Shown here piece after piece: positions 1 through 64,000 of a DNA stretch of 64,000 nucleotides. How positions within the stretch are numbered: the stretch's first letter is position 1; the number at the start of each line of letters is the position of its first letter. The notes below the pieces were generated by a model that was given only the letters and a program-made list of their open reading frames with translations, did not search any database and had not been told where the DNA came from. Where the stretch lies: positions 5,035,228-5,099,227 of the forward strand of contig NC_017586.1 in assembly GCF_000240165.1 (NCBI RefSeq). The letters are read 5' to 3'. Position numbers and translations under genes: made by a program. Origin of the DNA: Streptantibioticus cattleyicolor NRRL 8057 = DSM 46488 (GTDB lineage Bacteria; Actinomycetota; Actinomycetes; Streptomycetales; Streptomycetaceae).

Positions 1-1
1 T

Positions 2-997
2 CAGCTCGCCGATCTCGGCCCGCTGCTGGACGCGCCGTCGGTGGACGATCCGAGCAAGAAGGTCCGCGACATCCTGATGCCGGGCACCGTCGACCTGGGC
101 ACGGTCAACGGCAAGTTCTGCAGCCTGCAATACGTCTACACCGTCTTCGGACTGTGGTATTCCGGAAAGCTCTTCAAGCAGCACGGCTGGACCGCTCCGA
201 AGACCTGGGCGGATTTCCTCTCACTCGGCGGCGAGATCAAGAAGGCGGGTATCGCCCCCTTCGCCCACCAGGGCAAATACCCGTACTACATCAACGTCGC
301 CATCGTCGACCTGATCATCAAGAACGGCGGTCTCGACACCCTCAAGCGGATCGACAGCCTCGACGACTCGGTGTGGGACGGGGACGCGGCCAAGCACGCC
401 ATCGAGGCGGTCTACGAACTCGTCGACAAGGACTACCTGCTCCCGGGCACCAACGGCATGACCCACATCGAGGCGCAGACCGCCTGGAACCAGTACCGGG
501 CGGCCTTCGTCCCGTGCGGCGCCTGGCTGGAGAACGAGCAGCTCAAGGCGACGCCGTCGGACTTCGAGATGACCTTCACGCCGATGCCCTCGCTGCCCGG
601 CGACAAGCTGCCCTTCGAGGCCATCCGGGGCGGGGCCAACGAGCCGTACATCGTGCCGAAGAACGCCAGGAACGTCGCCGGCGGACTGGAGTTCATGCGG
701 CAGATGCTCAGCAAGGCGGGGGCCACCGCGTTCGCCCAGACCGCCAACTCGCTCACCGTGGTCAAGGACGGCATCGACCCGGGCATCTCGCTGCGCCCCG
801 GCACCCGTTCCACGGTGACCGCGCTCAAGGCGGCCGGCGCCAACGTCTTCAACCCCACCTACATGTACACCGCCAGCTCCCTGGACGTGGACATGGGCAA
901 CGCCAGCGCCGAGCTGATGGCCAAGCGCATCAAGCCGGCCGAATGGCTCAATCGGGTCAAGGCCGCCACCCGCAAGGCGAAGAACGGCGGCGAATGA
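2..997 (+). CDS. ngcE: N-acetylglucosamine/chitobiose ABC transporter substrate-binding protein (5' end outside window)
   Basis: This is the C-terminal part (about 331 residues) of a family 1 extracytoplasmic solute-binding protein; the reading frame is open from base 2, so the start and any lipobox lie upstream of the window. The sequence has the carbohydrate-binding-protein look (WYSGKLFKQHGWTAPKTWAD, then GGANEPYIVPKNARN and a helical C-terminus). It is followed by two permease genes without a cognate ATPase, the arrangement of the Streptomyces ngcEFG operon, which relies on the shared ATPase MsiK. The next regulator and xylFGH genes match the known ngcEFG-rok7B7-xylFGH order. Role: capture of GlcNAc and chitobiose outside the membrane. 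The specificity is inferred from synteny and not from binding residues. Confidence 0.85.
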   Translation, partial: QLADLGPLLDAPSVDDPSKKVRDILMPGTVDLGTVNGKFCSLQYVYTVFGLWYSGKLFKQHGWTAPKTWADFLSLGGEIKKAGIAPFAHQGKYPYYINVAIVDLIIKNGGLDTLKRIDSLDDSVWDGDAAKHAIEAVYELVDKDYLLPGTNGMTHIEAQTAWNQYRAAFVPCGAWLENEQLKATPSDFEMTFTPMPSLPGDKLPFEAIRGGANEPYIVPKNARNVAGGLEFMRQMLSKAGATAFAQTANSLTVVKDGIDPGISLRPGTRSTVTALKAAGANVFNPTYMYTASSLDVDMGNASAELMAKRIKPAEWLNRVKAATRKAKNGGE

Positions 998-1035
998 GGT
1001 ACCGCTGAGGTATCCGTCGAGCGAGGATCGGCACG

Positions 1036-1074
1036 ACCGGTGGGGGCGCCATGACGCAGGGCGCCCCCACCGGT
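1036..1074 (+). terminator. Stem-loop between ngcE and ngcF
   Basis: Perfect 15-bp inverted repeat (1036-1050 pairing with 1060-1074) around a 9-nt loop, 38 bases after the ngcE stop and without a T-run. Such a stem between a binding-protein gene and its permeases commonly leaves most transcripts ending, or stabilised, after the binding-protein gene. That role is inferred from position. Confidence 0.7.
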
Positions 1075-1133
1075 GGAGTCACGCAGCGCACCCGTCACCG
1101 GCCGCGGGCCGGCTCAGCAGCAGGGGCTAAGCC

Positions 1134-2066
1134 ATGCGACACCGCAAGTATCCGTTCATCGTGGGGTTCCTCGTGGTCCCGGTGGCGCTCTACGCGCTCC
1201 TGGTGATCTGGCCCTACCTGCAGACCTTCGGCTACTCGCTCACCGACTGGTCGGGCGAGTCCCAGGTGATGCACTTCGTGGGCCTGCGCAACTACACCAC
1301 CCTCTTCGGCGACGCGGTCTTCGTCAAGGCGCTCCTGCACAACGTGCTGCTGCTGATCTTCCTGCCGCTCGTCACCATCCTGCTGGCGCTCTTCTTCGCC
1401 TTCATGCTCAACGTCGGCGGACGCGGCACCACCGGCGGGGTGCAGGGGGTGCGCGGCGCCGCCCTGTACAAGGTGATCTTCTTCTTCCCCCAGGTGCTCT
1501 CCATCGCCATCCTCGCCGTCCTCTTCCAGGCGGTCTACCGCAGCGACGGCGGCGGCCTGCTCAACGGCGTCCTGCTGAAGCTGGGGCTGGAGGACGCCCA
1601 GCACCCCATCGAATGGCTCAACGACCCCGGCCTGGTGCTCTGGTGCATCCTGGCGGTGCTGGTCTGGTCGGGCGTCGGCTTCTACCTGGTGCTCTTCTCG
1701 GCCGCCATGCAGTCCATCCCCAGGGACATCTACGAGGCCGCGCTGCTGGACGGGGCCGGCCGCTACCAGACGTTCTTCCGGGTCACCCTGCCGCTGCTGT
1801 GGGACAGCGTCCAGACGGCCTGGGTCTACCTGGCGATCGCGGCGATGGACGCCTTCGCGCTGGTCTCCACGCTCACCCCGGGCGTCGCCTACGGGGGCGG
1901 CCCCGACCACCACAGCGAAGTCCTCGCCACCTATCTGATGCGGAACTTCCTCTTCTACGGCAAGAGCGGATACGCCTGCGCCATGGGCGTGGTGATCCTC
2001 TTCCTCACCCTCATCCTGTCGGCCGTGACGCTGCGGGTGACCCGCCGCGAGCGCATCGAATACTGA
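1134..2066 (+). CDS. ngcF: GlcNAc/chitobiose ABC transporter permease NgcF
   Basis: 310-residue MalF-type inner-membrane permease with about six hydrophobic segments, the first starting near residue 7. The cytoplasmic EAA loop that docks the ATPase is visible near residue 200 (EAALLDGAGRYQTFF followed by VTLPLL). The ATG at 1134 follows a G-rich ribosome-binding stretch. It sits behind ngcE across a strong stem-loop, and ngcG begins 14 bases after its stop, so the three form an operon. No ATPase gene is present, consistent with known use of the multiple-sugar ATPase MsiK. Substrate assignment rests on synteny. Confidence 0.88.
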   Translation: MRHRKYPFIVGFLVVPVALYALLVIWPYLQTFGYSLTDWSGESQVMHFVGLRNYTTLFGDAVFVKALLHNVLLLIFLPLVTILLALFFAFMLNVGGRGTTGGVQGVRGAALYKVIFFFPQVLSIAILAVLFQAVYRSDGGGLLNGVLLKLGLEDAQHPIEWLNDPGLVLWCILAVLVWSGVGFYLVLFSAAMQSIPRDIYEAALLDGAGRYQTFFRVTLPLLWDSVQTAWVYLAIAAMDAFALVSTLTPGVAYGGGPDHHSEVLATYLMRNFLFYGKSGYACAMGVVILFLTLILSAVTLRVTRRERIEY

Positions 2067-2080
2067 ACGGGGCAACCGGC

Positions 2081-3013
2081 ATGAGCACACCGACCACGGA
2101 ACCCACCCCCGCCGCGCCGCCGGAGCCCCGGCCGGCCCCGGCCCGTCCCCGGCCGAAGGAGGAGCGCTTCGCCGACGCGGGGGGCGTGCTCAACGTCTTC
2201 TCCCACGGCTTCCTGGCGCTGTGGGCGGTCATGATCGTGCTGCCGCTGGTGTGGATCGTGCTCAGCTCGTTCAAGACCGACGCCCAGATCGGCGGCAGCG
2301 CCTGGGCGTGGCCGGCCCACTGGTCCTTCGACGTCTTCGGCCGGGCCTGGGACAAAGGCATCGGCGGCTTCCTGCTGCACACCGTGATCGTGCTGGTCTT
2401 CTCGGTCACGCTCACGATGCTCTTCGGCTCCATGGCCGCCTACGTGCTCGCCCGCTACCCGTTCCCGGGGAACCGGTTCCTCTACTACCTCTTCGTCGCC
2501 GGCGCGATGTTCCCGGTGTATCTCGCCCTGGTGCCGCTGTTCTTCATGGTGAAGAACCTCGGCATGCTCAACAGTTACCAGGGGCTGATCCTGGTCTACG
2601 TCGCCTATTCGATGCCGTTCACCGTCTTCTTCATGCACTCGTTCTTCCGCACGCTGCCGACCGCGGTGCACGAGGCCGCCATGATCGACGGCTGCTCGCA
2701 CACCCGGGCCTTCTTCCAGGTCATGCTGCCCATTGCCAAACCGGGGCTGCTCAGCGTCGGCATCTTCAACGTGCTCGGCCAGTGGAACCAGTACATCCTG
2801 CCGTTGACCTTGATGCAGAAGCAGAGCGGCGCCGACTCCGACCGCTCGGTGCTCACCCAGGGCCTGGTCAACCTCATGCTCCAGCAGGGGTACAACGGCG
2901 ACATGCCCGCGCTCTTCGCCGGGATGACCATCGCCATGCTCCCGGTGCTCGTGGTCTACCTCTCCTTCCAGCGCCAGGTCCAGTCCGGCCTGACCGCGGG
3001 CACGCTGAAGTAA
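2081..3013 (+). CDS. ngcG: GlcNAc/chitobiose ABC transporter permease NgcG
   Basis: 310-residue MalG-type permease, partner of NgcF. The first ~30 residues are a proline/alanine-rich cytoplasmic tail (PTTEPTPAAPPEPRPAPARP), followed by the first membrane helix near residues 40-62 and five more. The EAA loop is at about residue 197 (EAAMIDGCSHTRAFF, then VMLPIAKPG). The ATG at 2081 is the first start after the ngcF stop. The open frame extends far upstream but that part overlaps ngcF in another frame and is not coding. The gene is last in the ngc operon. Confidence 0.88.
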   Translation: MSTPTTEPTPAAPPEPRPAPARPRPKEERFADAGGVLNVFSHGFLALWAVMIVLPLVWIVLSSFKTDAQIGGSAWAWPAHWSFDVFGRAWDKGIGGFLLHTVIVLVFSVTLTMLFGSMAAYVLARYPFPGNRFLYYLFVAGAMFPVYLALVPLFFMVKNLGMLNSYQGLILVYVAYSMPFTVFFMHSFFRTLPTAVHEAAMIDGCSHTRAFFQVMLPIAKPGLLSVGIFNVLGQWNQYILPLTLMQKQSGADSDRSVLTQGLVNLMLQQGYNGDMPALFAGMTIAMLPVLVVYLSFQRQVQSGLTAGTLK

Positions 3014-3254
3014 CGGCGGACGGCCCCCGCCCGTCGCGGCGCGGGACCCCTCGCGGCCGGGCCGGGCTCCCTCGCGGCGCTGCGTCACCCCTGCGTACGA
3101 TGTGTGCTCATCCGGGGTTGGTCCCGCTCAATCCCTTGACGGGCTCCAACCCCTGAGGCTCTGCTTAGAGTTCACATGTTGTAGACGACGGGGCCTCGTG
3201 AGGGTGCCCCGTGCGGTCGGGGCCGCCGTCGTGCGCCCGACGAGGCAGGAGTGG

Positions 3255-4457
3255 ATGGACGTGGAGACTCCGGGATCGCAGTCCTCGCTGCACCGGGCCA
3301 ACCTGGAGCGAGTGGTCCGCGCCGTACGGCTGGCCGGGTCGCTCACCCAGGCCGAGATCGCCCGCACCACCGGGCTGTCGGCGGCCACCGTCTCCAACAT
3401 CGTCCGCGAGCTGAAGGACACCGGCACCGTCCAGGTCACCCCGACCTCCTCCGGTGGCCGCCGGGCGCGCAGCGTGTCGCTGTCGGCGGAGGCCGGGATC
3501 GTGGTCGGCGTCGACTTCGGCCACTCCCACCTGCGGGTTGCGGTGGGCAACCTGGCCCACCAGGTGCTCGCCGAGGAGACCGAGCCGATCGACGTGGACG
3601 CCTCCGCCGCCGAGGGGTTCGACCGGGCCGAGGCGCTGGTGGGCCGGCTGATCGAGGCCACCGGCATCGGCCCGGGCAAGGTGATCGGGGTCGGCCTCGG
3701 CGTCCCCGGCCCGATCGACGTGGCCACCGGCGTCCTCGGCTCCACCGCGATCCTGCCGGGCTGGGGCGGGATCAACCCGCGCGAGGAGCTCTCCGGCCGG
3801 CTCGGCATGCCGGTGCACGTGGACAACGACGCCAACCTCGGCGCCCTGGGCGAGCTGGTGTGGGGGGCCGGCCGCGGGGTGCAGGACCTGGCGTACATCA
3901 AGGTGGCCAGCGGGGTCGGCGCCGGCCTGGTGATCAACGGCCGGATCTACCGCGGCCCGGGCGGCACGGCCGGCGAGATCGGCCACATCACGCTGGACGA
4001 GTCGGGGCCGGTGTGCCGCTGCGGCAACCGCGGCTGCCTGGAGACCTTCACCGCCGCCCGGTACGTGCTGGAGCTGCTGCGCGGCAGCCACGGCCCGGAG
4101 CTGACGGTGCCGGGCATGGTGCGGCTGGCCCGGGACGGCGACCCGGGGTGCCGCCGGGTGGTCGCCGACGTCGGCCGGCACGTCGGGATGGGGGTGGCCA
4201 ACCTGTGCAACGTGCTCAACCCCAGCCGTGTCGTGCTCGGCGGCGACCTCGCCGAGGCGGGAGAGTTGGTGCTGGCGCCGATCCGGGAATCCGTGGCGCG
4301 TTACGCGATTCCCAGCGCCGCCCGGCAGCTCGCGGTGGTTCCGGGGGCGCTCGGCGCCCGTGCCGAAGTCCTCGGCGCGTTGGCGCTGGTGCTCAGTGAA
4401 ATGGGCGATTCAACGCTTTTGGAGGAATCTGCTCCCGCCACGCTTGCGTTCACCTAG
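3255..4457 (+). CDS. rok7B7: ROK-family transcriptional regulator Rok7B7 (XylR-like)
   Basis: 400-residue ROK repressor. An N-terminal winged helix-turn-helix (about residues 29-55, LTQAEIARTTGLSAATVSNI) precedes a sugar-kinase-like ROK domain starting near residue 82 (GVDFGHSHLRVAVG). The ROK zinc motif is intact: GHI near residue 243 and C254-x-C256-x4-C261. It lies between ngcEFG and xylFGH, as in S. coelicolor SCO6008, whose loss is known to derepress xylFGH and alter carbon catabolite repression and antibiotic production. Two starts are possible: ATG 3255 is only 3 bases from AGGAG (3247-3251), while GTG 3261 has 9-base spacing; the difference is two residues. Confidence 0.9.
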   Translation: MDVETPGSQSSLHRANLERVVRAVRLAGSLTQAEIARTTGLSAATVSNIVRELKDTGTVQVTPTSSGGRRARSVSLSAEAGIVVGVDFGHSHLRVAVGNLAHQVLAEETEPIDVDASAAEGFDRAEALVGRLIEATGIGPGKVIGVGLGVPGPIDVATGVLGSTAILPGWGGINPREELSGRLGMPVHVDNDANLGALGELVWGAGRGVQDLAYIKVASGVGAGLVINGRIYRGPGGTAGEIGHITLDESGPVCRCGNRGCLETFTAARYVLELLRGSHGPELTVPGMVRLARDGDPGCRRVVADVGRHVGMGVANLCNVLNPSRVVLGGDLAEAGELVLAPIRESVARYAIPSAARQLAVVPGALGARAEVLGALALVLSEMGDSTLLEESAPATLAFT

Positions 4458-4483
4458 ATAACAAAGTGTGTCGTTGCCATCTC

Positions 4484-4504
4484 GTTAATAATTTACTTCT
4501 TGAC
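4484..4504 (+). promoter_or_regulatory. Candidate Rok7B7 operator upstream of xylF
   Basis: An AT-rich pocket stands out in the 120-base rok7B7-xylF gap. Bases 4484-4496 form a near-palindrome with 6-bp arms and one mismatch. Overlapping it, TTTACTTCTTGAC (4492-4504) agrees at every position with a consensus TTKAMKHSTTSAV that I remember being reported for Rok7B7. The consensus is from memory and unverified. A TTGACG box (4500-4505) that could be a -35 overlaps the 3' part, which would suit repression, but I found no convincing -10. Confidence 0.5.
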
Positions 4505-4577
4505 GGCATCACGTTTGCGGGAGTTGACTCACGTCCACCTCGGCCGCAATGTTGCGGCCCTGTCAGGGAGGTACCCC

Positions 4578-5675
4578 GTGAACACCACTCTGCGTCGTGC
4601 CGTCATCGCGACGGCGGCAGTGTCCATGGCGCTGTCCATGGCGGCCTGTGGCAAGGCCGGCGGCAGCAAGTCGAGCGCGGCCGACGTGAACACCGGCTTC
4701 CGGATCGGTCTGGCGCTGCCGGAGAACCAGACCACCCGGTACGAGGCGGTCGACCGCCCGGCCATCGAGGCCAAGCTGCACCAGCTGTGCCCCAAGTGCC
4801 AGGTGGACTACGAGAACGCGGCGCAGAACGCCAACACCCAGCAGCAGCAGATCGACACCCTGATCAACAAGGGTGACAAGGTCATCATCCTGGACTCCGT
4901 CGACTACAAGGCGATCCAGCCGTCGGTGGAGAAGGCCCACAGCAAGGGCATCAAGATCGTGGCCTACGACCGCCTCGCCCAGGGCCCGATCGACGCCTAC
5001 ACCTCCTTCGACAACACCGCGGTCGGCAAGGAGCAGGGCCAGGCTCTGCTCCAGGCGCTCGGCAGCAAGGCCAACCCCAAGGCCAAGATCATCATGGTCA
5101 ACGGCGACAAGGGCGACCCCAACGCCGCCCAGTTCAAGGCCGGCGCCCACAGCGTCCTCGACGGCAAGGTGGACATCGCCGCCGAGTACGACACCAACGG
5201 CTGGCTCGCCAACAACGCCAACAACGAGGTCTCCGGCGCCATCGCCCGGATCGGCAAGGACAACATCGCCGCGGTCTACTCGGCCAACGACGGCATGGCC
5301 GCCGGTATCATCAGCGCCCTTCAGTCGGCGCACATCAGCCCGCTGCCCCCGGTCGGCGGCCAGGACGCCCAGCTCGACGGCGCCCAGCGGGTGGTGGCCG
5401 GCACCCAGGCGTTCACCATCTACAAGCCGTACAAGGACGAGGCCGACACCGCCGCCCAGATGGCCATCGACGTGGCCACCGGCAAGTCCGTCTCGGTGGC
5501 CGACACCAAGGTCTCCAGCGCCACCACCAAGGACATCCCGGCCAAGCTGATCCCGACCACCATCATGACGGCCCAGAACGTCAAGCAGACCGCCATCGAC
5601 GGCGGGCTCTACAAGGTCGCCCAGATCTGCACCCCGCAGTACGCCGCGGCCTGCGCCAAGATCGGCCTGAAGTAA
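4578..5675 (+). CDS. xylF: Xylose-type ABC transporter substrate-binding lipoprotein
   Basis: 365-residue periplasmic-binding-protein I fold sugar receptor. It opens with a lipoprotein signal: a charged start, a hydrophobic stretch (VIATAAVSMALSMAAC) and lipobox cysteine at about residue 24. The RIGLALPENQTTRYEAVDRP segment and the D-x-V/D-x-A hinge pattern resemble D-xylose-binding XylF. The GTG at 4578 has an AGGGAG box 7 bases upstream; earlier starts in the frame lack this and a signal peptide. It is immediately downstream of the ROK repressor and upstream of xylG and xylH. Xylose as ligand is inferred from synteny with S. coelicolor xylFGH. Confidence 0.88.
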   Translation: MNTTLRRAVIATAAVSMALSMAACGKAGGSKSSAADVNTGFRIGLALPENQTTRYEAVDRPAIEAKLHQLCPKCQVDYENAAQNANTQQQQIDTLINKGDKVIILDSVDYKAIQPSVEKAHSKGIKIVAYDRLAQGPIDAYTSFDNTAVGKEQGQALLQALGSKANPKAKIIMVNGDKGDPNAAQFKAGAHSVLDGKVDIAAEYDTNGWLANNANNEVSGAIARIGKDNIAAVYSANDGMAAGIISALQSAHISPLPPVGGQDAQLDGAQRVVAGTQAFTIYKPYKDEADTAAQMAIDVATGKSVSVADTKVSSATTKDIPAKLIPTTIMTAQNVKQTAIDGGLYKVAQICTPQYAAACAKIGLK

Positions 5676-5712
5676 CCACCGCCCCCGGCGCGCCCGCCGG
5701 CACCCGGACCCC

Positions 5713-5755
5713 GGCCCCCGCCACCAGCGGCCGACCCCGCCGCGGGGCGGGGGCC
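5713..5755 (+). terminator. Imperfect stem-loop between xylF and xylG
   Basis: 10-bp arms (5713-5722 and 5746-5755) with a GC-rich interior that can pair further, about 40 bases past the xylF stop within a 252-base gap. Its position mirrors the stem between ngcE and ngcF, suggesting partial termination to favour binding-protein expression. No T-run follows. Confidence 0.45.
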
Positions 5756-5927
5756 GCGCCGGTGCCCGCCGCCGGGCCGTCACCGGCTGGTCCAACGGGG
5801 TCGGCGCGCCCCGCCGCGTTCTCGTAATTCCGCCGCACGATTCTCATACTTTCTTGCACAGCCCTCCGCGCCCGGCCGAGCCGGCGCGGCATCCCCCGCC
5901 GGTCAGGCGGCGAAGGAGATGGTTCAC

Positions 5928-6707
5928 GTGTCCGCTACGCCCGTGCTGGCGTTGCGCGGGGTCTCCAAGCGGTTCGGTGCCGTACAGGCGCTCACCGACG
6001 TCGAACTGGAGATCCACGCCGGTGAAGTGGTCGCCCTGGTGGGCGACAACGGCGCCGGAAAGTCGACGCTGGTGAAGACGATCGCCGGCGTCCACCCGAT
6101 CGATGAAGGCGTCATCGAGTGGGAAGGGCGGCCCGTGACGATCAACCGCCCGCACGACGCCCAGGGCCTGGGCATCGCCACCGTCTACCAGGACCTGGCG
6201 CTCTGCGACAACCTCGACGTCGTCCAGAACCTCTTCCTGGGCCGGGAGATCCGCCGGGTCGGTGTCCTGGACGAGGTGGAGATGGAGAAGCGCTCGCGCG
6301 AACTCCTCGACACCCTCTCCATCCGCATCCCCAGCGTCCGCATCCCGATCGCCTCGCTCTCCGGCGGCCAGCGGCAGACCGTGGCCATCGCCCGCTCGCT
6401 GCTGGGCGAGCCCAAGCTGGTGATCCTGGACGAGCCCACCGCCGCGCTCGGCGTCGAGCAGACCGCCCAGGTCCTCGACCTGGTGGAGCGGCTGCGCGAA
6501 CGGGGGCTCGCGGTCATCCTCATCAGCCACAACATGGTGGACGTCATGGCGGTCTCCGACCGGGTCGCGGTGCTGCGGCTGGGACGCAACAACGGGGTGT
6601 TCAACGCCCAGGACACCAACCAGGAACAGATCATCTCCGCCATCACCGGCGCCACGGACAACGCCGTGACCCGCCGTAAGGCGCGCACCGCGGAGGCAGA
6701 CAAGTGA
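5928..6707 (+). CDS. xylG: Xylose-type ABC transporter ATP-binding protein (single-domain)
   Basis: 259-residue ABC ATPase: Walker A GDNGAGKSTL (about residues 46-55), signature LSGGQRQTVAIARS, Walker B LVILDEPTAALG and the switch histidine in LISHNM. Most RbsA/XylG-type sugar ATPases, such as E. coli XylG, carry two ABC domains in about 500 residues. This one has a single domain, as in the actinobacterial XylG group, so a homodimer is expected. GTG 5928 is preferred because GAAGGAG (5912-5918) is 9 bases upstream, whereas an in-frame ATG at 5919 directly abuts that box. Its end overlaps the xylH start by four bases. Confidence 0.88.
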   Translation: MSATPVLALRGVSKRFGAVQALTDVELEIHAGEVVALVGDNGAGKSTLVKTIAGVHPIDEGVIEWEGRPVTINRPHDAQGLGIATVYQDLALCDNLDVVQNLFLGREIRRVGVLDEVEMEKRSRELLDTLSIRIPSVRIPIASLSGGQRQTVAIARSLLGEPKLVILDEPTAALGVEQTAQVLDLVERLRERGLAVILISHNMVDVMAVSDRVAVLRLGRNNGVFNAQDTNQEQIISAITGATDNAVTRRKARTAEADK

Positions 6708-8017
6708 GCAACAACCAGAACCTCGCGCAGCCCCCCGCGCCGGCCGGTGACAACGGTGTCGGCGCCGCCGCCGCGCCGCCGCCCGCCCCGGACGCCATCG
6801 TCGCCGTCGACCCCCGGCTGCTCGTCCGCGAGCAGGGGCTGGCCGGCTACCTGACCGAGTTCCGGCGCCGGATGCGCAGCGGCGACCTCGGCTCGCTGCC
6901 GGTGATCGTCGCCCTGGTCGTCATCTGGGGCGTCTTCCAGGGGCTCAACAGCGGCTTCCTGTCCGCCAACAACCTGTCCACCATCGCGTTCAACGTGGTG
7001 GGCACCGGCATGATCGCGGTGGGCATCGTCTTCGTCCTGCTGCTCGGCGAGATCGACCTGTCGGTCTCCTACGTCAGCGGGCTGGCCGGCGCGGTCTTCG
7101 CGGTGCTCAGCGTGCAGCACGGGGTCCCCGAGGGGCTCGCGCTCGTCCTGGGCCTGCTCACCGGCGCCGCCATCGGGGCGCTCCAGGGCTTCTTCTTCGC
7201 CAAGGTCGGGGTGCCCGCCTTCGTGGTGACCCTGGCCGGCTTCCTGGCCTGGAACGGCGCCATGCTGTGGGCGCTGGGCAAGACCGGCACCATCAACCTG
7301 CCGTCCGGCGGGCTGCTGTACACCCTGTACAACTACACCTTCTCCGACGTCGCCGCCGCCTACGGGGTCGCCCTCCTCGGTGTCCTGCTCTACCTGGGCG
7401 CCTCGCTGTGGGAGGCCAACCGGCGCCGCCGGGCCGGGGTGCCGTTCCGTCCGCTGCTGGACATCGTGCTCAAGACGGTGCTGCTGGCCGTGGTCGCCTT
7501 CGGCGCCGCCGTGGTGCTCAACCAGGCCGACGGGCTGCCGCTGTGCCTGCTGATCTTCCTGGTCGTGGTCGTCGGCCTCGACCTGGTGCTGCGCCGCACC
7601 ACCTACGGCCGCCGGATCTTCGCGGTCGGCGGTGGCATCGAGGCCGCCCGCCGGGCCGGCATCAACGTCGCCTGGATCCGCATCTCGGTCTTCATGATCT
7701 CCGGCACCATGGCGGCGGTCGGCGGCATGTTCCTGGCCGGGCAGGTCAACTCCGCCCAGTCCACCCAGGGCGGCGGCAACACCCTGATGAACGCCATCGC
7801 GGCGGCCGTCATCGGCGGCACCAGCCTCTTCGGCGGCCGGGGCAAGACATGGTCGGCGCTGCTGGGCGCGCTGGTCATCGTCTCCATCCAGCAGGGCATG
7901 TACATCCTCAACCTGGGCACCGCCATCCAGTACATGATCACCGGCGCGGTGCTGCTCGCCGCGGTCGTGGTGGACTCGGTCTCCCGCCGCACCCAGAAGG
8001 CGTCCGGACGGGCCTGA
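6704..8017 (+). CDS. xylH: Xylose-type ABC transporter permease
   Basis: 437-residue BPD_transp_2-type sugar permease with roughly ten or more hydrophobic segments. The N-terminal ~65 residues are a proline/alanine-rich cytoplasmic extension. The family's GLxxGxxxGxxxG-like segment (GLLTGAAIGALQGFFFAKVG) and a C-terminal glycine-rich AAAVIGGTSLFGGRGK motif are visible. The GTG at 6704 overlaps the xylG stop (GTGA), giving translational coupling. It is the last gene of xylFGH and is followed by a strong hairpin. Confidence 0.88.
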   Translation: MSNNQNLAQPPAPAGDNGVGAAAAPPPAPDAIVAVDPRLLVREQGLAGYLTEFRRRMRSGDLGSLPVIVALVVIWGVFQGLNSGFLSANNLSTIAFNVVGTGMIAVGIVFVLLLGEIDLSVSYVSGLAGAVFAVLSVQHGVPEGLALVLGLLTGAAIGALQGFFFAKVGVPAFVVTLAGFLAWNGAMLWALGKTGTINLPSGGLLYTLYNYTFSDVAAAYGVALLGVLLYLGASLWEANRRRRAGVPFRPLLDIVLKTVLLAVVAFGAAVVLNQADGLPLCLLIFLVVVVGLDLVLRRTTYGRRIFAVGGGIEAARRAGINVAWIRISVFMISGTMAAVGGMFLAGQVNSAQSTQGGGNTLMNAIAAAVIGGTSLFGGRGKTWSALLGALVIVSIQQGMYILNLGTAIQYMITGAVLLAAVVVDSVSRRTQKASGRA

Positions 8018-8070
8018 CGCCACCCGGTGCGCGGCGCGACACGCCCGCCGCGCGCCCCACCGCGCACCGA

Positions 8071-8111
8071 TGTACCCGGCGCGGGAGCCGTACGCTCCCG
8101 CGCCGGGTACA
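8071..8111 (+). terminator. Hairpin downstream of xylH
   Basis: Perfect 17-bp inverted repeat (8071-8087 with 8095-8111) around a 7-nt loop, 53 bases past the xylH stop. No T-run follows, as is usual for GC-rich actinomycete terminators. It separates xylFGH from dxs. Confidence 0.75.
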
Positions 8112-8266
8112 CGTACGTACGGTGCCGTGCCGCGACGCCCCGGCACCCACGGCGGTACCCCGCCCGGCGGCTGCCGCCGGAAGCGGAACATTAGACTCTT
8201 CGGACCGGCCGGCCGAGAACCGGCCGCTCACGGACCAGCCAGGTACGGACCAGCATGGAGGCAACG

Positions 8267-10246
8267 GTGCCAGCAGAGCCGCGCGCAGCGCGTCAGCGGG
8301 GGGTGAACGCGGGCGACGAGGGGCGCAGGGCACTGCTGCCCCGCATCAAGGGCCCGCGCGACCTCGACCGGCTCAGCCCGGAACAGCTCACCGAGCTGGC
8401 GGAGGAGATCCGTACCTTCCTGGTCGAGGCGGTCTCCCGGACCGGCGGCCACCTCGGGCCCAACCTCGGCGTGGTGGAGCTGACCATCGCCCTGCACCGG
8501 GTCTTCGACTCGCCCGCCGACCGCATCCTGTGGGACACCGGCCACCAGAGCTACGTCCACAAGCTGCTCACCGGCCGCCAGGACTTCGCCGGGCTGCGCG
8601 CCAAGGGCGGCCTGTCCGGCTACCCCTCGCGGGCCGAGTCCGACCACGACGTCATCGAGAACAGCCACGCCTCCACGGTGCTCGGCTGGGCCGACGGCCT
8701 CGCCAAGGCCAACCAGCTGCTCGAACGCGACGACCACGTGGTCGCCGTCATCGGCGACGGCGCCCTCACCGGCGGCATGGCCTGGGAGGCGCTCAACAAC
8801 ATCGCCGACGCCAAGGACCGCCCGCTGGTCATCGTCGTCAACGACAACGAGCGCTCCTACGCGCCCACCATCGGCGGCCTCGCCAACCACCTGGCCACCT
8901 TGCGCACCACCGACGGCTACGAGCGCTTCCTGGCCCGCGGCAAGGAACTGCTGGAGCGCACCCCGCTGATCGGCCAGCCGCTCTACGAGACGCTGCATGG
9001 CGCCAAGAAGGGGCTGAAGGACTTCATCGCCCCGCAGGGCATGTTCGAGGACCTCGGCCTGAAGTACGTCGGCCCGATCGACGGCCACGACATCGAGGCC
9101 CTGGAGTCCGCGCTGCAACGGGCGAAACGCTTCGGCGGCCCGGTCATCGTGCACTGCCTGACCGAGAAGGGCCGCGGCTACACCCCCGCCCTGGAGGACG
9201 AGGCCGACCGCTTCCACGCCGTCGGCAAGATCCACCCCGACACCGGGCTGCCGATCTCCGCCGCCGGCCTCGACTGGACCTCGGTCTTCGGCGAGGAGAT
9301 GGTCAAACTCGGCCACGAGCGGCCGGACATCGTCGCCATCACCGCCGCGATGCTGCAACCGGTTGGCCTGGAGAAGTTCGCCAAGGAGTTCCCGGACCGC
9401 GTCTACGACGTGGGCATCGCCGAACAGCACGGCGCCGTCTCCGCCGCCGGCCTGGCCACCGGCGGCCTCCACCCGGTCTTCGCGCTCTACGCCACCTTCC
9501 TCAACCGCGCCTTCGACCAGGTGCTGATGGACGTCGCCCTGCACCGGTGCGGCGTCACCTTCGTCCTCGACCGGGCCGGGGTCACCGGCACCGACGGCGC
9601 CTCGCACAACGGCATGTGGGACATGTCGATCCTCCAGGTCGTCCCCGGCCTGCGGATCGCCGCGCCGCGCGACGCCGACCAGGTACGGGCTCAGCTGCGG
9701 GAGGCCGTCGAGGTCCGCGACGCGCCCACCGTGGTGCGCTACTCCAAGGGCGCGGTGGGCCCGGCGGTGCAGGCGGTCGGCCGCGTCGGCGGCATGGACG
9801 TGCTGCGGGAGCCGGCCAACGGCGACGAGCGGCCGGACGTGCTGCTGGTCTCGGTCGGCGCGCTCGCCCCGATGTGCCTGGAGGTGGCCGAACTCCTCGA
9901 CGCCCAGGGCATCTCCAGCACCGTGGTCGACCCGCGCTGGGTCAAGCCGGTGGACGAGGCGCTGCCCGGCCTCGCCGCCCGCCACCGCGTCGTGGTCACC
10001 GTGGAGGACAACGGCCGCGCCGGCGGCGTCGGTTCGGCCGTCTCCCAGGCGCTGCGCGACGCCGACGTGGACGTGCCGCTGCGCGACTTCGGCATCCCGC
10101 AGCGCTTCCTCGACCACGCCTCGCGCGCCGAGGTGCTGGCCGAGATCGGGCTGACCGCCCCGGACATCGCCCGCCAGGTCACCGGCCTCGTCGCCAAGAT
10201 CGACGGCCGCTACGACGACGAGACCGCCCGGCTCACCCAGAAGTAG
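8267..10246 (+). CDS. dxs: 1-deoxy-D-xylulose-5-phosphate synthase
   Basis: About 659 residues, the normal length for DXS, the thiamine-diphosphate enzyme that condenses pyruvate and glyceraldehyde 3-phosphate as the first step of the MEP isoprenoid pathway. Visible signatures: [13 protein letters not shown], the ThDP motif [31 protein letters not shown] and a C-terminal transketolase domain. The start is uncertain: GTG 8267 has GGAGG 5 bases upstream (8257-8261); ATG 8255 overlaps that box; GTG 8303 is a shorter option. A TAGACT box (8192-8197) could be a -10. The gene has no coupled neighbours, and its end is marked by an exceptional terminator. Confidence 0.93.
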
Positions 10247-10264
10247 CGACCACCGAGCAACCAC

Positions 10265-10328
10265 CACGCACAGCCGTCAGCCGATGGGCCGCCCGGCCCA
10301 TCGGCTGACGGCTGTGCGTGCTCTTTTT
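10265..10328 (+). terminator. Intrinsic terminator after dxs with a 26-bp perfect stem
   Basis: Perfect 26-bp inverted repeat (10265-10290 with 10295-10320), a 4-base loop (GCCC) and a run of five T (10324-10328). It starts 18 bases after the dxs stop. This is the strongest intrinsic terminator signal in the window. Confidence 0.93.
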
Positions 10329-10408
10329 CGGTGACACGCCCCGCACCGCACCGCCCCCGCGCACCGCCCTCCCGACGATGTGAACAGGCCGACCGTTAAG
10401 GAGTGCCG

Positions 10409-11929
10409 ATGGGCGACAACGCGTCACCGCCGCCGGAACGGGCACGGAACCCGATGTTCCGCACCAAGTCCGTCGAGCGGTCCATCCAGGACACCGAGGA
10501 ACCCGAGCACGCGCTGCGCAAGTCGCTCTCCGCGCTCGACCTGACCGTCTTCGGCGTCGGCGTGGTCATCGGCACCGGCATCTTCGTCCTCACCGGCCAG
10601 GTGGCCCGCGCCTACGCCGGGCCCTCGGTCGCGCTCTCCTTCGTGCTGGCCGGCTTCGTCTGCGCGCTGGCGGCGCTGTGCTACGCCGAGTTCGCCTCCA
10701 CCGTCCCGGTCGCCGGGTCCGCGTACACCTTCGCGTACGCCTCGCTGGGGGAGCTGCCCGCCTGGATCATCGGCTGGGACCTGGTGCTGGAGCTGGCCCT
10801 GGGGTGCGCGGTGGTGGCGGTCGGCTGGTCGGGTTACATCCGCTCGCTGCTGGCCAGCGCGGGCGCCCGGCTGCCCGACGCGCTGTCCGGGGTCGGCTCC
10901 GACGGCCTCGGCTTCGACCTGCTCGCCTTCGTCCTGGTGATGGTGCTCACCGCGGTGCTGGTGGCCGGGATGAAGCTGTCGGCCCGATTCACCGAGCTGA
11001 TCGTGGCGATCAAGGTGCTGGTGGTGCTGCTGGTCATCGGGGCCGGCGCGTTCTACGTCAGCGCCGACAACTACCGGCCGTTCCTGCCGCCCGCCCAGCA
11101 GGTCACCGGCTCCCGGGGCGGACTGGGGGCGCCGCTGGTGCAGCTGCTGTCCGGCTACACCCCGATGTCCTTCGGGGTGTGGGGGATCTTCACCGCCGCC
11201 GCCGTGGTCTTCTTCGCCTTCATCGGCTTCGACATCGTCGCCACCGCCGCCGAGGAGACCCGGCGCCCGCAGCGCGACGTGCCCCGCGGCATCCTCGGCT
11301 CGCTGGCCATCTGCACGGTGCTCTACGTGGCGGTGTCGGTGGTGGTCACCGGGATGCAGAAGTACACCACGCTCTCCGTGGAGGCCCCGCTGGCCGGGGC
11401 GTTCAAGGCCAACCACGCGCCGTTCTGGGCCGATGTCATCAGCTTCGGCGCGGTGGTCGGCCTCACCTCGGTCTGCATGATCCTGCTGCTCGGCCAGAGC
11501 CGGGTGTTCTTCGCCATGAGCCGCGACGGGCTGCTGCCGCGCTTCTTCTCCCAGGTGCACCCGCGGTACGGCACCCCCTACCGCTCCACGCTGCTGCTGG
11601 GCGGGCTGGTGGCGGTGGTGGCCGGCTTCACCAGCATCTCGGAGCTGTCGGAGCTGGTGAACATCGGCACCCTGTTCGCGTTCGTCGTGGTCGCCGTCGG
11701 CGTGGTCATCCTCCGCCGGACCCGCCCCGACCTGCCGCGGGCCTTCCGCACCCCGCTGGTGCCGTGGATCCCGGGGCTGTCGGTGTGGTCCTCGCTGTGG
11801 CTGATGATCAACCTGCCGGGCGAGACGTGGGTGCGCTTCGGCATCTGGATGGCGATCGGCGTCGTGGTCTACGTCTGCTACGGCAGGCGGCACAGCAGGG
11901 TCGGCAAGGCGGCCCGCGGCGAGCGGTGA
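10409..11929 (+). CDS. APC-family amino acid permease
   Basis: 506-residue amino acid-polyamine-organocation transporter with about twelve to fourteen membrane segments. The family opening is clear: LDLTVFGVGVVIGTGIFVLTG near residues 46-66, then GPSVALSFVLAGFVCALAALCYAE, and the mid-protein FFAFIGFDIVATAAEETRRP motif of cationic amino acid transporters. AAGGAG (10398-10403) lies 5 bases before ATG 10409. It stands alone between the dxs terminator and a membrane glycosyltransferase gene. The substrate cannot be told from sequence. Confidence 0.88.
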   Translation: MGDNASPPPERARNPMFRTKSVERSIQDTEEPEHALRKSLSALDLTVFGVGVVIGTGIFVLTGQVARAYAGPSVALSFVLAGFVCALAALCYAEFASTVPVAGSAYTFAYASLGELPAWIIGWDLVLELALGCAVVAVGWSGYIRSLLASAGARLPDALSGVGSDGLGFDLLAFVLVMVLTAVLVAGMKLSARFTELIVAIKVLVVLLVIGAGAFYVSADNYRPFLPPAQQVTGSRGGLGAPLVQLLSGYTPMSFGVWGIFTAAAVVFFAFIGFDIVATAAEETRRPQRDVPRGILGSLAICTVLYVAVSVVVTGMQKYTTLSVEAPLAGAFKANHAPFWADVISFGAVVGLTSVCMILLLGQSRVFFAMSRDGLLPRFFSQVHPRYGTPYRSTLLLGGLVAVVAGFTSISELSELVNIGTLFAFVVVAVGVVILRRTRPDLPRAFRTPLVPWIPGLSVWSSLWLMINLPGETWVRFGIWMAIGVVVYVCYGRRHSRVGKAARGER

Positions 11930-11967
11930 ACGCCGGCGGCCCGCGGCGCCCGGGTAGGTTGGGCGCC

Positions 11968-13458
11968 ATGCCCGCAGCCCCGCAGACCTCCCGCCGTGCC
12001 GCGCTGCCCGGCCAGCGCGGCACGGCACCCGGCCGGCAAGCGGCCCGGGGAGCGGCGCGGCGCGGCCGGTGGTGGCCGGCGCTGCTCGTGCCGCTCGCCG
12101 TCGCCGTCACCCACCTGCCGTCTTTCCTGCGCCCGCTGTGGAACCCGGACGAGGGCTTCCTGGCCGTCCAGGCCCGGCTGCTCGCGCACGGCGGGGTGCT
12201 CTACGACACCGTGGTGGACCGCAAGCCGCCGCTGCTGCCCTGGCTCTACCAGGGGCTGCTCGGGCTCTTCGGCGACGGTTCGCTGTGGCCGGTGCGGGTC
12301 GCCGCGCTGGTCGCCCACACGGTGACCGCGACGTTGCTCGCTTCCATCGCCCGCCGCCGCTGGGGACGGCGGGCCGGGCTCGCCGCCGGGCTCGGGTACG
12401 CGCTGGGCTCCATCGGCCTCGCCCCGGAGGACACCCAGGCGGCCACCTTCGAGGTCTTCATGCTGCCGTGGACGGTGGCCGCGGTCGCGGCGGCCGAGCG
12501 GCGCCGCTGGGCCCTGGCGGGGCTGGCGGTGGCGGGCGCGGCGCTGACCAAGCAGACCGGCGGCGCGGTGCTCCTGCCGGTCGCCTGGCTGCTGTGGCGG
12601 GGCGGGGGGAAACGGTTGCCGGGGGCGCTGCGGCTGGCCGCCGGGTTCGCCGTGCCGATCGCGGCGGTGGCCTGCGCGCTCGGCCCGGGGCCCATGCTGT
12701 TCTGGACGGTCACCGGCTCCGGCTCGTACGCCTCGGCCGCCGGCGCGGTGGCCACCGCGGTCGGCCGGGCGCTGGGCAACGCCGGGCTGCTGCTGGCCGC
12801 CTGCGCCGGGTTCGCGGTGCCCGTCGGGTGGCTGCTGCCGCGCCGGCGCCGCCCGGCCGGCACCTCGGGGCTGTGGGTGTGGCTCGGTGCCTCCGCGCTC
12901 GCCGTGGTCACCGGGTTCCAGTTCTTCGGCCACTACTACCTGCAACTGCTGCCGCCGCTGGTGCTGCTCGGGGTGGCCGCGCTGCGCGAGCTGCCCCGGC
13001 TGCGGCGCCCGGCGGCGGCCTGGACCCTGCTCGCCGCCGCCGGCTGCCTGGCCTGGGGGCTGGCCGCGCCCCACGCCGAGCTGGACCACGCCCGCCGGGT
13101 CGCGGCGGCGGTACGCGCCCGTACCGGGCCGGACGACCCCGTCCTGGTGTGGGGGATGCACCCGGAGGACTACTGGCTGGCCCGTCGCACCCCGGCCAGC
13201 CGTTACCTGACCGCCGGGTTCCTCACCAACTTCAGCGGCGGACACGGCGGCGCCCGGGTCGGCGAGCGGTACGCCGTCCCCGGCGCGTGGGACGTCTTCC
13301 GCGCCGAGGTACGCCGCCGCCCGCCCGCCCTCGTCGTCGACGACTCCCGCGGCGCCCCCTACGCCCCCGCCCGCACCCCCTCCCTGCGCGCCCTGCTGGC
13401 GTCCGGCTACCACCGGGTGGCCACGGTGGACGGCGCGGTGGTCTACGCCAGGGGGTAG
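11968..13458 (+). CDS. GT-C fold membrane glycosyltransferase-like protein
   Basis: 496-residue polytopic membrane protein. After a basic N-terminus (residues 1-32) a first helix is followed by WNPDEGFLAVQARLL, whose Asp-Glu pair in the first external loop is typical of ArnT/PMT-type (GT39/GT83) enzymes that use polyprenyl-phosphate sugars. About ten hydrophobic segments follow, then a soluble C-terminal part (from about residue 385, VWGMHPEDYWLA). The ATG at 11968 begins 39 bases after the permease stop. Acceptor and donor are unknown. A partner NYN-type gene lies convergently downstream. Confidence 0.7.
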   Translation: MPAAPQTSRRAALPGQRGTAPGRQAARGAARRGRWWPALLVPLAVAVTHLPSFLRPLWNPDEGFLAVQARLLAHGGVLYDTVVDRKPPLLPWLYQGLLGLFGDGSLWPVRVAALVAHTVTATLLASIARRRWGRRAGLAAGLGYALGSIGLAPEDTQAATFEVFMLPWTVAAVAAAERRRWALAGLAVAGAALTKQTGGAVLLPVAWLLWRGGGKRLPGALRLAAGFAVPIAAVACALGPGPMLFWTVTGSGSYASAAGAVATAVGRALGNAGLLLAACAGFAVPVGWLLPRRRRPAGTSGLWVWLGASALAVVTGFQFFGHYYLQLLPPLVLLGVAALRELPRLRRPAAAWTLLAAAGCLAWGLAAPHAELDHARRVAAAVRARTGPDDPVLVWGMHPEDYWLARRTPASRYLTAGFLTNFSGGHGGARVGERYAVPGAWDVFRAEVRRRPPALVVDDSRGAPYAPARTPSLRALLASGYHRVATVDGAVVYARG

Positions 13459-13473
13459 CCGCGGCCGGAACGG

Positions 13474-13899
13474 CTAGGGCCGTACCGTACGCGGGCCGGC
13501 GCAGGTGGCGCCCAGGGGCTGGACGCGGCGGCGCAGCTCGCGGTCGGCGGTGATCAGCAGGAGCGGACGGTGCGGGGCGCGGCGGGCGGCCTCGGCCAGC
13601 AGCTCGACCATGCGGTCGTCGCCGCTGCCGGGGGCCGCCTCGACCCGCACCCCGGGCACCGGCGGCACCTCCCGGGCGGCGCCCTCCACCACCAGCAGCA
13701 CGTCCAGCGGCGGGCGGCGGAACGCCTCGGGGACGTCGTCGCGGGCCGGCAGCCCCTGGGCGGCCAGCGGCGCCAGGAAGTCCCGCAGCCGCTCCGTGGC
13801 CGCGTACCGGTCCCGCCACCAGCCGTCCGGCACCGACCCCACCGTGTTCGCCGCGTCGACCACGACCAGCGGCACCTCGTCCTCACCCAGCACGTCCAT
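13474..13899 (-). CDS. Small NYN/PIN-like domain protein
   Basis: 141 residues. The N-terminal VPLVVVDAANTVGSVPDGWWRDR and the later LLLITADRELRRRVQPLGA resemble the NYN/PIN-like fold, with acidic residues at DAAN, near GSGDDRMVELL and at ITADRE that could coordinate a metal. Similar Streptomyces proteins are often labelled NTP pyrophosphohydrolase, a name the sequence does not support well. ATG 13899 is the most plausible start. It diverges from the DsbA-like gene (73-base gap) and ends 15 bases from the convergent glycosyltransferase gene. Function not established. Confidence 0.6.
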   Translation of the reverse strand: MDVLGEDEVPLVVVDAANTVGSVPDGWWRDRYAATERLRDFLAPLAAQGLPARDDVPEAFRRPPLDVLLVVEGAAREVPPVPGVRVEAAPGSGDDRMVELLAEAARRAPHRPLLLITADRELRRRVQPLGATCAGPRTVRP

Positions 13900-13972
13900 G
13901 GCCACCACCCTGCCACGACACGCCCGGGTCGCTCGGTGGTATACAGGCGCGGTACGGCTCGACGAGGGAACG

Positions 13973-14821
13973 ATGGGACGCGAGATGGCACAGTCCAAGG
14001 GAGCGCAGGGCACCCAGGCCCAGGGGGAACCGGCGGCTTCCGGCACGGCGGGGGCCCGGCACCCGGGGCGCCGCTGGCGGCCCTACACCGCGGCGGTCGT
14101 GGCGGTGGCCGCGGTCTTCGCCGGCTCCGCGGCGATCGGCGCCCACGTGCGCTCCGGCAAGACCACCGCCTTCAAGGCGCCCAGCGGGCTGCCGTCGGCC
14201 GGCCCGGAGAGCCTGGCGATCCCGGTGCGGCCCACCGTCCCGGTGACCCTCACCGTCTACGAGGACCTGCGCAGCCGGGCCTCGCGCGACTTCGCCCGGG
14301 CGTACGCCCCGACCTTCGACGCCCTGCTCCGCTCCGGCCAGGTGCAGCTCGCCTACCGGCTGGTGACCCAGAGCGACACCGAGCACGGGGGCACCGGCTC
14401 CGCCCAGGCGGCCAACGCCGCGGCCTGCGCCCAGGACCAGGGCAAGGACCAGTTCCGGGACTACGTGGCCGAGCTGTGGCGCAAGCAGCCCGACCCGTCC
14501 TCGGACAAGTTCGCCTCCGGCGCCTACCTGATCAGGCTCGCCAAGAAGGTCAAGGGCATCCAGGAGGCCGAGTTCACCCCCTGCGTGCAGGAGCGCGACC
14601 ACCAGGGCTGGGTCCGCCGCTCCCAGCAGCAGTTCGCCGCCGCCCACCTCGGCGACGTCCCGGTGGTCGACGTCAACGGCCGGACGTACTCGGTGACCGG
14701 CGACAAGCTGACCCCGGCCAAGCTGCGCAAGCTGGTCGCCGCCGCGGTCAAGCAGGCGCAGGGCACCACGCCGTCCGCCGCCCCGTCGCCGTCCGCCTCC
14801 GGGCAGCGCGCCGCCGGCTGA
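13973..14821 (+). CDS. Membrane-anchored DsbA-fold protein lacking the CXXC active site
   Basis: 282 residues. One membrane helix (about residues 38-58, YTAAVVAVAAVFAGSAAIGA) leaves the rest outside. The outer domain follows the DsbA-like thioredoxin fold: strand VPVTLTVYEDL, a long helical insert, and GDVPVVDVNG, matching the cis-proline strand-turn of DsbA proteins. Where the family has C-P-x-C, this protein reads S101-R-A-S104, so both redox cysteines are serine. Two other cysteines sit in the helical region. It therefore cannot act as a normal disulfide oxidoreductase. The start (13973 or 13985) is uncertain. The C-terminus is Ala/Ser/Pro-rich. Confidence 0.75.
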   Translation: MGREMAQSKGAQGTQAQGEPAASGTAGARHPGRRWRPYTAAVVAVAAVFAGSAAIGAHVRSGKTTAFKAPSGLPSAGPESLAIPVRPTVPVTLTVYEDLRSRASRDFARAYAPTFDALLRSGQVQLAYRLVTQSDTEHGGTGSAQAANAAACAQDQGKDQFRDYVAELWRKQPDPSSDKFASGAYLIRLAKKVKGIQEAEFTPCVQERDHQGWVRRSQQQFAAAHLGDVPVVDVNGRTYSVTGDKLTPAKLRKLVAAAVKQAQGTTPSAAPSPSASGQRAAG

Positions 14822-14840
14822 CCGGCCCCGGTCACGACGA

Positions 14841-14880
14841 AGCGCCGGCCGGCCCGCGTCGAAGCGGGCCGGCCGGCGCT
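14841..14880. terminator. Bidirectional hairpin between convergent genes
   Basis: Perfect 17-bp inverted repeat (14841-14857 with 14864-14880), 6-base loop, midway between the stop of the DsbA-fold gene and the stop of fadB. Symmetric and without a T-run, it could serve both strands. Confidence 0.75.
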
Positions 14881-14896
14881 CACGTTCCGCCGCCGG

Positions 14897-17026
14897 TTAC
14901 GCCGGGACGCTCGCCACGCCCGCCGGCAGGAACCGCTTGCCGTTGACGCGCTCGGAGACGCCCTGCCGGTCCAGGTACGGGGTGATGCCGCCGAGGTGGA
15001 ACGGCCAGCCGGCGCCGGTGATCAGGCACAGGTCGATGTCCTGCGCCTCGGCGACCACGCCCTCGTCCAGCATCAGGCCGATCTCCTGGGCCACCGCGTC
15101 CAGCACCCGGTCGCGCACCTGCTCCTCGGTGAGCACCCGGTCACCCTGCTTGAGCAGCGCGGCGACCTCGGGGTCCAGCTCCGGCCTGCCGGAGTCGTAG
15201 ACGTAGAAGCCGCGCTTGCCGGCCTCCACGACCGCCTTGAGGTTCGGCGAGACGGTGAACCGCTCCGGGAACGCCTTGTGCAGCGTCTCCGACACGTGCA
15301 GACCGATCGCCGGCCCCACCAGCTCCAGCAGCACCAGCGGCGACATCGGCAGCCCCAGCGGCTCGACCGCCTTCTCGGCCACCGCGACCGGGGTGCCCTC
15401 GTCGATGACGTTCTGGATCTCCCCCATGAAGCGGGTCAGGATGCGGTTGACCACGAACGCCGGGGCGTCCTTGACCAGCACCGCGGTCTTCTTCAGCTTC
15501 TTGGCCACGGCGAACGCGGTGGCCAGCGAGGCGTCGTCGGTCCGCTCGCCGCGCACGATCTCCAGCAGCGGCAGCACGGCCACCGGGTTGAAGAAGTGGA
15601 AGCCGACGACCCGCTCCGGGTGCTCCAGCTTGGCCGCCATCTCGCTGACCGACAGCGAGGAGGTGTTGGTCGCCAGGATCGCGTCCGGCCGGACCACCGC
15701 CTCCACCTCGGCGAACACCTGCTGCTTGACGCCCAGCTCCTCGAAGACCGCCTCGATCACGAAGTCGGCGTCCCCGAAGGCCGCGGCCTTGTCGAGCGAA
15801 CCGGTCACCAGCGCCTTGAGGCGGTTGGCCGTGTCGTTGTTGATCCGGCCCTTGGCGAGCAGCTTGTCGACCTCGCCGTGCACGTAGCCGACGCCCTTGT
15901 CGATCCGCTCCTGGTCGATGTCGGTCAGCACGACCGGCACCTGGAGGCGGCGGGCGAAGAGCAGGGCGAGCTGCGAGGCCATCAGGCCGGCGCCGACCAC
16001 GCCCACCTTGGAGACCGGGCGGGCCAGGTTCTTGTCCGGCGCGCCGGCCGGCCGCTTGCCGCGCTTCTGCACCAGGTTGAAGGCGTAGATGCCGGAGCGC
16101 AGCTCACCGCTCATGATCAGGTCGGCGAGCGCCTGGTCCTCGGCGTCGAAGCCCTGGCGCAGGTCGCCGTTCTTGGCCGCGGCGATGATGTCCAGCGCCC
16201 GGTAGGCGGCCGGGGCGGCGCCGTGCACCTTGCCGTCGGCGATGAACCGGCCGCGCTCGACGGCCTGGTCCCACGCCTCCCCGCGGTCCACTGCGGGGCG
16301 GACGACCTCGATCTCGCCCTTGAGGACGGCGGCGGTCCAGCGCAGCGACTCCTCCAGGAAGTCGGCGCCCTCGAAGATGGCGTCGGCGATGCCCAGTTCG
16401 TGCACCTGGGCGCCCTTGAGCTGCTTGTTCTGGTTGAGCGCGTTCTCGATGATCACGCTCACCGCGCGGTCGGCGCCGATCAGGTTGGGCAGCAGCGTGC
16501 AGCCGCCCCACCCCGGCACCAGCCCGAGGAAGACCTCCGGCAGCGAGAACGCCGGCAGCGCCGCGGAGACCGTACGGTACGAGCAGTGCAGCCCGACCTC
16601 GACGCCGCCGCCCATCGCCGCGCCGTTGTAGTACGCGAACGTCGGCACGGCCAGCGACTGCAGGCGCTTGAAGACGTCGTGGCCGCCCTTGCCGATGGCG
16701 AGCGCGTCCGCACGGTCGCGCAGCAGCTCGACGCCCTTGAGGTCGGCGCCGACGGCGAAGATGAACGGCTTGCCGGTGATGCCGACGCCGACGATCTCGC
16801 CGTCCGCCGCCTCCTTCTCGACCTGGTCGAGGGCGGCGTCGAGGTTGGCCAGCGACTGCGGGCCGAAGGTGGTCGGCTTGGTGTGGTCCAGGCCGTTGTC
16901 CAGGGTGATCAGGGCGAACCGGCCCGCCCCCTGCGGCAGGTCGAGGTGGCGCACCTGGGCGCTGGTGACGACCTCGTCAGGGAACAGCTCGGCCGCACCC
17001 TTCAACAGCTCGGCGGTCGTGGTCAC
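14897..17026 (-). CDS. fadB: Fatty acid oxidation complex alpha subunit (enoyl-CoA hydratase / 3-hydroxyacyl-CoA dehydrogenase)
   Basis: 709 residues, the usual length of the trifunctional alpha subunit. The N-terminal crotonase domain (residues 1-~290) shows the oxyanion-hole region FIFAVGADLKGVELL and the PEVFLGLVPGWGGCTLLP helix. The dehydrogenase part begins near residue 340 with the NAD-binding VGVVGAGLMASQLALLFA. It has hydroxyacyl-CoA motifs NTSSLSVSEMA and GFHFFNPV. The enzyme hydrates enoyl-CoA and oxidises 3-hydroxyacyl-CoA. The GTG at 17026 overlaps the fadA stop by four bases (GTGA). The open frame runs on upstream, but that part lies over fadA in another frame and is not coding. 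Confidence 0.93.
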   Translation of the reverse strand: MTTTAELLKGAAELFPDEVVTSAQVRHLDLPQGAGRFALITLDNGLDHTKPTTFGPQSLANLDAALDQVEKEAADGEIVGVGITGKPFIFAVGADLKGVELLRDRADALAIGKGGHDVFKRLQSLAVPTFAYYNGAAMGGGVEVGLHCSYRTVSAALPAFSLPEVFLGLVPGWGGCTLLPNLIGADRAVSVIIENALNQNKQLKGAQVHELGIADAIFEGADFLEESLRWTAAVLKGEIEVVRPAVDRGEAWDQAVERGRFIADGKVHGAAPAAYRALDIIAAAKNGDLRQGFDAEDQALADLIMSGELRSGIYAFNLVQKRGKRPAGAPDKNLARPVSKVGVVGAGLMASQLALLFARRLQVPVVLTDIDQERIDKGVGYVHGEVDKLLAKGRINNDTANRLKALVTGSLDKAAAFGDADFVIEAVFEELGVKQQVFAEVEAVVRPDAILATNTSSLSVSEMAAKLEHPERVVGFHFFNPVAVLPLLEIVRGERTDDASLATAFAVAKKLKKTAVLVKDAPAFVVNRILTRFMGEIQNVIDEGTPVAVAEKAVEPLGLPMSPLVLLELVGPAIGLHVSETLHKAFPERFTVSPNLKAVVEAGKRGFYVYDSGRPELDPEVAALLKQGDRVLTEEQVRDRVLDAVAQEIGLMLDEGVVAEAQDIDLCLITGAGWPFHLGGITPYLDRQGVSERVNGKRFLPAGVASVPA

Positions 17027-18237
17027 TTGCCCTCCCAGTGCGGGTTCTCCCAGATGACGGTCCCGCCCATGCCGAAGCCGACGCACATGGTGGTCAGGCC
17101 GTAGCGGACGTGCGGCTGCTCCTCGAACTGCCGGGCCAGCTGGGTCATCAGCCGGACGCCGGAGGAGGCCAGCGGGTGGCCGTAGGCGATCGCGCCGCCG
17201 TACTGGTTGACGCGCGCGTCGTCGTCGGCGATGCCGTAGTGGTCGAGGAAGGCGAGCACCTGCACGGCGAACGCCTCGTTGATCTCGAACAGGCCGATGT
17301 CGGAGATCGACAGCGCGGCCTTGGCCAGCGCCTTCTCGGTGGCCGGCACCGGACCGATGCCCATCACCTCCGGCTCCACGCCCGCGAAGGCGTAGGAGAC
17401 CAGCCGCATCTTCACCGGGAGCCCCAGCTCCGCGGCGACGTCCTCGGCGGCCAGCAGGGAGGCGGTGGCGCCGTCGTTGAGACCGGCCGCGTTGCCCGCG
17501 GTCACCCGGCCGTGCGGACGGAACGGGGTCTTCAGCCCGGCCAGTTGCTCCAGCGTGGTGCCCGGGCGCATCGGCTCGTCGGCGGTGGCCAGGCCCCAAC
17601 CGGTCTCGCCGGCCTCAGCGTTGGTGCGGCGCACCGAGATCGGCACCAGATCCTGCTGGATCTTGCCGTTGGCGTACGCCTTGGCGGCCTTCTCCTGGCT
17701 GCGCACCGCGTACTCGTCGGCGCGGGCCTTGGTCAGGTGCGGGAAGCGGTCGTGCAGGTTCTCCGCCGTCATCCCCATGAACAGGGCCGACTCGTCGACC
17801 AGCTTCTCGGAGACGAACCGCGGGTTGGGGTCGACGCCCTCGCCCATCGGGTGGCGCCCCATGTGCTCGACGCCGCCGGCCACCACGACGTCGTACGCGC
17901 CGAAGGCGATGCCGCCGGAGGTGGTGGTCACCGCGGTCATCGCGCCGGCGCACATCCGGTCGATGGAGAACCCGGGGACGGTCTTGGGCAGCCCGGCCAG
18001 GATACCGGCGGTACGGCCCAGGGTGAGCCCCTGGTCACCGATCTGGGTGGTAGCCGCGACCGCCACCTCGTCGATCCGCTCGGCGGGCAGCTCGGGGTTG
18101 CGCCGCAGCAGCTCCCGGATGCACTTGATCACCAGATCGTCGGCACGGGTCTCGTGGTAGATGCCCTTCGGGCCCGCCTTGCCGAACGGGGTGCGGACGC
18201 CGTCGACGAAGACGACATCCCTAGCGGTACGAGGCAC
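17023..18237 (-). CDS. fadA: Acetyl-CoA C-acyltransferase (3-ketoacyl-CoA thiolase)
   Basis: 404-residue thiolase that cleaves 3-ketoacyl-CoA with CoA in beta-oxidation. The acylated cysteine is C96 (SIDRMCAGAMTAV). The C-terminal catalytic motifs NEAFAVQ, GGAIAYGHPLASSG and CVGFGMGG are present. The GTG at 18237 follows AGGGAG by about 8 bases; the longer open frame has no ribosome-binding site and a non-homologous arginine-rich head. It is first in the fadA-fadB operon and couples to fadB. A near-palindrome about 145 bases upstream could bind a lipid-responsive repressor. Confidence 0.93.
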   Translation of the reverse strand: MPRTARDVVFVDGVRTPFGKAGPKGIYHETRADDLVIKCIRELLRRNPELPAERIDEVAVAATTQIGDQGLTLGRTAGILAGLPKTVPGFSIDRMCAGAMTAVTTTSGGIAFGAYDVVVAGGVEHMGRHPMGEGVDPNPRFVSEKLVDESALFMGMTAENLHDRFPHLTKARADEYAVRSQEKAAKAYANGKIQQDLVPISVRRTNAEAGETGWGLATADEPMRPGTTLEQLAGLKTPFRPHGRVTAGNAAGLNDGATASLLAAEDVAAELGLPVKMRLVSYAFAGVEPEVMGIGPVPATEKALAKAALSISDIGLFEINEAFAVQVLAFLDHYGIADDDARVNQYGGAIAYGHPLASSGVRLMTQLARQFEEQPHVRYGLTTMCVGFGMGGTVIWENPHWEGK

Positions 18238-18256
18238 GTTGGCTCTCCCTTTGACT

Positions 18257-18280
18257 GTGTTCGCTCGCCTCCGGGCGCTC
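18257..18280. repeat. 24-nt exact repeat, copy 1 (fadA leader)
   Basis: These 24 bases, starting GTGTTCGCTCGCCTCC, recur without a mismatch at 41173-41196 just after zapE. The core can fold as CGCC-TCCG-GGCG. The flanks differ between copies. This copy lies 20 bases upstream of the fadA start codon, on the non-template side. Confidence 0.6.
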
Positions 18281-18381
18281 GGCCCGGCCGCGCGCGCCAT
18301 GACGGGGCGGCGCCGGGCGTGGCGGGCATCCCGGCAGAGCCCGCCGCAAGGAGAACCCGCGGCGGCTCACGAACGTCATGC

Positions 18382-18393
18382 TACTTATGAGTA
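18382..18393. promoter_or_regulatory. Near-palindrome upstream of fadA, possible operator
   Basis: TACTTATGAGTA is a 12-bp palindrome with one mismatch in an unusually AT-rich patch of the 325-base gap between fadA and rnd. TetR-type regulators of fatty acid genes often bind such sites. The link to fadAB control is inference. Apart from this site, the repeat copy and the rnd hairpin, the gap shows nothing else. Confidence 0.35.
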
Positions 18394-18506
18394 ACCAGCG
18401 TGCCCAGTCCCCCCGCCCTAAGCGGCGAAGGTCACATCCCGCCACGGTCCGGACGAGTGACGAGGAAACGGCGCACCGGCCCCGGCCCGGCCCGCCGCCG
18501 AACAGC

Positions 18507-18557
18507 GCTCCGGCCGGTCACCCGGGGCGTGCAGAGGCCCGGGTGACCGGCCGGAGC
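18507..18557 (-). terminator. Hairpin downstream of rnd
   Basis: Perfect 20-bp inverted repeat (18507-18526 with 18538-18557) with an 11-base loop, beginning 5 bases past the rnd stop on the minus strand. No T-run follows. Likely transcription terminator of rnd. Confidence 0.8.
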
Positions 18558-18562
18558 GGGTC

Positions 18563-19810
18563 TCAGGCGCCGCTTTCGGCGGCGGTCAGCGCCTTCGCCA
18601 CCACCTCGGAGACCAGCTCGATCTGCCAGGCGCGGGCGCCTCGTTCGGCGAGCCGCAGCGCCACCGCCTCGGCGGTCGCCGGGCGCGGCGGCTCCCAGCA
18701 CACCCGGCGGACGGTGTCCGGCGAGACGAGGTTCTCCTGCGGCAGGCCGAGCCGCTCGGCCAGCTCGGTGACGGCGGTACGGGCGGCGGCGAGCCGGGCC
18801 GCGGCGGCCGGGTCCTTGTCCGCCCAGGCGCGCGGCGGCGGCGGCCCGGAGGGGGCCGGCCCGGGCTGCGGCAGCTCCCGTTCCGGCAGCCCGCGCGCGT
18901 GGTCCACCGCCTTCTGCCAGCTCTCCAGCTGACGGCGGGACATCCGGTTGCCGAACCCGGGCAGCGCGGCGAGCGCGTGCGCGTTGGGCGGCATCGCCAG
19001 GGCCGCGGCCACGATGGCGGCGTCGGTGAGCACCCGGCCGGGGGAGACGTCCCGTTCCCGGGCGATCCGGTCGCGCAGGTTCCACAACTCCCGTACCACG
19101 CCGAGCTGTCGGCGCCGGCGGATCTTGTGCATCCCGGAGGTGCGGCGCCACGGGTCGGTACGCGGGGCGGGCGGGGGAGCCGCCGCGATCGCCGCGAACT
19201 CCTGGAGCGCCCACTCCAACTTGCCCTGGGCGCGCAGCTCTTCCTCCAGCGCGTCGCGCAGGTCCACCAGCAACTCCACGTCGAGCGCGGCGTACCGCAG
19301 CCACGGCTCGGGGAGTGGACGGGTGGACCAGTCCACGGCGGAGTGGCCCTTCTCCAGGGCGAAGCCGAGCACGTTCTCCACCATCGCGCCGAGGCCCACC
19401 CGGGCGAAGCCGGCGAGCCGCCCGGCCAGCTCGGTGTCGAACAGCTTGGCCGGCCGCATCCCGATCTCGTCGAGGCAGGGCAGGTCCTGGGTGGCCGCGT
19501 GGAGCACCCACTCGGTGTCGGCGAGCGCGTCGCCCAGCGCGGACAGGTCGGGACAGGCGACGGGGTCGATCAGCGCGGTCCCTGCTCCGGCGCGGCGCAG
19601 CTGGACCAGGTAGGCCCGCTGCCCGTAGCGGTAGCCGGATGCGCGCTCGGCGTCCACGGCGACCGGGCCGGTGCCCGCCGCGAAGGCCGCCACCACGTCG
19701 GCGAGGGCCTGCGGGTCTGCGGTCACCGGCGGGATGCCGTCGCGCGGGTCCAGCAACGGGACCGGCGCCGGAATTGCTTCGCTTGCTGCGGTCTCAGGGG
19801 CGTCGGTCAC
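18563..19810 (-). CDS. rnd: Ribonuclease D-like 3'-5' exoribonuclease
   Basis: 415 residues. A DEDDy exonuclease domain fills roughly residues 25-215: GPVAVDAERASGYRYGQRAYL (acidic D-x-E), HAATQDLPCLDEIGM, and LRYAALDVELLVDL giving the Tyr-x3-Asp of the DEDDy type. An HRDC domain follows around residues 220-310 (ELWNLRDRIARERDVSPGRV, ALAALPGFGNR). The family trims tRNA and other structured RNA 3' ends. GTG 19810 is the start. The gene is monocistronic, with its own terminator and a repeat-rich region upstream. Confidence 0.9.
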   Translation of the reverse strand: MTDAPETAASEAIPAPVPLLDPRDGIPPVTADPQALADVVAAFAAGTGPVAVDAERASGYRYGQRAYLVQLRRAGAGTALIDPVACPDLSALGDALADTEWVLHAATQDLPCLDEIGMRPAKLFDTELAGRLAGFARVGLGAMVENVLGFALEKGHSAVDWSTRPLPEPWLRYAALDVELLVDLRDALEEELRAQGKLEWALQEFAAIAAAPPPAPRTDPWRRTSGMHKIRRRRQLGVVRELWNLRDRIARERDVSPGRVLTDAAIVAAALAMPPNAHALAALPGFGNRMSRRQLESWQKAVDHARGLPERELPQPGPAPSGPPPPRAWADKDPAAAARLAAARTAVTELAERLGLPQENLVSPDTVRRVCWEPPRPATAEAVALRLAERGARAWQIELVSEVVAKALTAAESGA

Positions 19811-20418
19811 CCGTCAAGGGTAGCCGGGCCCGCTCACCGGCCGCTCCGCCCAGCCCCCCGGTCGACCACGGACCAGGTCGGAACGGGGGCGCGAGCAGCG
19901 GCGCGTGCGTGTGCCGGGCTCCGCCGTAGGACGCCGGGGCGCCGGGCGGGGGAGGCACGGCGTGGAGTGGGGCGGGCGTGCCCGGGCCGGGATCGGGCGG
20001 AGCGGTGGCGTGTGCGTTGGGGTTGGGGGGCGTTCGGGTGCGCGGGACGGGGAGGCTGCGTACGGCATCGGGCGTCGGGGCGCTGAGCCGACGCGGGGGT
20101 GGCGGGGCGTGAAGCGGGGCGCGCGGATCCGGGCCGGGCTCCGGCGGATCCGACGCGGGTGCGCGGGCGCGGGGCGAGCCGGCGTGCGCGTGCGGGGTGG
20201 GGGCTCGGGGTGCCGGGCCGCCGGCGGGGCGTGAAGCGGGGCGCGGATGCCTGGGCCGGGCTCTGGCGGAGTCGGCGCACGGGTGCGGGGTGGGGCCCGA
20301 CGGTACGGGCGGGGCGCGGGGAACCGGCGTACGCGGGGAGCGGGCGCCGGGGCGCACGGGGCGGCGCCCGCCGACGGAAACGTTCCGTCCACGGGCGCCC
20401 GTGCGGGCCGGCCGCCGG
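19811..20418. repeat. G-rich degenerate repeat region between rnd and whiI
   Basis: 608 bases without a believable gene. The plus strand is G-rich with three diverged copies of a unit beginning CGTG(A/G)AG(C/T)GGGGCG at about 19961, 20108 and 20230 (spacing 147 and 122 bases). Each is followed by a GGGCCGGG-x-TC-like block about 20 bases on. The frames through it give proline- or glycine-rich low-complexity translations with no start signals, so I read it as non-coding repeat DNA. The repeats lie upstream of rnd and downstream of whiI. Confidence 0.6.
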
Positions 20419-21081
20419 TCAGTGGATGATGCCGGTGCGCAGTGCCACCGCCACCATGCCCGCCCGGTCGCCGGTACCCAGCTTGCGGGCGATGCGGGCG
20501 AGATGGCTCTTGACGGTGAGGGCGGAGAGCCCCATCGACACCCCGATCGCCTTGTTCGACTGGCCCTCGGCGACCAGCCGGAGCACCTCGACCTCGCGGC
20601 CGGACAGCTCGCGGTAGCCGCCCGGGTGGCCGGGAACGCCCGGTGGACGGCGCTGGAGCCGCGCTCCGGGGGCCCCGATCGGCGCGGCGCCGGGACGCTG
20701 GGTGAGGCCGACGTTGGTACGGGTGCCGGTGACGACGTACCCCTTGACGCCGCCGGCGAGGGCGTTGCGTACCGCTCCGATGTCGTCCGCCGCGGAGAGC
20801 GCCAGCCCGTTGGGCCAGCCGGCCGCCCGGGTCTCGGCGAGCAGGGTCAGCCCGGAACCGTCGGGCAGGTGGACGTCGGCGACGCAGATGTCCCGCGGCG
20901 TGCCGACCCGGGGGCGGGCCTCCGCGATCGACGACGCTTCGATCACGTCGCGCACCCCGAGGGCCCACAGATGCCGTGTCACGGTGCTGCGGACGCGCGG
21001 GTCGGCGACGACGACCATGGCCGTCGGCTTGATCGGGCGGTAGGCGACCAGGCTTGTGGGATGGTCGAGAAGAACCGACAC
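20419..21081 (-). CDS. whiI: Sporulation response regulator WhiI
   Basis: 220-residue NarL/LuxR-type response regulator matching WhiI (S. coelicolor SCO6029), needed for late sporulation and known to act as a heterodimer with BldM. In the receiver domain the phosphoacceptor position is D69 (ICVADVHLPDG), with S96 and K113 in the usual pocket places. The normally paired N-terminal acidic residues read A26-D27 (VVVADP), an atypical pocket. The C-terminal LuxR helix-turn-helix is complete (LSGREVEVLRLVAEGQSNKA through LGTGDRAGMVAVALRTGIIH). GTG 21081 follows AGGAGG; the longer open frame is non-coding. A sigma-WhiG-like promoter lies 80 bases upstream. Confidence 0.92.
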   Translation of the reverse strand: MSVLLDHPTSLVAYRPIKPTAMVVVADPRVRSTVTRHLWALGVRDVIEASSIAEARPRVGTPRDICVADVHLPDGSGLTLLAETRAAGWPNGLALSAADDIGAVRNALAGGVKGYVVTGTRTNVGLTQRPGAAPIGAPGARLQRRPPGVPGHPGGYRELSGREVEVLRLVAEGQSNKAIGVSMGLSALTVKSHLARIARKLGTGDRAGMVAVALRTGIIH

Positions 21082-21160
21082 CGGGCCTCCTGTGGGCTGA
21101 CGGGACACACCGGCGAATGGGGGAGGAACCGGGTGTCCGTGGGGGATAAGGTCACAGTCT

Positions 21161-21188
21161 CCTTCGGCAGCATCCGAACCCGGCTTTA
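21161..21188 (-). promoter_or_regulatory. Sigma-WhiG-type promoter of whiI
   Basis: Read on the minus strand: TAAA (21188-21185), 16 bases, then GCCGAAGG (21168-21161). The consensus of the flagellar/WhiG sigma class is TAAA-N15 or so-GCCGATAA. It lies about 80 bases before the whiI start, and whiI is known to depend on sigma-WhiG. The rest of the gap up to 21467 holds an AT-richer stretch (21185-21225) that could carry regulator sites, and nothing else recognised. Confidence 0.75.
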
Positions 21189-21467
21189 GGGAAAGATCAC
21201 GATTTATTGCGTAACAATTCGGACGAGGCGGGCGCACAGGTGATCGGATCCAGGCGAATTTCGTATCGAGTCGGTCACGGATAGTCCGTTCCGGGTGCCG
21301 TCCGCCCATCGCCGCGCAGCCGTCCGCCGCACCCGCCGGGTACGTGCACGCGCCGTTCCGTACGTCCGCTCGGCCGCGCGCGGCCACGCCCCGGCGGGCG
21401 CCGGGCGCGTGGGCGGGACGGCGCCCCCGCCGGGGCTCCGGCGCGGGCGTTGACGGGGGAGGCGGCG

Positions 21468-22094
21468 TCAGCGCGGGCCGCGGCGCTTGGGGAGCGAGAC
21501 GATGCCGCCGCTCTGGTCGTCCTGGGCCGGCGGCAGCCCCGCGCTGGTGCACAGGAACTCGCACCACGCGGCCAGGTGCGCCGCGACGTCCGGCGCCCCG
21601 GCCGGGGTGAGCCCCGGGGTCCACGAGGCGCGCACCTCGATCTCGGTGGTGTCCGGACGGTCGGCCAGGGCGCCGAAGTGGTGCGAGGAACTGCGTGACA
21701 CCGTGCCGCCCGCCTCCGCGTACCCCGCGCCGCGCGCGTCGAGCGCACCGGTCAGCCACGACCAGCACACCTCCGGCAGCAACGGGTCCGCCGCCATCTC
21801 CGGCTCCAGCTCCGCCCGGGCGAGGGTGACCACCCGGAACGCGCCATGCCACGCCTCGTGGCCGGCCGGGTCGTGCAGCAGGATCAGCCGGCCGTCCGCC
21901 AGCTCCTCGCCCTCCACCACGACCGCCGCCTCCAGCGCGTAGGCGTGGGGGGCGAGCCGTTTGGGCGCGGGCATCGGCGACAGCTCCACCTCGGCCCGCA
22001 CCCGGGCCGTCCGTAGCGCGTCGACCGCCTGCCGGAAGACGGGCGGCGCCTCACCGCCGTCCTCGTCCGCGAGGTGCCCCTGAGCCACAGCCAT
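21468..22094 (-). CDS. DUF3000 family protein
   Basis: 208 residues, matching the actinobacterial DUF3000 family. It opens [20 protein letters not shown], then has [12 protein letters not shown] and [20 protein letters not shown], and ends with a proline-poor basic tail. No catalytic motif, signal peptide or membrane helix is visible, so it is predicted cytoplasmic. It is divergent from hemE (111-base gap), an arrangement I recall as conserved in Streptomyces, but that gives no function. ATG 22094 is the start. Confidence 0.8.
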
Positions 22095-22205
22095 GCCCGG
22101 AAGACTAGGCCGCTGGCACCCGCGCGTCCGGTAGGGACACCGGCATGGGCGGGTCGCCGGGCCCGGCCGGGGAGGGCCGCCGCCGGGGCGTGGGAAGATT
22201 CAGGG

Positions 22206-23345
22206 GTGAGTGCTGAAGACGCAGGCGTGAGTGCCGAAGAGCGAGCCGACGGACCCGGCGCGGCCGAGGTCCGCCGCCACCCCAACCCGCTGACCGCCGA
22301 CTCGGCGTTCATCCGCGCCTGCCGCCGCGAGCCGGTCCCGCACACCCCGGTGTGGTTCATGCGGCAGGCCGGGCGCTCGCTGCCGGAGTACCACAAGGTG
22401 CGCGAGGGCGTCCCGATGCTGGACTCCTGCATGCGTCCCGACCTGGTCACCGAGATCACGCTGCAGCCGGTCCGCCGCCACAAGGTGGACGCCGCCATCT
22501 ACTACAGCGACATCGTGGTCCCGCTGAAGGCCATCGGGCTCGACCTGGACATCAAGCCCGGCGTCGGCCCGGTCTTCGCCGAGCCCGTCCGCAGCCGTGC
22601 CGACCTCGACCGGCTCCGCCCGCTCGAACCCGGTGACGTCCACTACGTCACCGAGGCGATCGGCATGCTCACCGCGGAACTCGGTGCCACCCCGCTGATC
22701 GGTTTCGCCGGCGCACCGTTCACGCTCGCCAGTTATCTGGTCGAAGGCGGTCCGTCCCGCAATCACGAACGCACCAAAGCGCTCATGTACGGCGACCCGC
22801 AGCTCTGGGCCGACCTCCTCGACCGGCTCGCCGGGATCACCGCGGCCTTCCTGAAGGTGCAGATCGAGGCGGGCGCCTCGGCGGTGCAGCTCTTCGACTC
22901 CTGGGCCGGCGCCCTCGCCCCGGACGACTACCGGCGCTCCGTCCTGCCCGCCTCGGCCAAGGTCTTCGACGCGGTGGCCGGATACGGCGTGCCGCGCATC
23001 CACTTCGGTGTCGGCACCGGCGAACTGCTGGGCCTGATGGGCCGGGCCGGCGCCGACGTGGTGGGCGTCGACTGGCGCGTCCCGCTGGACGAGGCGGCCG
23101 GCCGGGTCGGCCCGCACAAGGCGCTCCAGGGCAACCTCGACCCCGCCGTGCTCTTCGCCCCGACGCCGGCGGTGGAGACCAAGGCCCGCGAGGTGCTGCA
23201 CGCCGCGCAGAGCGCCCCCGGCCACATCTTCAACCTCGGCCACGGGGTGATCCCGGACACCGACCCGGACGCGCTCACCCGGCTCGTCGACTTCGTCCAC
23301 ACCGTCACCGAGGACACGAGCGGCGCACGGCCCGGGGCACGCTGA
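22206..23345 (+). CDS. hemE: Uroporphyrinogen decarboxylase
   Basis: 379 residues. The enzyme decarboxylates the four acetate side chains of uroporphyrinogen III to give coproporphyrinogen III. Signatures: [18 protein letters not shown] near residue 55, [18 protein letters not shown] and the second family motif around [17 protein letters not shown]. Two in-frame GTG codons (22206 and 22227) sit in near-identical contexts (GTGAGTGC-x-GAAGA), so the true start is ambiguous; both precede the conserved part. It leads a hemE-hemY-hemQ operon and diverges from DUF3000. Confidence 0.93.
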
Positions 23346-23379
23346 AGCCGGTGCCGGCGCGGGTGGCACAGTGGACGTC

Positions 23380-24948
23380 ATGAGCGCAGCGAGGTCGCAA
23401 CGTCCTGAGGAAACCGCCACCCCGGAAGCGGCCGACGGCCCGGAGGCCCCCGGCGGCGCGGCCGGTGCCGCCACGCTCGGGCACGTCGTGGTCGTCGGCG
23501 GCGGCATCTCCGGGCTCGCCGCCGCCCACCGGCTGGTGACCGCCGGTGCCCGGGTCACCGTGCTGGAGGCCGCCGACCGGCTCGGCGGCAAACTCCACGC
23601 CGACGAGATCGCCGGGGTCCCCGTCGACCTGGGCGCCGAGTCCATGCTGGCCCGGCGCCCGGAGGCGGTCGCGCTCGCCCGGCGGGTCGGCCTCGGCCCC
23701 GACCTCCAGCCGCCGGCCACCGCCCAGGCCGCGCTGTGGACCCGGGGCCGGCTGCGCCCGATGCCGCGCGGCCACGTCATGGGCGTCCCCGGCGATCTCC
23801 AGCCGCTCTCCGCCTCCGGGGTGCTCTCCCCGGCCGGCCTCGCCCGCATCCCCCTCGACCACGTACTCCCGCGCACCGAGGTCGGCGAGGACGTCGCCAT
23901 CGGCGAGTACGTGGCCGCCCGCCTCGGCCGCGAAGTGGTCGACCGGCTCGTCGAACCCCTCCTCGGCGGCGTCTACGCGGGCAACTCCTACCGCCTCTCC
24001 ATGCGGGCCGCCGTGCCCCAGCTGTACGCCGCCGCCCGCGCCGAACGCTCGCTGATCGAGGGCGTACGGGCCGTCCAGGCCAAGGCGGCCTCCTCCACCG
24101 CGCAGGAGTCCTCCGGCCGCGCCGTCACCGGGGACGACCGGGCGGGCGCCGCGGCCGGACCGGTCTTCATGGGCATCGCCGGCGGCGTGGGACGGCTGCC
24201 GCTCGCGGTCGCCGACGCCTGCCGCGCCGCGGGCGCCGACATCCGCACCGGCACCCGGGTGCACACCCTGCGGCGGACGGCCGACGGCTGGCGGCTGGCC
24301 GCAGACGGCCCCGGCGGACGGTACGCCCTCCAGGCCGACGCCGTGGTGCTCGCCGTCCCCGGCCCCGCCGCGGCCCGGCTGCTCGCCGCCGAGTCGCCCG
24401 GGGCGGCGGCCGAACTGAGCACCGTGGAGTGCGCCGGCATGGCGCTGATCACCATGGCCTTCCGCCGCCGCGACCTGCTGAACGCCCCCGCCGGCAGCGG
24501 CTTCCTGGTGCCCCCGGTCGACGGCCGCACCATCAAGGCGGCCACCTTCGCCACCCGCAAGTGGGGCTGGATCGACCAGGCCGGCCCGGACACCTTCGTG
24601 CTGCGCACCTCCATCGGACGCCACGGCGAGGAGGCCGACCTGGCCTGGGACGACACCGACCTGGTGCGGCTGTCCCGGGAGGACCTGGCACAGGCCGCCG
24701 GGGTCACCGCGGTGCCGGTCGCCGCCCGGGTGACCCGGTGGACCGAGGGCCTGCCGCAGTATCCGGTCGGCCACCTGGAGCGCACCGCGCGCGTCCGCGA
24801 ACACGTCGCCAAGCTGCCCGGCCTCGCGGTCTGCGGCGCCGCCTACGACGGCGTGGGCATCCCGGCCTGCGTCGCCACCGCCGACCGCGCCGCCGACGAG
24901 GTACTGGCCACCCTGCGCACGGCCGTCCGGAACGACGCGGGAGAATAG
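23380..24948 (+). CDS. hemY: Coproporphyrinogen III oxidase / protoporphyrinogen oxidase (HemY/CgoX)
   Basis: 522-residue FAD-dependent oxidase. After a ~33-residue variable head comes the dinucleotide-binding [17 protein letters not shown] and [20 protein letters not shown]. Near the end are [18 protein letters not shown] motifs. In actinobacteria HemY with HemQ is known to form the coproporphyrin-dependent route, oxidising coproporphyrinogen III to coproporphyrin III, so cgoX is the functionally better name. ATG 23380 was chosen over GTG 23371; neither has a strong ribosome-binding site. It lies 34 bases after hemE and 4 before hemQ. Confidence 0.92.
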
Positions 24949-24952
24949 CCCC

Positions 24953-25675
24953 ATGACCGACAACGCCGCCCCCGCCAAGGCCCCCAACGCGGGCAAGAAG
25001 GCCCGTGACCTCAACGAGGTCATCCGCTACACCCTGTGGTCCGTCTTCAAGCTGCGCGACGTGCTCCCCGAGGACCGCGCCGGCTACGCGGAGGAGGTCG
25101 AGGAGCTCTTCGAACAGCTCGACGCCAAGGACGTCACCATCCGCGGCACGTACGACCTGTCCGGGCTGCGCGCCGACGCCGACGTGATGATCTGGTGGCA
25201 CGCCGAGACCTCCGACGTGCTCCAGGACGCCTACAACCGCTTCCGCCGCACCAAGCTGGGCCGCTCGCTGGAGCCGGTCTGGTCCAACATGGCGCTGCAC
25301 CGCCCGGCCGAGTTCAACAAGTCGCACATCCCGGCCTTCCTGGCCGACGAGACGCCGCGCGAGTACGTGAGCGTCTACCCGTTCGTGCGCTCCTACGACT
25401 GGTACCTGCTGCCCGACGAGGACCGCCGCCGGATGCTCGCCGACCACGGCAAGATGGCCCGCGGCTACCCGGACGTACGCGCCAACACCGTCGCCTCCTT
25501 CGCCCTCGGTGACTACGAGTGGGTCCTCGCGTTCGAGGCCGACGAGCTGCACCGCATCGTGGACCTCATGCGCCACCTGCGCGGCTCCGAGGCGCGGATG
25601 CACGTCCGTGAGGAGATCCCGTTCTTCACCGGCCGCCGCAAGGCCGTGGCCGACCTGGTGGCCGGCCTCGCCTGA
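24953..25675 (+). CDS. hemQ: Coprohaem decarboxylase (HemQ/ChdC, chlorite dismutase-like)
   Basis: 240 residues of the chlorite-dismutase-like fold. It makes the last step of the coproporphyrin route, oxidative decarboxylation of coprohaem to haem b. Recognisable segments are [40 protein letters not shown] and [23 protein letters not shown], the last containing the haem-ligating histidine region, followed by [18 protein letters not shown]. It starts 4 bases after hemY, so translation is probably coupled. A hairpin (25686-25714) ends the operon. Confidence 0.93.
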
Positions 25676-25685
25676 GCCGCCCCGA

Positions 25686-25714
25686 CGCCGGGCCGCCCCG
25701 TGGCCGGCCCGGCG
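25686..25714. terminator. Hairpin between convergent hemQ and the TIGR04222-type gene
   Basis: 9-bp perfect arms (25686-25694 with 25706-25714) and an 11-base loop within the 44-base gap between two convergent genes. Likely a shared terminator. Confidence 0.6.
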
Positions 25715-25719
25715 GCCGG

Positions 25720-26508
25720 TCAGCGCGTGCCGTACCGCCGCCGGACGGGGGCGAGCGCGGCGCGCAGCGCCGGATCGGGCAGGGCGTCGGCGCCGCCGAC
25801 CGCGAGCGCCAGCAGCGGACGGTGCGCGCCCGCCGGTATCGCGCGCAGCGCGGCCACCCCGGCCGGGGCCGCCCACCGGGTCCAGGCGCGCACCTCGGCG
25901 CGGGCGATCAGCAGACAGCCCACCGTCAGCAGCAGCGGCAGCGCGAACCACCACAGCTGCCACGGCCCCTCGCCGCCCGGCACACCCAGCCCGGCGGTGA
26001 CCACGAGCAGCGCCAGGACGAGCCCGGCGGCGCCGGCGGTCTGCCGTATCCCCGCGCGCAGCGCGTCCCGGGTGGCGGCGGGCACCGCGAGGCCGGCCGC
26101 CGCCAGCCGGTCGCCGAGCGCGCGGACCGCGTCGGCCGCCGCGTGCGAGGCGCGTATCGCCGCGACCGGCGACTGCCCCCGCGGCCCGATCGACGCGATC
26201 AGCGACCGCTCCACCTCGTCCCGGCCGACCGGGTCGACGACGGTGGCCCACCCGGTGTGGGCGAGCAGCAGCCGCCGCTGACCGGACATCGACACCAGCG
26301 TGACATCGGTGACCCGGCCGGGACCGCCGGCCAGGAACGCCGTTTCGTACGGCCCCAGTTCACCCGCGGGCGGGCCGGACGGGCCCGGGGCGCCGGGGTG
26401 TTCGCCCTCCGGGAGGCGGCCGTCGGCGGCCGTCATCGCCGCACGGCACAACCGCGCGCAGGAGACGAACGCCGCCGCCCAGGCGACGAGTAGCAGCGAA
26501 ACCCACAT
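25720..26508 (-). CDS. TIGR04222-type membrane protein without a Gly/Cys tail
   Basis: 262 residues. An N-terminal membrane helix with two cysteines (WVSLLLVAWAAAFVSCARLC) is followed by a soluble part containing LGPYETAFLAGGPGRVTDV, the family's L-x-x-x-E-x-A-F/Y-L-x-GGP-x-R motif, and a pair of membrane helices near residues 165-205. As I recall, many relatives end in a low-complexity glycine/cysteine-rich tail; this one ends AALAPVRRRYGTR without it. It lies 42 bases downstream of the SCO6045-like gene and third after the DUF692 gene, so it belongs to that operon. Role unknown; a membrane partner or substrate of the enzyme is possible. Confidence 0.75.
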   Translation of the reverse strand: MWVSLLLVAWAAAFVSCARLCRAAMTAADGRLPEGEHPGAPGPSGPPAGELGPYETAFLAGGPGRVTDVTLVSMSGQRRLLLAHTGWATVVDPVGRDEVERSLIASIGPRGQSPVAAIRASHAAADAVRALGDRLAAAGLAVPAATRDALRAGIRQTAGAAGLVLALLVVTAGLGVPGGEGPWQLWWFALPLLLTVGCLLIARAEVRAWTRWAAPAGVAALRAIPAGAHRPLLALAVGGADALPDPALRAALAPVRRRYGTR

Positions 26509-26550
26509 GCCGGTGTTCTACTCGACGCCACTGACAACGACGGGTCCGTC

Positions 26551-27180
26551 TCACACCGTGGACGCCCCGGGACGGAGCGCGGCGGGTGGCCGCAGCACCG
26601 TCCCGGGGCGCCGGACACCCAGCGCCGTACGGTGTTTCAGCCGCACCAGCGCGCGCCGCAGCCGTCCGGTCGGCAGCGGTTCCGGACCGGCCCGCTCGGC
26701 CCACCACTCGGCCAGCCGGCGGCGTACCGCACGCTCCGGCCCGCCCGCGTCGCGCGGCAGCGACAACAGGTGCTCGGCGAAGGCCAGCGCGTCCCGCCGG
26801 TAGCCGCCGCCGCACAGCGGGTTGGCCATCGCGTACGCGGTGAACGCCGGCCGGTAGCCCGCCCCGAGGATCACCGGCAGCTCGGGGGCCACCCGGGCCA
26901 CCACCGCGGCCCGCTTGGCGGCGAGCGCGCGGCCGGTGGCCCGGATCCGTACCGGGTCGAACCCGGCCGGCACCGGCCCCCCTTCCACCAGCGCCGACAG
27001 CAACGCGGCCTGCCCGCGCGCCAGGCGCTCACGGGCCGCGTCGGTGGCCGGCGCCACCGTGGAACGCACCCGGACCGGCCGCCCGGCCCCGGCCGTCACC
27101 GCCATCGTCGTGTCGTCCGGCGCCGGACCGGCATCGTCGCGTAGCAGTCCCGCGCAGGCCGCGGTCGTCCGGTCAGACAT
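26551..27180 (-). CDS. SCO6045-like protein, possible DUF692-enzyme partner
   Basis: 209 residues. The conserved core is [20 protein letters not shown], followed by [40 protein letters not shown] and then [16 protein letters not shown]. This pattern is what I remember for the Streptomyces SCO6045 family and recalls the N-terminal DUF2063-type partner domain of DUF692 enzymes (repeating helix, R..AL...R, P.L..LLG..F..). Its ATG overlaps the end of the DUF692 gene by 8 bases, showing tight coupling. The first ~45 residues are variable. Partner function is inferred from resemblance and gene order. Confidence 0.65.
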
Positions 27181-28021
27181 GGCGGATCCCCTCCTCGCGC
27201 GCCCGGGCGCACGCCGTGCGGATGGCCGCCAGCTCCGCGGCGAGCACGTCGGGCGGCGGGAAGTCGTCGTCGCGCTCCAGCAGCACCCCGGGCGGGGCGG
27301 CGTGGGCGTGGACCGCGGCCAGGAGCGCGAGCACCGGCTCGCCCACCGGGTGGGCGTGGGTGTCGTGCCACATCCCGTCGCGTTCGGTGCCGCCCGCCAC
27401 GTGCACGTAGGCGATCGCCTCCGGCGGCAGCGCGGCCAGGGTGCGCAGCGGGTCGGTGCCGTGGTTGACGTGGTTGGCGTGCAGGTTGGCCACGTCGACC
27501 AGGAGGCCGACCCCGGTGCGTTCGACCAGCTCGGCCAGGAACTCGCCCTCGGTGAACTCCTCGTCGGGCCAGCGCAGCAGCGCCGCCACGTTCTCCAGGG
27601 CCAGCGGGACGGGCAGGCACTGCTGGGCGATGCGGACGTTCTCGCAGAGCACGTCGAGCGCGTCCCGGGTGTACGGCACCGGCAGCAGGTGGCCCGCCTC
27701 CAGGGCCGGGGTGCCGGTCAGCGCGCCCCCGCCGCGGACGAAGGCGATGTGCTCGGTGACCAGCGGGGCGCCCAACGCCTCGGCGCGCTCGGCGAGATCG
27801 GCCAGCCGCCACGGGTCCGGGCGGTCGGCGCCGCCCAGCCCGAGCGAGACGCCGTGCGGCACCACCGGGGTGCCGCGGGCCAGCAGACGTTCCAGGGATT
27901 CCGGCAGACGACCCGGGCAGATGTTCTCCGCCACCACTTCCACCCAGTCGACGCCGGGCAGCTGCTCGACCGGCGCGGCGATCTCCGGCCGCCAGCCGAC
28001 GCCCACACCCAGCCGCTGCAT
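27173..28021 (-). CDS. DUF692/MNIO-family multinuclear iron oxidative enzyme
   Basis: 282 residues of the DUF692 TIM-barrel family (MbnB/HvfB/BufB relatives), which bind two or three irons and oxidatively modify cysteine-type residues of peptides. The metal-ligand pattern looks complete: H56 ([11 protein letters not shown]), H91 (TEHIAF), E143-N144 (ALENVA), D176/N179/H181 ([13 protein letters not shown]), H207 (AYVHVAG), and D220/H222 (HDTHAHP). ATG 28021 follows a GGGGGA box. It is first in a minus-strand unit with a SCO6045-like partner and a TIGR04222-type membrane protein. I see no Cys-rich precursor peptide nearby. The target is unknown. Confidence 0.85.
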
Positions 28022-28210
28022 ACGGTCCCCCTTCCCGGATGCGGAATGCGGTGGGGGCCGGACCGGGCGCCCCCGTGGCGCCCGGAGCCGGACCCTGAAG
28101 GTGACCATCGCCCGAGCGGGCACCGGTGAACCCCCGAACGCCCGGGTTCAGAGCTGGATTTGAGGTTCAGCACTGGCGGTCGTGGCCGGGCCGGACCACA
28201 CTGACGCGCC

Positions 28211-28822
28211 ATGGGGGCGGAAACGCACGGCGGTCGGGACGCACGGCGGCACGTCACGGAGACGGTGGACGTGCTCGTCCTGTGCGGGGCGGTGGGGGTG
28301 GGCAAGAGCACCACGGCGCACGAGGTGTCACTGCGCCTCGCCGACGACGGGCTGGCCCACGCCGTGGTCGACTGCGGTGAGCTGGAACGGCTCCACCCCT
28401 GGCCGGTCGAGGGGCTCCCGGAGTCCGAGGCCGCCCGGCGCAACCTCGCCGCGGTATGGGCCAACTACGCCGGACTCGGCCACCACCGGCTGATGCTCTG
28501 CGGGGTCTTCACCGACCTCCACCACGAACTCCCCTGGATCGCCGAGGCGGTCCCCGACGCCGCCTTCACCGTCATCCGGCTCACCGCCGACCCCGCCGTC
28601 CTCGCCGACCGCGTCCGCCCCCGGCCCGGCTCCGCCACCCCCGTCCCCGACCCCCTCGACCGCGCCGAACGCCAACTGCGCGAAATAGCCGCCGCCGACC
28701 CGCCCGGCACCCTCGTCGTCGACACCACCGGCCGCGGCGTCGCCGAAGTCGCCGAACAAGTCATGGCCCTCTGGCCGGCCGTCTCCCACCCGAGGGAGAC
28801 GGGCCGGAACGGGCCGGGCTGA
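28211..28822 (+). CDS. P-loop nucleotide-binding protein (kinase-like)
   Basis: 203 residues with Walker A GAVGVGKSTTAHEVS around residues 27-41 and the layout of small AAA_18/adenylylate-type kinases: VVDCGELERL, then HHRLMLCGVF, FTVIRLTADPAVLADRVRPR (adenine-lid-like arginines) and a C-terminal TLVVDTTGRGVAEVAEQVM. Predicted cytoplasmic. It diverges from the DUF692 gene across 189 bases in which I saw no clear promoter boxes. ATG 28211 has only a weak ribosome-binding site. Substrate unknown. Confidence 0.7.
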   Translation: MGAETHGGRDARRHVTETVDVLVLCGAVGVGKSTTAHEVSLRLADDGLAHAVVDCGELERLHPWPVEGLPESEAARRNLAAVWANYAGLGHHRLMLCGVFTDLHHELPWIAEAVPDAAFTVIRLTADPAVLADRVRPRPGSATPVPDPLDRAERQLREIAAADPPGTLVVDTTGRGVAEVAEQVMALWPAVSHPRETGRNGPG

Positions 28823-28911
28823 GCGGTCCGGCTCCGCCGCGTTCCCGCCGCCCGTCGGACACGCGAGCGCGAGGTGTTTCGTGCGGTCCCGCCGTTCGGG
28901 AATGGCCTTCA

Positions 28912-28946
28912 GGGAAGGGCCCGTTTCCGAGGCCGCGGCCCTTCCC
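28912..28946 (+). terminator. Hairpin after the P-loop gene
   Basis: 10-bp perfect arms (28912-28921 with 28937-28946) and a 15-base loop between the P-loop gene (stop 28822) and the SMI1/KNR4 gene. Possible terminator. Confidence 0.5.
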
Positions 28947-28993
28947 CCACCACCCCGCTACGCTGACAACGCACGCAGTGCCAGGACGTAACC

Positions 28994-29617
28994 GTGACGA
29001 CAGCAGGCGGTGCAGCCGTAGTGTCCGAGGTAGCAGAAGTGCAATCGGCCTGGGGGCGAATCGTGCACTGGCTCCAGGTGAACGCGCCGGTCAGTGCGGA
29101 GGCGCTGTGCGGGCCGGCCACGGATGAGGACATCGCGGGCCTGAGCGAAGCGCTGGGGTTCGAGGTGCCTGACGTTCTTGAGGCGCTGCTGAGGATGAAC
29201 AACGGCAGCTCCGCGAAGGACACCACACGGCTCCTCCCCAACGGCCAGGTAGGGCCTGTGCGTCACCTGGATTCGGTGATCTTCCCCTACGGAAAGATCC
29301 TTCTGGGATGCGCGGAGATCGGCGAGCAGTATGCCAAGTGGCGGGGTGCCGAAGAAGAACACGACCTGGACGGCTACTGGAAGATTCCCTGGATCCCTGT
29401 GATCCAGGACTTCGAGGGTCAGTACTACGGGTACGCAGTGGACTCGGGGGTACCAGGCTTACCTGTCGTCGAGTACGGCGAGGGTTCTGTTCCGCGCGAG
29501 GCGGCCCCGTCGCTGGCCGTGTTGCTGGGGTCGTTCGCAGATGCGCTGGAAAGAGGCAGTTGGGGTGAGTGGCCTGAGTGGGTGGACCAGGGGTCATTGA
29601 GGTGGGGTGAGGAGTGA
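28994..29617 (+). CDS. SMI1/KNR4 family protein
   Basis: 207 residues with the SMI1/KNR4 (SUKH) pattern: ATDEDIAGLSEALGFEVPDV near residue 37, LLRMNNGSS, RLLPNGQVGPVRHLDSV, and WIPVIQDFEGQYYGYAVDSG with the typical W-x-P-I/V and D-x2-G features, ending in a helix (SLAVLLGSFADALERG). The family includes immunity proteins of polymorphic toxins, but no toxin gene is adjacent. Codon use is visibly less GC-biased than in neighbours and includes a TTA leucine codon (29459-29461), a rare codon read by bldA tRNA. These are signs of later acquisition. The start may be GTG 28994 or 29021. Confidence 0.75.
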   Translation: MTTAGGAAVVSEVAEVQSAWGRIVHWLQVNAPVSAEALCGPATDEDIAGLSEALGFEVPDVLEALLRMNNGSSAKDTTRLLPNGQVGPVRHLDSVIFPYGKILLGCAEIGEQYAKWRGAEEEHDLDGYWKIPWIPVIQDFEGQYYGYAVDSGVPGLPVVEYGEGSVPREAAPSLAVLLGSFADALERGSWGEWPEWVDQGSLRWGEE

Positions 29618-29717
29618 TGACTGGCGGTAGCGATCGGGGAAGCCGGCCGAATGGCTTCGTGCGAGGTTGGTCGCCGCCACAGGGGCCCTGCGGCTGCGTG
29701 CTGTCAGTGGTCTGATG

Positions 29718-29831
29718 TCAGTTGGTCGCCTTCAGGGCGCACTTGACAGAAGTCGAGTTGGGATTGGCGGTGCCGCAGTTTCCGGACACGGCGGTGTCGA
29801 GCCAGTAGGCGTCCTTGTCCATCAGCCGCAT
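29718..29831 (-). pseudogene. Orphan C-terminal fragment of a secreted-type protein
   Basis: On the minus strand a 37-residue tail ending in a stop, MRLMDKDAYWLDTAV followed by SGNCGTANPNSTSVKCALKA, has well-biased codons and two cysteines in a Gly/Asn/Thr-rich context typical of extracellular proteins. Upstream in frame there is a Pro/Thr/Ala-rich linker of about 30 residues to roughly 29905, then the frame runs into the hydrolase gene in another frame. No start or signal peptide is present. I read it as the remnant of a gene truncated next to the SMI1/KNR4 insertion. I do not recognise the family. Confidence 0.4.
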
Positions 29832-29917
29832 CACCGGTGCCGTCCGGCGGGTGGGCGGGGCGGTGACGGCCGTCAGGGCGCTCGCCTCGCCCGTCGGATA
29901 CGTACCGGCGGTCGGCG

Positions 29918-30643
29918 TCAGGCCTCGGGGCGCAGGGACGGGTGGTCGGCGACGATCGTGCAGGAGTTGGGGGCGATCTCGGTGTAGCCGGCGTCGCGGA
30001 CGAGGGGGAGGGGGGAGGTGGTGAGGCGGGCCCAGTGGGCGGGGTCGGGGGTGCGGACGGCGAGGGGGAAGCCGGCGTCCCGCCAGGCGGTGCGGGCCGC
30101 GGGGGACAGTGCCCACCAGGCGAGTTGGGCGCCGTGGCCGGCCTGGGCCATCGCCTTGCCGGCGGACATCTCCAGCTCGGGGTTGCACCACAGGACGGGT
30201 GCGGCGGGGTCGGCCGGGGCGGGCGGGGCCGGGTCGTCCAGGTGTGTACCGGAGACCTGGAGCCGGGCCAGGTCCTTGGGCCAGCCGTCCAGCGGCACCG
30301 GGGGGAAGACCCTGACCTGCGCGGCGGCGCCCTCGACGGTGATGCCGGGGAGCGCCGCGGCCCGGCGCCACTCCGCGCCCCGGGCCCGCCGCACCACCTT
30401 GCGGATCCGTCCGTCCTCCCAGCCGCGCCGGGCCGCCGCCCACTCGCCCTCGCCGGACGCGCGCGGATCGGCGAGGAACACCAGCACCGCGCGGGCCGCC
30501 GTCTCCAACGCGTCGGTACGGGCCGGCGGGGCGTCGCGTTCGATCCGGACGACGAGCGGCAGGACGAACTGCGGCGCCGCGTCGCGGTCGGCGGCCCCCG
30601 GACCGGTGGGCGCCGTCACACTGTCGGGGTCGGTGCTGGTCAC
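29918..30643 (-). CDS. PTH2-type peptidyl-tRNA hydrolase with long N-terminal extension
   Basis: 241 residues. The last ~100 residues resemble the PTH2 family, which cleaves peptidyl-tRNA: LEMSAGKAMAQAGHGAQLAW (the K-x-x-AQ-x-x-H core) and LVRDAGYTEIAPNSCTIVAD. PTH2 proteins are normally about 115-130 residues; here a ~130-residue N-terminal region, with EWRRAAALPGITVEGAAAQV, precedes it and may be a diverged duplicate or a separate domain. The GTG at 30643 is the first reasonable start, without a strong ribosome-binding site. It diverges from the ABC exporter pair (80-base gap). Confidence 0.75.
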   Translation of the reverse strand: MTSTDPDSVTAPTGPGAADRDAAPQFVLPLVVRIERDAPPARTDALETAARAVLVFLADPRASGEGEWAAARRGWEDGRIRKVVRRARGAEWRRAAALPGITVEGAAAQVRVFPPVPLDGWPKDLARLQVSGTHLDDPAPPAPADPAAPVLWCNPELEMSAGKAMAQAGHGAQLAWWALSPAARTAWRDAGFPLAVRTPDPAHWARLTTSPLPLVRDAGYTEIAPNSCTIVADHPSLRPEA

Positions 30644-30723
30644 CGGGCCAGCATGCCATGGCGCGGCGGGGGGAACTTTCCCCGGCCCCTGGGCGTTGGG
30701 CCGGGTCGAAGGGGGGAACGACG

Positions 30724-31563
30724 ATGCGGCTGAGCGGGGTCGGACGGCGGTACGGATACGGGCCACGAGGCCGCTGGGTGCTGCGCGACGTCGACCTGGA
30801 GCTGGCGGACGGCGGGGCGCTGGTCCGCGTCGAGGGCGGCAACGGCAGCGGCAAGTCGACGCTGCTGCGGCTGATCGCCGGCGTCGACGTGCCCACCGCC
30901 GGCACGGTCACCGGCCGCCCGGCCACCGCCTACGTACCCGAACGCTTCCCGGCCGAGCTGCCGTTCACCGCCAGCGGCTATCTGACCCGGATCGGGCGGA
31001 TCCACGGGCTCTCCGGGCGCGAGGCGTCCCGCCGGGCCCGGCACTGGCTGGCGCGCTTCGACGTCGCCGGCCACGCCGACACCCCGCTCGACCGGCTCTC
31101 CAAGGGCACCTGCCAGAAGGTCGCGGTCGCCCAGGCGCTCCTCGCCGAACCGGCCCTGCTGGTGCTGGACGAGGCGTGGACGGGGCTGGACGCGTCCGCC
31201 CGCCGGCTGCTCGACGAGACCGTGCTGGAACGGGTGGCGGCCGGCGGCACCGCGGTCTTCGTCGACCACTCCCCGCGCCGGGCGGCCACCGAGGCCACCG
31301 CCGTCTACCAGGTGGCCGGCGGCCGGGTCACCGCGCTGCCGGCCCCGGACGGCGGCCCCGTCGCGACCGTCGTCCGCATCGTGGCCGAGGGCGACGGCGA
31401 ACCCCCGGCCGACCTGGCGCCGCATGTGCGCGGCGGGGCGCGGGAGATCCGCCTCACCGTCCCCGAGGCCGACTGCGACCAGGCGCTGCGCACCCTGCTG
31501 TCGGCCGACCCGCCCTGGCACGTACGGTCCGTCACGCCGGTGGCGCCGGGGGATGACCGATGA
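30724..31563 (+). CDS. ABC-2-type exporter ATP-binding protein
   Basis: 279-residue ABC ATPase. Walker A is GGNGSGKSTLL (about residues 39-49), Walker B LLVLDEAWTGLD. The signature reads LSKGTCQKVAVAQALL, the KGT variant common in ABC-2 drug/antibiotic exporters in place of LSGGQ. About 90 C-terminal residues extend past the ATPase core. ATG 30724 follows an AAGGGGGG box. Its stop overlaps the ATG of the following membrane gene (ATGA), so the two form one transporter. Substrate unknown. Confidence 0.85.
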   Translation: MRLSGVGRRYGYGPRGRWVLRDVDLELADGGALVRVEGGNGSGKSTLLRLIAGVDVPTAGTVTGRPATAYVPERFPAELPFTASGYLTRIGRIHGLSGREASRRARHWLARFDVAGHADTPLDRLSKGTCQKVAVAQALLAEPALLVLDEAWTGLDASARRLLDETVLERVAAGGTAVFVDHSPRRAATEATAVYQVAGGRVTALPAPDGGPVATVVRIVAEGDGEPPADLAPHVRGGAREIRLTVPEADCDQALRTLLSADPPWHVRSVTPVAPGDDR

Positions 31564-32225
31564 CGCCGCTCCTGCGCTACCAGGCCGCGCTGCTGCTGCG
31601 TTCGCACCGCTGGCTGCCGCCGCTGCTGCTCTACGCGTTCGTGCTCGCCATCGGCGTCTGGTCGGCGCAGCCGGTGCTGGGGTCGCTGGGGTGGACGGCG
31701 GGGGCCGTGCTGCCCGCCGCGGCCTGGCTGGCCCGGGTGTGCGTCCTCGCCGAGCCGCCCGCCGCCCGCGCGGTCACGGCCGCCGCCGCCGGTCCGGTAC
31801 GGGCCCAACTCGCCCGGGTGCTCACCGGGTTGGGGGCCTCGCTGCTGATCGGTACGGCCGGTTCGCTGATCACCACCGTGATCAGCGCGCCCAGCGACGA
31901 CGCCCATCGGGTGCGGGTGCCGCTGGGTGCGGCGGCTGCCGCCGGATGGCTGGCCACGCTCGCCTGCGTGCTGCTGGGGACGGCGGTCGGCGTGCTGAGC
32001 AACCCGCCGGTGCTGCGGCGTCCCGGCTGGGCGGTGCCCGTCTCCGCGCTGGCCGCGATATCCCTGCTGGTGGCGGCCGGTTCACCGGCCAACGCGGCGG
32101 TGAGCGGGCTGGTCACCGGTTCGGCGACGGGCCGGGTGACGCTGCCGTGGCTGCCGGTGCTGGTGGCGGCGGCCGGGTGCGCGGCGGCGACGGCGCTCAA
32201 CTGCCGCCTCGCGCCCCGGCGTTGA
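31560..32225 (+). CDS. ABC-2-type exporter membrane subunit
   Basis: 221-residue hydrophobic protein with about six membrane segments and short basic loops, starting RYQAALLLRSHRWLPPLLLY and ending in a basic NCRLAPRR tail. There are no recognisable motifs beyond its membrane topology. Its ATG overlaps the stop of the ATPase gene, which makes it the likely channel subunit. It is convergent with msrB, 23 bases apart. Confidence 0.75.
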   Translation: MTPLLRYQAALLLRSHRWLPPLLLYAFVLAIGVWSAQPVLGSLGWTAGAVLPAAAWLARVCVLAEPPAARAVTAAAAGPVRAQLARVLTGLGASLLIGTAGSLITTVISAPSDDAHRVRVPLGAAAAAGWLATLACVLLGTAVGVLSNPPVLRRPGWAVPVSALAAISLLVAAGSPANAAVSGLVTGSATGRVTLPWLPVLVAAAGCAAATALNCRLAPRR

Positions 32226-32248
32226 GCCGCCGCGCCCGCGCCCCGCGC

Positions 32249-32656
32249 TCAGTCCCCGTCCGGTACCAACCGCAGCGAGATGGAGTTGATGCAGTACCGC
32301 TGGTCGGTGGGGGTGGGGTAGCCCTCGCCGGAGAAGACGTGCCCCAGGTGCGAACCGCAGCGGGCGCACCGCACCTCGGTGCGCACCATGCCGTACGAGC
32401 GGTCCTCCAGCAGCTCGACCGCCGAGGAGTCCTTGGGGTCGTAGAAGGACGGCCAGCCGCAGTGCGACTCGAACTTGGTGTCCGAGCGGAACAGTTCGGC
32501 CCCGCAGGCCCGGCACTCGTAGACCCCGGTCGTCCTGGTGTCGGTGTACTCGCCGGTGAAGGCCGGTTCGGTGCCGGCCTCCCGCAGCACGCGGTACTCG
32601 GCGGGGCTCAGCTCCGCGCGCCACTGCTCCTCGGGCTTGTCGACCTCGTACGGCAT
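32249..32656 (-). CDS. msrB: Peptide-methionine (R)-S-oxide reductase
   Basis: 135 residues, the normal MsrB length. It reduces R-methionine sulfoxide in proteins. The two CXXC zinc pairs (ECRACG and CARCGSHLGHVF) and the catalytic cysteine in RYCINSISLRL are present, with the conserved TGVYECRACG, SHCGWPSFYDP segments. It is 11 bases downstream of murC on the same strand, so the two may be cotranscribed. Confidence 0.95.
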   Translation of the reverse strand: MPYEVDKPEEQWRAELSPAEYRVLREAGTEPAFTGEYTDTRTTGVYECRACGAELFRSDTKFESHCGWPSFYDPKDSSAVELLEDRSYGMVRTEVRCARCGSHLGHVFSGEGYPTPTDQRYCINSISLRLVPDGD

Positions 32657-32667
32657 GGCCTTGCTCC

Positions 32668-34065
32668 TCAGCTCTCCACGGCGGACAGACGGGACAGGAT
32701 CAGCGGACCGAGGTCGGTCACGTCGCCCGCCCCCATGGTGAGAACGAGATCGCCGGGCTTGGCCATTCCGGTGATCAGCTCCACCGCCGCCGCCTTGTCG
32801 TCGGCGGCCGTCACGTCGGCGCCCCGGGCGGCGGCGGCCTCGGTGATCAGCGCGCTGGTGACCCCCGGGATCGGGTCCTCGCGGGCCGGGTAGATGGCGA
32901 GCACCACGCTGGCGTCGGCGAGCGTGAGCGCCTCGCCCATCTCGGCCGCGAGCTGCTGGGTGCGGCTGAACAGGTGCGGCTGGAAGACCACCAGCACTCG
33001 GCCGTCGCCCGACGCGCCGCGGATCGCCTCCAGGTCGGCGGTCATCTCGGTGGGGTGGTGGGCGTAGGAGTCGATCACCTGCACCCCGGCGGCGGTGCCC
33101 TTGAGCTGGAGGCGCCGCTTGACCCCGGTGTACGAGGCGAGCGCCGGGGCGAGGTCGGCGGCGGGCACCCCGAGCGCGGCTCCGGCGGCGAGCGCGGCCA
33201 CCGCGTTGAGCGCGTAGTGGCGGCCCGGCACCGAGACCGCGAAGGTCAGCTCGGCGCCGTCGAGCACCACGGTGACCTCGCTGGTCAGCCCGTGCGGCAC
33301 GATCGCGGTGACCCGTACGTCGGCGTCGGCGGCCTCGCCGTAGGTCACGGTGCGCACCCGGCCGGCCAGGCGGGCGGTCAGCTCCCGGGCCCCGGGGTGG
33401 TCGGCGGAGATCACCAGGGTGCCGCCGGGCACGATCCGGTCGGCGAAGGCGGCGAAGGAGTCGTGGATCTCGGCCAGCGAGGCGTAGTTGGCGTGGTGGT
33501 CCAGCTCCACGTTGAGCACGATGGCCACCTCGGGCGCGTACTTGTGGAAGCTGCGGTCGCTCTCGTCGGCCTCGGCGACGAAGATCTCCCCGGAGCCGTC
33601 GTGCGCGTTGGAGCCCGGGGCGTCCAGGTCGCCGCCGATCGCGTACGACGGGTCGAGGCCCAGCGTGGTGAGCGCCACCGCCAGCATCGAGGTGGTGGTG
33701 GTCTTCCCGTGCGTGCCGGCCACCGCGATCGGCCGGGTACCCGTCATCAGCGCGGCCAGCGCGTCGCTGCGGTGCACCACCGGCACCCCGCGCTCCCGGG
33801 CCGCGGCGAGCTCCGGGTTCTCCGGCCGGATCGCGCTGGAGACCACCACGGCGGTGGCGTCGGCCGGCAGGTGCCCGGCGGCGTGGCCGATGTGCACGGT
33901 GGCCCCGAGCGCCCGCAGCGCCTGCGCGGTCGCCGACTCGCGGGCGTCACTGCCGGAGACCACGGCGCCGCGCTGCGCCAGGATCTTGGCGATGCCCGAC
34001 ATGCCGGCGCCGCCGATGCCGATGAAGTGCGGTCGGTCCATTCCGGCGGGGACGGCGGCTGCCAT
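32668..34065 (-). CDS. murC: UDP-N-acetylmuramate--L-alanine ligase
   Basis: 465 residues, typical for MurC, which adds L-alanine to UDP-MurNAc in peptidoglycan synthesis. N-terminal GIGGAGMSGIAKILAQRG binds the UDP substrate. The ATP loop AGTHGKTTTTSML is near residue 115, followed by the carbamylated-lysine region and HHPTEMTADLEAIR. ATG 34065 is preceded by GAGGAG with 8-9-base spacing; the much longer open frame upstream runs over the response regulator gene in another frame and is not coding. Confidence 0.95.
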   Translation of the reverse strand: MAAAVPAGMDRPHFIGIGGAGMSGIAKILAQRGAVVSGSDARESATAQALRALGATVHIGHAAGHLPADATAVVVSSAIRPENPELAAARERGVPVVHRSDALAALMTGTRPIAVAGTHGKTTTTSMLAVALTTLGLDPSYAIGGDLDAPGSNAHDGSGEIFVAEADESDRSFHKYAPEVAIVLNVELDHHANYASLAEIHDSFAAFADRIVPGGTLVISADHPGARELTARLAGRVRTVTYGEAADADVRVTAIVPHGLTSEVTVVLDGAELTFAVSVPGRHYALNAVAALAAGAALGVPAADLAPALASYTGVKRRLQLKGTAAGVQVIDSYAHHPTEMTADLEAIRGASGDGRVLVVFQPHLFSRTQQLAAEMGEALTLADASVVLAIYPAREDPIPGVTSALITEAAAARGADVTAADDKAAAVELITGMAKPGDLVLTMGAGDVTDLGPLILSRLSAVES

Positions 34066-34104
34066 ACGCGGCTCTCCTCGAAGAAGGCGGTGACGGTGTG
34101 CGGG

Positions 34105-34141
34105 GCGGCCACGCCCGGGATCACCCCGGGCGGGTGGCCGC
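34105..34141 (-). terminator. Hairpin between the two-component genes and murC
   Basis: Long GC-rich inverted repeat, 34105-34119 with 34125-34141, interrupted only by a 2-base bulge and closed by a 5-base loop. It lies after the response-regulator stop and before the murC start on the minus strand. Likely terminator. Confidence 0.6.
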
Positions 34142-34196
34142 CTCGATTCTGTCACCCCGGCGGGCCGCCCCCGGGACGGGCGCCGCGGACCGGGGG

Positions 34197-34826
34197 TCAC
34201 GCCGGGCGGATCAGCCCGCTCGCCAGTCCCGCCGCGATCGCCCCGGTGCGGCTGTCGACGCCCAGTTTGTCGTAGATGTGCACCAGGTGGGTCTTGACGG
34301 TGGCCTCGCTGATGAAGAGCCGCTTGGAGATCTGCCGGTTGGCCAGCCCCTCGGCGAGCAGCGCGAGGATCTCGGTCTCCCGGGGCGAGAGCGCCGGGCG
34401 GCCGTCGCGTACCCGGCCCAGCAGCCGGGCGGCGACCGGCGGGGCGAGGACGGTCTCGCCGCGCGCGGCGGCCCGCACCGCGGCGGCCACCTCCTCCGGC
34501 GGCGCGTCCTTGAGCAGATAACCGGTGGCACCGGCCTCCACCGCGGCCAGGATGTCGGCGTCGGTGCTGTACGTGGTCAGGATGAGCACCGCCGGCGGAT
34601 CCGGCAGCGCGGTGATCCGCCGGGTCGCCGCCACCCCGGGCACCCCGGCCATCTGGAGGTCCATCAGCACCACGTCGGGCTCGGCCGCCCCGCTCTCCAG
34701 CAGCGCCAGCGCCGCCGCGCCGTCCGCCGCCTCGCCCACCGCGGTCAGCTCCGGCAGATCGTCCACCATGGCCCGCAGGCCGCGCCGCACCACCGGGTGG
34801 TCGTCGACGATCAGCACCCGGATCAT
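34197..34826 (-). CDS. NarL/LuxR-family response regulator
   Basis: 209 residues. The receiver domain has D8-D9 (LIVDDHP), phosphoacceptor D56 (VVLMDLQMAG), a T-T switch region (LILTTYS) and K in GYLLKDAP. The LuxR helix-turn-helix spans about residues 140-200 (LSPRETEILALLAEGLANRQ and ISEATVKTHLVHIYDKLGV). Its start overlaps the end of the kinase gene (ATGA), so the pair is cotranslated. Likely target is the divergently placed FtsX/ABC pair at 36.7-38.5 kb, a common arrangement; that link is inferred. Confidence 0.93.
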   Translation of the reverse strand: MIRVLIVDDHPVVRRGLRAMVDDLPELTAVGEAADGAAALALLESGAAEPDVVLMDLQMAGVPGVAATRRITALPDPPAVLILTTYSTDADILAAVEAGATGYLLKDAPPEEVAAAVRAAARGETVLAPPVAARLLGRVRDGRPALSPRETEILALLAEGLANRQISKRLFISEATVKTHLVHIYDKLGVDSRTGAIAAGLASGLIRPA

Positions 34827-36046
34827 CCGGCGGCCACCGGCCCCGGCACCGGCAGCGTGGCCGCCACCGCGGTCCCCTCACCGGGGGCCGACTCCACCGT
34901 CAGCGTGCCGCCCAGCTCGCCGATGCGCTCCCGCATGCCGTGCAGCCCGAACGAGTCCCGCCCCGCGCCCCGACCGGGGTCGAAGCCCACCCCGTCGTCG
35001 TACACGTCCAGCGTCACCTGGCCGTCCAGGAAGCCGAGGGTGACCGTGGCGCGGCCGGCCCCGGCGTGCCGGGCGACGTTGGCCAGCGCCTCCTGGGTCA
35101 GCCGCACCAGCGCCACCTCGGCCCGGACCGGCAGCGGATACGGCTCGCCGTCCACCCGTACCTCCACCCGCGCCGGGCCCGGGTGGCGGGCCGCGACCCG
35201 GCGCAGCGCCTCCGGCAGCGAGGCGCCCTGGAGGTCGGGCGGGGTGAGCGCCCGGACGAAGCGGCGGGCCTCGGCCAGGTTCTCCGCCGCGGTGCGCCCG
35301 GCCTGCCGGATGTGGCCGCCGGCCGCGTCCGGGTCGCGCGGCAGCGCCCCCTCGGCGGCCCGGGTCAGCAGCACGATGCTGGAGAGCCCCTGGGCCAGGG
35401 TGTCGTGGATCTCCCGGGCGAGCCGCTGGCGTTCCGCGAGCCGCCCCGCCTCGTGCTGGGCCGCCGCCAGCTCGTCCCGGGTGGTCATCAGGTCGTCGAT
35501 GAGCCGCTGCCGCTCCCGGCTCTCCCGGTACAGCGCGGCGTACCCGTACGCGGTCAGCACCGCCACCCCGGCCCCGGCCAGCGGGCCGATCACCTTGGCG
35601 GCGGTGAGTCCGCCGGGGCCGGCGGACTGGGTGACGACCACCACCGCGGTCGCCGCGGCAACGCACGGCAGCGACCAGCGGGCCGGCAGCAGATGCAGGT
35701 AGAGGAAGAACAACGGGAAGGCCAGATAGCCGAAGTCCGCGTCGAGCGCGAGCAGCGCCGCCCACAACGCGGTGACCACGGCCAGCCACGCCCAGGCCCG
35801 GCCGCGCGACGGCGAACGGTGGTCGCGGCGCACCCCGGCCGCGTACACCGCGCCCAGCAGCACCCCGGGCGCCAGCACCACCGGGGTGGCCGAGCCCGCC
35901 GCCGCCCGGCCCAGCGCCACCGCGAGCAGCACCGCGAAGGTGCCGTGCAGCGCGCCGCGCATCCACCGCAGCGCGGTCGCCTGCGGCACACCGGCACCGT
36001 CCGCGCGGACGTCACCGGGCGGCGGAACGAAGGCTGGGGTCGTCAC
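34823..36046 (-). CDS. HisKA_3-type sensor histidine kinase
   Basis: 407-residue membrane kinase. About five hydrophobic segments between residues 32 and 170 form the sensor part with little outside the membrane. A coiled region leads to the dimerisation motif RQRLAREIHDTLAQGLSSIV with phospho-histidine H214. The ATPase domain has ALVRLTQEALANVARHAGAG, DDGVGFDP and FGLHGMRERI boxes. It phosphorylates the adjacent response regulator. The signal is unknown; few extracellular residues suggest a membrane or envelope cue. Confidence 0.92.
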   Translation of the reverse strand: MTTPAFVPPPGDVRADGAGVPQATALRWMRGALHGTFAVLLAVALGRAAAGSATPVVLAPGVLLGAVYAAGVRRDHRSPSRGRAWAWLAVVTALWAALLALDADFGYLAFPLFFLYLHLLPARWSLPCVAAATAVVVVTQSAGPGGLTAAKVIGPLAGAGVAVLTAYGYAALYRESRERQRLIDDLMTTRDELAAAQHEAGRLAERQRLAREIHDTLAQGLSSIVLLTRAAEGALPRDPDAAGGHIRQAGRTAAENLAEARRFVRALTPPDLQGASLPEALRRVAARHPGPARVEVRVDGEPYPLPVRAEVALVRLTQEALANVARHAGAGRATVTLGFLDGQVTLDVYDDGVGFDPGRGAGRDSFGLHGMRERIGELGGTLTVESAPGEGTAVAATLPVPGPVAAG

Positions 36047-36728
36047 GTCGTACGAGGGTACGGCGGCCGGGCGGCGCGGCGGCGGGCGAGGGCATCAACC
36101 GTTCGATGGATATCGGGGTGCACCCGACGACGGGCCGGGGAACCGCCCGCCGGACCGATGCCGCGCCCGGCTCCCGGAAGGCACCGTGGGAACCGTCGCC
36201 GTTCCGCCCGGGTCCACGGGCGGATCGGCACCGCATCGGTGGGCCTCGCCGGGGCGTCGGAACCCCGCCGGCCGCGAGGGCCCCGGACGTAGCTCTGGGG
36301 GAGCCGTCGCCGGTCCGCCCGGGTCCACCGGGCGGACCGGCGACGTCCCGGTGGGTCTCGCCGGGGCGTCGGAACTCCGCTGGCTGCGGGGTGCCTGGAG
36401 GTGTTTCGGACGTCGCGTCGGATCAGCCTGCGGCTTCCGGGGGCTCGGACGATGCTCCGTGCGCCCGGGTCCACGGGCGGACCGGCACCGCGCCGGACGC
36501 GGGGGACCCCGGACGACGCTCCGGGGGAGCGGGCGAGCGCGAGCTTCGCCCGGGCATTACCCCTTGGTCGTCGCGGGTCCGGTGGGACTTGGGTGTCCCC
36601 GGGCGGCGCGGGGCACCGCCCGCCGGGCGGTCGGCGGCCGTTCGGCGGCGCGACCTTGGCGGCCCGCCGTGACCACCGCCCGCGCGCCCTTCCGGCGGCG
36701 GGCCCACAGCCTTCGAGAGAGGTTTCCC
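36047..36728. repeat. Repeat-rich gap with three copies of a palindromic unit
   Basis: 682 bases between the divergent kinase and permease genes with no believable gene. A hairpin core CCGCCCGGGTCCACGGGCGG (36204-36223) recurs as variants at 36315-36335 and 36461-36480, each followed by GG(A/T)(C/T)CGGC. Between copies 1 and 2 the wider unit stays similar (TCGCCGGGGCGTCGGAA shared), with spacing of 111 and then 146 bases. Translations are Arg/Pro-rich on both strands without start signals. The promoters of both flanking operons must lie in or at the edge of this repeat. Confidence 0.6.
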
Positions 36729-37793
36729 TTGTTCGTCGCACTTCGTGACATCCGGTTCGCCCGTGGGCGGTTCGCGCTCATGGGCGTGGTGGTCGCGCTC
36801 ATCACCACGCTGGTGGTCTTCCTGTACGGGCTCACCGGAGGGCTGGCCCGCGCCGCCACCTCGGCGGTGAGCGCGCTGCCGGCCGATGTGATCGTCTTCG
36901 GCGCCCCCGGCGGGGCGGCGCCGCAGGTCTCGTTCAGCGGCAGCAGCGTCGGCGCGGCGCAGCAGGCGGCGTGGCGGAAGGTGCCGGGCGTGCGGGCGGT
37001 GCGCCCGCTGGGGCTGGCGATGACCCGGCTGACCGGCGATGGACGCACCGGCTCGGTCGGGGTCCTCGGCGGCGGTCCGCCCCTGCTGCCGGCCGCGCGC
37101 ACCGGAGCCGCGCCGCACGACGGGCAGGTGCTCCTCGGCGCCTCGGCGGCGCGCCGGTTCCGGGCCGCCCCCGGGGACACCGTCACCCTCGGCACCCGGC
37201 GGCTGACCGTCTCCGGGGTGGGCCCCGACCTCTCCTACGCCCACGCCGACGCGGTGTGGACCACCCCGGCCACCTGGCGCCAGGTCACCGGGGCGCGGCA
37301 GCCGACCGTGCTCGCGGTCACCGGGCACCCGGCCGCCGGTTCCGCCACGCCGGACGGCACCGTCGCCGCCGGCCGCGCGGAGGCGCTCGCCGGGGTCGAC
37401 GGGTACGCGGCCGAACACGGCAGCCTCCAGCTCGTGCAGGGCTTCCTCTTCGCGGTGAGCGCCCTGGTCACCGGGGCGTTCTTCACCGTGTGGACGGTCC
37501 AACGGGCGCCCGCCATCGCCCTGTTGAAGGCGGTCGGCGCGAGCAGCGGCTATCTGGTCCGGGACGCGCTGGCGCAGGCGCTGGCGGTGCTGGCGGCCGG
37601 GGCGGCGCTGGGCGCGGGCGCCGGGGCGCTCGGCGGGGCGCTGGCCGGGCGGACGGTGCCGTTCGCGGTGGGCGCCGGGACGGTGGCGGTGCCGGTCGCG
37701 GTGATGATCGGGCTGGGGCTGGCCGGCTCCGCGCTGGCGGTGCGCCGGATCACCTCGGTCGACCCGCTGACCGCGCTGGGGGCCGGCCGATGA
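36729..37793 (+). CDS. FtsX-like ABC transporter permease
   Basis: 354 residues, the MacB/LolCE-type layout. One N-terminal membrane helix (ALMGVVVALITTLVVFLYG, about residues 17-35) is followed by an extracytoplasmic domain of about 200 residues, and three C-terminal helices from about residue 240 (FLFAVSALVTGAFFTVWTV, then LAVLAAGAALGAGAGALGG). The TTG at 36729 has GAGAGAGG 6 bases upstream; no ATG or GTG fits the homologous start FVALRDIRFARGRF. It overlaps the ATPase gene by four bases. The probable substrate class is lipid, peptide or antibiotic. Confidence 0.85.
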   Translation: MFVALRDIRFARGRFALMGVVVALITTLVVFLYGLTGGLARAATSAVSALPADVIVFGAPGGAAPQVSFSGSSVGAAQQAAWRKVPGVRAVRPLGLAMTRLTGDGRTGSVGVLGGGPPLLPAARTGAAPHDGQVLLGASAARRFRAAPGDTVTLGTRRLTVSGVGPDLSYAHADAVWTTPATWRQVTGARQPTVLAVTGHPAAGSATPDGTVAAGRAEALAGVDGYAAEHGSLQLVQGFLFAVSALVTGAFFTVWTVQRAPAIALLKAVGASSGYLVRDALAQALAVLAAGAALGAGAGALGGALAGRTVPFAVGAGTVAVPVAVMIGLGLAGSALAVRRITSVDPLTALGAGR

Positions 37794-38512
37794 CCGCGAC
37801 GAACGCTTCCGCCCCGCTGCGGCTGGCCGGGGTGCGGCTGACCTACCCGGACGGCGAGCGCCGGCTGACCGCGCTGGACGGGGTGTCGCTGACCGTGGAC
37901 GCCGGTGAACTGGTGGCGGTCGCCGGGCCGTCCGGTTCGGGCAAGTCGAGCCTGCTGGCGGTCGCCGCCACGCTGCTGACGCCGGACGCCGGGCAGGTGA
38001 CGGTGGCCGGCCGGGAGACCGGCCGGCTGCGCCCCGCCGAGCGCGCCGCGCTGCGCCGCGAGCACATCGGGATCGTCTTCCAACAGGCCAATCTGCTCCC
38101 GGCGTTGACCGCGGTCGAGCAACTGCTGGTGGTGGAGCACCTGCGCGGCCGGCGCCCGCGGGCCGCCCGGGAACGGGCCGAGGAACTGCTGGACTCGGTC
38201 GGCCTGGACGCCGCAAAGCGGGCCCGCCGGCCGCATCAGCTCTCCGGCGGCGAACGCCAGCGCGTCAACATCGCCCGCGCGCTGTTCACCGGCCCGTCGG
38301 TGCTGCTGGTGGACGAGCCGACCTCGGCGCTGGACCGCGAACGCGGCGCGCACGTCATGGAGTTGCTCGCCGAGGTGACCGCCGTCCACCGCACCGCCAC
38401 CGTCCTGGTCACCCATGACACCGGGCTGCTGGAACGGGCCGGGCGGGTGGTGTGGATGCGCGACGGCCGCCTCGACGGGCAACGGAGCGGCGGCGGGCGG
38501 ACGGCGCCGTGA
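37790..38512 (+). CDS. LolD/MacB-type ABC transporter ATP-binding protein
   Basis: 240 residues. Walker A GPSGSGKSSLL (about residues 45-55), Q-loop FQQANLLPALT, signature LSGGERQRVNIARAL, Walker B VLLVDEPTSALD and the H-loop VLVTHDTGLL are all intact. Its ATG overlaps the permease stop (ATGA). The likely controller is the NarL-type two-component system encoded divergently across the repeat gap. The gene ends 5 bases from a convergent gene. Confidence 0.92.
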   Translation: MTATNASAPLRLAGVRLTYPDGERRLTALDGVSLTVDAGELVAVAGPSGSGKSSLLAVAATLLTPDAGQVTVAGRETGRLRPAERAALRREHIGIVFQQANLLPALTAVEQLLVVEHLRGRRPRAARERAEELLDSVGLDAAKRARRPHQLSGGERQRVNIARALFTGPSVLLVDEPTSALDRERGAHVMELLAEVTAVHRTATVLVTHDTGLLERAGRVVWMRDGRLDGQRSGGGRTAP

Positions 38513-38517
38513 CGGGG

Positions 38518-38985
38518 TCAGTCGTTGTGCGCGTAGAGCTTGAGCACCGGCACCCCGACCTTGTGCCGGGCCCGGGAGGCCCAGTCCCGGTGGAAGAACT
38601 CCTCGACCAGGTGGGGCGCGGTGAGCACGATCACCTCGTCGGCGCCGGTCTGCTCGACCACCGAGCGCAGCAGGTCCAGCGGGTGCTCCTCGACGATCTG
38701 GCCGACCGCCTCGGCGCCGGTGGCCCGCAGCGCCTTCAGGCTGTGCTCCAGCGCGTGCACCGCCGGGGCCAGCGCCTGGTCGCCCTCCGGTTCCTCCTCC
38801 TCGCGGGCGGCCTCGCGCAGTTCGCCGAGGGCGACGTCGTCCAGGGCGCGCAGCAGTCTCTCCTGGTCCCCGCGCGGTTGCATCAGGACGACGAAGGAGA
38901 CGGCTTCGTCACTGTGCAAGGTGGTCACCAGCTGCACGTCGACGGGGGCGAGCGGCTTCTCGATCATGAGTACGGTCGTGATCAC
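38518..38985 (-). CDS. Conserved UspA-like Streptomyces protein of unknown function
   Basis: 155 residues, cytoplasmic. N-terminal VITTVLMIEKPLAPVDVQLV and C-terminal GADEVIVLTAPHLVEEFFHR, then VGVPVLKLYAHND, suggest an alpha/beta nucleotide-binding fold of the universal-stress type with an acidic middle (EAAREEEEPEGD). Relatives are often mislabelled indole-3-glycerol phosphate synthase, which the sequence does not support. GTG 38985 follows an AAGGA box by 7 bases; the longer open frame adds a region without homologous look. It stands alone between convergent and same-strand neighbours. Confidence 0.75.
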   Translation of the reverse strand: MITTVLMIEKPLAPVDVQLVTTLHSDEAVSFVVLMQPRGDQERLLRALDDVALGELREAAREEEEPEGDQALAPAVHALEHSLKALRATGAEAVGQIVEEHPLDLLRSVVEQTGADEVIVLTAPHLVEEFFHRDWASRARHKVGVPVLKLYAHND

Positions 38986-39165
38986 GGACTCGTCCTTCTT
39001 TCTCACGGGCCACCGGGCCCCCATGGAAACCAAGCTGCCCCGCCTCCGCACGGGGCACCCGGGAGGAGCATTCCCCCGGAACATCAAACGGAACGGCGTA
39101 TTCCGGGGTGACGCCCCCACGCCTCCCGGGCCACCCCTGCCCCGTCCGGCCCGGGGTACCCGTGG

Positions 39166-39942
39166 TCAGCGGACGCGTACGTACCGGGTGAACAGGAACC
39201 CCTGCTCCTCCAGGACCGAGACGGGGCGGAAGCGGTCCGGCTCGGCGATCAGCGGACCGTTGGCGATCCGGGGCGCGGTGCCCGCGGTGAGCAGCGGCGC
39301 CACGGTCAGGCACAGCTCGTCCAGCACCCCGGCCGCGGCGAACTGGCCGAGCAGCCGGGGGCCGCCCTCGGTCAGCAGCCGGGTCATCCCGTGCCCGGCG
39401 AGTACCCGCACCGCCTCCGCCGGATCGACCCGGGTGCCCTCGCCGGCCCGCAGCACCCGGGCGCCCGACGCCTCGGCGGCCCGCACCCGCTCCGGATCGG
39501 CGCCGGTGCCGGTGAGCACCACGGTGGGCACCACCGGCCCGGTGAACAGCGGAAGCGTGAAGTCCAGCTCCAGCGCGGCGCTGACCACCACGATCGTCGG
39601 GGCCGGCGGCTGCCCGAGGGCGGCCCGCCGGGCGGCGAACGCCTCCCGCACCCGGGCCGGCCGGTACCCCTCCTGGCGTACCGTTTCCGCACCCACCACG
39701 ACGGCGTCCGCGAGCCCGCGCAGCACGCCGAAGACCCGCATGTCGGCCTCGGAGGAGAGCGGCTGGGACCGGCCGTCGTGCCAGGCCGCGCCGTCCAGCG
39801 AGGACACCATGTTCGCCCGCAGCCAGGCCGGGCGGTCCGGGGCCGGCTCGGGGTAGGCGTAGGCGTCGGCCAGCCCGTCCAGCGTGGCGAGGGTCTCATC
39901 GGCGGCCGACCCGGTGGTCGGGGCAGGGAACAAGCGGTGCAT
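39166..39942 (-). CDS. Pyrimidine reductase family protein (RibD C-terminal domain)
   Basis: 258 residues of the RibD-C/dihydrofolate-reductase fold. WLRANMVSSLDGAAWHDGRS, GLADAVVVGAETVRQEGY, LTEGGPRLLGQFAAAGVLDE and LCLTVAPLLTAG match the NADPH-dependent reductase that converts the deaminated pyrimidine in riboflavin synthesis. It lacks the RibD deaminase domain and is not next to other rib genes, so a distinct reductase role is possible. ATG 39942 gives the homologous MHRLFPAP start, 24 bases inside the longest frame. Confidence 0.82.
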   Translation of the reverse strand: MHRLFPAPTTGSAADETLATLDGLADAYAYPEPAPDRPAWLRANMVSSLDGAAWHDGRSQPLSSEADMRVFGVLRGLADAVVVGAETVRQEGYRPARVREAFAARRAALGQPPAPTIVVVSAALELDFTLPLFTGPVVPTVVLTGTGADPERVRAAEASGARVLRAGEGTRVDPAEAVRVLAGHGMTRLLTEGGPRLLGQFAAAGVLDELCLTVAPLLTAGTAPRIANGPLIAEPDRFRPVSVLEEQGFLFTRYVRVR

Positions 39943-40096
39943 GCACGGCAGTCTGGCACGGCGCATCCGCCGAGGCAGAGGGCGTGCACCGGGACGACCG
40001 CGCGCCCCTGTACGGCGTGGCGGGCCGGGCGCACGCGTCGCGCGGACCGGCGGGCGCGGCTGAGCACGCCCCGGGAAGGGAATAGGCTTGGGGGCT

Positions 40097-41170
40097 GTGT
40101 CCTCTGCCGCCTCAGCCTCCCGCTCCGACGCGCATCCGATAGCCGACGCGCCCGTGTCGCTGTGCGCGCGCGAACCGCACGTGCCCGCCGACCGGCTGGT
40201 CGCCGAAATGGTGCCGCCGCCGCGTTTCGACTCCGTACGGTTCGAGAACTACCACCCCGACCCCGGGCAGCCCAGCCAGGCCGAGGCGGTACGGGTGCTC
40301 AGCGGCTTCGCCGCCGGCCTCGGCGACGAGGGCACCGCGCGCCGGCGCCGCTGGTTCAAGCGCGAGGCGCCGGCCCCCGCCGGGCCCAGCGGGATCTACC
40401 TGGACGGCGGCTACGGGGTGGGCAAGACGCACCTGCTCGCCTCGTTGTGGCACGCCACCCCGGCCCCCGCCGAGCGCAAGGCGTTCGGCACCTTCGTGGA
40501 GCTGACCAACCTGGTCGGCGCCCTCGGTTTCCAGCAGGCGGTCACCGCGCTCAGCGGCCACCGGCTGCTGTGCATCGACGAGTTCGAGCTGGACGACCCG
40601 GGCGACACCGTGCTCGTCTCCACGCTGCTGGGCAAGCTGGCCGACGCCGGCGTCCGGCTCGCCGCGACCTCCAACACCCTGCCCGGCAAGCTCGGCGAGG
40701 GGCGCTTCGCCGCCGCCGACTTCATGCGGGAGATCCAGGGGCTCTCGGCCCGCTTCCGCAGCCTGCGCATCGACGGCGAGGACTACCGCCACCGCGGGCT
40801 GCCCGCCGCGCCGCCGCCCTTCACCGACGAGCAGGTCACCGAGCGCGCGCACGCCACGCCGGGCGCCTCGCTGGACGACTTCGGGGCGCTCCTCGGCCAC
40901 CTCGCCCGGGTCCACCCCAGCCGTTACGGGGCGCTGTGCGAGGGCGTCGACGCGGTCTTCCTGCGCCAGGTGGCCCCGGTCGCCGACCAGGCCACCGCGC
41001 TGCGCCTGGTGGTGCTCGCCGACCGGCTCTACGACCGCGAGGTGCCGGTGATGGCCTCCGGCGTGCCGTTCGACGCGATATTCAGCGAGGAGATGCTGAA
41101 CGGCGGCTACCGCAAGAAGTACTTCCGCGCGATATCCCGGCTGACCGCCCTCGCCCGCGACGCTGCCTGA
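40097..41170 (+). CDS. zapE: AFG1-family ATPase ZapE
   Basis: 357 residues. The AFG1/ZapE pattern is clear: PPPRFDSVRFENYHPDPGQPS, Walker A GGYGVGKTHLLASLWH, Walker B LLCIDEFELDDPGD, sensor LAATSNTLPGKLGEGRF with ADFMREIQGLSARF, and the C-terminal RLVVLADRLYDREVPVMASG. In E. coli ZapE destabilises FtsZ rings under low oxygen; in actinobacteria the role is not well defined. GTG 40097 is preferred over TTG 40088, though neither has a strong ribosome-binding site. Confidence 0.88.
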   Translation: MSSAASASRSDAHPIADAPVSLCAREPHVPADRLVAEMVPPPRFDSVRFENYHPDPGQPSQAEAVRVLSGFAAGLGDEGTARRRRWFKREAPAPAGPSGIYLDGGYGVGKTHLLASLWHATPAPAERKAFGTFVELTNLVGALGFQQAVTALSGHRLLCIDEFELDDPGDTVLVSTLLGKLADAGVRLAATSNTLPGKLGEGRFAAADFMREIQGLSARFRSLRIDGEDYRHRGLPAAPPPFTDEQVTERAHATPGASLDDFGALLGHLARVHPSRYGALCEGVDAVFLRQVAPVADQATALRLVVLADRLYDREVPVMASGVPFDAIFSEEMLNGGYRKKYFRAISRLTALARDAA

Positions 41171-41172
41171 TC

Positions 41173-41196
41173 GTGTTCGCTCGCCTCCGGGCGCTC
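41173..41196. repeat. 24-nt exact repeat, copy 2 (after zapE)
   Basis: Identical over 24 bases to 18257-18280. Here it starts 3 bases past the zapE stop and is followed by a TCGCTC-rich stretch to about 41310. The rest of the 179-base gap before the treZ stop holds nothing else that I recognise. Confidence 0.6.
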
Positions 41197-41349
41197 TTCT
41201 CCGCTGCCGACACTCCTCAGGACTGCGCTCGCTCCTTCGTCGCTCCCTTGCCTTCGTCGCTTTCGGCATCGGCGCGCCCTTCGGCTCGCTCACCCACCGG
41301 GTCCGTGGTTGCCGGACAGCGGGGGCTGAACGGCGCGTAAAACGTTTCC

Positions 41350-43068
41350 TCACGGCTCCCGGACCACCGCGGCGGACCACGGGGGGAGGACCAGGCGGTC
41401 CGTGCCGGGTGGGAGCTTCGCGGAGGCGACCAGGACGTGGTGGCCGGTCACGGGGAGGGTACGGGGGGAGTCGGAGAGGTTGACGGCGGTGCGCAGGGAG
41501 CCGCGGCGCAGCAGGATCCAGCGGGCCTCCTCGTCGTGGACGGCCTCGACGGCGGTCAGATCGGGGTCGGTCAGCTCGGGTTCGGTGGCGCGCAGCGCGA
41601 TCAGCTCGCGGTACCAGCGCAGCAGCCCGGCGTGGGGTTCACGGTGCGGCTGCGACCAGTCCAGGCAGGACCGCAGCCGGGTCGCGGGGTCCTGCGGATC
41701 GGGTATCTCCTCGGCGGACCAGCCGTGCCCGGCGAACTCCCGGCGGCGCCCGTCCCGTACCGCCGCGGCCAGCTCGGGATCGGTGTGGTCGGTGAAGAAC
41801 TGCCAGGGCGTGGCGGCCCCCCACTCCTCGCCCATGAAGAGCATCGGCGTGAACGGCGCGGTGAGCACCAGGGCCGCCGCCACCGTCAACTGACGCACCG
41901 TCAGGCGATCGCCGAGGGCCCGGTTGCCTATCTGGTCGTGGGTCTGGGCGTACCCCAGGAAACGGTGGGCGGGGACGTCGGACGGCACCGGGCGGCCGTG
42001 CCGGCGGCCCCGGAACGAGGAGTACGTGCCGTCGTGCAGCCACACCCGGGTGAGCGTCTTGGCCAGCGCCGCCATCGGGGCGCGGGCGAAGTCGGCGTAG
42101 TAGCCCTGCGACTCCCCGGTCACCGCGGCGTGCACCGCGTGGTGGAAGTCGTCGCTCCACTGCGCGTGCAACCCCAGCCCCCCGGCCTGCCGCGGGGCCG
42201 TGGTGCGCGGGTCGTTGAGGTCGGACTCGGCGATCAGGAACAGCGGGCGCCCGGTGGCGGCGGCCAGCCGGTCCACCGCGGCGGATAGCTCGGCCAGGAA
42301 GTGCTCGGCCCGGGTGTCCACCAGCGCGTGCACCGCGTCCAGCCGCAGCCCGTCGAGCCGGTAGTCGCGCAGCCACGCCAGCGCGCTGCCGATCAGGAAG
42401 TCCCGCACCTCGTCGGAGCCGGGCGCGTCCAGGTTGACCGCGGCGCCCCACGGCGTGTGGTGGGTGTCGGTGAAGTACGGGCCGAAGCGCGGCAGATGGT
42501 TGCCGGAGGGGCCCAGGTGGTTGTGGACCACGTCCAGCACCACGCCGAGCCCGTGCGCGTGCGCCGCGTCCACCAACCGCTTCAGGCCGTCCGGCCCCCC
42601 GTACGGCTCGTGCACCGCCCACAGGCACACGCCCTCGTACCCCCAGCCGTGCCGGCCCGGGAACGGGCAGACCGGCATCAGGGCCACATGGGTGACCCCC
42701 AGGGCCACGAGGTGGTCCAGCCGGGCCGCCGCCGCGTCGAAGGTGCCCTCCTCGGTGAAGGTGCCCACGTGCAGCTCGTAGAGGACGGCCCCCGGCAGCG
42801 GGCGGCCGTGCCACGGCGTGGACCAGGCGAACCGGTCGTGGTCCACCACCGCGCTCGCCCCCTCCGGGCCGTCCGGCTGGCGCCTGGAGCGCGGGTCGGG
42901 CAGCGGCTCACCGCCGTCCAGCACGAACGCGTACCGCGTGCCGTCCCGGTACGGCGCGGTGGCACACCGCCACCAGCCCGGGCGGCGCGGATCGGGGTCC
43001 ATCGGGTGGTCGGTGCCCGCCACCCGCACCGCCACCCGCCCGGCGTCCGGCGCCCACACCTCGTACAC
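41350..43068 (-). CDS. treZ: Malto-oligosyltrehalose trehalohydrolase
   Basis: 572-residue GH13 enzyme that releases trehalose from maltooligosyl-trehalose. An N-terminal beta-domain (VYEVWAPDAGRVAVRVAG) precedes the barrel: VLYELHVGTFTEEGTFDAA, nucleophile in LDGLRLDAVHAL, acid/base in LFLIAESDLNDP and the THDQIGNRALGDR loop. GTG 43068 lies two bases past the stop of the upstream receptor gene, with GGGAGG 6 bases before it inside that gene, so its translation depends on the upstream unit. treY is 5 kb away in another transcript. Confidence 0.93.
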   Translation of the reverse strand: MYEVWAPDAGRVAVRVAGTDHPMDPDPRRPGWWRCATAPYRDGTRYAFVLDGGEPLPDPRSRRQPDGPEGASAVVDHDRFAWSTPWHGRPLPGAVLYELHVGTFTEEGTFDAAAARLDHLVALGVTHVALMPVCPFPGRHGWGYEGVCLWAVHEPYGGPDGLKRLVDAAHAHGLGVVLDVVHNHLGPSGNHLPRFGPYFTDTHHTPWGAAVNLDAPGSDEVRDFLIGSALAWLRDYRLDGLRLDAVHALVDTRAEHFLAELSAAVDRLAAATGRPLFLIAESDLNDPRTTAPRQAGGLGLHAQWSDDFHHAVHAAVTGESQGYYADFARAPMAALAKTLTRVWLHDGTYSSFRGRRHGRPVPSDVPAHRFLGYAQTHDQIGNRALGDRLTVRQLTVAAALVLTAPFTPMLFMGEEWGAATPWQFFTDHTDPELAAAVRDGRRREFAGHGWSAEEIPDPQDPATRLRSCLDWSQPHREPHAGLLRWYRELIALRATEPELTDPDLTAVEAVHDEEARWILLRRGSLRTAVNLSDSPRTLPVTGHHVLVASAKLPPGTDRLVLPPWSAAVVREP

Positions 43069-43070
43069 GG

Positions 43071-44594
43071 TCAGCCTCCCTGCGGCCGGGCGTCCGGCGG
43101 GGTCCCGTTGCGTGACGACACCGCGACCGTATGCACCGAGCCGTCCTTGTTCAACTCGACGATGGGGATCGCCTTGTTCACCGGGTTGCCGTCCGGGTCG
43201 AGGGATATCAGCCCGCTGGCGCCGGAGACGGCCTTCACGCCGGTCAGCGCCGGCAGCATCTGGATGACGTCCTGGCCCCTGACCCGGTTGGGGCCGGAGG
43301 GGCCCTGGGCGGCGTAGCGGATCGCGGTCACCGCGGTGAGCACGGCGTCGTACCCGGTGATCGCCTGGCCGTCGTCGAGCGGTTCGTGCGGGAACGCGGC
43401 CGGGAAGCGCCCGCCGGACTGGAACGGGGCGATCGCGGTGCTGTTGAAGCTCTGCGGGCGCTTGGTCCACGCCTCGGGGTGGGCGAGCCCGGTGTAGACC
43501 AGCCGGATGTTCCCCAGCCGCAGCGCGTCCTTGACCTCGTCGATCCCGGCCGACCGCTCCACCAGTGAGGCGTCGTCCCCGGAGAGCACGGTCAGCGGCT
43601 GGTCGGCGCACTGCCGTCCGGCCAGCGGCGACAGGAACTTCGGCAGGTCCACCCCGCGCCCGGCGTAGAAGATCACCTGCGGCTTCTCCAGGCACACGTT
43701 GGCCATCGCCTGGGTGAAGTAGGTGGCCACGTCCGACTTGGAGGAGTCGTAGACCATCGGCTGCGAGACCAGGTCACCGGGCGGGTAGCTGGCCCGGAAG
43801 GAGTCGGCCAGGGTGCGGGTGTACAGGTCGTCCGAGCGGCGGTCCTGCACCAGCAGCACCTTGGCCCCCGGATGCGAGGAGCGCAGGTACGTCGCCGCCG
43901 CGGCGGCCTCGTCGGAGTTGGCCGGGACCACCCGGGCCAGCCCCTGCAGCCCGGTCAGGTCGTTGGAGGTGAGCACTGAGCCGAAGGTGGCCAGGTCGTG
44001 GCCGATCAGCTCCTTGATGGTGGCCCTGGTGGCCGACGTGCTGGTGCCCAGCCCCGCCACGGCCACGATGTGGTCCGGGCCGATGCGCTCCTCGATGCGG
44101 CGCAGGGTGAACGCCCGGGCGTCGTCGGAGCCGCCGGAGTGGGCCAGCAGCAGCCGGATCTTGGGCGCGTCCCCGTGGGTGTGGGTGTTGTTGGCTACCC
44201 ACTGGGCGGTGTAGGCCCCCTCCAGCTCGTGCCGGATGGAGTCGGTCGTCGTGGTGCCGCCCTCCCCGGGCACCATGGAGGCCAGGTAGACCACGCTCAC
44301 CCACGAGTCGCCGCCGCCCTTGGCGACCCGCTCGTTCTCCTGCCGGACCAGGTCCGACAGATGGGCCAGGTCCGGCGAGAAGGCGTACGAGCCGTCGGTG
44401 ACCCCCACGCACTCGTGGTCCGGGCCGTGCTTCTCCACCCCGCTCACCCCGCACCCGACCGACGGCCGGACGACCCAGTACACCCCGGCCGCCACCAGCA
44501 CCACGGCCACCACCAGCGCCGCCACCCGCCACGGGCGCTGCCACCAGCGGCGCGGCGGATCCCAGGTGGGCCCGGGCCCGTTCGCTGCGCTCAT
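43071..44594 (-). CDS. Membrane-anchored Venus-flytrap (branched-chain-type) binding protein
   Basis: 507 residues. A short proline/tryptophan-rich cytoplasmic start, one membrane helix (about residues 23-43, RVAALVVAVVLVAAGVYWVV) and a large outer domain of the periplasmic-binding-protein type I (Leu/Ile/Val-receptor) fold: RLLLAHSGGSDDARAF, DHIVAVAGLGTSTSATRATI, AKVLLVQDRRSDDLYTRTLA, TGYDAVLTAVTAIRYAAQGP. It has no lipobox, and no ABC permease or ATPase is nearby, so it looks like a receptor and not a transport subunit. It lies 25 bases after the NTPase gene and two bases before treZ. Ligand unknown. Confidence 0.75.
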   Translation of the reverse strand: MSAANGPGPTWDPPRRWWQRPWRVAALVVAVVLVAAGVYWVVRPSVGCGVSGVEKHGPDHECVGVTDGSYAFSPDLAHLSDLVRQENERVAKGGGDSWVSVVYLASMVPGEGGTTTTDSIRHELEGAYTAQWVANNTHTHGDAPKIRLLLAHSGGSDDARAFTLRRIEERIGPDHIVAVAGLGTSTSATRATIKELIGHDLATFGSVLTSNDLTGLQGLARVVPANSDEAAAAATYLRSSHPGAKVLLVQDRRSDDLYTRTLADSFRASYPPGDLVSQPMVYDSSKSDVATYFTQAMANVCLEKPQVIFYAGRGVDLPKFLSPLAGRQCADQPLTVLSGDDASLVERSAGIDEVKDALRLGNIRLVYTGLAHPEAWTKRPQSFNSTAIAPFQSGGRFPAAFPHEPLDDGQAITGYDAVLTAVTAIRYAAQGPSGPNRVRGQDVIQMLPALTGVKAVSGASGLISLDPDGNPVNKAIPIVELNKDGSVHTVAVSSRNGTPPDARPQGG

Positions 44595-44619
44595 CGCCGA
44601 AGACCTCCCTGGTCGCGGA

Positions 44620-46740
44620 TCAGTCGGTGCGGGTCTCGTAGCGGGCCGCCTCCGAACGCAGCACCGCGCCGTTGGCGTCGGCGTGCAGGGCCAGGTCACG
44701 GAAGGCGGCGCTGATGGTGAAGTTGAGCTCCGGACGGGCACTGGGCAGCCGGTTGCGCGGATCGGCCGCCAGCCACAACGAGGTCACCAGCAGCGCCAGT
44801 GAACGCCGCTCGGCGTACGCCCGCGGGGCCAGCTCCCGGGTGAGCACGTCGGCCCGGTGCGAGGCGGGCATCGTCACGTCCACCGGGTCGCGCATCGGGG
44901 CCGCGGTGACCGCGTACAGCTCGTACAGCCACGCCTCGGTGGGCAGTGTGGTCAGGCCGGCGGCGAGCCCGGCGACCACCTGGTCGACCTCGCCGAGCGC
45001 CAGCTGGTGGTAGTGGGCGCCCAGCCGGCCGCCGGGACGCCCCGCGTGCCAGTCGCGCAGCCGGGTGTGGGCGGCTGTCCAGTCCGGGTACGGGCCCGCC
45101 GCCTCGCGGCCGGCCAGCTCGCGCAGGAGCACCAGCCACAGCCACGGCTGGAACACCGGGGAGTCCGGCAGCGGCTCGGGGTGGGCGGCCGGGCCCTCGC
45201 GCGGCAGGTAGCCCGAGCCCCGGCCGCCCCGGGTGCCGGCGTCCTCGTGCAGCGGGCTCACCGTCCACAGCCGCTCCGCCGCCTCCTCCAGCAGCGTGTC
45301 GCGTACCCGGGGCGTGAACCCCTCCAGCAGGCCGGAGTTGACGGCGGACTCCAGATCGCGGGCGGCGGCGCAGGTGACCAGGGCGGCCAGTTGCTCGGCC
45401 GTCATGTCCTGGAAGAGGTAGGCCAGCGCCTCCTGGCTCAAGGTGAGCTCGGGGCGCGGCCCGTCGCCCTCGTCCGCCTCCTCCCGCCGGCCGGGCGGCC
45501 GGGCGTCCAGGACGGCACGCAGCAGCTCGTCCGCGTCCGGCCGGTCGATCATCCGCGCCGCCGCCTGGTGCATCCGCAGCACGCTCCACGGATGCCCGTA
45601 GGTCAGCCGGTGCACCAGAGGGGTGGCCTCCGGCAGCCGGGGCGCCACCGAGGCACCCAACTGGGAGACCTGACTGGCCGTCAGCTCCGGCAGCCGCACC
45701 GGATACCACCACCACGAGCGGTCGGCCGGCGACTGCGGCACCGCCGCCCGCCAGTCGGCGTACCCCACCTGGTCACCGCCGCGGATGCGCAGCCCGGCCG
45801 GGCCCGGGTCGAACGGACCGGGCACCGCCCGCGCGGTGGAGGAGGCGACCACCATCAGCAGCGGATCGCAGCCGCCGCCCGCCCGCAGCCGCAGCGACTC
45901 GCGCAGCTCCAGCAGCAGCCGCACGAACCGGGTGCCCCCGCCGTGGTCGATGTTGTCCAGCACCACCAGGCAGTTGCGGTCGCCGGACGGGCCGCCGCGA
46001 CCGGTGTAGGCGGCCCGCAGATCGGCCAGGAACGCCTCGCACAGCAGCCGGTCCACCCGCTCCTGGTCGGCCGGGTCCTCGCTGCGGCTGCGCTCGTTGA
46101 GCTCCACCAGGGTCTCCAGCGGGCCGCGCGGGCTGTCCAGCCCGTACCAGTCGAGCCCGGCGCCGGCGATCCGTTGCACCAGTCGCGGGCCCACCCCGCG
46201 CAGCAGCAGCGCCGCCATCAACCCGGCTCCGGGAACCGGGATCACCCCCAGGTCGTTGAGGAGTCCGACGGCCTCGGACATCGCGTCGGCGGCCGGCCCC
46301 GCGCTGCGCCGACGGGCCGACCGCATCGCCTTGTTGAGCGCGTGCTTGGCCTGCTCGGGGCTGTTGACGTCCAGCCGCAGCTCCGGGTCGACGGCCACCA
46401 GACCGTGGGTGAGCCGGGGAAACCGCGGCCCGCCGCCCGACCGCCCGCCCATCGACAGCCGGAACGCCAGCCGCGCCGCCACCTCGTGCGGACGCAACGA
46501 GGCGGCGGCGAAGTCGAAACCGGCGTGCGGCGCCGTGGACGCCCGGTGTGCCAGATACCCCAGCACCGCCGTCTTGCCGCTGCCGTGCCGCCCGAGCAGC
46601 GCGATCACCGGAAGGTCGCGGTCGGGCCGACGGCCGTCACCCAAGCGGTCGCCCCGGCCGTCCCGGCGGCGCACCCAGCAGTCGTGTACCAGGTCCTCGA
46701 TGGGCTCGATCCCCAGCGGGCGGGCGGGCACGTCGGGCAC
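44620..46740 (-). CDS. Large P-loop NTPase (STAND/AAA-like), partner of the receptor gene
   Basis: 706 residues. Walker A G50-RHGSGKT-A (LLGRHGSGKTAVLGYLAH) and Walker B NCLVVLDNIDHGGGTRFV (about 256-273) frame an insert with a hydrophobic stretch LGVIPVPGAGLMAALLL (about 164-180) that could touch the membrane. A winged-helix-like region near residue 430 (LTLSQEALAYLFQDMTAEQL) and a mainly helical C-terminal half (DWHAGRPGGRLGAHYHQLAL) follow. The order resembles signalling NTPases, without named effector domain. GTG 46740 follows AAGGGGG by 9 bases. First gene of an NTPase-receptor-treZ unit, divergent from the FHA gene. Confidence 0.65.
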   Translation of the reverse strand: MPDVPARPLGIEPIEDLVHDCWVRRRDGRGDRLGDGRRPDRDLPVIALLGRHGSGKTAVLGYLAHRASTAPHAGFDFAAASLRPHEVAARLAFRLSMGGRSGGGPRFPRLTHGLVAVDPELRLDVNSPEQAKHALNKAMRSARRRSAGPAADAMSEAVGLLNDLGVIPVPGAGLMAALLLRGVGPRLVQRIAGAGLDWYGLDSPRGPLETLVELNERSRSEDPADQERVDRLLCEAFLADLRAAYTGRGGPSGDRNCLVVLDNIDHGGGTRFVRLLLELRESLRLRAGGGCDPLLMVVASSTARAVPGPFDPGPAGLRIRGGDQVGYADWRAAVPQSPADRSWWWYPVRLPELTASQVSQLGASVAPRLPEATPLVHRLTYGHPWSVLRMHQAAARMIDRPDADELLRAVLDARPPGRREEADEGDGPRPELTLSQEALAYLFQDMTAEQLAALVTCAAARDLESAVNSGLLEGFTPRVRDTLLEEAAERLWTVSPLHEDAGTRGGRGSGYLPREGPAAHPEPLPDSPVFQPWLWLVLLRELAGREAAGPYPDWTAAHTRLRDWHAGRPGGRLGAHYHQLALGEVDQVVAGLAAGLTTLPTEAWLYELYAVTAAPMRDPVDVTMPASHRADVLTRELAPRAYAERRSLALLVTSLWLAADPRNRLPSARPELNFTISAAFRDLALHADANGAVLRSEAARYETRTD

Positions 46741-46983
46741 GGCGCTGATCCCCCTTCAGCTCCGGTGGCGCGGTGTACGCGGCGGACGGCACCGCACCCT
46801 CGGTGGTGCGGTGTGCGACGCCGGACGCCCATGGTGACACAAAGAACCTGTGGTGTACGCGCGTTGACGATGCCGTATGCGCTTCGACGCCATGCCGTGT
46901 CCATGCCCGTTCGGCCGCCGGACCGGCCCGTCCGGCGCCCGGGGCCGCTGGACACCCCGCCGGGCACCCCGGAGAATCGGTAC

Positions 46984-47562
46984 GTGACGTCACAGGAGTT
47001 CCGCACCGCCGAGGTACGGCTGTCGGATGCCGAACGCGAGCAGGCGATCGCCGTGCTCCGGGAACACGCGGCGCAGGGACGGCTGTCCCACGACACCTTC
47101 CTGACCCGGATGGAACTCGCCCTGCACGCCCGGGCCCGCGGCGACCTGACCGCCCTCGTCGCCGACCTGCCCGCCGAACCGCCCGCCCCCGCCCCCGTCC
47201 CGCCCGCGCCCGCCCCGCTCACCGGGGCGCTCGCCCGCACCGTGGCCGCCCTGTCCGCCCTGATGGGCCGGGTACGCGACGCCTGGCGCTTCGAACGGGT
47301 GCCGCGCCTGATGCTCCCCGAACCCGGCCCCTTCCCGCTGCGCATCGGCCGCGACTACGCCAACGGGCTGCGCATCGGCGACGACTCGGTCTCCCGCTGC
47401 CACGCCGAACTGCGCCAGGCCGACGGGGTCTGGCTGCTGCGCGACCTCGGCTCGATGAACGGCACCTGGATCAACGGCCGCCGCCTCACCGGCGAGGCCC
47501 CGGTCTCCCCCGGGGACGTGGTCACCTTCGGCCGGATCGGATACCGGCTCGCCGCACGCTGA
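46984..47562 (+). CDS. DUF1707 plus FHA domain protein
   Basis: 192 residues. An N-terminal DUF1707 domain (residues ~7-62: VRLSDAEREQAIAVLREHAA, GRLSHDTFLTRMELALHARA, DLTALVADLP) is joined by a proline linker and a basic helix to a C-terminal FHA domain (about 115-190: LRIGRDYANGLRIGDDSVSR, CHAEL, DLGSMNGTWING). FHA domains bind phosphothreonine, so it probably responds to a Ser/Thr kinase. The GTG at 46984 is the start. It is divergent from the NTPase gene (243-base gap with a 9-bp hairpin at 46790-46813) and convergent with the DUF402 gene. Confidence 0.85.
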   Translation: MTSQEFRTAEVRLSDAEREQAIAVLREHAAQGRLSHDTFLTRMELALHARARGDLTALVADLPAEPPAPAPVPPAPAPLTGALARTVAALSALMGRVRDAWRFERVPRLMLPEPGPFPLRIGRDYANGLRIGDDSVSRCHAELRQADGVWLLRDLGSMNGTWINGRRLTGEAPVSPGDVVTFGRIGYRLAAR

Positions 47563-47585
47563 ACTCTCCCGCGCCGAGGGCGGGT

Positions 47586-48110
47586 TCAGCCGCCGACGCG
47601 CTCCAGCCAGCCGCGGCAGGCCCCGCCGAACGGCCCGGTGCCGGCGCCGACCGCCTCCAGCAGCTCACCCGCCGTCCGCCGGGCCGCCTCCACCACCTCC
47701 GGCGGATACCCGTACCGCGCCTGGTGCTCGGCGAACTCGTGCTCGTCGTCCACGTACACCGTGCCGTCCCGCCGCCGGATCACGTCCAGATCGAGGTCGA
47801 CCATGCTCACCGTGGCCTCGCGCCACACCGGGACGGTGGTGATGTCGCAGTAGACCTCGATGTCGGTGGGGGGGGCGTTGAAGGTCGCCGTCCACCAGGC
47901 GTCGCGCGGGAAGAGCAGCGTGAAGGCGTGGTCGTAGGTGACCGGCGGCTCGTACCCGCGGCGGCCCTGCGAACCGGCCGGGGCACCGAGCCACACCCCG
48001 TGCTCGTCCTCACCCAGCCGTTCCAGGCCGGCGAAGTTCCAGTGCAGCGATCCGTCGTACTTGGTGTAGACGACGTGGCATCCGCCGTGCGCGGTGGGGG
48101 AGTCGTTCAT
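47586..48110 (-). CDS. DUF402 family protein (FomD-like hydrolase fold)
   Basis: 174 residues. The DUF402 core is visible: WNFAGLERLGEDEHGVWLGA, DAWWTATFNAP, and VYCDITTVPVWREATVSMVD followed by LDLDVIRRRDG and VYVDDEHEFAEHQARYGYP, containing the D-x-D and D-E pairs that bind metal in FomD and nucleoside-phosphate hydrolases of this family. Its ATG overlaps the treY stop (ATGA), so it is cotranslated with treY. Why a hydrolase of this type is tied to trehalose synthesis is unclear. Confidence 0.8.
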   Translation of the reverse strand: MNDSPTAHGGCHVVYTKYDGSLHWNFAGLERLGEDEHGVWLGAPAGSQGRRGYEPPVTYDHAFTLLFPRDAWWTATFNAPPTDIEVYCDITTVPVWREATVSMVDLDLDVIRRRDGTVYVDDEHEFAEHQARYGYPPEVVEAARRTAGELLEAVGAGTGPFGGACRGWLERVGG

Positions 48111-50551
48111 CGTGCCGACCCTAGTGGGCCGACCGCATCGGCCACCACACCGTCCCGGCACAACAGCGCCACCGGCAGATCGGCGAACAGCTCCTCCAGC
48201 GCCGCCTTGTCGGCCAGTTCGCGGCCGGTGAGCAGGTCCCGCCAGGTGCCCGGCGGCAGCTCCAGGCGGGTGCCGCGCCAGCCGCCCGCGCGTTCCAGCA
48301 GGGCGGGCAGTCGGGTCACCGCGGTGATGACGGCGCCGGCCCGGCAGAACGCCAGGCAGTGCGTTGCCGCCGGGCCGTCGGCGGTGAGGGGACGGTGGTC
48401 GCCGGCCGCGCCGAACCACTCCGGACGCCGTCGGCGCAGCCGCAGCGCGGTCGCCGTCAGCAGCAGCTTCTCCTCCGCCGCGTCGCGCGGCGCCCGTCCG
48501 GCGTCCAGCTCCGCCAGCACCTGGGGATGCATCCGCGGCGGACGCCGGTTGTCCGGGTCGACCAGCGCCGCGTAGGCGCTCTCGGTGCCCTGGTACAGGT
48601 CGGGCACGCCGGGCATGGTCAGGTGGAGCGCGGCGGCGCCGAGGCTGTTGGCGCGGGCGTAACCGGCGGTGCGCTCGGTGAAGCGGGCCAGCAGCGGACG
48701 GCCGGCCCCGCACGGGCCGCGCTCCACGAATTCGGTCAGCGCCCGCTCGTAGTCCTCGTCCGGCTCGGTCCAGCTGGTGCGCAGCTTCGCCTCCCGGGCC
48801 GCCTTCAGCACCGCCGGCACCAGCCGCCGCGGGTCCGGATCCGCCAGGCCCAGCGCGCTCTGCCACGCCACGTAGCCGATCTGGCGGTCCGGCGGGGCCG
48901 GCGCGACCTCGGTCAGCTGGTCCAGCAACTCCCGCCAGCGCTCGGGCAGTTCGGTGAGGACCGCCAGCCGGGCGCGGACCTCGGCGCTGCGCTTGGTGTC
49001 GTGCGTGGAGAGCACCGTGCCGGTGTACGGCCAGTCCCGCAGCAGCCGGGCGCAGAACGCGTGGAACCCCTCCGGCGTCACCCCCGGCGACCCCGGCGTG
49101 CCGCCCACCTCGGCCGGCGCCAGCAGCGGTACGTACCGGTAGAACGCGGTGTCCTCCTCGGCCTTGGCGTGCAGCGCCGAGGCCACCTGGGCGAACCGGG
49201 TGGCGAAGTCGGCCACGTCCGCCCGCGCCGCGGCACCGCCGGCCGGCCGGCGCAGCGCCAGGTCACGCACCACGTCCACCGCGTGCGCCTCCTCCGGCAC
49301 GGTGAACGCCCGGCGGGCCCCGGTGGCCGCCTCGGCGAGCATCGGAGCGGCGCGCTCGGAGTCCGGGTACGGGCGGTAGACCGGCAGCCGGACGAGCAGT
49401 TCGCGGATGGCGGCGCGCAGCGCCCACGGCGCGTGGTCGGCGAGGGCCGGGTCGGCCGCGCAGATCCGGTCGGCGGTGCGGCCCAGCCGTTCCACCTCGG
49501 CGGCCAGGTCGTGGCCGACCACCTGGCGGGCGGCGCGGTGCGCGGTCTGCGTCCACCGGCCGCCGAGGTCGTCGGCGACCCCGGTGAAGTCCCGGTAGAT
49601 CTCGGCGACCCGGGCCGCGCCGGCCGGGTCGGTGAAGACCCCGTCGATGTGGCGCAGCGCGTCGTACCCGGTGGTGCCGGCGCAACTGAAGTCCTCCGGC
49701 AGCCGTTCCGGGCCGCACAGGATCTTCTCCACCACCGTCCACCGCCCGCCGGTGGCCTCGTCCAGCCGCCGCAGATAGCCGGCCGGGTCGGCGAGGCCGT
49801 CCGGGTGGTCCACGCGCAGCCCGTCGGCGACCCCCTCGCGCAGCAGCCGCAGCACCGTGCCGTGGGTCGCCGCGAAGACGTCGGGCTCCTCCACCCGCAC
49901 CGCGATCAGCTCGGCGATGGTGAAGAAGCGGCGGTAGTTCAGCTCGGTACGGGCCAGCCGCCACCAGGCGAGCCGGTAGTGCTGGGCGGCGAGCAGCTCG
50001 GGCAGCGGCAGGTGTCCGGTGCCCGGGCGCAGCGGGAAGGCGTGCTCGTGGTAGCGCAGCTCACCGCCGTCCACCCGCAGCGCGGGCAGCTCGTCGGCGA
50101 GCCGGCCGCCGAGCACCGGCAGCAGCACCCGGCCGCCCCCGGCCGCCCAGTCGATGTCGAACCAGTGCGCGAACCGGCTGGCCGGACCGTCCCGCAGCAC
50201 CTCCCACAACGCCCGGTTGAGCCGCTGCGGGACCGGCACCGCCATGTGGTTGGGCACCACGTCCAGCACCAGCCCCATGCCGTGCGCCCGGGCGGTGCGC
50301 GACAGTGAGCGCAGCCCCTCCTCGCCACCCAGCTCCGCCCGCACCCGGTCGTGGTCGGTGACGTCGTAGCCGTGGGTGGAGCCGGGGACGGCCTCCAGCA
50401 CCGGGGACAGGTGCAGATGGGAGACGCCCAGCGCGGCCAGGTAGGGCACGGCCGCCTCGGCGGCGGAGAACGGGAAGCCGGGCTGGAGCTGGAGCCGGTA
50501 GGTGGCGGTCGGCGGCGGGACGCTCTCCTGGGCTGGCGGCACGGGGGTCAT
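48107..50551 (-). CDS. treY: Malto-oligosyltrehalose synthase
   Basis: 814 residues, a GH13 enzyme that turns the reducing-end alpha-1,4 bond of maltooligosaccharides into an alpha,alpha-1,1 bond. TATYRLQLQPGFPFSAAEAA starts the barrel; LSPVLEAVPGSTHGYDVTDH, GLVLDVVPNHMAVP, nucleophile region DGLRVDHPDGLADP, VVEKILCGPERLPE and the late LSTHDTKRSAEVRARL are diagnostic. It works with TreZ, encoded 5 kb downstream. It follows glgX by 103 bases on the same strand and overlaps the DUF402 gene by four bases. Confidence 0.94.
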   Translation of the reverse strand: MTPVPPAQESVPPPTATYRLQLQPGFPFSAAEAAVPYLAALGVSHLHLSPVLEAVPGSTHGYDVTDHDRVRAELGGEEGLRSLSRTARAHGMGLVLDVVPNHMAVPVPQRLNRALWEVLRDGPASRFAHWFDIDWAAGGGRVLLPVLGGRLADELPALRVDGGELRYHEHAFPLRPGTGHLPLPELLAAQHYRLAWWRLARTELNYRRFFTIAELIAVRVEEPDVFAATHGTVLRLLREGVADGLRVDHPDGLADPAGYLRRLDEATGGRWTVVEKILCGPERLPEDFSCAGTTGYDALRHIDGVFTDPAGAARVAEIYRDFTGVADDLGGRWTQTAHRAARQVVGHDLAAEVERLGRTADRICAADPALADHAPWALRAAIRELLVRLPVYRPYPDSERAAPMLAEAATGARRAFTVPEEAHAVDVVRDLALRRPAGGAAARADVADFATRFAQVASALHAKAEEDTAFYRYVPLLAPAEVGGTPGSPGVTPEGFHAFCARLLRDWPYTGTVLSTHDTKRSAEVRARLAVLTELPERWRELLDQLTEVAPAPPDRQIGYVAWQSALGLADPDPRRLVPAVLKAAREAKLRTSWTEPDEDYERALTEFVERGPCGAGRPLLARFTERTAGYARANSLGAAALHLTMPGVPDLYQGTESAYAALVDPDNRRPPRMHPQVLAELDAGRAPRDAAEEKLLLTATALRLRRRRPEWFGAAGDHRPLTADGPAATHCLAFCRAGAVITAVTRLPALLERAGGWRGTRLELPPGTWRDLLTGRELADKAALEELFADLPVALLCRDGVVADAVGPLGSAR

Positions 50552-50654
50552 ACCAGTCCCCTACCCGCGCGGCGGCCCGGTAGTGGGGGGATTCACCCGG
50601 CCGCCGGTAGGGCCCGGCCCGCGCCGCCGTACGCGGCAGGACGGAGCCGCCGTG

Positions 50655-52787
50655 TCACGCCGGACGCTGGAGCACCACCAGGCTGCGGTCGGTCAGCCGC
50701 AGCCGGTCGCCGGCGCGCACCTTGCGGCCCGACCCGGGGGCCACCCCGTCCGGCTCCGCGGTGTCCACCACCACCTGCCATTCCTTGCCGTGGTTGACCG
50801 GCACCACGAAGTCCAGCTCGTCCGGGGCCGCGTTGAACAGCAGCAGGAACGAGTCGTCGGTGATCTTCTCGCCGCGCGGCCCCGGCTCGGAGATGGCGTT
50901 GCCGTTGAGGAAGACCACCAGCGACCGGGCGTGCGCCGCCTGCCAGTCCTGCTGGGCCATCTCCTCCCCTTCCGGGGTGAACCAGGCGATGTCCGACAGC
51001 TCGTCGTGGGTGCCCTCCACCGGACGCCCGTGGAAGAAGCGGCGGCGCCGGAAGACCGGGTGGTCGCGGCGGAGCCACACCATCGTCCGGGTGAACTCCA
51101 GCAGCCGCAGCGCCTCCTCGTCCCGCGGATCGGCGCCGTCGCCCGGCCAGCGGACCCAGGTCAGCTCCGAGTCCTGGCAGTAGGCGTTGTTGTTGCCGCG
51201 CTGGGTGCGGCCGAACTCGTCACCGTGGCTGATCATCGGCACGCCCTGGGAGAGCATCAGGGTGGCCAGGAAGTTGCGCATCTGCCGTCCGCGCAGCGCG
51301 AGCACCCCGGGGTCGTCGGTGTCGCCCTCGGCGCCGCAGTTCCACGAGCGGTTGAAGCTCTCGCCGTCCCGGTTGCCCTCGCCGTTGGCCTCGTTGTGCT
51401 TCTCGTTGTAGCTGACCAGGTCGCGCAGGGTGAAGCCGTCGTGGCAGGTGACGAAGTTGATGGAGGCCAGCGGACGGCGCCCGTCGTCCTGGTACAGGTC
51501 GGAGGAGCCGGTCAGCCGCGAGCCGAACTCCGCCAGCCGGGCGGGCTCGCCGCGCCACAGGTCCCGTACCGTGTCCCGGTAGGCGCCGTTCCACTCGGTC
51601 CACAGCGGCGGGAAGTTCCCCACCTGGTAGCCGCCCTCGCCCACGTCCCACGGCTCCGCGATCAGCTTGACCTGGCTGACCACCGGGTCCTGCTGCACCA
51701 GGTCGAAGAAGGACGACAGCCGGTCCACCTCGTGGAACTGCCGGGCCAGCGTGGACGCCAGGTCGAAGCGGAAGCCGTCCACGTGCATCTCGGTGACCCA
51801 GTAACGCAGCGAGTCCATGATCATCTGGAGGGTGTGCGGACTGCGCATCAGCAGCGAGTTGCCGGTGCCGGTGGTGTCCGTGTAGTAGCGCGGGTCGGCG
51901 CCCAGCCGGTAGTACGAGGCGTTGTCCAGCCCCTTGAAGCACAGCGTCGGCCCCAGGTGGTTGCCCTCCGCCGTGTGGTTGTAGACCACGTCCAGGATCA
52001 CCTCGATCCCGGCCATGTGCAGCGCCCGCACCGCCGTCTTGAACTCCAGCACCTGCTGGCCGCGGTCGCCCATCGAGGAGTAGGCGTTGTGCGGGGCGAA
52101 GAAGCCGATGGTGTTGTAGCCCCAGTAGTTGGCGAGCCCCGCGTCGGTCAGCCGGTTGTCGGTGACGAACTGGTGCACCGGCATCAGCTCCAGCGCCGTG
52201 ACCCCCAGCTCCACCAGGTGCTCGATCACCGCCGGGTGGGCCAGCGCCGCGTAGGTGCCGCGGATCTCCTCCGGCAGCCCCGGATGGCGCATCGTCAACC
52301 CCTTGACGTGCGCCTCGTAGAGCACGGTGCGGTGGTAGTCGATGCGCGGCGCGCGGTCCTCGGACCAGTCGAAGAACGGGTTGACCACCACCGAGGCCAT
52401 GGTGTGCGGCGCCGAGTCCAGGTCGTTGCGGGCGTCGGGGCGGTCGAAGCGGTAGCCGTAGACCGCCTCGTGCCAGTCGATGGCGCCGCTCATCGCCTTG
52501 GCGTACGGGTCCAGCAGCAGCTTGGCCGAGTTGCACCGGTGGCCGCGCGCTGGGTCGTACGGCCCGTGCACCCGGAAGCCGTACCGCTGCCCCGGCATCA
52601 CCCCGGGCAGGTAGGCGTGGCGCACGAAGGCGTCGGTCTCCCGCAGCTCCACCGCGGTCTCCGAGCCGTCGTCGTGCAGCAGGCACAGCTCGATGCGCTC
52701 GGCGACCTCGGAGAAGACCGCGAAGTTGGTCCCGGCGCCGTCGTACGTCGCGCCGAGGGGATAGGCGTGTCCCGGCCAGACCTGCAT
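50655..52787 (-). CDS. glgX: Glycogen debranching enzyme GlgX
   Basis: 710 residues, the usual size. It hydrolyses alpha-1,6 branches of phosphorylase-limited glycogen, supplying linear chains for TreY/TreZ. N-terminal carbohydrate-binding part PLGATYDGAGTNFAVFSEVA, then VLDVVYNHTAEGNHLGPTLC, nucleophile in DGFRFDLASTLAR, acid/base in KLIAEPWDVGEGGY, and FVTCHDGFTLRDLVSYNEKH. ATG 52787 gives the standard start MQVWPG; an extended frame upstream crosses a repeat-rich leader and is not convincing. It is first of the glgX-treY-DUF402 run. Confidence 0.94.
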   Translation of the reverse strand: MQVWPGHAYPLGATYDGAGTNFAVFSEVAERIELCLLHDDGSETAVELRETDAFVRHAYLPGVMPGQRYGFRVHGPYDPARGHRCNSAKLLLDPYAKAMSGAIDWHEAVYGYRFDRPDARNDLDSAPHTMASVVVNPFFDWSEDRAPRIDYHRTVLYEAHVKGLTMRHPGLPEEIRGTYAALAHPAVIEHLVELGVTALELMPVHQFVTDNRLTDAGLANYWGYNTIGFFAPHNAYSSMGDRGQQVLEFKTAVRALHMAGIEVILDVVYNHTAEGNHLGPTLCFKGLDNASYYRLGADPRYYTDTTGTGNSLLMRSPHTLQMIMDSLRYWVTEMHVDGFRFDLASTLARQFHEVDRLSSFFDLVQQDPVVSQVKLIAEPWDVGEGGYQVGNFPPLWTEWNGAYRDTVRDLWRGEPARLAEFGSRLTGSSDLYQDDGRRPLASINFVTCHDGFTLRDLVSYNEKHNEANGEGNRDGESFNRSWNCGAEGDTDDPGVLALRGRQMRNFLATLMLSQGVPMISHGDEFGRTQRGNNNAYCQDSELTWVRWPGDGADPRDEEALRLLEFTRTMVWLRRDHPVFRRRRFFHGRPVEGTHDELSDIAWFTPEGEEMAQQDWQAAHARSLVVFLNGNAISEPGPRGEKITDDSFLLLFNAAPDELDFVVPVNHGKEWQVVVDTAEPDGVAPGSGRKVRAGDRLRLTDRSLVVLQRPA

Positions 52788-53139
52788 GTCGTCGACTCTT
52801 CCACTCGAGGCGCTCGGCTCCGCTGACGGCGCTCGGCGCTGAAGGTATCGGCACTGAAGGTAGAGGCGCTCGGCACTGAGGGCGCTCGGGCGACGGTCAG
52901 GGACTCCACGCCCATTGCATCCTCGCGTACCGCGCCGCTCGGATGTCCCTTTTCCCAAGATCTTCCCCTGAACGGGTGCCCGAATGGCGGAAACCCGGAA
53001 CGCCGTCGGCAAGGGCGGGTGACGAAGCGGTGAATGTGGTGAACTCCGCGCCCGACCGGCTGCGCCCACTCGGCCGACCGCAGTAGGCTTCCTTGATCGT
53101 GGGCGGGGCCGGGGAAGGACGGGGGCCGGGAGAGGCGGT
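52788..53139. repeat. glgX leader with short direct repeats
   Basis: This 352-base divergent gap holds, at 52808-52890, four or five imperfect copies of a 15-20-base element around GGCGCTCGGC-x-CTGA, two of them followed by AGGTA. They occupy about -20 to -105 relative to the glgX start. The remainder includes the promoter region of the HEPN gene and shows no other feature. Confidence 0.45.
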
Positions 53140-54405
53140 GTGGTGGTGACGTCGGAAGGTCTGGTGCTGCCGGGCGGCGGTGACCAGGAGAACCAGGGCG
53201 CCACCGACGCTCCCACCGGTGCGGCTCTGCTCCAGCAGCCGGGTGTGAGACTCGACATAGGACCCGAACTGGACTGGGACGCCGACGCCTGGACCGAGGT
53301 ACGCACCCGCGCCCGCCGGGCCGGCCGCGCCTACGTCTGGCTCAACCTCGTGGAACAGCGGCTGCGGGCCGTCGTCAGCGCCGTGCTGCGCCCCATCTAC
53401 GAACCCGTGCACGGCGAGGAGTGGGTGACCGCCGCCGCCGGTCCGGCCGGCCACGAATGGGTGCAACGGGCCGCCGCGGTACGGGAGGTCAGCCGCCGCA
53501 AGGGCTATCTGCTCGACCCGGCCGACGACACCCTGGTCAGCTTCCTGACCCTGCCCCAGCTGCGCGAACTGGTGGTGCAGCACTGGCCGTGCTTCGAGCC
53601 GTACATCGACGAGCGGCGCGAACTGGAGCTGGCGCTGGACGAGTTGGAGGTCGCCCGGCACGTGGTCAGCCGCAACCGGGCGCTGTCGGGCACCGTGCTC
53701 GACCAGACCGAGCGGGCCGCCGCCCGGCTGCTGGCCATGCTCGGCGGCGGACCCGAGGCCGACGCCGCCGCCCGGTTGCCGGTCGACGCCGTCGAGGAGA
53801 TCGTCGGCGACCGCTACGCGGACGTGGTCGGCGTCCACTCCGACCGGGTGCGGCTGCTGCGCAGGCTGCCCGCCGAGGACCTGTTCGGCGGCGCCCGTCG
53901 GCTCGACGCGATAGGCATAGGCCTCAACCTGCTGGTGCAGAACTACTCCGGGCGCCGCCTGGTCCGGCTCGCCGAGGACGGCTGCCGGGTGCGGCTGCTC
54001 TTCCTCAACCCGGCCAGCAGCGCGGTCCGCCGCCGGGAGCGCGAACTGGGGCTCGGCCGCGGCGAGATGAGCCGCTCGGTGGAGATGAACATCATGCACA
54101 TGCGCCGGGTGCGGGCCAGGCTGCGGGACACCGCCGCCTTCGAGATCCGGGTCTTCGACGAGACCCCCCGCTTCACCGCCTACCTGGTCGACGGCGACGG
54201 CCCGGACGGGCTCGCGGTGATCCAGTCCTACCTGCGCAAGGCGCGCGGGATGGAGGCGCCGGTGCTGGTGCTGCGCGGCGGGCGCCGCCGGCCGCTCCAG
54301 CGGTCCGGCGACGGCCCGGCCGGCGACCAGGGGGACGGCGGACTCTTCGGGATCTACCGGGAGGAGTTCGAAGGGGTCTGGACGGACTCCCGCCCGGTCT
54401 CCTGA
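53140..54405 (+). CDS. SAV2148-type HEPN domain protein
   Basis: 421 residues, closely resembling what I remember of the Streptomyces SAV2148 HEPN family: LDWDADAWTEVRTRARRAGR, AYVWLNLVEQRLRAVVSAVL, VREVSRRKGYLLDPADDTLV, and ELVVQHWPCFEPYIDERREL. The C-terminal part, RLVRLAEDGCRVRLLFLNPA with FEIRVFDETPRFTAYLVDGD, has the layout of phospholipase-D-like domains (DUF5919-type) seen in regulators, but the catalytic HKD is not evident. HEPN domains often act as RNases, and the canonical R-x4-6-H pair is not obvious here. Divergent from glgX; function unknown. Confidence 0.75.
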   Translation: MVVTSEGLVLPGGGDQENQGATDAPTGAALLQQPGVRLDIGPELDWDADAWTEVRTRARRAGRAYVWLNLVEQRLRAVVSAVLRPIYEPVHGEEWVTAAAGPAGHEWVQRAAAVREVSRRKGYLLDPADDTLVSFLTLPQLRELVVQHWPCFEPYIDERRELELALDELEVARHVVSRNRALSGTVLDQTERAAARLLAMLGGGPEADAAARLPVDAVEEIVGDRYADVVGVHSDRVRLLRRLPAEDLFGGARRLDAIGIGLNLLVQNYSGRRLVRLAEDGCRVRLLFLNPASSAVRRRERELGLGRGEMSRSVEMNIMHMRRVRARLRDTAAFEIRVFDETPRFTAYLVDGDGPDGLAVIQSYLRKARGMEAPVLVLRGGRRRPLQRSGDGPAGDQGDGGLFGIYREEFEGVWTDSRPVS

Positions 54406-54545
54406 CCCCCGCCCCGCCCGCCGCGCTCCGGAGCCGCGTCCCCGGCGCTCCGGCGGCGTTGTCAGAGGCGCGTGCGAGGGTGGTTCCACCAAGGGGGCCC
54501 GCGCCGCGGACCACGCGGCGCCGGGAAGCACGCAAGGGGGACGTC

Positions 54546-55283
54546 ATGGGCTGGCACGAGGAGCTGCTGGTCGGCTTCGACCTGGAGACCACCGGCACCG
54601 ACCCGGCGCACGCCCGGATCGTCTCCGCCGCGGTCACCGAGGTCGCCGCCGGCCGGCCGGTGCGCCACCGGTGCTGGCTGGTCGACCCCGGGCTGCCGAT
54701 ACCGCCGGAGGCCACCGCGATCCACGGCATCACCACCGCCCGGGCCCGCGCCGCCGGCCGCCCGCCCCGTGAGGCGGTCGCCGAGATCGCCCAGGCGCTC
54801 ACCGGCCACTGGGCGGCCGGGGTCCCGGTGGTCGCCTACAACGCCCCGTTCGACCTCACCCTGCTCACCGCCGAGCTGGCCCGGCACGGCCTGCCGCCGC
54901 TGCCCGTCCCGCCCGGCCCGGTGATAGACCCGCTCGTGGTCGACCGCGCCCTCGACCGCGACCGCCCCGGCCGGCGCACCCTCCAGGCCGCCTGCGCGGA
55001 GTACGGGGTGGTGCTCGGCCGCGCCCACCAGGCCGAGTCCGACGCGCTCGCCGCCGTCCAGGTCGCCCGCGCGCTCGCCCGGCGCTATCCGCAACTGGCC
55101 CGCCGCGACCCGTGGGAGCTGCACCACTCGCAGGCCGCCTGGCACGCCGAGTGGAGCGCCCGCAAGGACGCGCACCGGACCCCGCCCGGCTGGCCGCTGC
55201 ACCACCGCGCACCGCACCACCGCGTACCGGACCCCTCCATACCGGCCGCGGACCCGGTCAGAACGGGTACCAGCGCACCGTAG
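54546..55283 (+). CDS. DnaQ-like DEDDh 3'-5' exonuclease
   Basis: 245 residues. Exo I GFDLETTGTDPAHARIVSAA (D-x-E), Exo II AYNAPFDLTLLTAELARHG, and Exo III with HQAESDALAAVQVAR giving the His-x4-Asp of the DEDDh type; IHGITTARARAAG is the usual family spacer. It could be an epsilon-like proofreading or repair exonuclease. The C-terminal ~55 residues are His/Pro-rich and probably disordered. ATG 54546 has an AAGGGGGA box upstream. Its 3' end overlaps the convergent kinase gene by 26 bases. Confidence 0.9.
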   Translation: MGWHEELLVGFDLETTGTDPAHARIVSAAVTEVAAGRPVRHRCWLVDPGLPIPPEATAIHGITTARARAAGRPPREAVAEIAQALTGHWAAGVPVVAYNAPFDLTLLTAELARHGLPPLPVPPGPVIDPLVVDRALDRDRPGRRTLQAACAEYGVVLGRAHQAESDALAAVQVARALARRYPQLARRDPWELHHSQAAWHAEWSARKDAHRTPPGWPLHHRAPHHRVPDPSIPAADPVRTGTSAP

Positions 55284-56136
55284 GGTCGCCGTCCCGCAGC
55301 GAGGCCACCCGCCGGCGGAACTCGGCGAGCGCCGCCGGGTTGCCCGGGGCGTGCTGCGCCACCCAGGCGCAACTGGCGGTCTCCCGCGCCCCGCGCAGCA
55401 CCGCGCACCCCTCCCACTCGCGCACGTCCCAGCCGTACCGCTCGGTGAACGCGGCGTACTGGGCCGGGTCGAGGCCGTACCGGTCCAGGCTCAGCGCCAT
55501 CACCACCAGGTCGTGCTCGCGCAGATCGCTGGAGAAGGTCTCCAGGTCCGCCAGCACCGGCCCGTCCGGCCCCACCAGCACGTTGCGCGGCAGCGCGTCG
55601 CCGTGCACCGGGCCGGGCGGCAGATGAGGGGTGAGGCGTCGCACCTCGGTGTGGAAGGAGTCCCGGCGCTGGCGCAGGAAGTCGGCGTCGGCCGGGTCCA
55701 CCGCGTCCCCGGCCAGCCGCAGCCAGCGCTCCACGCCGCCGAGCAGATCGCGGTGCGGCAGGCCGAACGCGGGCTCGGGCAGCGCGTGCACCAGGCGCAG
55801 CAGCCCGGCGAGGTCGGCCGGGCCGGCCGGGCGCCGGGCGGGCGGCAGCCGGTGCCAGAAGGTCACCGGGTGGCCCTCGACGAGCCGGGCGGCCGGTTCG
55901 GCGGGGCGTACCGCGGGCACGCCGTGCTCGGCGAGCCAGGCGGCGGTGCGCACCTCACGTTCGGCGCGGGGGAGGAGCGCCGCCTCCCGGCCGACCTTGA
56001 CCACCAGGTCGTCCAGGGTGAAGACGGCGTTCTCGCCGAGCGTCAGCGCCTCGGCGTCGGCCGCGGCCAGCCCGGCCGCGCGCAGCACCTGACGGGCCCG
56101 TTCCTCGGTGAAGCCCACCGCACGCTCCTCGTCCAC
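55258..56136 (-). CDS. Aminoglycoside phosphotransferase (APH)-fold protein
   Basis: 292 residues of the APH/choline-kinase-like fold. VFTLDDLVVKVGREAALLPR supplies the ATP lysine; the catalytic loop is GPVHGDALPRNVLVGPDG (H-G-D-x4-N) and LADLETFSSDLREHDLVVMA contains the metal-binding aspartate. It may phosphorylate a small molecule; resistance is not implied by the sequence. GTG 56136 is preceded by GAGG at 4-base spacing. The final 26 bases overlap the end of the exonuclease gene on the other strand. Confidence 0.82.
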   Translation of the reverse strand: MDEERAVGFTEERARQVLRAAGLAAADAEALTLGENAVFTLDDLVVKVGREAALLPRAEREVRTAAWLAEHGVPAVRPAEPAARLVEGHPVTFWHRLPPARRPAGPADLAGLLRLVHALPEPAFGLPHRDLLGGVERWLRLAGDAVDPADADFLRQRRDSFHTEVRRLTPHLPPGPVHGDALPRNVLVGPDGPVLADLETFSSDLREHDLVVMALSLDRYGLDPAQYAAFTERYGWDVREWEGCAVLRGARETASCAWVAQHAPGNPAALAEFRRRVASLRDGDPTVRWYPF

Positions 56137-56206
56137 GCGACCTCGGTCCCGGCCGGACGCGGCCGGGCCACTCGCCGCGATCGTATCGGCAGCGCGGCCG
56201 GGGGCC

Positions 56207-56968
56207 TCACCCGGTGGCGGCGGGCGGCAGCCCCAGGCGGCCGGCGGCGGCCTGCCGGTACCGCTCCAGCACCAGCCGCGCCACCTCCGGCGCCGCGCCC
56301 AGCGCCCCGGCCACCGCGTCGGCGCCCGCCTCCCGGGCGCCGCGCACGATGCGGTCCGGCAGGAAACCGGGGGCGATCACATAGGGGGCCACGGCGATCC
56401 GGCGTACCCCCAGTGCCCGCAGCGCGCGCACCGCGTCCTGCGTCCGGGGAAGGGATGCGGAGGCGAACGTGGGCCGCACGGCGCACCAACCGGTACGCCG
56501 CCACTCCCGCGCGATTTCTGCGATCACCGCGATCGCCTCCGGGTCGGTGGAGCCCGCCGAGGCGAGCACGATGCCGGTGCCGCCGCGCTCGGCGGGGTCG
56601 ACCCCGGCCTCGCGCAGCCGCCGTTCCAGCGCGGCGGTCAGCAGCGGGGAGGGGCCCAGCACTTGCGCCTGACGCATCGTCATATTCGGATGGCGGGCGG
56701 CGGCCAGCCGCAGCACCGCGGGGATGTCGGACTTGGCGTGGAACGCCCGGGTCAGCAGCAGCGGCAGGGCGACCACCTCCCGTACCCCCTCGCCCGCGAG
56801 TCGGCCGATCACCTGGTCCACCCCGGGGACGCAGTGGTCCAGGAAGGCGGTCTCCACGCGCAGCCCGGGGCGCCGCGACCGTACCCGCTCGCACAGCGCG
56901 TGCACGGTCGCGGCGTGCCGCGGATCGCGGCTGCCGTGGGCGACGACCAGGAGCACCGGCGAGGGCAT
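56207..56968 (-). CDS. Sirohydrochlorin chelatase (SirB/CbiX-like)
   Basis: 253 residues. VLLVVAHGSRDPRHAATVHA, with the metal-binding His in AHGSR, and LPLLLTRAFHAKSDIPAVLR with HAKSDIP, are diagnostic of the CbiX/SirB class; a second half-repeat follows (AVAPYVIAPGFLPDRIVRGA). The enzyme inserts iron into sirohydrochlorin to make sirohaem, the cofactor of the sulfite reductase encoded at the other end of the operon. Its ATG shares one base with the stop of the permease gene (TGATG). It is the last gene of the sulfur operon. Confidence 0.88.
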   Translation of the reverse strand: MPSPVLLVVAHGSRDPRHAATVHALCERVRSRRPGLRVETAFLDHCVPGVDQVIGRLAGEGVREVVALPLLLTRAFHAKSDIPAVLRLAAARHPNMTMRQAQVLGPSPLLTAALERRLREAGVDPAERGGTGIVLASAGSTDPEAIAVIAEIAREWRRTGWCAVRPTFASASLPRTQDAVRALRALGVRRIAVAPYVIAPGFLPDRIVRGAREAGADAVAGALGAAPEVARLVLERYRQAAAGRLGLPPAATG

Positions 56969-57918
56969 CAGCGGGCCCCGGCCAGCAGTCCGCGGCTGCG
57001 CAGCACCCACCGCTCCAGCGGCGCGAACACCAGCAGTTCGATGCCGATGCCGACGACGAGGATGAGCAGGATCCCGGCGAGCACCCAGGCCATGTCGGAC
57101 TGCTCACGGCCCTGTTCGAGGAACTGGCCCAGACCGGTGCCCAGATCGGGGGAGTTGACGATCAGCTCGGCCGCCATCAGCGACCGCCAGGAGAAGGCCC
57201 ACCCCTGCTTGAGCCCGGCCAGGTAGCCGGGGAGCGCCGCGGGCATCAGCACATGGCGCACCCCGCGCAGCCCGGTCGCCCCGATGGTCCGTCCGGCCCG
57301 CAGGAACAGCGGCGGGATCTGGTCCACCCCGGCCACCAGCCCGTTGGCGATCGAGGGCACCGCGCCCAGCAGCACCACCGCGTAGATCGAGGCGTTGGTC
57401 AGGCCGAACCAGATGATGGCGGCCGGCACCCACGCCACCGACGGCAGCGACTGGAGCCCGGACAGGATCGGCCCCAGCGCCGCCCGCACCGGCCGCACCC
57501 GGGCCACCACCAGCCCGAGCGCGGTCCCCAGCACCAGCGAGGCGAGGAACCCCAGCACACCGCGGGAGAGCGAGGTCCACACGTAGCCCAGCAGCGTGCC
57601 CTCCAGCCACTTCTCGTGCAGCGAGCCGATCACGTCCGCCGGGCTGGGCAGCAGGTAGTGCGCCTTGACCTGGAAGTGGTAGGCGAGCTGCCAGGCGACG
57701 AGCACCAGCGCCACCGCCACCAGCGGCGGCACCGCCTTGGACAGCAGCGTGCGGCCCAGCGGCGGGCGCTGCGCGGCGGCGGACTCCAGCGCGTCCAGGC
57801 CCGCCTCCAGCCCGGCCAGGTCGCGCCCGTCGTGCGCCGGGCCGCTCTCCGACGCGGCGCCGCCGTCCGGGCCGGGGCCGTCGTCCGCCGGGCGCGCGGT
57901 GGTGTCAGTGCTTGCCAT
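56968..57918 (-). CDS. ssuC: Sulfonate/nitrate-type ABC transporter permease
   Basis: 316 residues of the BPD_transp_1 SsuC/TauC type. A ~60-residue acidic, alanine-rich tail precedes about six membrane segments, with the docking motif LRAGRTIGATGLRGVRHVLM and ALPGYLAGLKQGWAFSWRSL. It overlaps the ATPase gene by 14 bases and is followed at one base by the chelatase gene. Being within a cys operon, uptake of sulfate esters or alkanesulfonates is likely; the symbol is by analogy. Confidence 0.85.
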   Translation of the reverse strand: MASTDTTARPADDGPGPDGGAASESGPAHDGRDLAGLEAGLDALESAAAQRPPLGRTLLSKAVPPLVAVALVLVAWQLAYHFQVKAHYLLPSPADVIGSLHEKWLEGTLLGYVWTSLSRGVLGFLASLVLGTALGLVVARVRPVRAALGPILSGLQSLPSVAWVPAAIIWFGLTNASIYAVVLLGAVPSIANGLVAGVDQIPPLFLRAGRTIGATGLRGVRHVLMPAALPGYLAGLKQGWAFSWRSLMAAELIVNSPDLGTGLGQFLEQGREQSDMAWVLAGILLILVVGIGIELLVFAPLERWVLRSRGLLAGAR

Positions 57919-58729
57919 GGCGCCGGATCTCCCCCCGCAGCCGCTCGGTGATCTCCACGGACAGGTCGGCCACCGCCGCGTCCTCGATGCGGCGCGGGTG
58001 GGGTATGCCGACCGTCCACTCGCGCGCTATCCGCCCCGGCCGGGAGGAGAGCAGGACCACGCGCTGGGCGAGGCGGACCGCCTCGCGGACGTTGTGGGTG
58101 ACGAAGAGGACCGACAGCCCGCCGCCAGCCGCCCCGGACCGGTTGGCGTCGGACCAGATCCGGGTCAGCTCCTCGTGGAGCACGTCCCGGGTGATGGCGT
58201 CGAGCGCCGCGAACGGCTCGTCCATCAGCAGCAGCCGGCTCTCCTGGGCCAGCGCCCGGGCCATCGCCACCCTCTGGCGCATCCCGCCGGACAGTTCGTG
58301 GACCCGCTTGCCGTAGGCGCCGCCGAGCCGGACCAGCTCCAGCAACTCCCGTGCCCGATCCTGGCGTTCGCCGCGCGCCACCCCGCGCAGCCGCAGCGCC
58401 AGCTCGATGTTGCGGCCTGCGGTCAGCCACGGGAAGAGGGCGTGCTCCTGGAACATCAGGGCGGGCCGGCCGCCGGGGGTGTCGATGGTGCCGGCGGACG
58501 GCCGGTCGAGCCCGGCGACCAGGTTGAGCAGGGTGGACTTGCCGCAGCCGGACGCCCCCAGCAGGCAGACGAACTCACCCGGCGCCACGTCGATGCTGAT
58601 GTCGTCGAGCACCTGGGTCTGGGCGCCCGGTCGGCCGAACGCCTTGGAGACGTGGTCGATCCGGGCGGCGTACGGCGCGGTGGGGGAGTCGGGGTGCGCG
58701 GTGCTCGGTGCGGTGACCGTGGTGGCCAT
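57905..58729 (-). CDS. ssuB: Sulfonate/nitrate-type ABC transporter ATP-binding protein
   Basis: 274 residues. Walker A GASGCGKSTLLNLVAGL, Q-loop MFQEHALFPWLT, signature LSGGMRQRVAMARAL, Walker B LLLMDEPFAALD and the H-loop LFVTHNVREAVRL place it in the SsuB/TauB/NrtD group. ATG 58729 is favoured because GGAGG lies 9 bases upstream; a GTG at 58738 overlaps that box. An unusual short insert (SDANRSGAAGGGLSVL) sits between Walker B and the H-loop. Confidence 0.87.
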   Translation of the reverse strand: MATTVTAPSTAHPDSPTAPYAARIDHVSKAFGRPGAQTQVLDDISIDVAPGEFVCLLGASGCGKSTLLNLVAGLDRPSAGTIDTPGGRPALMFQEHALFPWLTAGRNIELALRLRGVARGERQDRARELLELVRLGGAYGKRVHELSGGMRQRVAMARALAQESRLLLMDEPFAALDAITRDVLHEELTRIWSDANRSGAAGGGLSVLFVTHNVREAVRLAQRVVLLSSRPGRIAREWTVGIPHPRRIEDAAVADLSVEITERLRGEIRRHGKH

Positions 58730-58762
58730 CGGCTTCACCTCCGTAGGGACTGGCGTGCGGGG

Positions 58763-59896
58763 TTAGTGCGCGGACAGGCCCGCGTCGGAGACGGTGGGGT
58801 GGCCGGCGGCCTTGAGGACCTTGTTCAGCGGTGCCAGGTCGTAGATGCCCTTCAGATCGGGCGCCTTGAGCAGCCCCGCCTTGACCGCGTGGTCGGCCTC
58901 CTCCTGGAGGCTGGCGGCCAGCGGGTCGTCGGTGACCTGGATGTTCTTGAACGCCGAGGCGATGACGGCGGCGGGCAGCGGCTTGCCGGTCAACGCGCCC
59001 AGCTGGGCGTTGACGTCCGTGGCCGCCCGGTCCGGGTTGGCCTTGATCCACGCGTTGGTGTTCACCGAGGCGCGCAGCACGGCCTCCACCACGTCGGGGT
59101 GGTCCTTGAGGAACGACTGGGAGACCACGACGTTGGTGGCCACGAACTGGCCGCCCTTCCACAGCGTCCGCTCGTCCACCAGCGTCTTCGCGCCCGCGGC
59201 CACCAGCTTGGAGGCGGTCGGCTCCGGCACCCAGGCGCCGTCGATCGCCCCGGACTTGTACGAGGTCGGGGTGGTGGCGTTGTCCAGCCGCTCGACGGTG
59301 ACGTCGCCGCGGCCGGTGGTGGCGTCCACGTGGAAGCCCTTGCCGGCCAGGAAGTTGAGCAGCGCCACGTCCTGGGTGTTGCCCAGCTGCGGGCTGGCGA
59401 TCTTCTTGCCCTTGAGGTCGTCGACGCCGCGGATCTTCGCCGGGTCGACCACCAGCGAGGCGCCGCCGGAGGTGGCCCCGGAGATGATGCGCAGGCTGCG
59501 GCCGTGCGACTTGACGTAGCCGTTGATGGCCGGCGACGGGCCGATCCAGCCGATGTCGATGGAGCCCGCGTTGAGCGCCTCGATCTCCGACGGGCCGGCG
59601 TTGAACGTCCGCTGCGAGACCTTGGTGCCCCCCAACTCCTTCTGGAACAGGCCCTCCTTGAGCCCGACCAGCGGGGTGGCGTGGGTGACGTTGGCGAAGA
59701 AGCCGATCTTCACGGTGCCGGTGGAGAGCTTCTTGCCGGAGCCCCCGGACGGGGCGGCGGCGGTGCCGGCGTCCGCCTTGGAACCGTAGCCGCAGCCGGC
59801 CAGGGCGACCAGGAGCAGCGGCACAGCGGCGGCGGCGGTCAGCAGCCGGGCGGGTCGGGCGGCGACGGGATGGAGGTCGCGGTGGGTGAGGCGCAC
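58763..59896 (-). CDS. ssuA: Sulfonate/aliphatic sulfur ABC transporter substrate-binding lipoprotein
   Basis: 377 residues with a lipoprotein signal (LLTAAAAVPLLLVALAGCGY, lipobox cysteine near residue 35) and the SsuA-type binding fold: VKIGFFANVTHATPLVGLKE, GSIDIGWIGPSPAINGYVKS and VVDPAKIRGVDDLKGKKIAS. GTG 59896 has AGAGGA about 9 bases upstream. It lies after cysN (240-base gap) in the same operon, hence a sulfonate/sulfate-ester substrate is likely; taurine or nitrate are less likely alternatives. Confidence 0.87.
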   Translation of the reverse strand: MRLTHRDLHPVAARPARLLTAAAAVPLLLVALAGCGYGSKADAGTAAAPSGGSGKKLSTGTVKIGFFANVTHATPLVGLKEGLFQKELGGTKVSQRTFNAGPSEIEALNAGSIDIGWIGPSPAINGYVKSHGRSLRIISGATSGGASLVVDPAKIRGVDDLKGKKIASPQLGNTQDVALLNFLAGKGFHVDATTGRGDVTVERLDNATTPTSYKSGAIDGAWVPEPTASKLVAAGAKTLVDERTLWKGGQFVATNVVVSQSFLKDHPDVVEAVLRASVNTNAWIKANPDRAATDVNAQLGALTGKPLPAAVIASAFKNIQVTDDPLAASLQEEADHAVKAGLLKAPDLKGIYDLAPLNKVLKAAGHPTVSDAGLSAH

Positions 59897-60028
59897 GGGA
59901 GGGGGTCCTCTCGTAGGCCCGGGGCGGCGCGGGTCAGGGCGCGCCCGGGTCGATGGGCGAGGTACGGCGGGAGGGGGTGCGGCGGACGACGGTGTGCGCG
60001 GTGGTGGGGGCCGCGCACCCGGATGCGG

Positions 60029-60133
60029 TCAGCGCGCACATCGCGCCTGGCCGCCCCGCCCGCTGCCGAGCGTGCCGCTGCCGATCCGGCCGCCCTCCTT
60101 GGCGAAGCGGTCGTAGAAACCCCCGGTCGCCAT
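60029..60133 (-). CDS. Possible 34-residue small protein downstream of cysN
   Basis: An ATG two bases after the cysN stop opens a frame reading MATGGFYDRFAKEGGRIGSG and ending GQARCAR before a TGA. Codon bias is coding-like in the first 20 residues (GCG, ACC, TTC, GAC, AAG, GAG). The Shine-Dalgarno would be GAGGG inside cysN. I know no such family. It could be a short coupled peptide or chance. The remaining gap up to ssuA (59897-60028) holds nothing else I recognise. Confidence 0.3.
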   Translation of the reverse strand: MATGGFYDRFAKEGGRIGSGTLGSGRGGQARCAR

Positions 60134-60135
60134 CG

Positions 60136-61461
60136 CTAGAAGTCCCAGCCCTCGCCGGCCGGGGCCGGGGCGGCGCCGGCGAACGCCTCGCCGGCCATGC
60201 CCGCGGTCAGCGTGGCGCCGTCGGCCGGGTCGATCAGCACGAACGAACCGGTGCGCCGCGAGTCGGCGTACGCGTCCAGCGGCAGTGGCTCCGCGGTACG
60301 CAGCACCACCGCGCCGATGTCGTTGACGCCCAACTCCTCCGGGGCGGTGTGGTGGGCCAGTTCGGCGCCGAGGTCGATGCGGTACGGCAGCTCCCTCACG
60401 ATCGCCTTGACGGTGCGCGTACCGTGCTTGAGCAGCACCCGCATCCCCACCCGCAGCGGATGTTCGTGCAGGTGGCAGACGGTGGCCCGGATGTCGCGGG
60501 TGGTGGCGGGGGCGCCTTCGGCGGGGGCGAGGAGGTCGCCGCGGGAGATGTCGAGGTCGTCGGCGAGGAGCACGGTGACCGACTGCGGCGCCCAGGCCAG
60601 CTCCACCGGCCGGCCCAGCAGGTCGATGCCGGTGATGGTGCTGGTGGCGCCGGAGGGCAGCACGGTGACCCGGTCGCCGACGCGCAGCACACCGGAGGCG
60701 ATCTGCCCGGCGTAGCCGCGGTAGTCGGGGTGGTCGGCGGTCTGCGGGCGGATCACGTACTGGACGGGGAAGCGCGCCGGGACGCCGGACGGGTCGGAGC
60801 CGACCGGTACGGTCTCCAGGTGCTCCAGCACGGTCGGGCCGCCGTACCAGTCCATGTGCGCGGACGGGGTCACCACGTTGTCACCGGCCAGGGCGGAGAT
60901 CGGGATCGCGGTGACCTCGGGTATGCCCAGCGAGGCGGCGTACCCGGTGAACTCCTCGGCGATGGCGGCGAAGACCGGCTCGGCGTAGTCGACCAGGTCC
61001 ATCTTGTTGACCGCCAGCACCACGTGCGGGACGCGCAGCAGGGCGGCGACCGCGGCGTGCCGGCGGGTCTGCTCCACCACGCCGTTGCGGGCGTCGACCA
61101 GGATGACGGTCAGCTCGGCGGTGGAGGCCCCGGTGACCATGTTGCGGGTGTACTGCACGTGGCCCGGGGTGTCGGCCAGGATGAAGCGGCGCCGGGCGGT
61201 GGCGAAGTACCGGTAGGCGACGTCGATGGTGATGCCCTGTTCCCGTTCGGCGCGCAGGCCGTCGGTGAGCAGGGCGAGGTCGGGGGCGTCCTGCCCGCGC
61301 CGCCGGGAGGCGTGCTCGACGGCCTCCAACTGGTCGGCGAGGACCGACTTGGAGTCGTGCAGCAGCCGCCCCACCAGGGTGGACTTGCCGTCGTCGACGG
61401 AGCCCGCGGTGGCGAACCGCAGCAGCGAGGTGGCCGCCAGCTCTTCGGTGGTGGTGCTCAT
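60136..61461 (-). CDS. cysN: Sulfate adenylyltransferase subunit 1 (GTPase)
   Basis: 441 residues, a translation-factor-like GTPase whose hydrolysis drives APS formation by CysD. G1 GSVDDGKSTLVGRLLHD, G2 region EREQGITIDVAYRYF, G3 ADTPGHVQYTRNM and G4 NKMDLVDY are present. It lacks the C-terminal APS kinase domain, which is here a separate gene (cysC). Its ATG directly follows the cysD stop (TAGATG). It sits in the middle of the sulfur operon. Confidence 0.94.
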   Translation of the reverse strand: MSTTTEELAATSLLRFATAGSVDDGKSTLVGRLLHDSKSVLADQLEAVEHASRRRGQDAPDLALLTDGLRAEREQGITIDVAYRYFATARRRFILADTPGHVQYTRNMVTGASTAELTVILVDARNGVVEQTRRHAAVAALLRVPHVVLAVNKMDLVDYAEPVFAAIAEEFTGYAASLGIPEVTAIPISALAGDNVVTPSAHMDWYGGPTVLEHLETVPVGSDPSGVPARFPVQYVIRPQTADHPDYRGYAGQIASGVLRVGDRVTVLPSGATSTITGIDLLGRPVELAWAPQSVTVLLADDLDISRGDLLAPAEGAPATTRDIRATVCHLHEHPLRVGMRVLLKHGTRTVKAIVRELPYRIDLGAELAHHTAPEELGVNDIGAVVLRTAEPLPLDAYADSRRTGSFVLIDPADGATLTAGMAGEAFAGAAPAPAGEGWDF

Positions 61462-62397
61462 CTAGAAATACCCCTCGCGCTTGCGGTCTTCCATCGCGGC
61501 CTCGGAGAGCTTGTCGTCGGCGCGGGTGGCGCCGCGTTCGGTGAGCCGGCTCGCCGCGATCTCGGCGATCACCTGCTCGATGGTGGCCGCGTCGGAGTCG
61601 ACGGCGCCGGTGCAGGACATGTCGCCGACGGTGCGGTAGCGGATCAGCCGGCGCTCGACCGGCTCGCCGTCCTTCGGCCCGCCCCACGCGCCGGCCGTCA
61701 GCCACATCCCGGCACGGCGGAAGACGTCACGTTCGTGGGCGTAGTAGATCGGCGGCAGTTCGATGCCCTCGCGGGCGATGTACTGCCACACGTCCAGCTC
61801 GGTCCAGTTCGACAGCGGGAAGACCCGGACGTGTTCGCCGGGCGCGTGCCGGCCGTTGTACAGCTGCCACAGCTCGGGGCGCTGGCGGCGCGGGTCCCAG
61901 GCGCCGAACTCGTCGCGCAGCGAGAAGACACGTTCCTTCGCCCGCGCCTTCTCCTCGTCGCGCCGTCCGCCGCCGAAGACCGCGTCGTAGCGGCCCTCGC
62001 CGATGGCGTCCAGCAGCGGCACGGTCTGCAACGGGTTGCGGGTGCCGTCGGGGCGCTCGCGCAGCCGCCCGTCGTCGATGTAGTCCTGCACGCTCGCCAC
62101 GTGCAGCCGCAGGCCGTGCCGGGCCACCGTGCGGTCGCGGAACTCGATGACCTCGGGGAAGTTGTGCCCGGTGTCCACGTGCAGCAGCCCGAAGGGCACC
62201 GGCGCCGGGGCGAACGCCTTGAGCGCCAGGTGGAGCATGACGATGGAGTCCTTGCCGCCGGAGAAGAGGATCACCGGCCGCTCGAACTCGCCCGCCACCT
62301 CGCGGAAGATGTGCACCGCCTCGGACTCCAGCGCGTCCAGGTGCGACAGCGCGTACGGGTTCTCCACGCCCTCGCTGATCTCGGTCACCGTCGTCAC
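61462..62397 (-). CDS. cysD: Sulfate adenylyltransferase subunit 2
   Basis: 311 residues of the PAPS-reductase-like PP-loop family. It forms adenylylsulfate from ATP and sulfate together with CysN. The loop is VILFSGGKDSIVMLHLAL, followed by LLHVDTGHNFPEVIEFRD and a C-terminal LTERGATRADDKLSEAAMED. The GTG at 62397 overlaps the cysC stop (GTGA), and its own stop abuts cysN. Confidence 0.95.
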   Translation of the reverse strand: MTTVTEISEGVENPYALSHLDALESEAVHIFREVAGEFERPVILFSGGKDSIVMLHLALKAFAPAPVPFGLLHVDTGHNFPEVIEFRDRTVARHGLRLHVASVQDYIDDGRLRERPDGTRNPLQTVPLLDAIGEGRYDAVFGGGRRDEEKARAKERVFSLRDEFGAWDPRRQRPELWQLYNGRHAPGEHVRVFPLSNWTELDVWQYIAREGIELPPIYYAHERDVFRRAGMWLTAGAWGGPKDGEPVERRLIRYRTVGDMSCTGAVDSDAATIEQVIAEIAASRLTERGATRADDKLSEAAMEDRKREGYF

Positions 62398-62939
62398 GCC
62401 AGTCCCCTCTCCCTGAGCAGCGCGTTGAGTGCCTCGGCGGACTCGGCCACCGTCCGGTCGTGGGTGTGCAGACGCAGGTCGGGGGCCTCGGGGGCCTCGT
62501 ACGGGTCGTCCACCCCGGTCAGCCCGGACAGCTCGCCGGCCGCCTGCTTGGCGTAGAGCCCCTTGACGTCGCGGACCGAGCAGACCTCCACCGGGGTGGC
62601 CACGTGCACCTCCAGGTACGGGGTGCCGTGCTGCTCGTGGCGCTTGCGCACCGCCTCCCGGCTGTCCGCGTACGGCGCGATGACCGGCACCAGCGCCTTG
62701 ACGCCGTGGGACGCCAGCAGTTGGGCGACGAAGCCGACGCGCTGGACGTTGGTGTCCCGGTCGGCCCGGGTGAAGCCCAGCCCGGCGGAGAGGAACTCGC
62801 GGATCTCGTCCCCGTCGAGCACCTCGGCGCGGTGTCCTTCGCCCCGCAGCCGTTCGGCCAGCGCGCGGGCGACGGTGGTCTTGCCGGCGCTGGGCAGCCC
62901 GGTGAGCCAGATCGTGGCCCCCCGTTCCGTCACGCTCAT
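62394..62939 (-). CDS. cysC: Adenylylsulfate kinase
   Basis: 181 residues. P-loop WLTGLPSAGKTTVARALAER, then LDGDEIREFLSAGLGFTRAD and VPVIAPYADSREAVRKRH identify an APS kinase. ATG 62939 has AGGAG with 6-base spacing; an ATG at 62960 lies before that box and is rejected. A kinase together with an APS-type CysH in one operon means PAPS may serve sulfotransferases. It lies between cysH and cysD. Confidence 0.94.
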   Translation of the reverse strand: MSVTERGATIWLTGLPSAGKTTVARALAERLRGEGHRAEVLDGDEIREFLSAGLGFTRADRDTNVQRVGFVAQLLASHGVKALVPVIAPYADSREAVRKRHEQHGTPYLEVHVATPVEVCSVRDVKGLYAKQAAGELSGLTGVDDPYEAPEAPDLRLHTHDRTVAESAEALNALLRERGLA

Positions 62940-62959
62940 CTCATTCTCCTGACGCTTCA

Positions 62960-63673
62960 TCAGCCGTGCAGCCCGCATTCGGTCTTGGCGCGCCCCGCCC
63001 ACCGTCCGGCGCGGGCGTCCTCGCCCTCCAGCACCCGGCGGGTGCACGGCGCGCAGCCGATGGAGGGGTAGCCGTCCAGCAGCAGCGGGTTGGTCAGCAC
63101 GCCGTGTTCGGCCACGTAGGCGTCGACGTCGTCCTGGGTCCAGCGGGCGATCGGGGAGATCTTCACCTTGCGGCGCCGCTCGTCCCAGCCGACCACCGGG
63201 GTGCCGGCCCGGGTCGGCGACTCGTCGCGGCGCAGCCCGGTGGCCCACGCCTGGTAGCCGCGCAGCCCCTCCTCCAGCGGCCGGACCTTGCGCAGCGCGC
63301 AGCACAGGTCGGGGTCGCGGTCGTGCAGCCGCGGCCCGTACTCGGCGTCCTGCTCGGCCACCGTCCGCCGCGGCGTCAGCGTGATGACGTTGACGTCCAT
63401 CACCGCGGCCACCGCGTCCCGGGTGCCGATGGTCTCCGGGAAGTGGTAGCCGGTGTCGAGGAAGACCACGTCCACCCCGGGGGCGGCGCGGGAGGCCAGA
63501 TGGGCCACCACGGCGTCCTCCATGGAGGAGGTCACGCACCAGCGCGGGCCGAAGGTGCGCGCGGCCCAGCCGAGGACGTCGAGCGCGTCGGCGTCCTCCA
63601 GGTCGCGCCCGGCCCGCTCGGCCAGGGCCTTCAGCTCCGCATCGGTGCGGCCGTCCACTCCGGTTCCGGTCAT
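62960..63673 (-). CDS. cysH: Adenylylsulfate (APS) reductase, [4Fe-4S] type
   Basis: 237 residues. VTSSMEDAVVAHLASRA replaces the usual SGG-type PP-loop start, with VVFLDTGYHFPETIGTRD. Cysteine pairs CC (DPDLCCALRKV) and CAPC (IGCAPCTRR), the iron-sulfur ligands of APS-reducing CysH, are present, and the C-terminal catalytic cysteine is in KTECGLHG. It reduces APS to sulfite. Its ATG overlaps the stop of the zinc-ribbon gene (ATGA). Confidence 0.94.
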   Translation of the reverse strand: MTGTGVDGRTDAELKALAERAGRDLEDADALDVLGWAARTFGPRWCVTSSMEDAVVAHLASRAAPGVDVVFLDTGYHFPETIGTRDAVAAVMDVNVITLTPRRTVAEQDAEYGPRLHDRDPDLCCALRKVRPLEEGLRGYQAWATGLRRDESPTRAGTPVVGWDERRRKVKISPIARWTQDDVDAYVAEHGVLTNPLLLDGYPSIGCAPCTRRVLEGEDARAGRWAGRAKTECGLHG

Positions 63674-63852
63674 CGCGCTCCGTCCTCCCCCGTGTCGTCC
63701 CGCCGCAGGCCGGCGGCGAGCAGCCCGATGAACGCCAGCCGGAAGGCGCGGTTGCAGGCACCGCACTCCCAGGCCCCATGGCCCTCCGGCGACGGCCGCA
63801 GGTCCTCGTCCCCGCAGTAGGGGCAGTAGAAGGGGGCCGCCCGCTCGCTCAT
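63670..63852 (-). CDS. Small zinc-ribbon-like protein of the sulfur operon
   Basis: 60 residues with two CXXC pairs, FYCPYCGDEDL and WECGACNRAF, spaced 16 residues apart, forming a likely zinc ribbon, followed by a hydrophobic LAFIGLLAAGL and an acidic tail. It overlaps both the preceding sirA gene and cysH by four bases, so it is tightly built into the operon. This type of small protein is, as I recall, conserved between sirA and cysH in Streptomyces. A role in metal or thiol handling is only a guess. Confidence 0.8.
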   Translation of the reverse strand: MSERAAPFYCPYCGDEDLRPSPEGHGAWECGACNRAFRLAFIGLLAAGLRRDDTGEDGAR

Positions 63853-64000
63853 GACAGCGCCTCCTCGGAGGCCCGCGCCGTCCAGTCGGCGAACCGCTCA
63901 CCGGCGGTGCGCTCGGCCAGGTAGCGGCGGAGCACCCGCTCGATGTAGTCGGGGAGTTCGGCGGCGGTGACCTTCAGCCCGCGCACCTTGCGGCCGAACC
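63849..64000 (-). CDS. sirA: Ferredoxin-type sulfite reductase, C-terminal end (5' part outside window)
   Basis: Only the last ~50 residues are in the window: FGRKVRGLKVTAAELPDYIE followed by RVLRRYLAERTAG and a terminal EEALS. This resembles the C-terminus of actinobacterial sirohaem sulfite/nitrite reductases, and the following cysHCDN genes support sulfite reductase. It overlaps the zinc-ribbon gene by four bases and is presumably first in the operon. Confidence 0.85.
   Translation of the reverse strand, partial: FGRKVRGLKVTAAELPDYIERVLRRYLAERTAGERFADWTARASEEALS

Follow-up and report, generated by a model that had tools for sequence, protein, structure and literature searches.

Introduction

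MNIO (DUF692) enzymes perform unusual chemistry, and their targets have mostly been guessed from the adjoining genes. The closest described systems are the TIGR04222-MNIO-PME-type-2 clusters, which occur in Actinomycetota next to a PTH2 gene termed adjamnio-II (Antoine et al. 2025, PMC12452194). In the available part of that paper a subset of TIGR04222 proteins is proposed as MNIO substrates, over a quarter of TIGR04222 proteins are stated to be without C-terminal Cys, and many PME-type 2 partners are described as too short for an RRE domain. Other systems for comparison are TglH-TglI of Pseudomonas syringae (8hi7/8hci), MbnB-MbnC of methanobactin (7dz9) and the bufferin clusters with BufB and DUF2282 precursors.

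We have analysed a locus of this family in Streptantibioticus cattleyicolor NRRL 8057 = DSM 46488. The window, i.e. the whole stretch of DNA that was analysed, comprises 64,000 nucleotides (contig NC_017586.1, positions 5,035,228 to 5,099,227). The genome has 8.1 Mb in two contigs and is the sole member of its genus in the set searched. In what follows, TIGa denotes a TIGR04222 protein that ends in a Ser/Gly/Cys tail and mostly has 8–11 Cys in all, and TIGb is a tailless TIGR04222 membrane protein.

The window shares the MNIO, the short DUF2063-like partner, the TIGR04222 protein and the PTH2-like protein with the clusters of PMC12452194, and differs from them, as far as the available part describes them, in that its TIGR04222 copy has no tail. 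The locus is of a kind already known from that part of the paper, a TIGR04222-associated MNIO with a PME-type-2 partner. Since TIGR04222 targets have been proposed there, the target idea itself is not new. The same part draws no distinction between TIGa and TIGb and makes no reference to MNIO-partner fusions; relative to it, the new elements are the TIGa/TIGb split, the enzyme-partner fusions, repeated loss of the tail and charge evidence for a cytosolic tail.

Gene content of the locus

Three genes on the reverse strand encode the MNIO enzyme (DUF692 / MbnB_TglH_ChrH, 282 aa, 27173..28021), its partner protein (209 aa, 26551..27180) and TIGb (262 aa, three membrane helices, 25720..26508). The coordinates of the open reading frames bear out the spacing given in the original prediction: MNIO and partner genes overlap by 8 bp (27173–27180) and a gap of 42 bp (26509–26550) separates the partner gene from the TIGR04222 gene. 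The three genes form one compact operon. Downstream and outside the operon lies a convergent hemQ-hemY-hemE block (22227..25675, forward strand), recognised by HemQ profiles and by its neighbourhoods. The HemQ of the window matches NF042928 with 367 bits and also PF06778; hemE and hemY are presumed identities, taken from sequence and position. Upstream there is a P-loop kinase-like gene divergent from MNIO (28211..28822, forward strand, weak AAA_18/AAA_33 matches) and a gene for a PTH2-like protein (29918..30766, reverse strand; PF01981, 29.7 bits, cut-off 23).

The hem block is conserved next to TIGb whether or not MNIO is present, and the kinase-like gene is common only to a few similar neighbourhoods (L114, L120, L126, L127 and L129). 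As the gene set is seen again in scores of genomes, the arrangement of the window is not due to chance. Scanning the locus for promoters and terminators found none. Between MNIO and the divergent kinase-like gene there is an inverted repeat, GAACCC...GGGTTC (window 28125–28150), which could be an operator. A further gene at 28994–29617, overlooked by a codon model trained on the neighbouring genes, belongs to the SMI1/KNR4 (SUKH) family, which includes immunity proteins.

The MNIO enzyme and its partner protein

The MNIO of the window belongs to the superfamily of PF05114 (276.5 bits, cut-off 25) and is the only PF05114 protein found in the genome by profile search of the contigs. Its closest models are BufB and HvfB, with 193.1 and 152 bits, i.e. 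below the curated cut-offs of 310 and 360; the equivalog cut-off of BufB (NF050167) is the former of these. The original prediction had stated that the enzyme keeps the ligand pattern of its family. Alignment to TglH, whose iron ligands H71, H107, E151, D184, N187, H216, D229, H231 and E258 were taken from PMC10880893, places all nine in the window enzyme as H56, H91, E143, D176, N179, H207, D220, H222 and E249. The nine ligands are invariant across 107 related MNIO loci. The sequence match to TglH covers about half of the window enzyme, and the match to the methanobactin enzyme, which is of the same enzyme family, reaches only 28.7 bits. No signal peptide is apparent by eye in either MNIO or partner.

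The partner has no worthwhile sequence match in Pfam, NCBIfam or PDB. It had originally been likened to DUF2063-type partner domains; this holds for the fold and not for the signature, since no Pfam family, DUF2063 (PF09836, PME-type 1) included, is matched at E up to 1. An AlphaFold model built from 50 relatives is helical (pLDDT 80), with a block of pLDDT 87–98 across residues 51–160. Foldseek alone was undecided, and its candidates were then re-aligned. The best structural matches are TglI (8hi7_A, Z 6.2 over 112 residues at 3.4 A; 8hci_A, Z 6.0), followed by MbnC (7dz9_C, Z 4.4), all remaining candidates being at 2.7 or below. The part of TglI that is matched is its N-terminal helical domain. 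No RRE domain is seen in the model, which has no strands and is of low confidence past residue 186; in this the partner differs from TglI, and the C-terminal RRE domain that is optional in PME-type 2 is not found.

A TglI/NGO1945-like helical domain that has no DUF2063 signature and adjoins an MNIO gene is what defines PME-type 2, and the partner has these features. Because its Z values are below 8, gene position and fusions carry much of the weight of this assignment. In 38 other loci (e.g. L090, L106, L108, L146, L151 and L193) MNIO and partner are one continuous open reading frame, and as such fusions are found in several genera the fusion probably arose more than once. With modest structural scores, the model suggests that the partner is of a known type of MNIO-enzyme partner, as TglI and MbnC are, and it agrees with the PME-type 2 partners in the available part of PMC12452194. 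The natural enzyme-partner fusions are easy to express.

Tailed proteins and MNIO across the family

Profiles for MNIO and TIGR04222 were both searched in 150 genomes of the family and about 135 stretches were fetched. The usual order is MNIO, partner, TIGa, TIGb, followed by convergent hemQ-hemY-hemE. The original prediction had asked whether Cys-rich tails covary with the DUF692 gene, and they do: among hemQ-linked loci that have a TIGR04222 gene, 56 of the 79 with MNIO and none of the 16 without it encode a tailed TIGR04222 protein. These counts come from related and not independent genomes, so that the Fisher p of 7e-8 for the association should not be taken as a real probability. Six tailed copies have no MNIO beside them, and every genome with such a copy has MNIO elsewhere. 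The rule that the tail occurs only in genomes with the enzyme is testable. The same prediction had also asked whether the TIGR04222 gene always accompanies the enzyme, which is not the case: 21 of the genomes searched have TIGR04222 without MNIO of this kind and eight have this MNIO and no TIGR04222 protein.

In four genomes of one genus a Ser/Gly/Cys tail is carried by an unrelated one-helix protein encoded directly after the partner gene; the same genomes also have a TIGR04222 protein bearing a short Cys end. In frame coordinates the one-helix carriers are at L083:7193-7670, L088:6643-7675, L091:6643-7636 and L192:5984-7826. This protein is likely an independent carrier of the tail, and its occurrence indicates that it is the tail that accompanies the enzyme, and not the TIGR04222 fold. 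The tails would be the substrates and the partner may present them to the enzyme.

An MNIO of this branch without a tailed protein nearby was found at 28 of the 107 loci, three more being too near a contig edge; a few of these tailless assignments may be artefacts. One example is L190 (G114), where the tail codons of TIGa are out of frame with the domain, the tail seemingly severed by a frameshift that is either real or an assembly error. The tailless MNIO are scattered over several branches. In an independent set of 80 loci from named Streptomyces, a local tail is missing from 38 of the 70 that are long enough to judge. With so many tailless loci keeping MNIO, the arrangement in the window is ordinary. 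Loci of this type show where the neighbour-gene guess fails, as many Streptomyces retain the enzyme but have no tailed neighbour.

Search for a substrate in this genome

The free space at 15–37 kb of the window contains no small Cys-rich open reading frame, in line with the original observation that no peptide substrate is visible; nothing like the TglA scaffold or a methanobactin peptide was seen either. A genome-wide scan for tails by their S/G/C DNA pattern gave 54 matches, with none convincing among the matches listed: those are P/Q-rich genes on the opposite strand or scattered codons. In a positive control the scan recovered the TIGa, and its sensitivity was 54 of 84 loci with known tails, about a third being missed. 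An HMMER profile of the tails fails because bias correction strips most of them. No DUF2282 bufferin precursor exceeds the cut-off in this genome (best 16.6 bits, cut-off 22.4), and this distinguishes the locus from bufferin clusters together with the unreached enzyme cut-offs and the partner that is not DUF2063 by Pfam.

Soluble TIGR04222 relatives were first met in tailless Streptomyces. They have a Gly-rich end with a single Cys (e.g. ...YYCGGGGGGGGSD) and occur in 8 of the 150 genomes (one as a remnant), always with tailless MNIO loci; in three the gene is disrupted. The loci L243–L249 and L252–L258 are unlinked and lie in G039, G047, G055, G059, G087, G111, G127 and G138; a stop or frameshift interrupts the gene in G127 and G138, and G094 has a remnant. 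These proteins are possible unlinked targets of MNIO. No such relative exists in the genome studied here, where the window protein is the only one over the TIGR04222 cut-off. Other neighbours considered as substrates, the DUF4142 protein (c9, 0–1 Cys) and the DUF1996 protein (8 Cys, three loci), are likewise absent here.

On balance it seems somewhat likely that the tailed substrate is gone here and that the enzyme pair has been retained and acts on an unlinked substrate which we do not recognise. The MNIO and its partner would be a working cytosolic enzyme pair. The usual target of this enzyme branch would be the Ser/Gly/Cys-rich C-terminal tail, normally on TIGa; the tailed TIGa may have been lost, or never acquired, in this lineage while the pair was kept. 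TIGb would be a paralogue independent of the enzyme and probably not its target, or not its only one. The enzyme most likely acts on a protein encoded elsewhere that cannot be told by a tail; a different substrate may exist in this genome. Of the two targets envisaged originally, the membrane protein and an unlinked protein, the latter is favoured, since TIGb lives without MNIO and tailless enzymes are conserved. Against this reading stand the failure of the S/G/C scan to give a convincing tail, the longish branch of the window MNIO and the constancy of one TIGb cysteine wherever MNIO is present, the last two of which are taken up below. A target, once found at such loci, would reveal either a novel class of substrate or an enzyme that acts in trans.

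Retention of the enzyme pair

It is also conceivable, but unlikely, that MNIO and partner are remnants, the enzyme being on its way out now that the tailed substrate is gone. The window MNIO has a branch of 0.55 in the MNIO tree, it departs from four positions that are otherwise 95% conserved, and its dN/dS against the more distant L120 is 0.41. Moreover, G012 and G034, which are of the same genus as L114, the nearest MNIO-bearing neighbour, have no MNIO and no partner, and their TIGb remains. Decay is argued against by open frames, by the intact ligands and by a dN/dS of 0.27 against the nearest relative, L114. In the other tailless loci pairwise dN/dS values of 0.10–0.26 are found, as compared to 0.16–0.27 in tailed pairs, and the nine ligands are kept in all 28 MNIO of tailless loci. 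One clade of 17 rows keeps the enzyme, tailless, through many species. Judged from these sequence comparisons, MNIO is under purifying selection also where no tail is near, and the enzyme would seem to be kept for a purpose other than an adjacent tail, as the preferred reading of an unlinked substrate supposes.

The membrane protein as a possible target

The membrane protein of the window is a TIGR04222 protein, as had been predicted (122 bits over the whole profile, cut-off 43). Both further features noted originally are present: the SCARLC Cys pair (SC17ARLC21) lies where the first membrane helix ends, and no Ser/Gly Cys-rich tail follows the domain, the protein terminating in ...ALRAALAPVRRRYGTR. 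A tree of 109 TIGR04222 proteins groups TIGb as a single clade of 53 rows (support 100/99), free of tailed members. The clade holds loci with and without MNIO together, and the window TIGb groups with three MNIO-less copies (94/88). TIGb has no tail and also occurs where there is no enzyme, so the true target is probably encoded at another place in the genome.

In the AlphaFold model of TIGb (pLDDT 89.9) the membrane helices span residues 2–29, 144–173 and 183–209, and a compact domain lies between helices 1 and 2. In all 62 tailless and all 42 tailed proteins, positive charges follow helix 1, precede helix 2 and follow helix 3, and the N-terminus and the loop between helices 2 and 3 are almost without them. 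By the positive-inside rule this charge pattern turns domain and tail towards the cytosol. The TIGR04222 domain and tail thus seem, on sequence grounds, to be on the cytosolic side, in the same compartment as MNIO and partner. Soluble TIGR04222 relatives without a membrane helix fit a cytosolic domain. In many TIGa the tail is preceded by a fourth, weak hydrophobic stretch, which aligns by eye with a short non-membrane helix of the TIGb model; were this stretch to span the membrane, the tail would lie outside. In the available part of PMC12452194 the tails are placed in the periplasm. Cytosolic tails, if true, would change any metal-buffering model.

That TIGb is itself the substrate, with MNIO and partner oxidising Cys17, and possibly Cys21 too, where helix 1 ends on the cytosolic side, is rather improbable. 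The operon layout speaks for it, and the charge pattern would put the helix end with Cys17 (codon 26458..26460, reverse strand) into the compartment of the enzyme. Cys17 is present in 59 of 59 copies from MNIO-carrying genomes and in 9 of 16 from genomes without MNIO; this retention of 56% is the lowest of the 42 best conserved columns, whose mean is 92%. However, columns 91 and 101 fall equally low, and Cys17 is kept in most MNIO-less lineages. Its losses are confined to two of them (genera g3 and g6) and are for this reason a hint, not evidence of modification. The narrower version, in which only the invariant Cys17 is oxidised and is free to vanish where MNIO has been lost, we regard as a little more doubtful still; if true, the target would be a folded membrane protein with several helices instead of a peptide or disordered tail. 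Cys21 (codon 26446..26448, reverse strand) shows no link with MNIO, occurring in 25 of 59 MNIO-linked and 7 of 11 unlinked copies, and the presence of the N-terminal Cys pair does not signal MNIO. The eight genomes that have the enzyme and no TIGR04222 protein also speak against TIGb as the substrate, and together with the tailless clade of mixed MNIO status they weaken the original suggestion of a membrane protein target. The MNIO targets known so far are flexible stretches of peptide and not a membrane helix. Searching the literature, we found no paper in which the tail or any TIGR04222 member is shown to be modified by MNIO.

Very unlikely, finally, is a role of TIGb as an unmodified adaptor that docks MNIO and partner at the membrane in place of the absent RRE domain: the partner is an enzyme-binding helical domain only, and TIGb shares its operon and, judged by charge, has its compact domain in the cytosol, but TIGb and MNIO are each found without the other, and a fold search on the TIGb model gave assorted helical bundles only, uninformative for identity.

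A metal-related role of the enzyme pair may be considered. At L105, L107 and L115 genes for DUF4142 and DUF1996 proteins lie directly after the MNIO-partner pair. The neighbours at L115 resemble what we take to be a GlxA-type copper oxidase and a cellulose-synthase-like protein, a hint of a link to copper.
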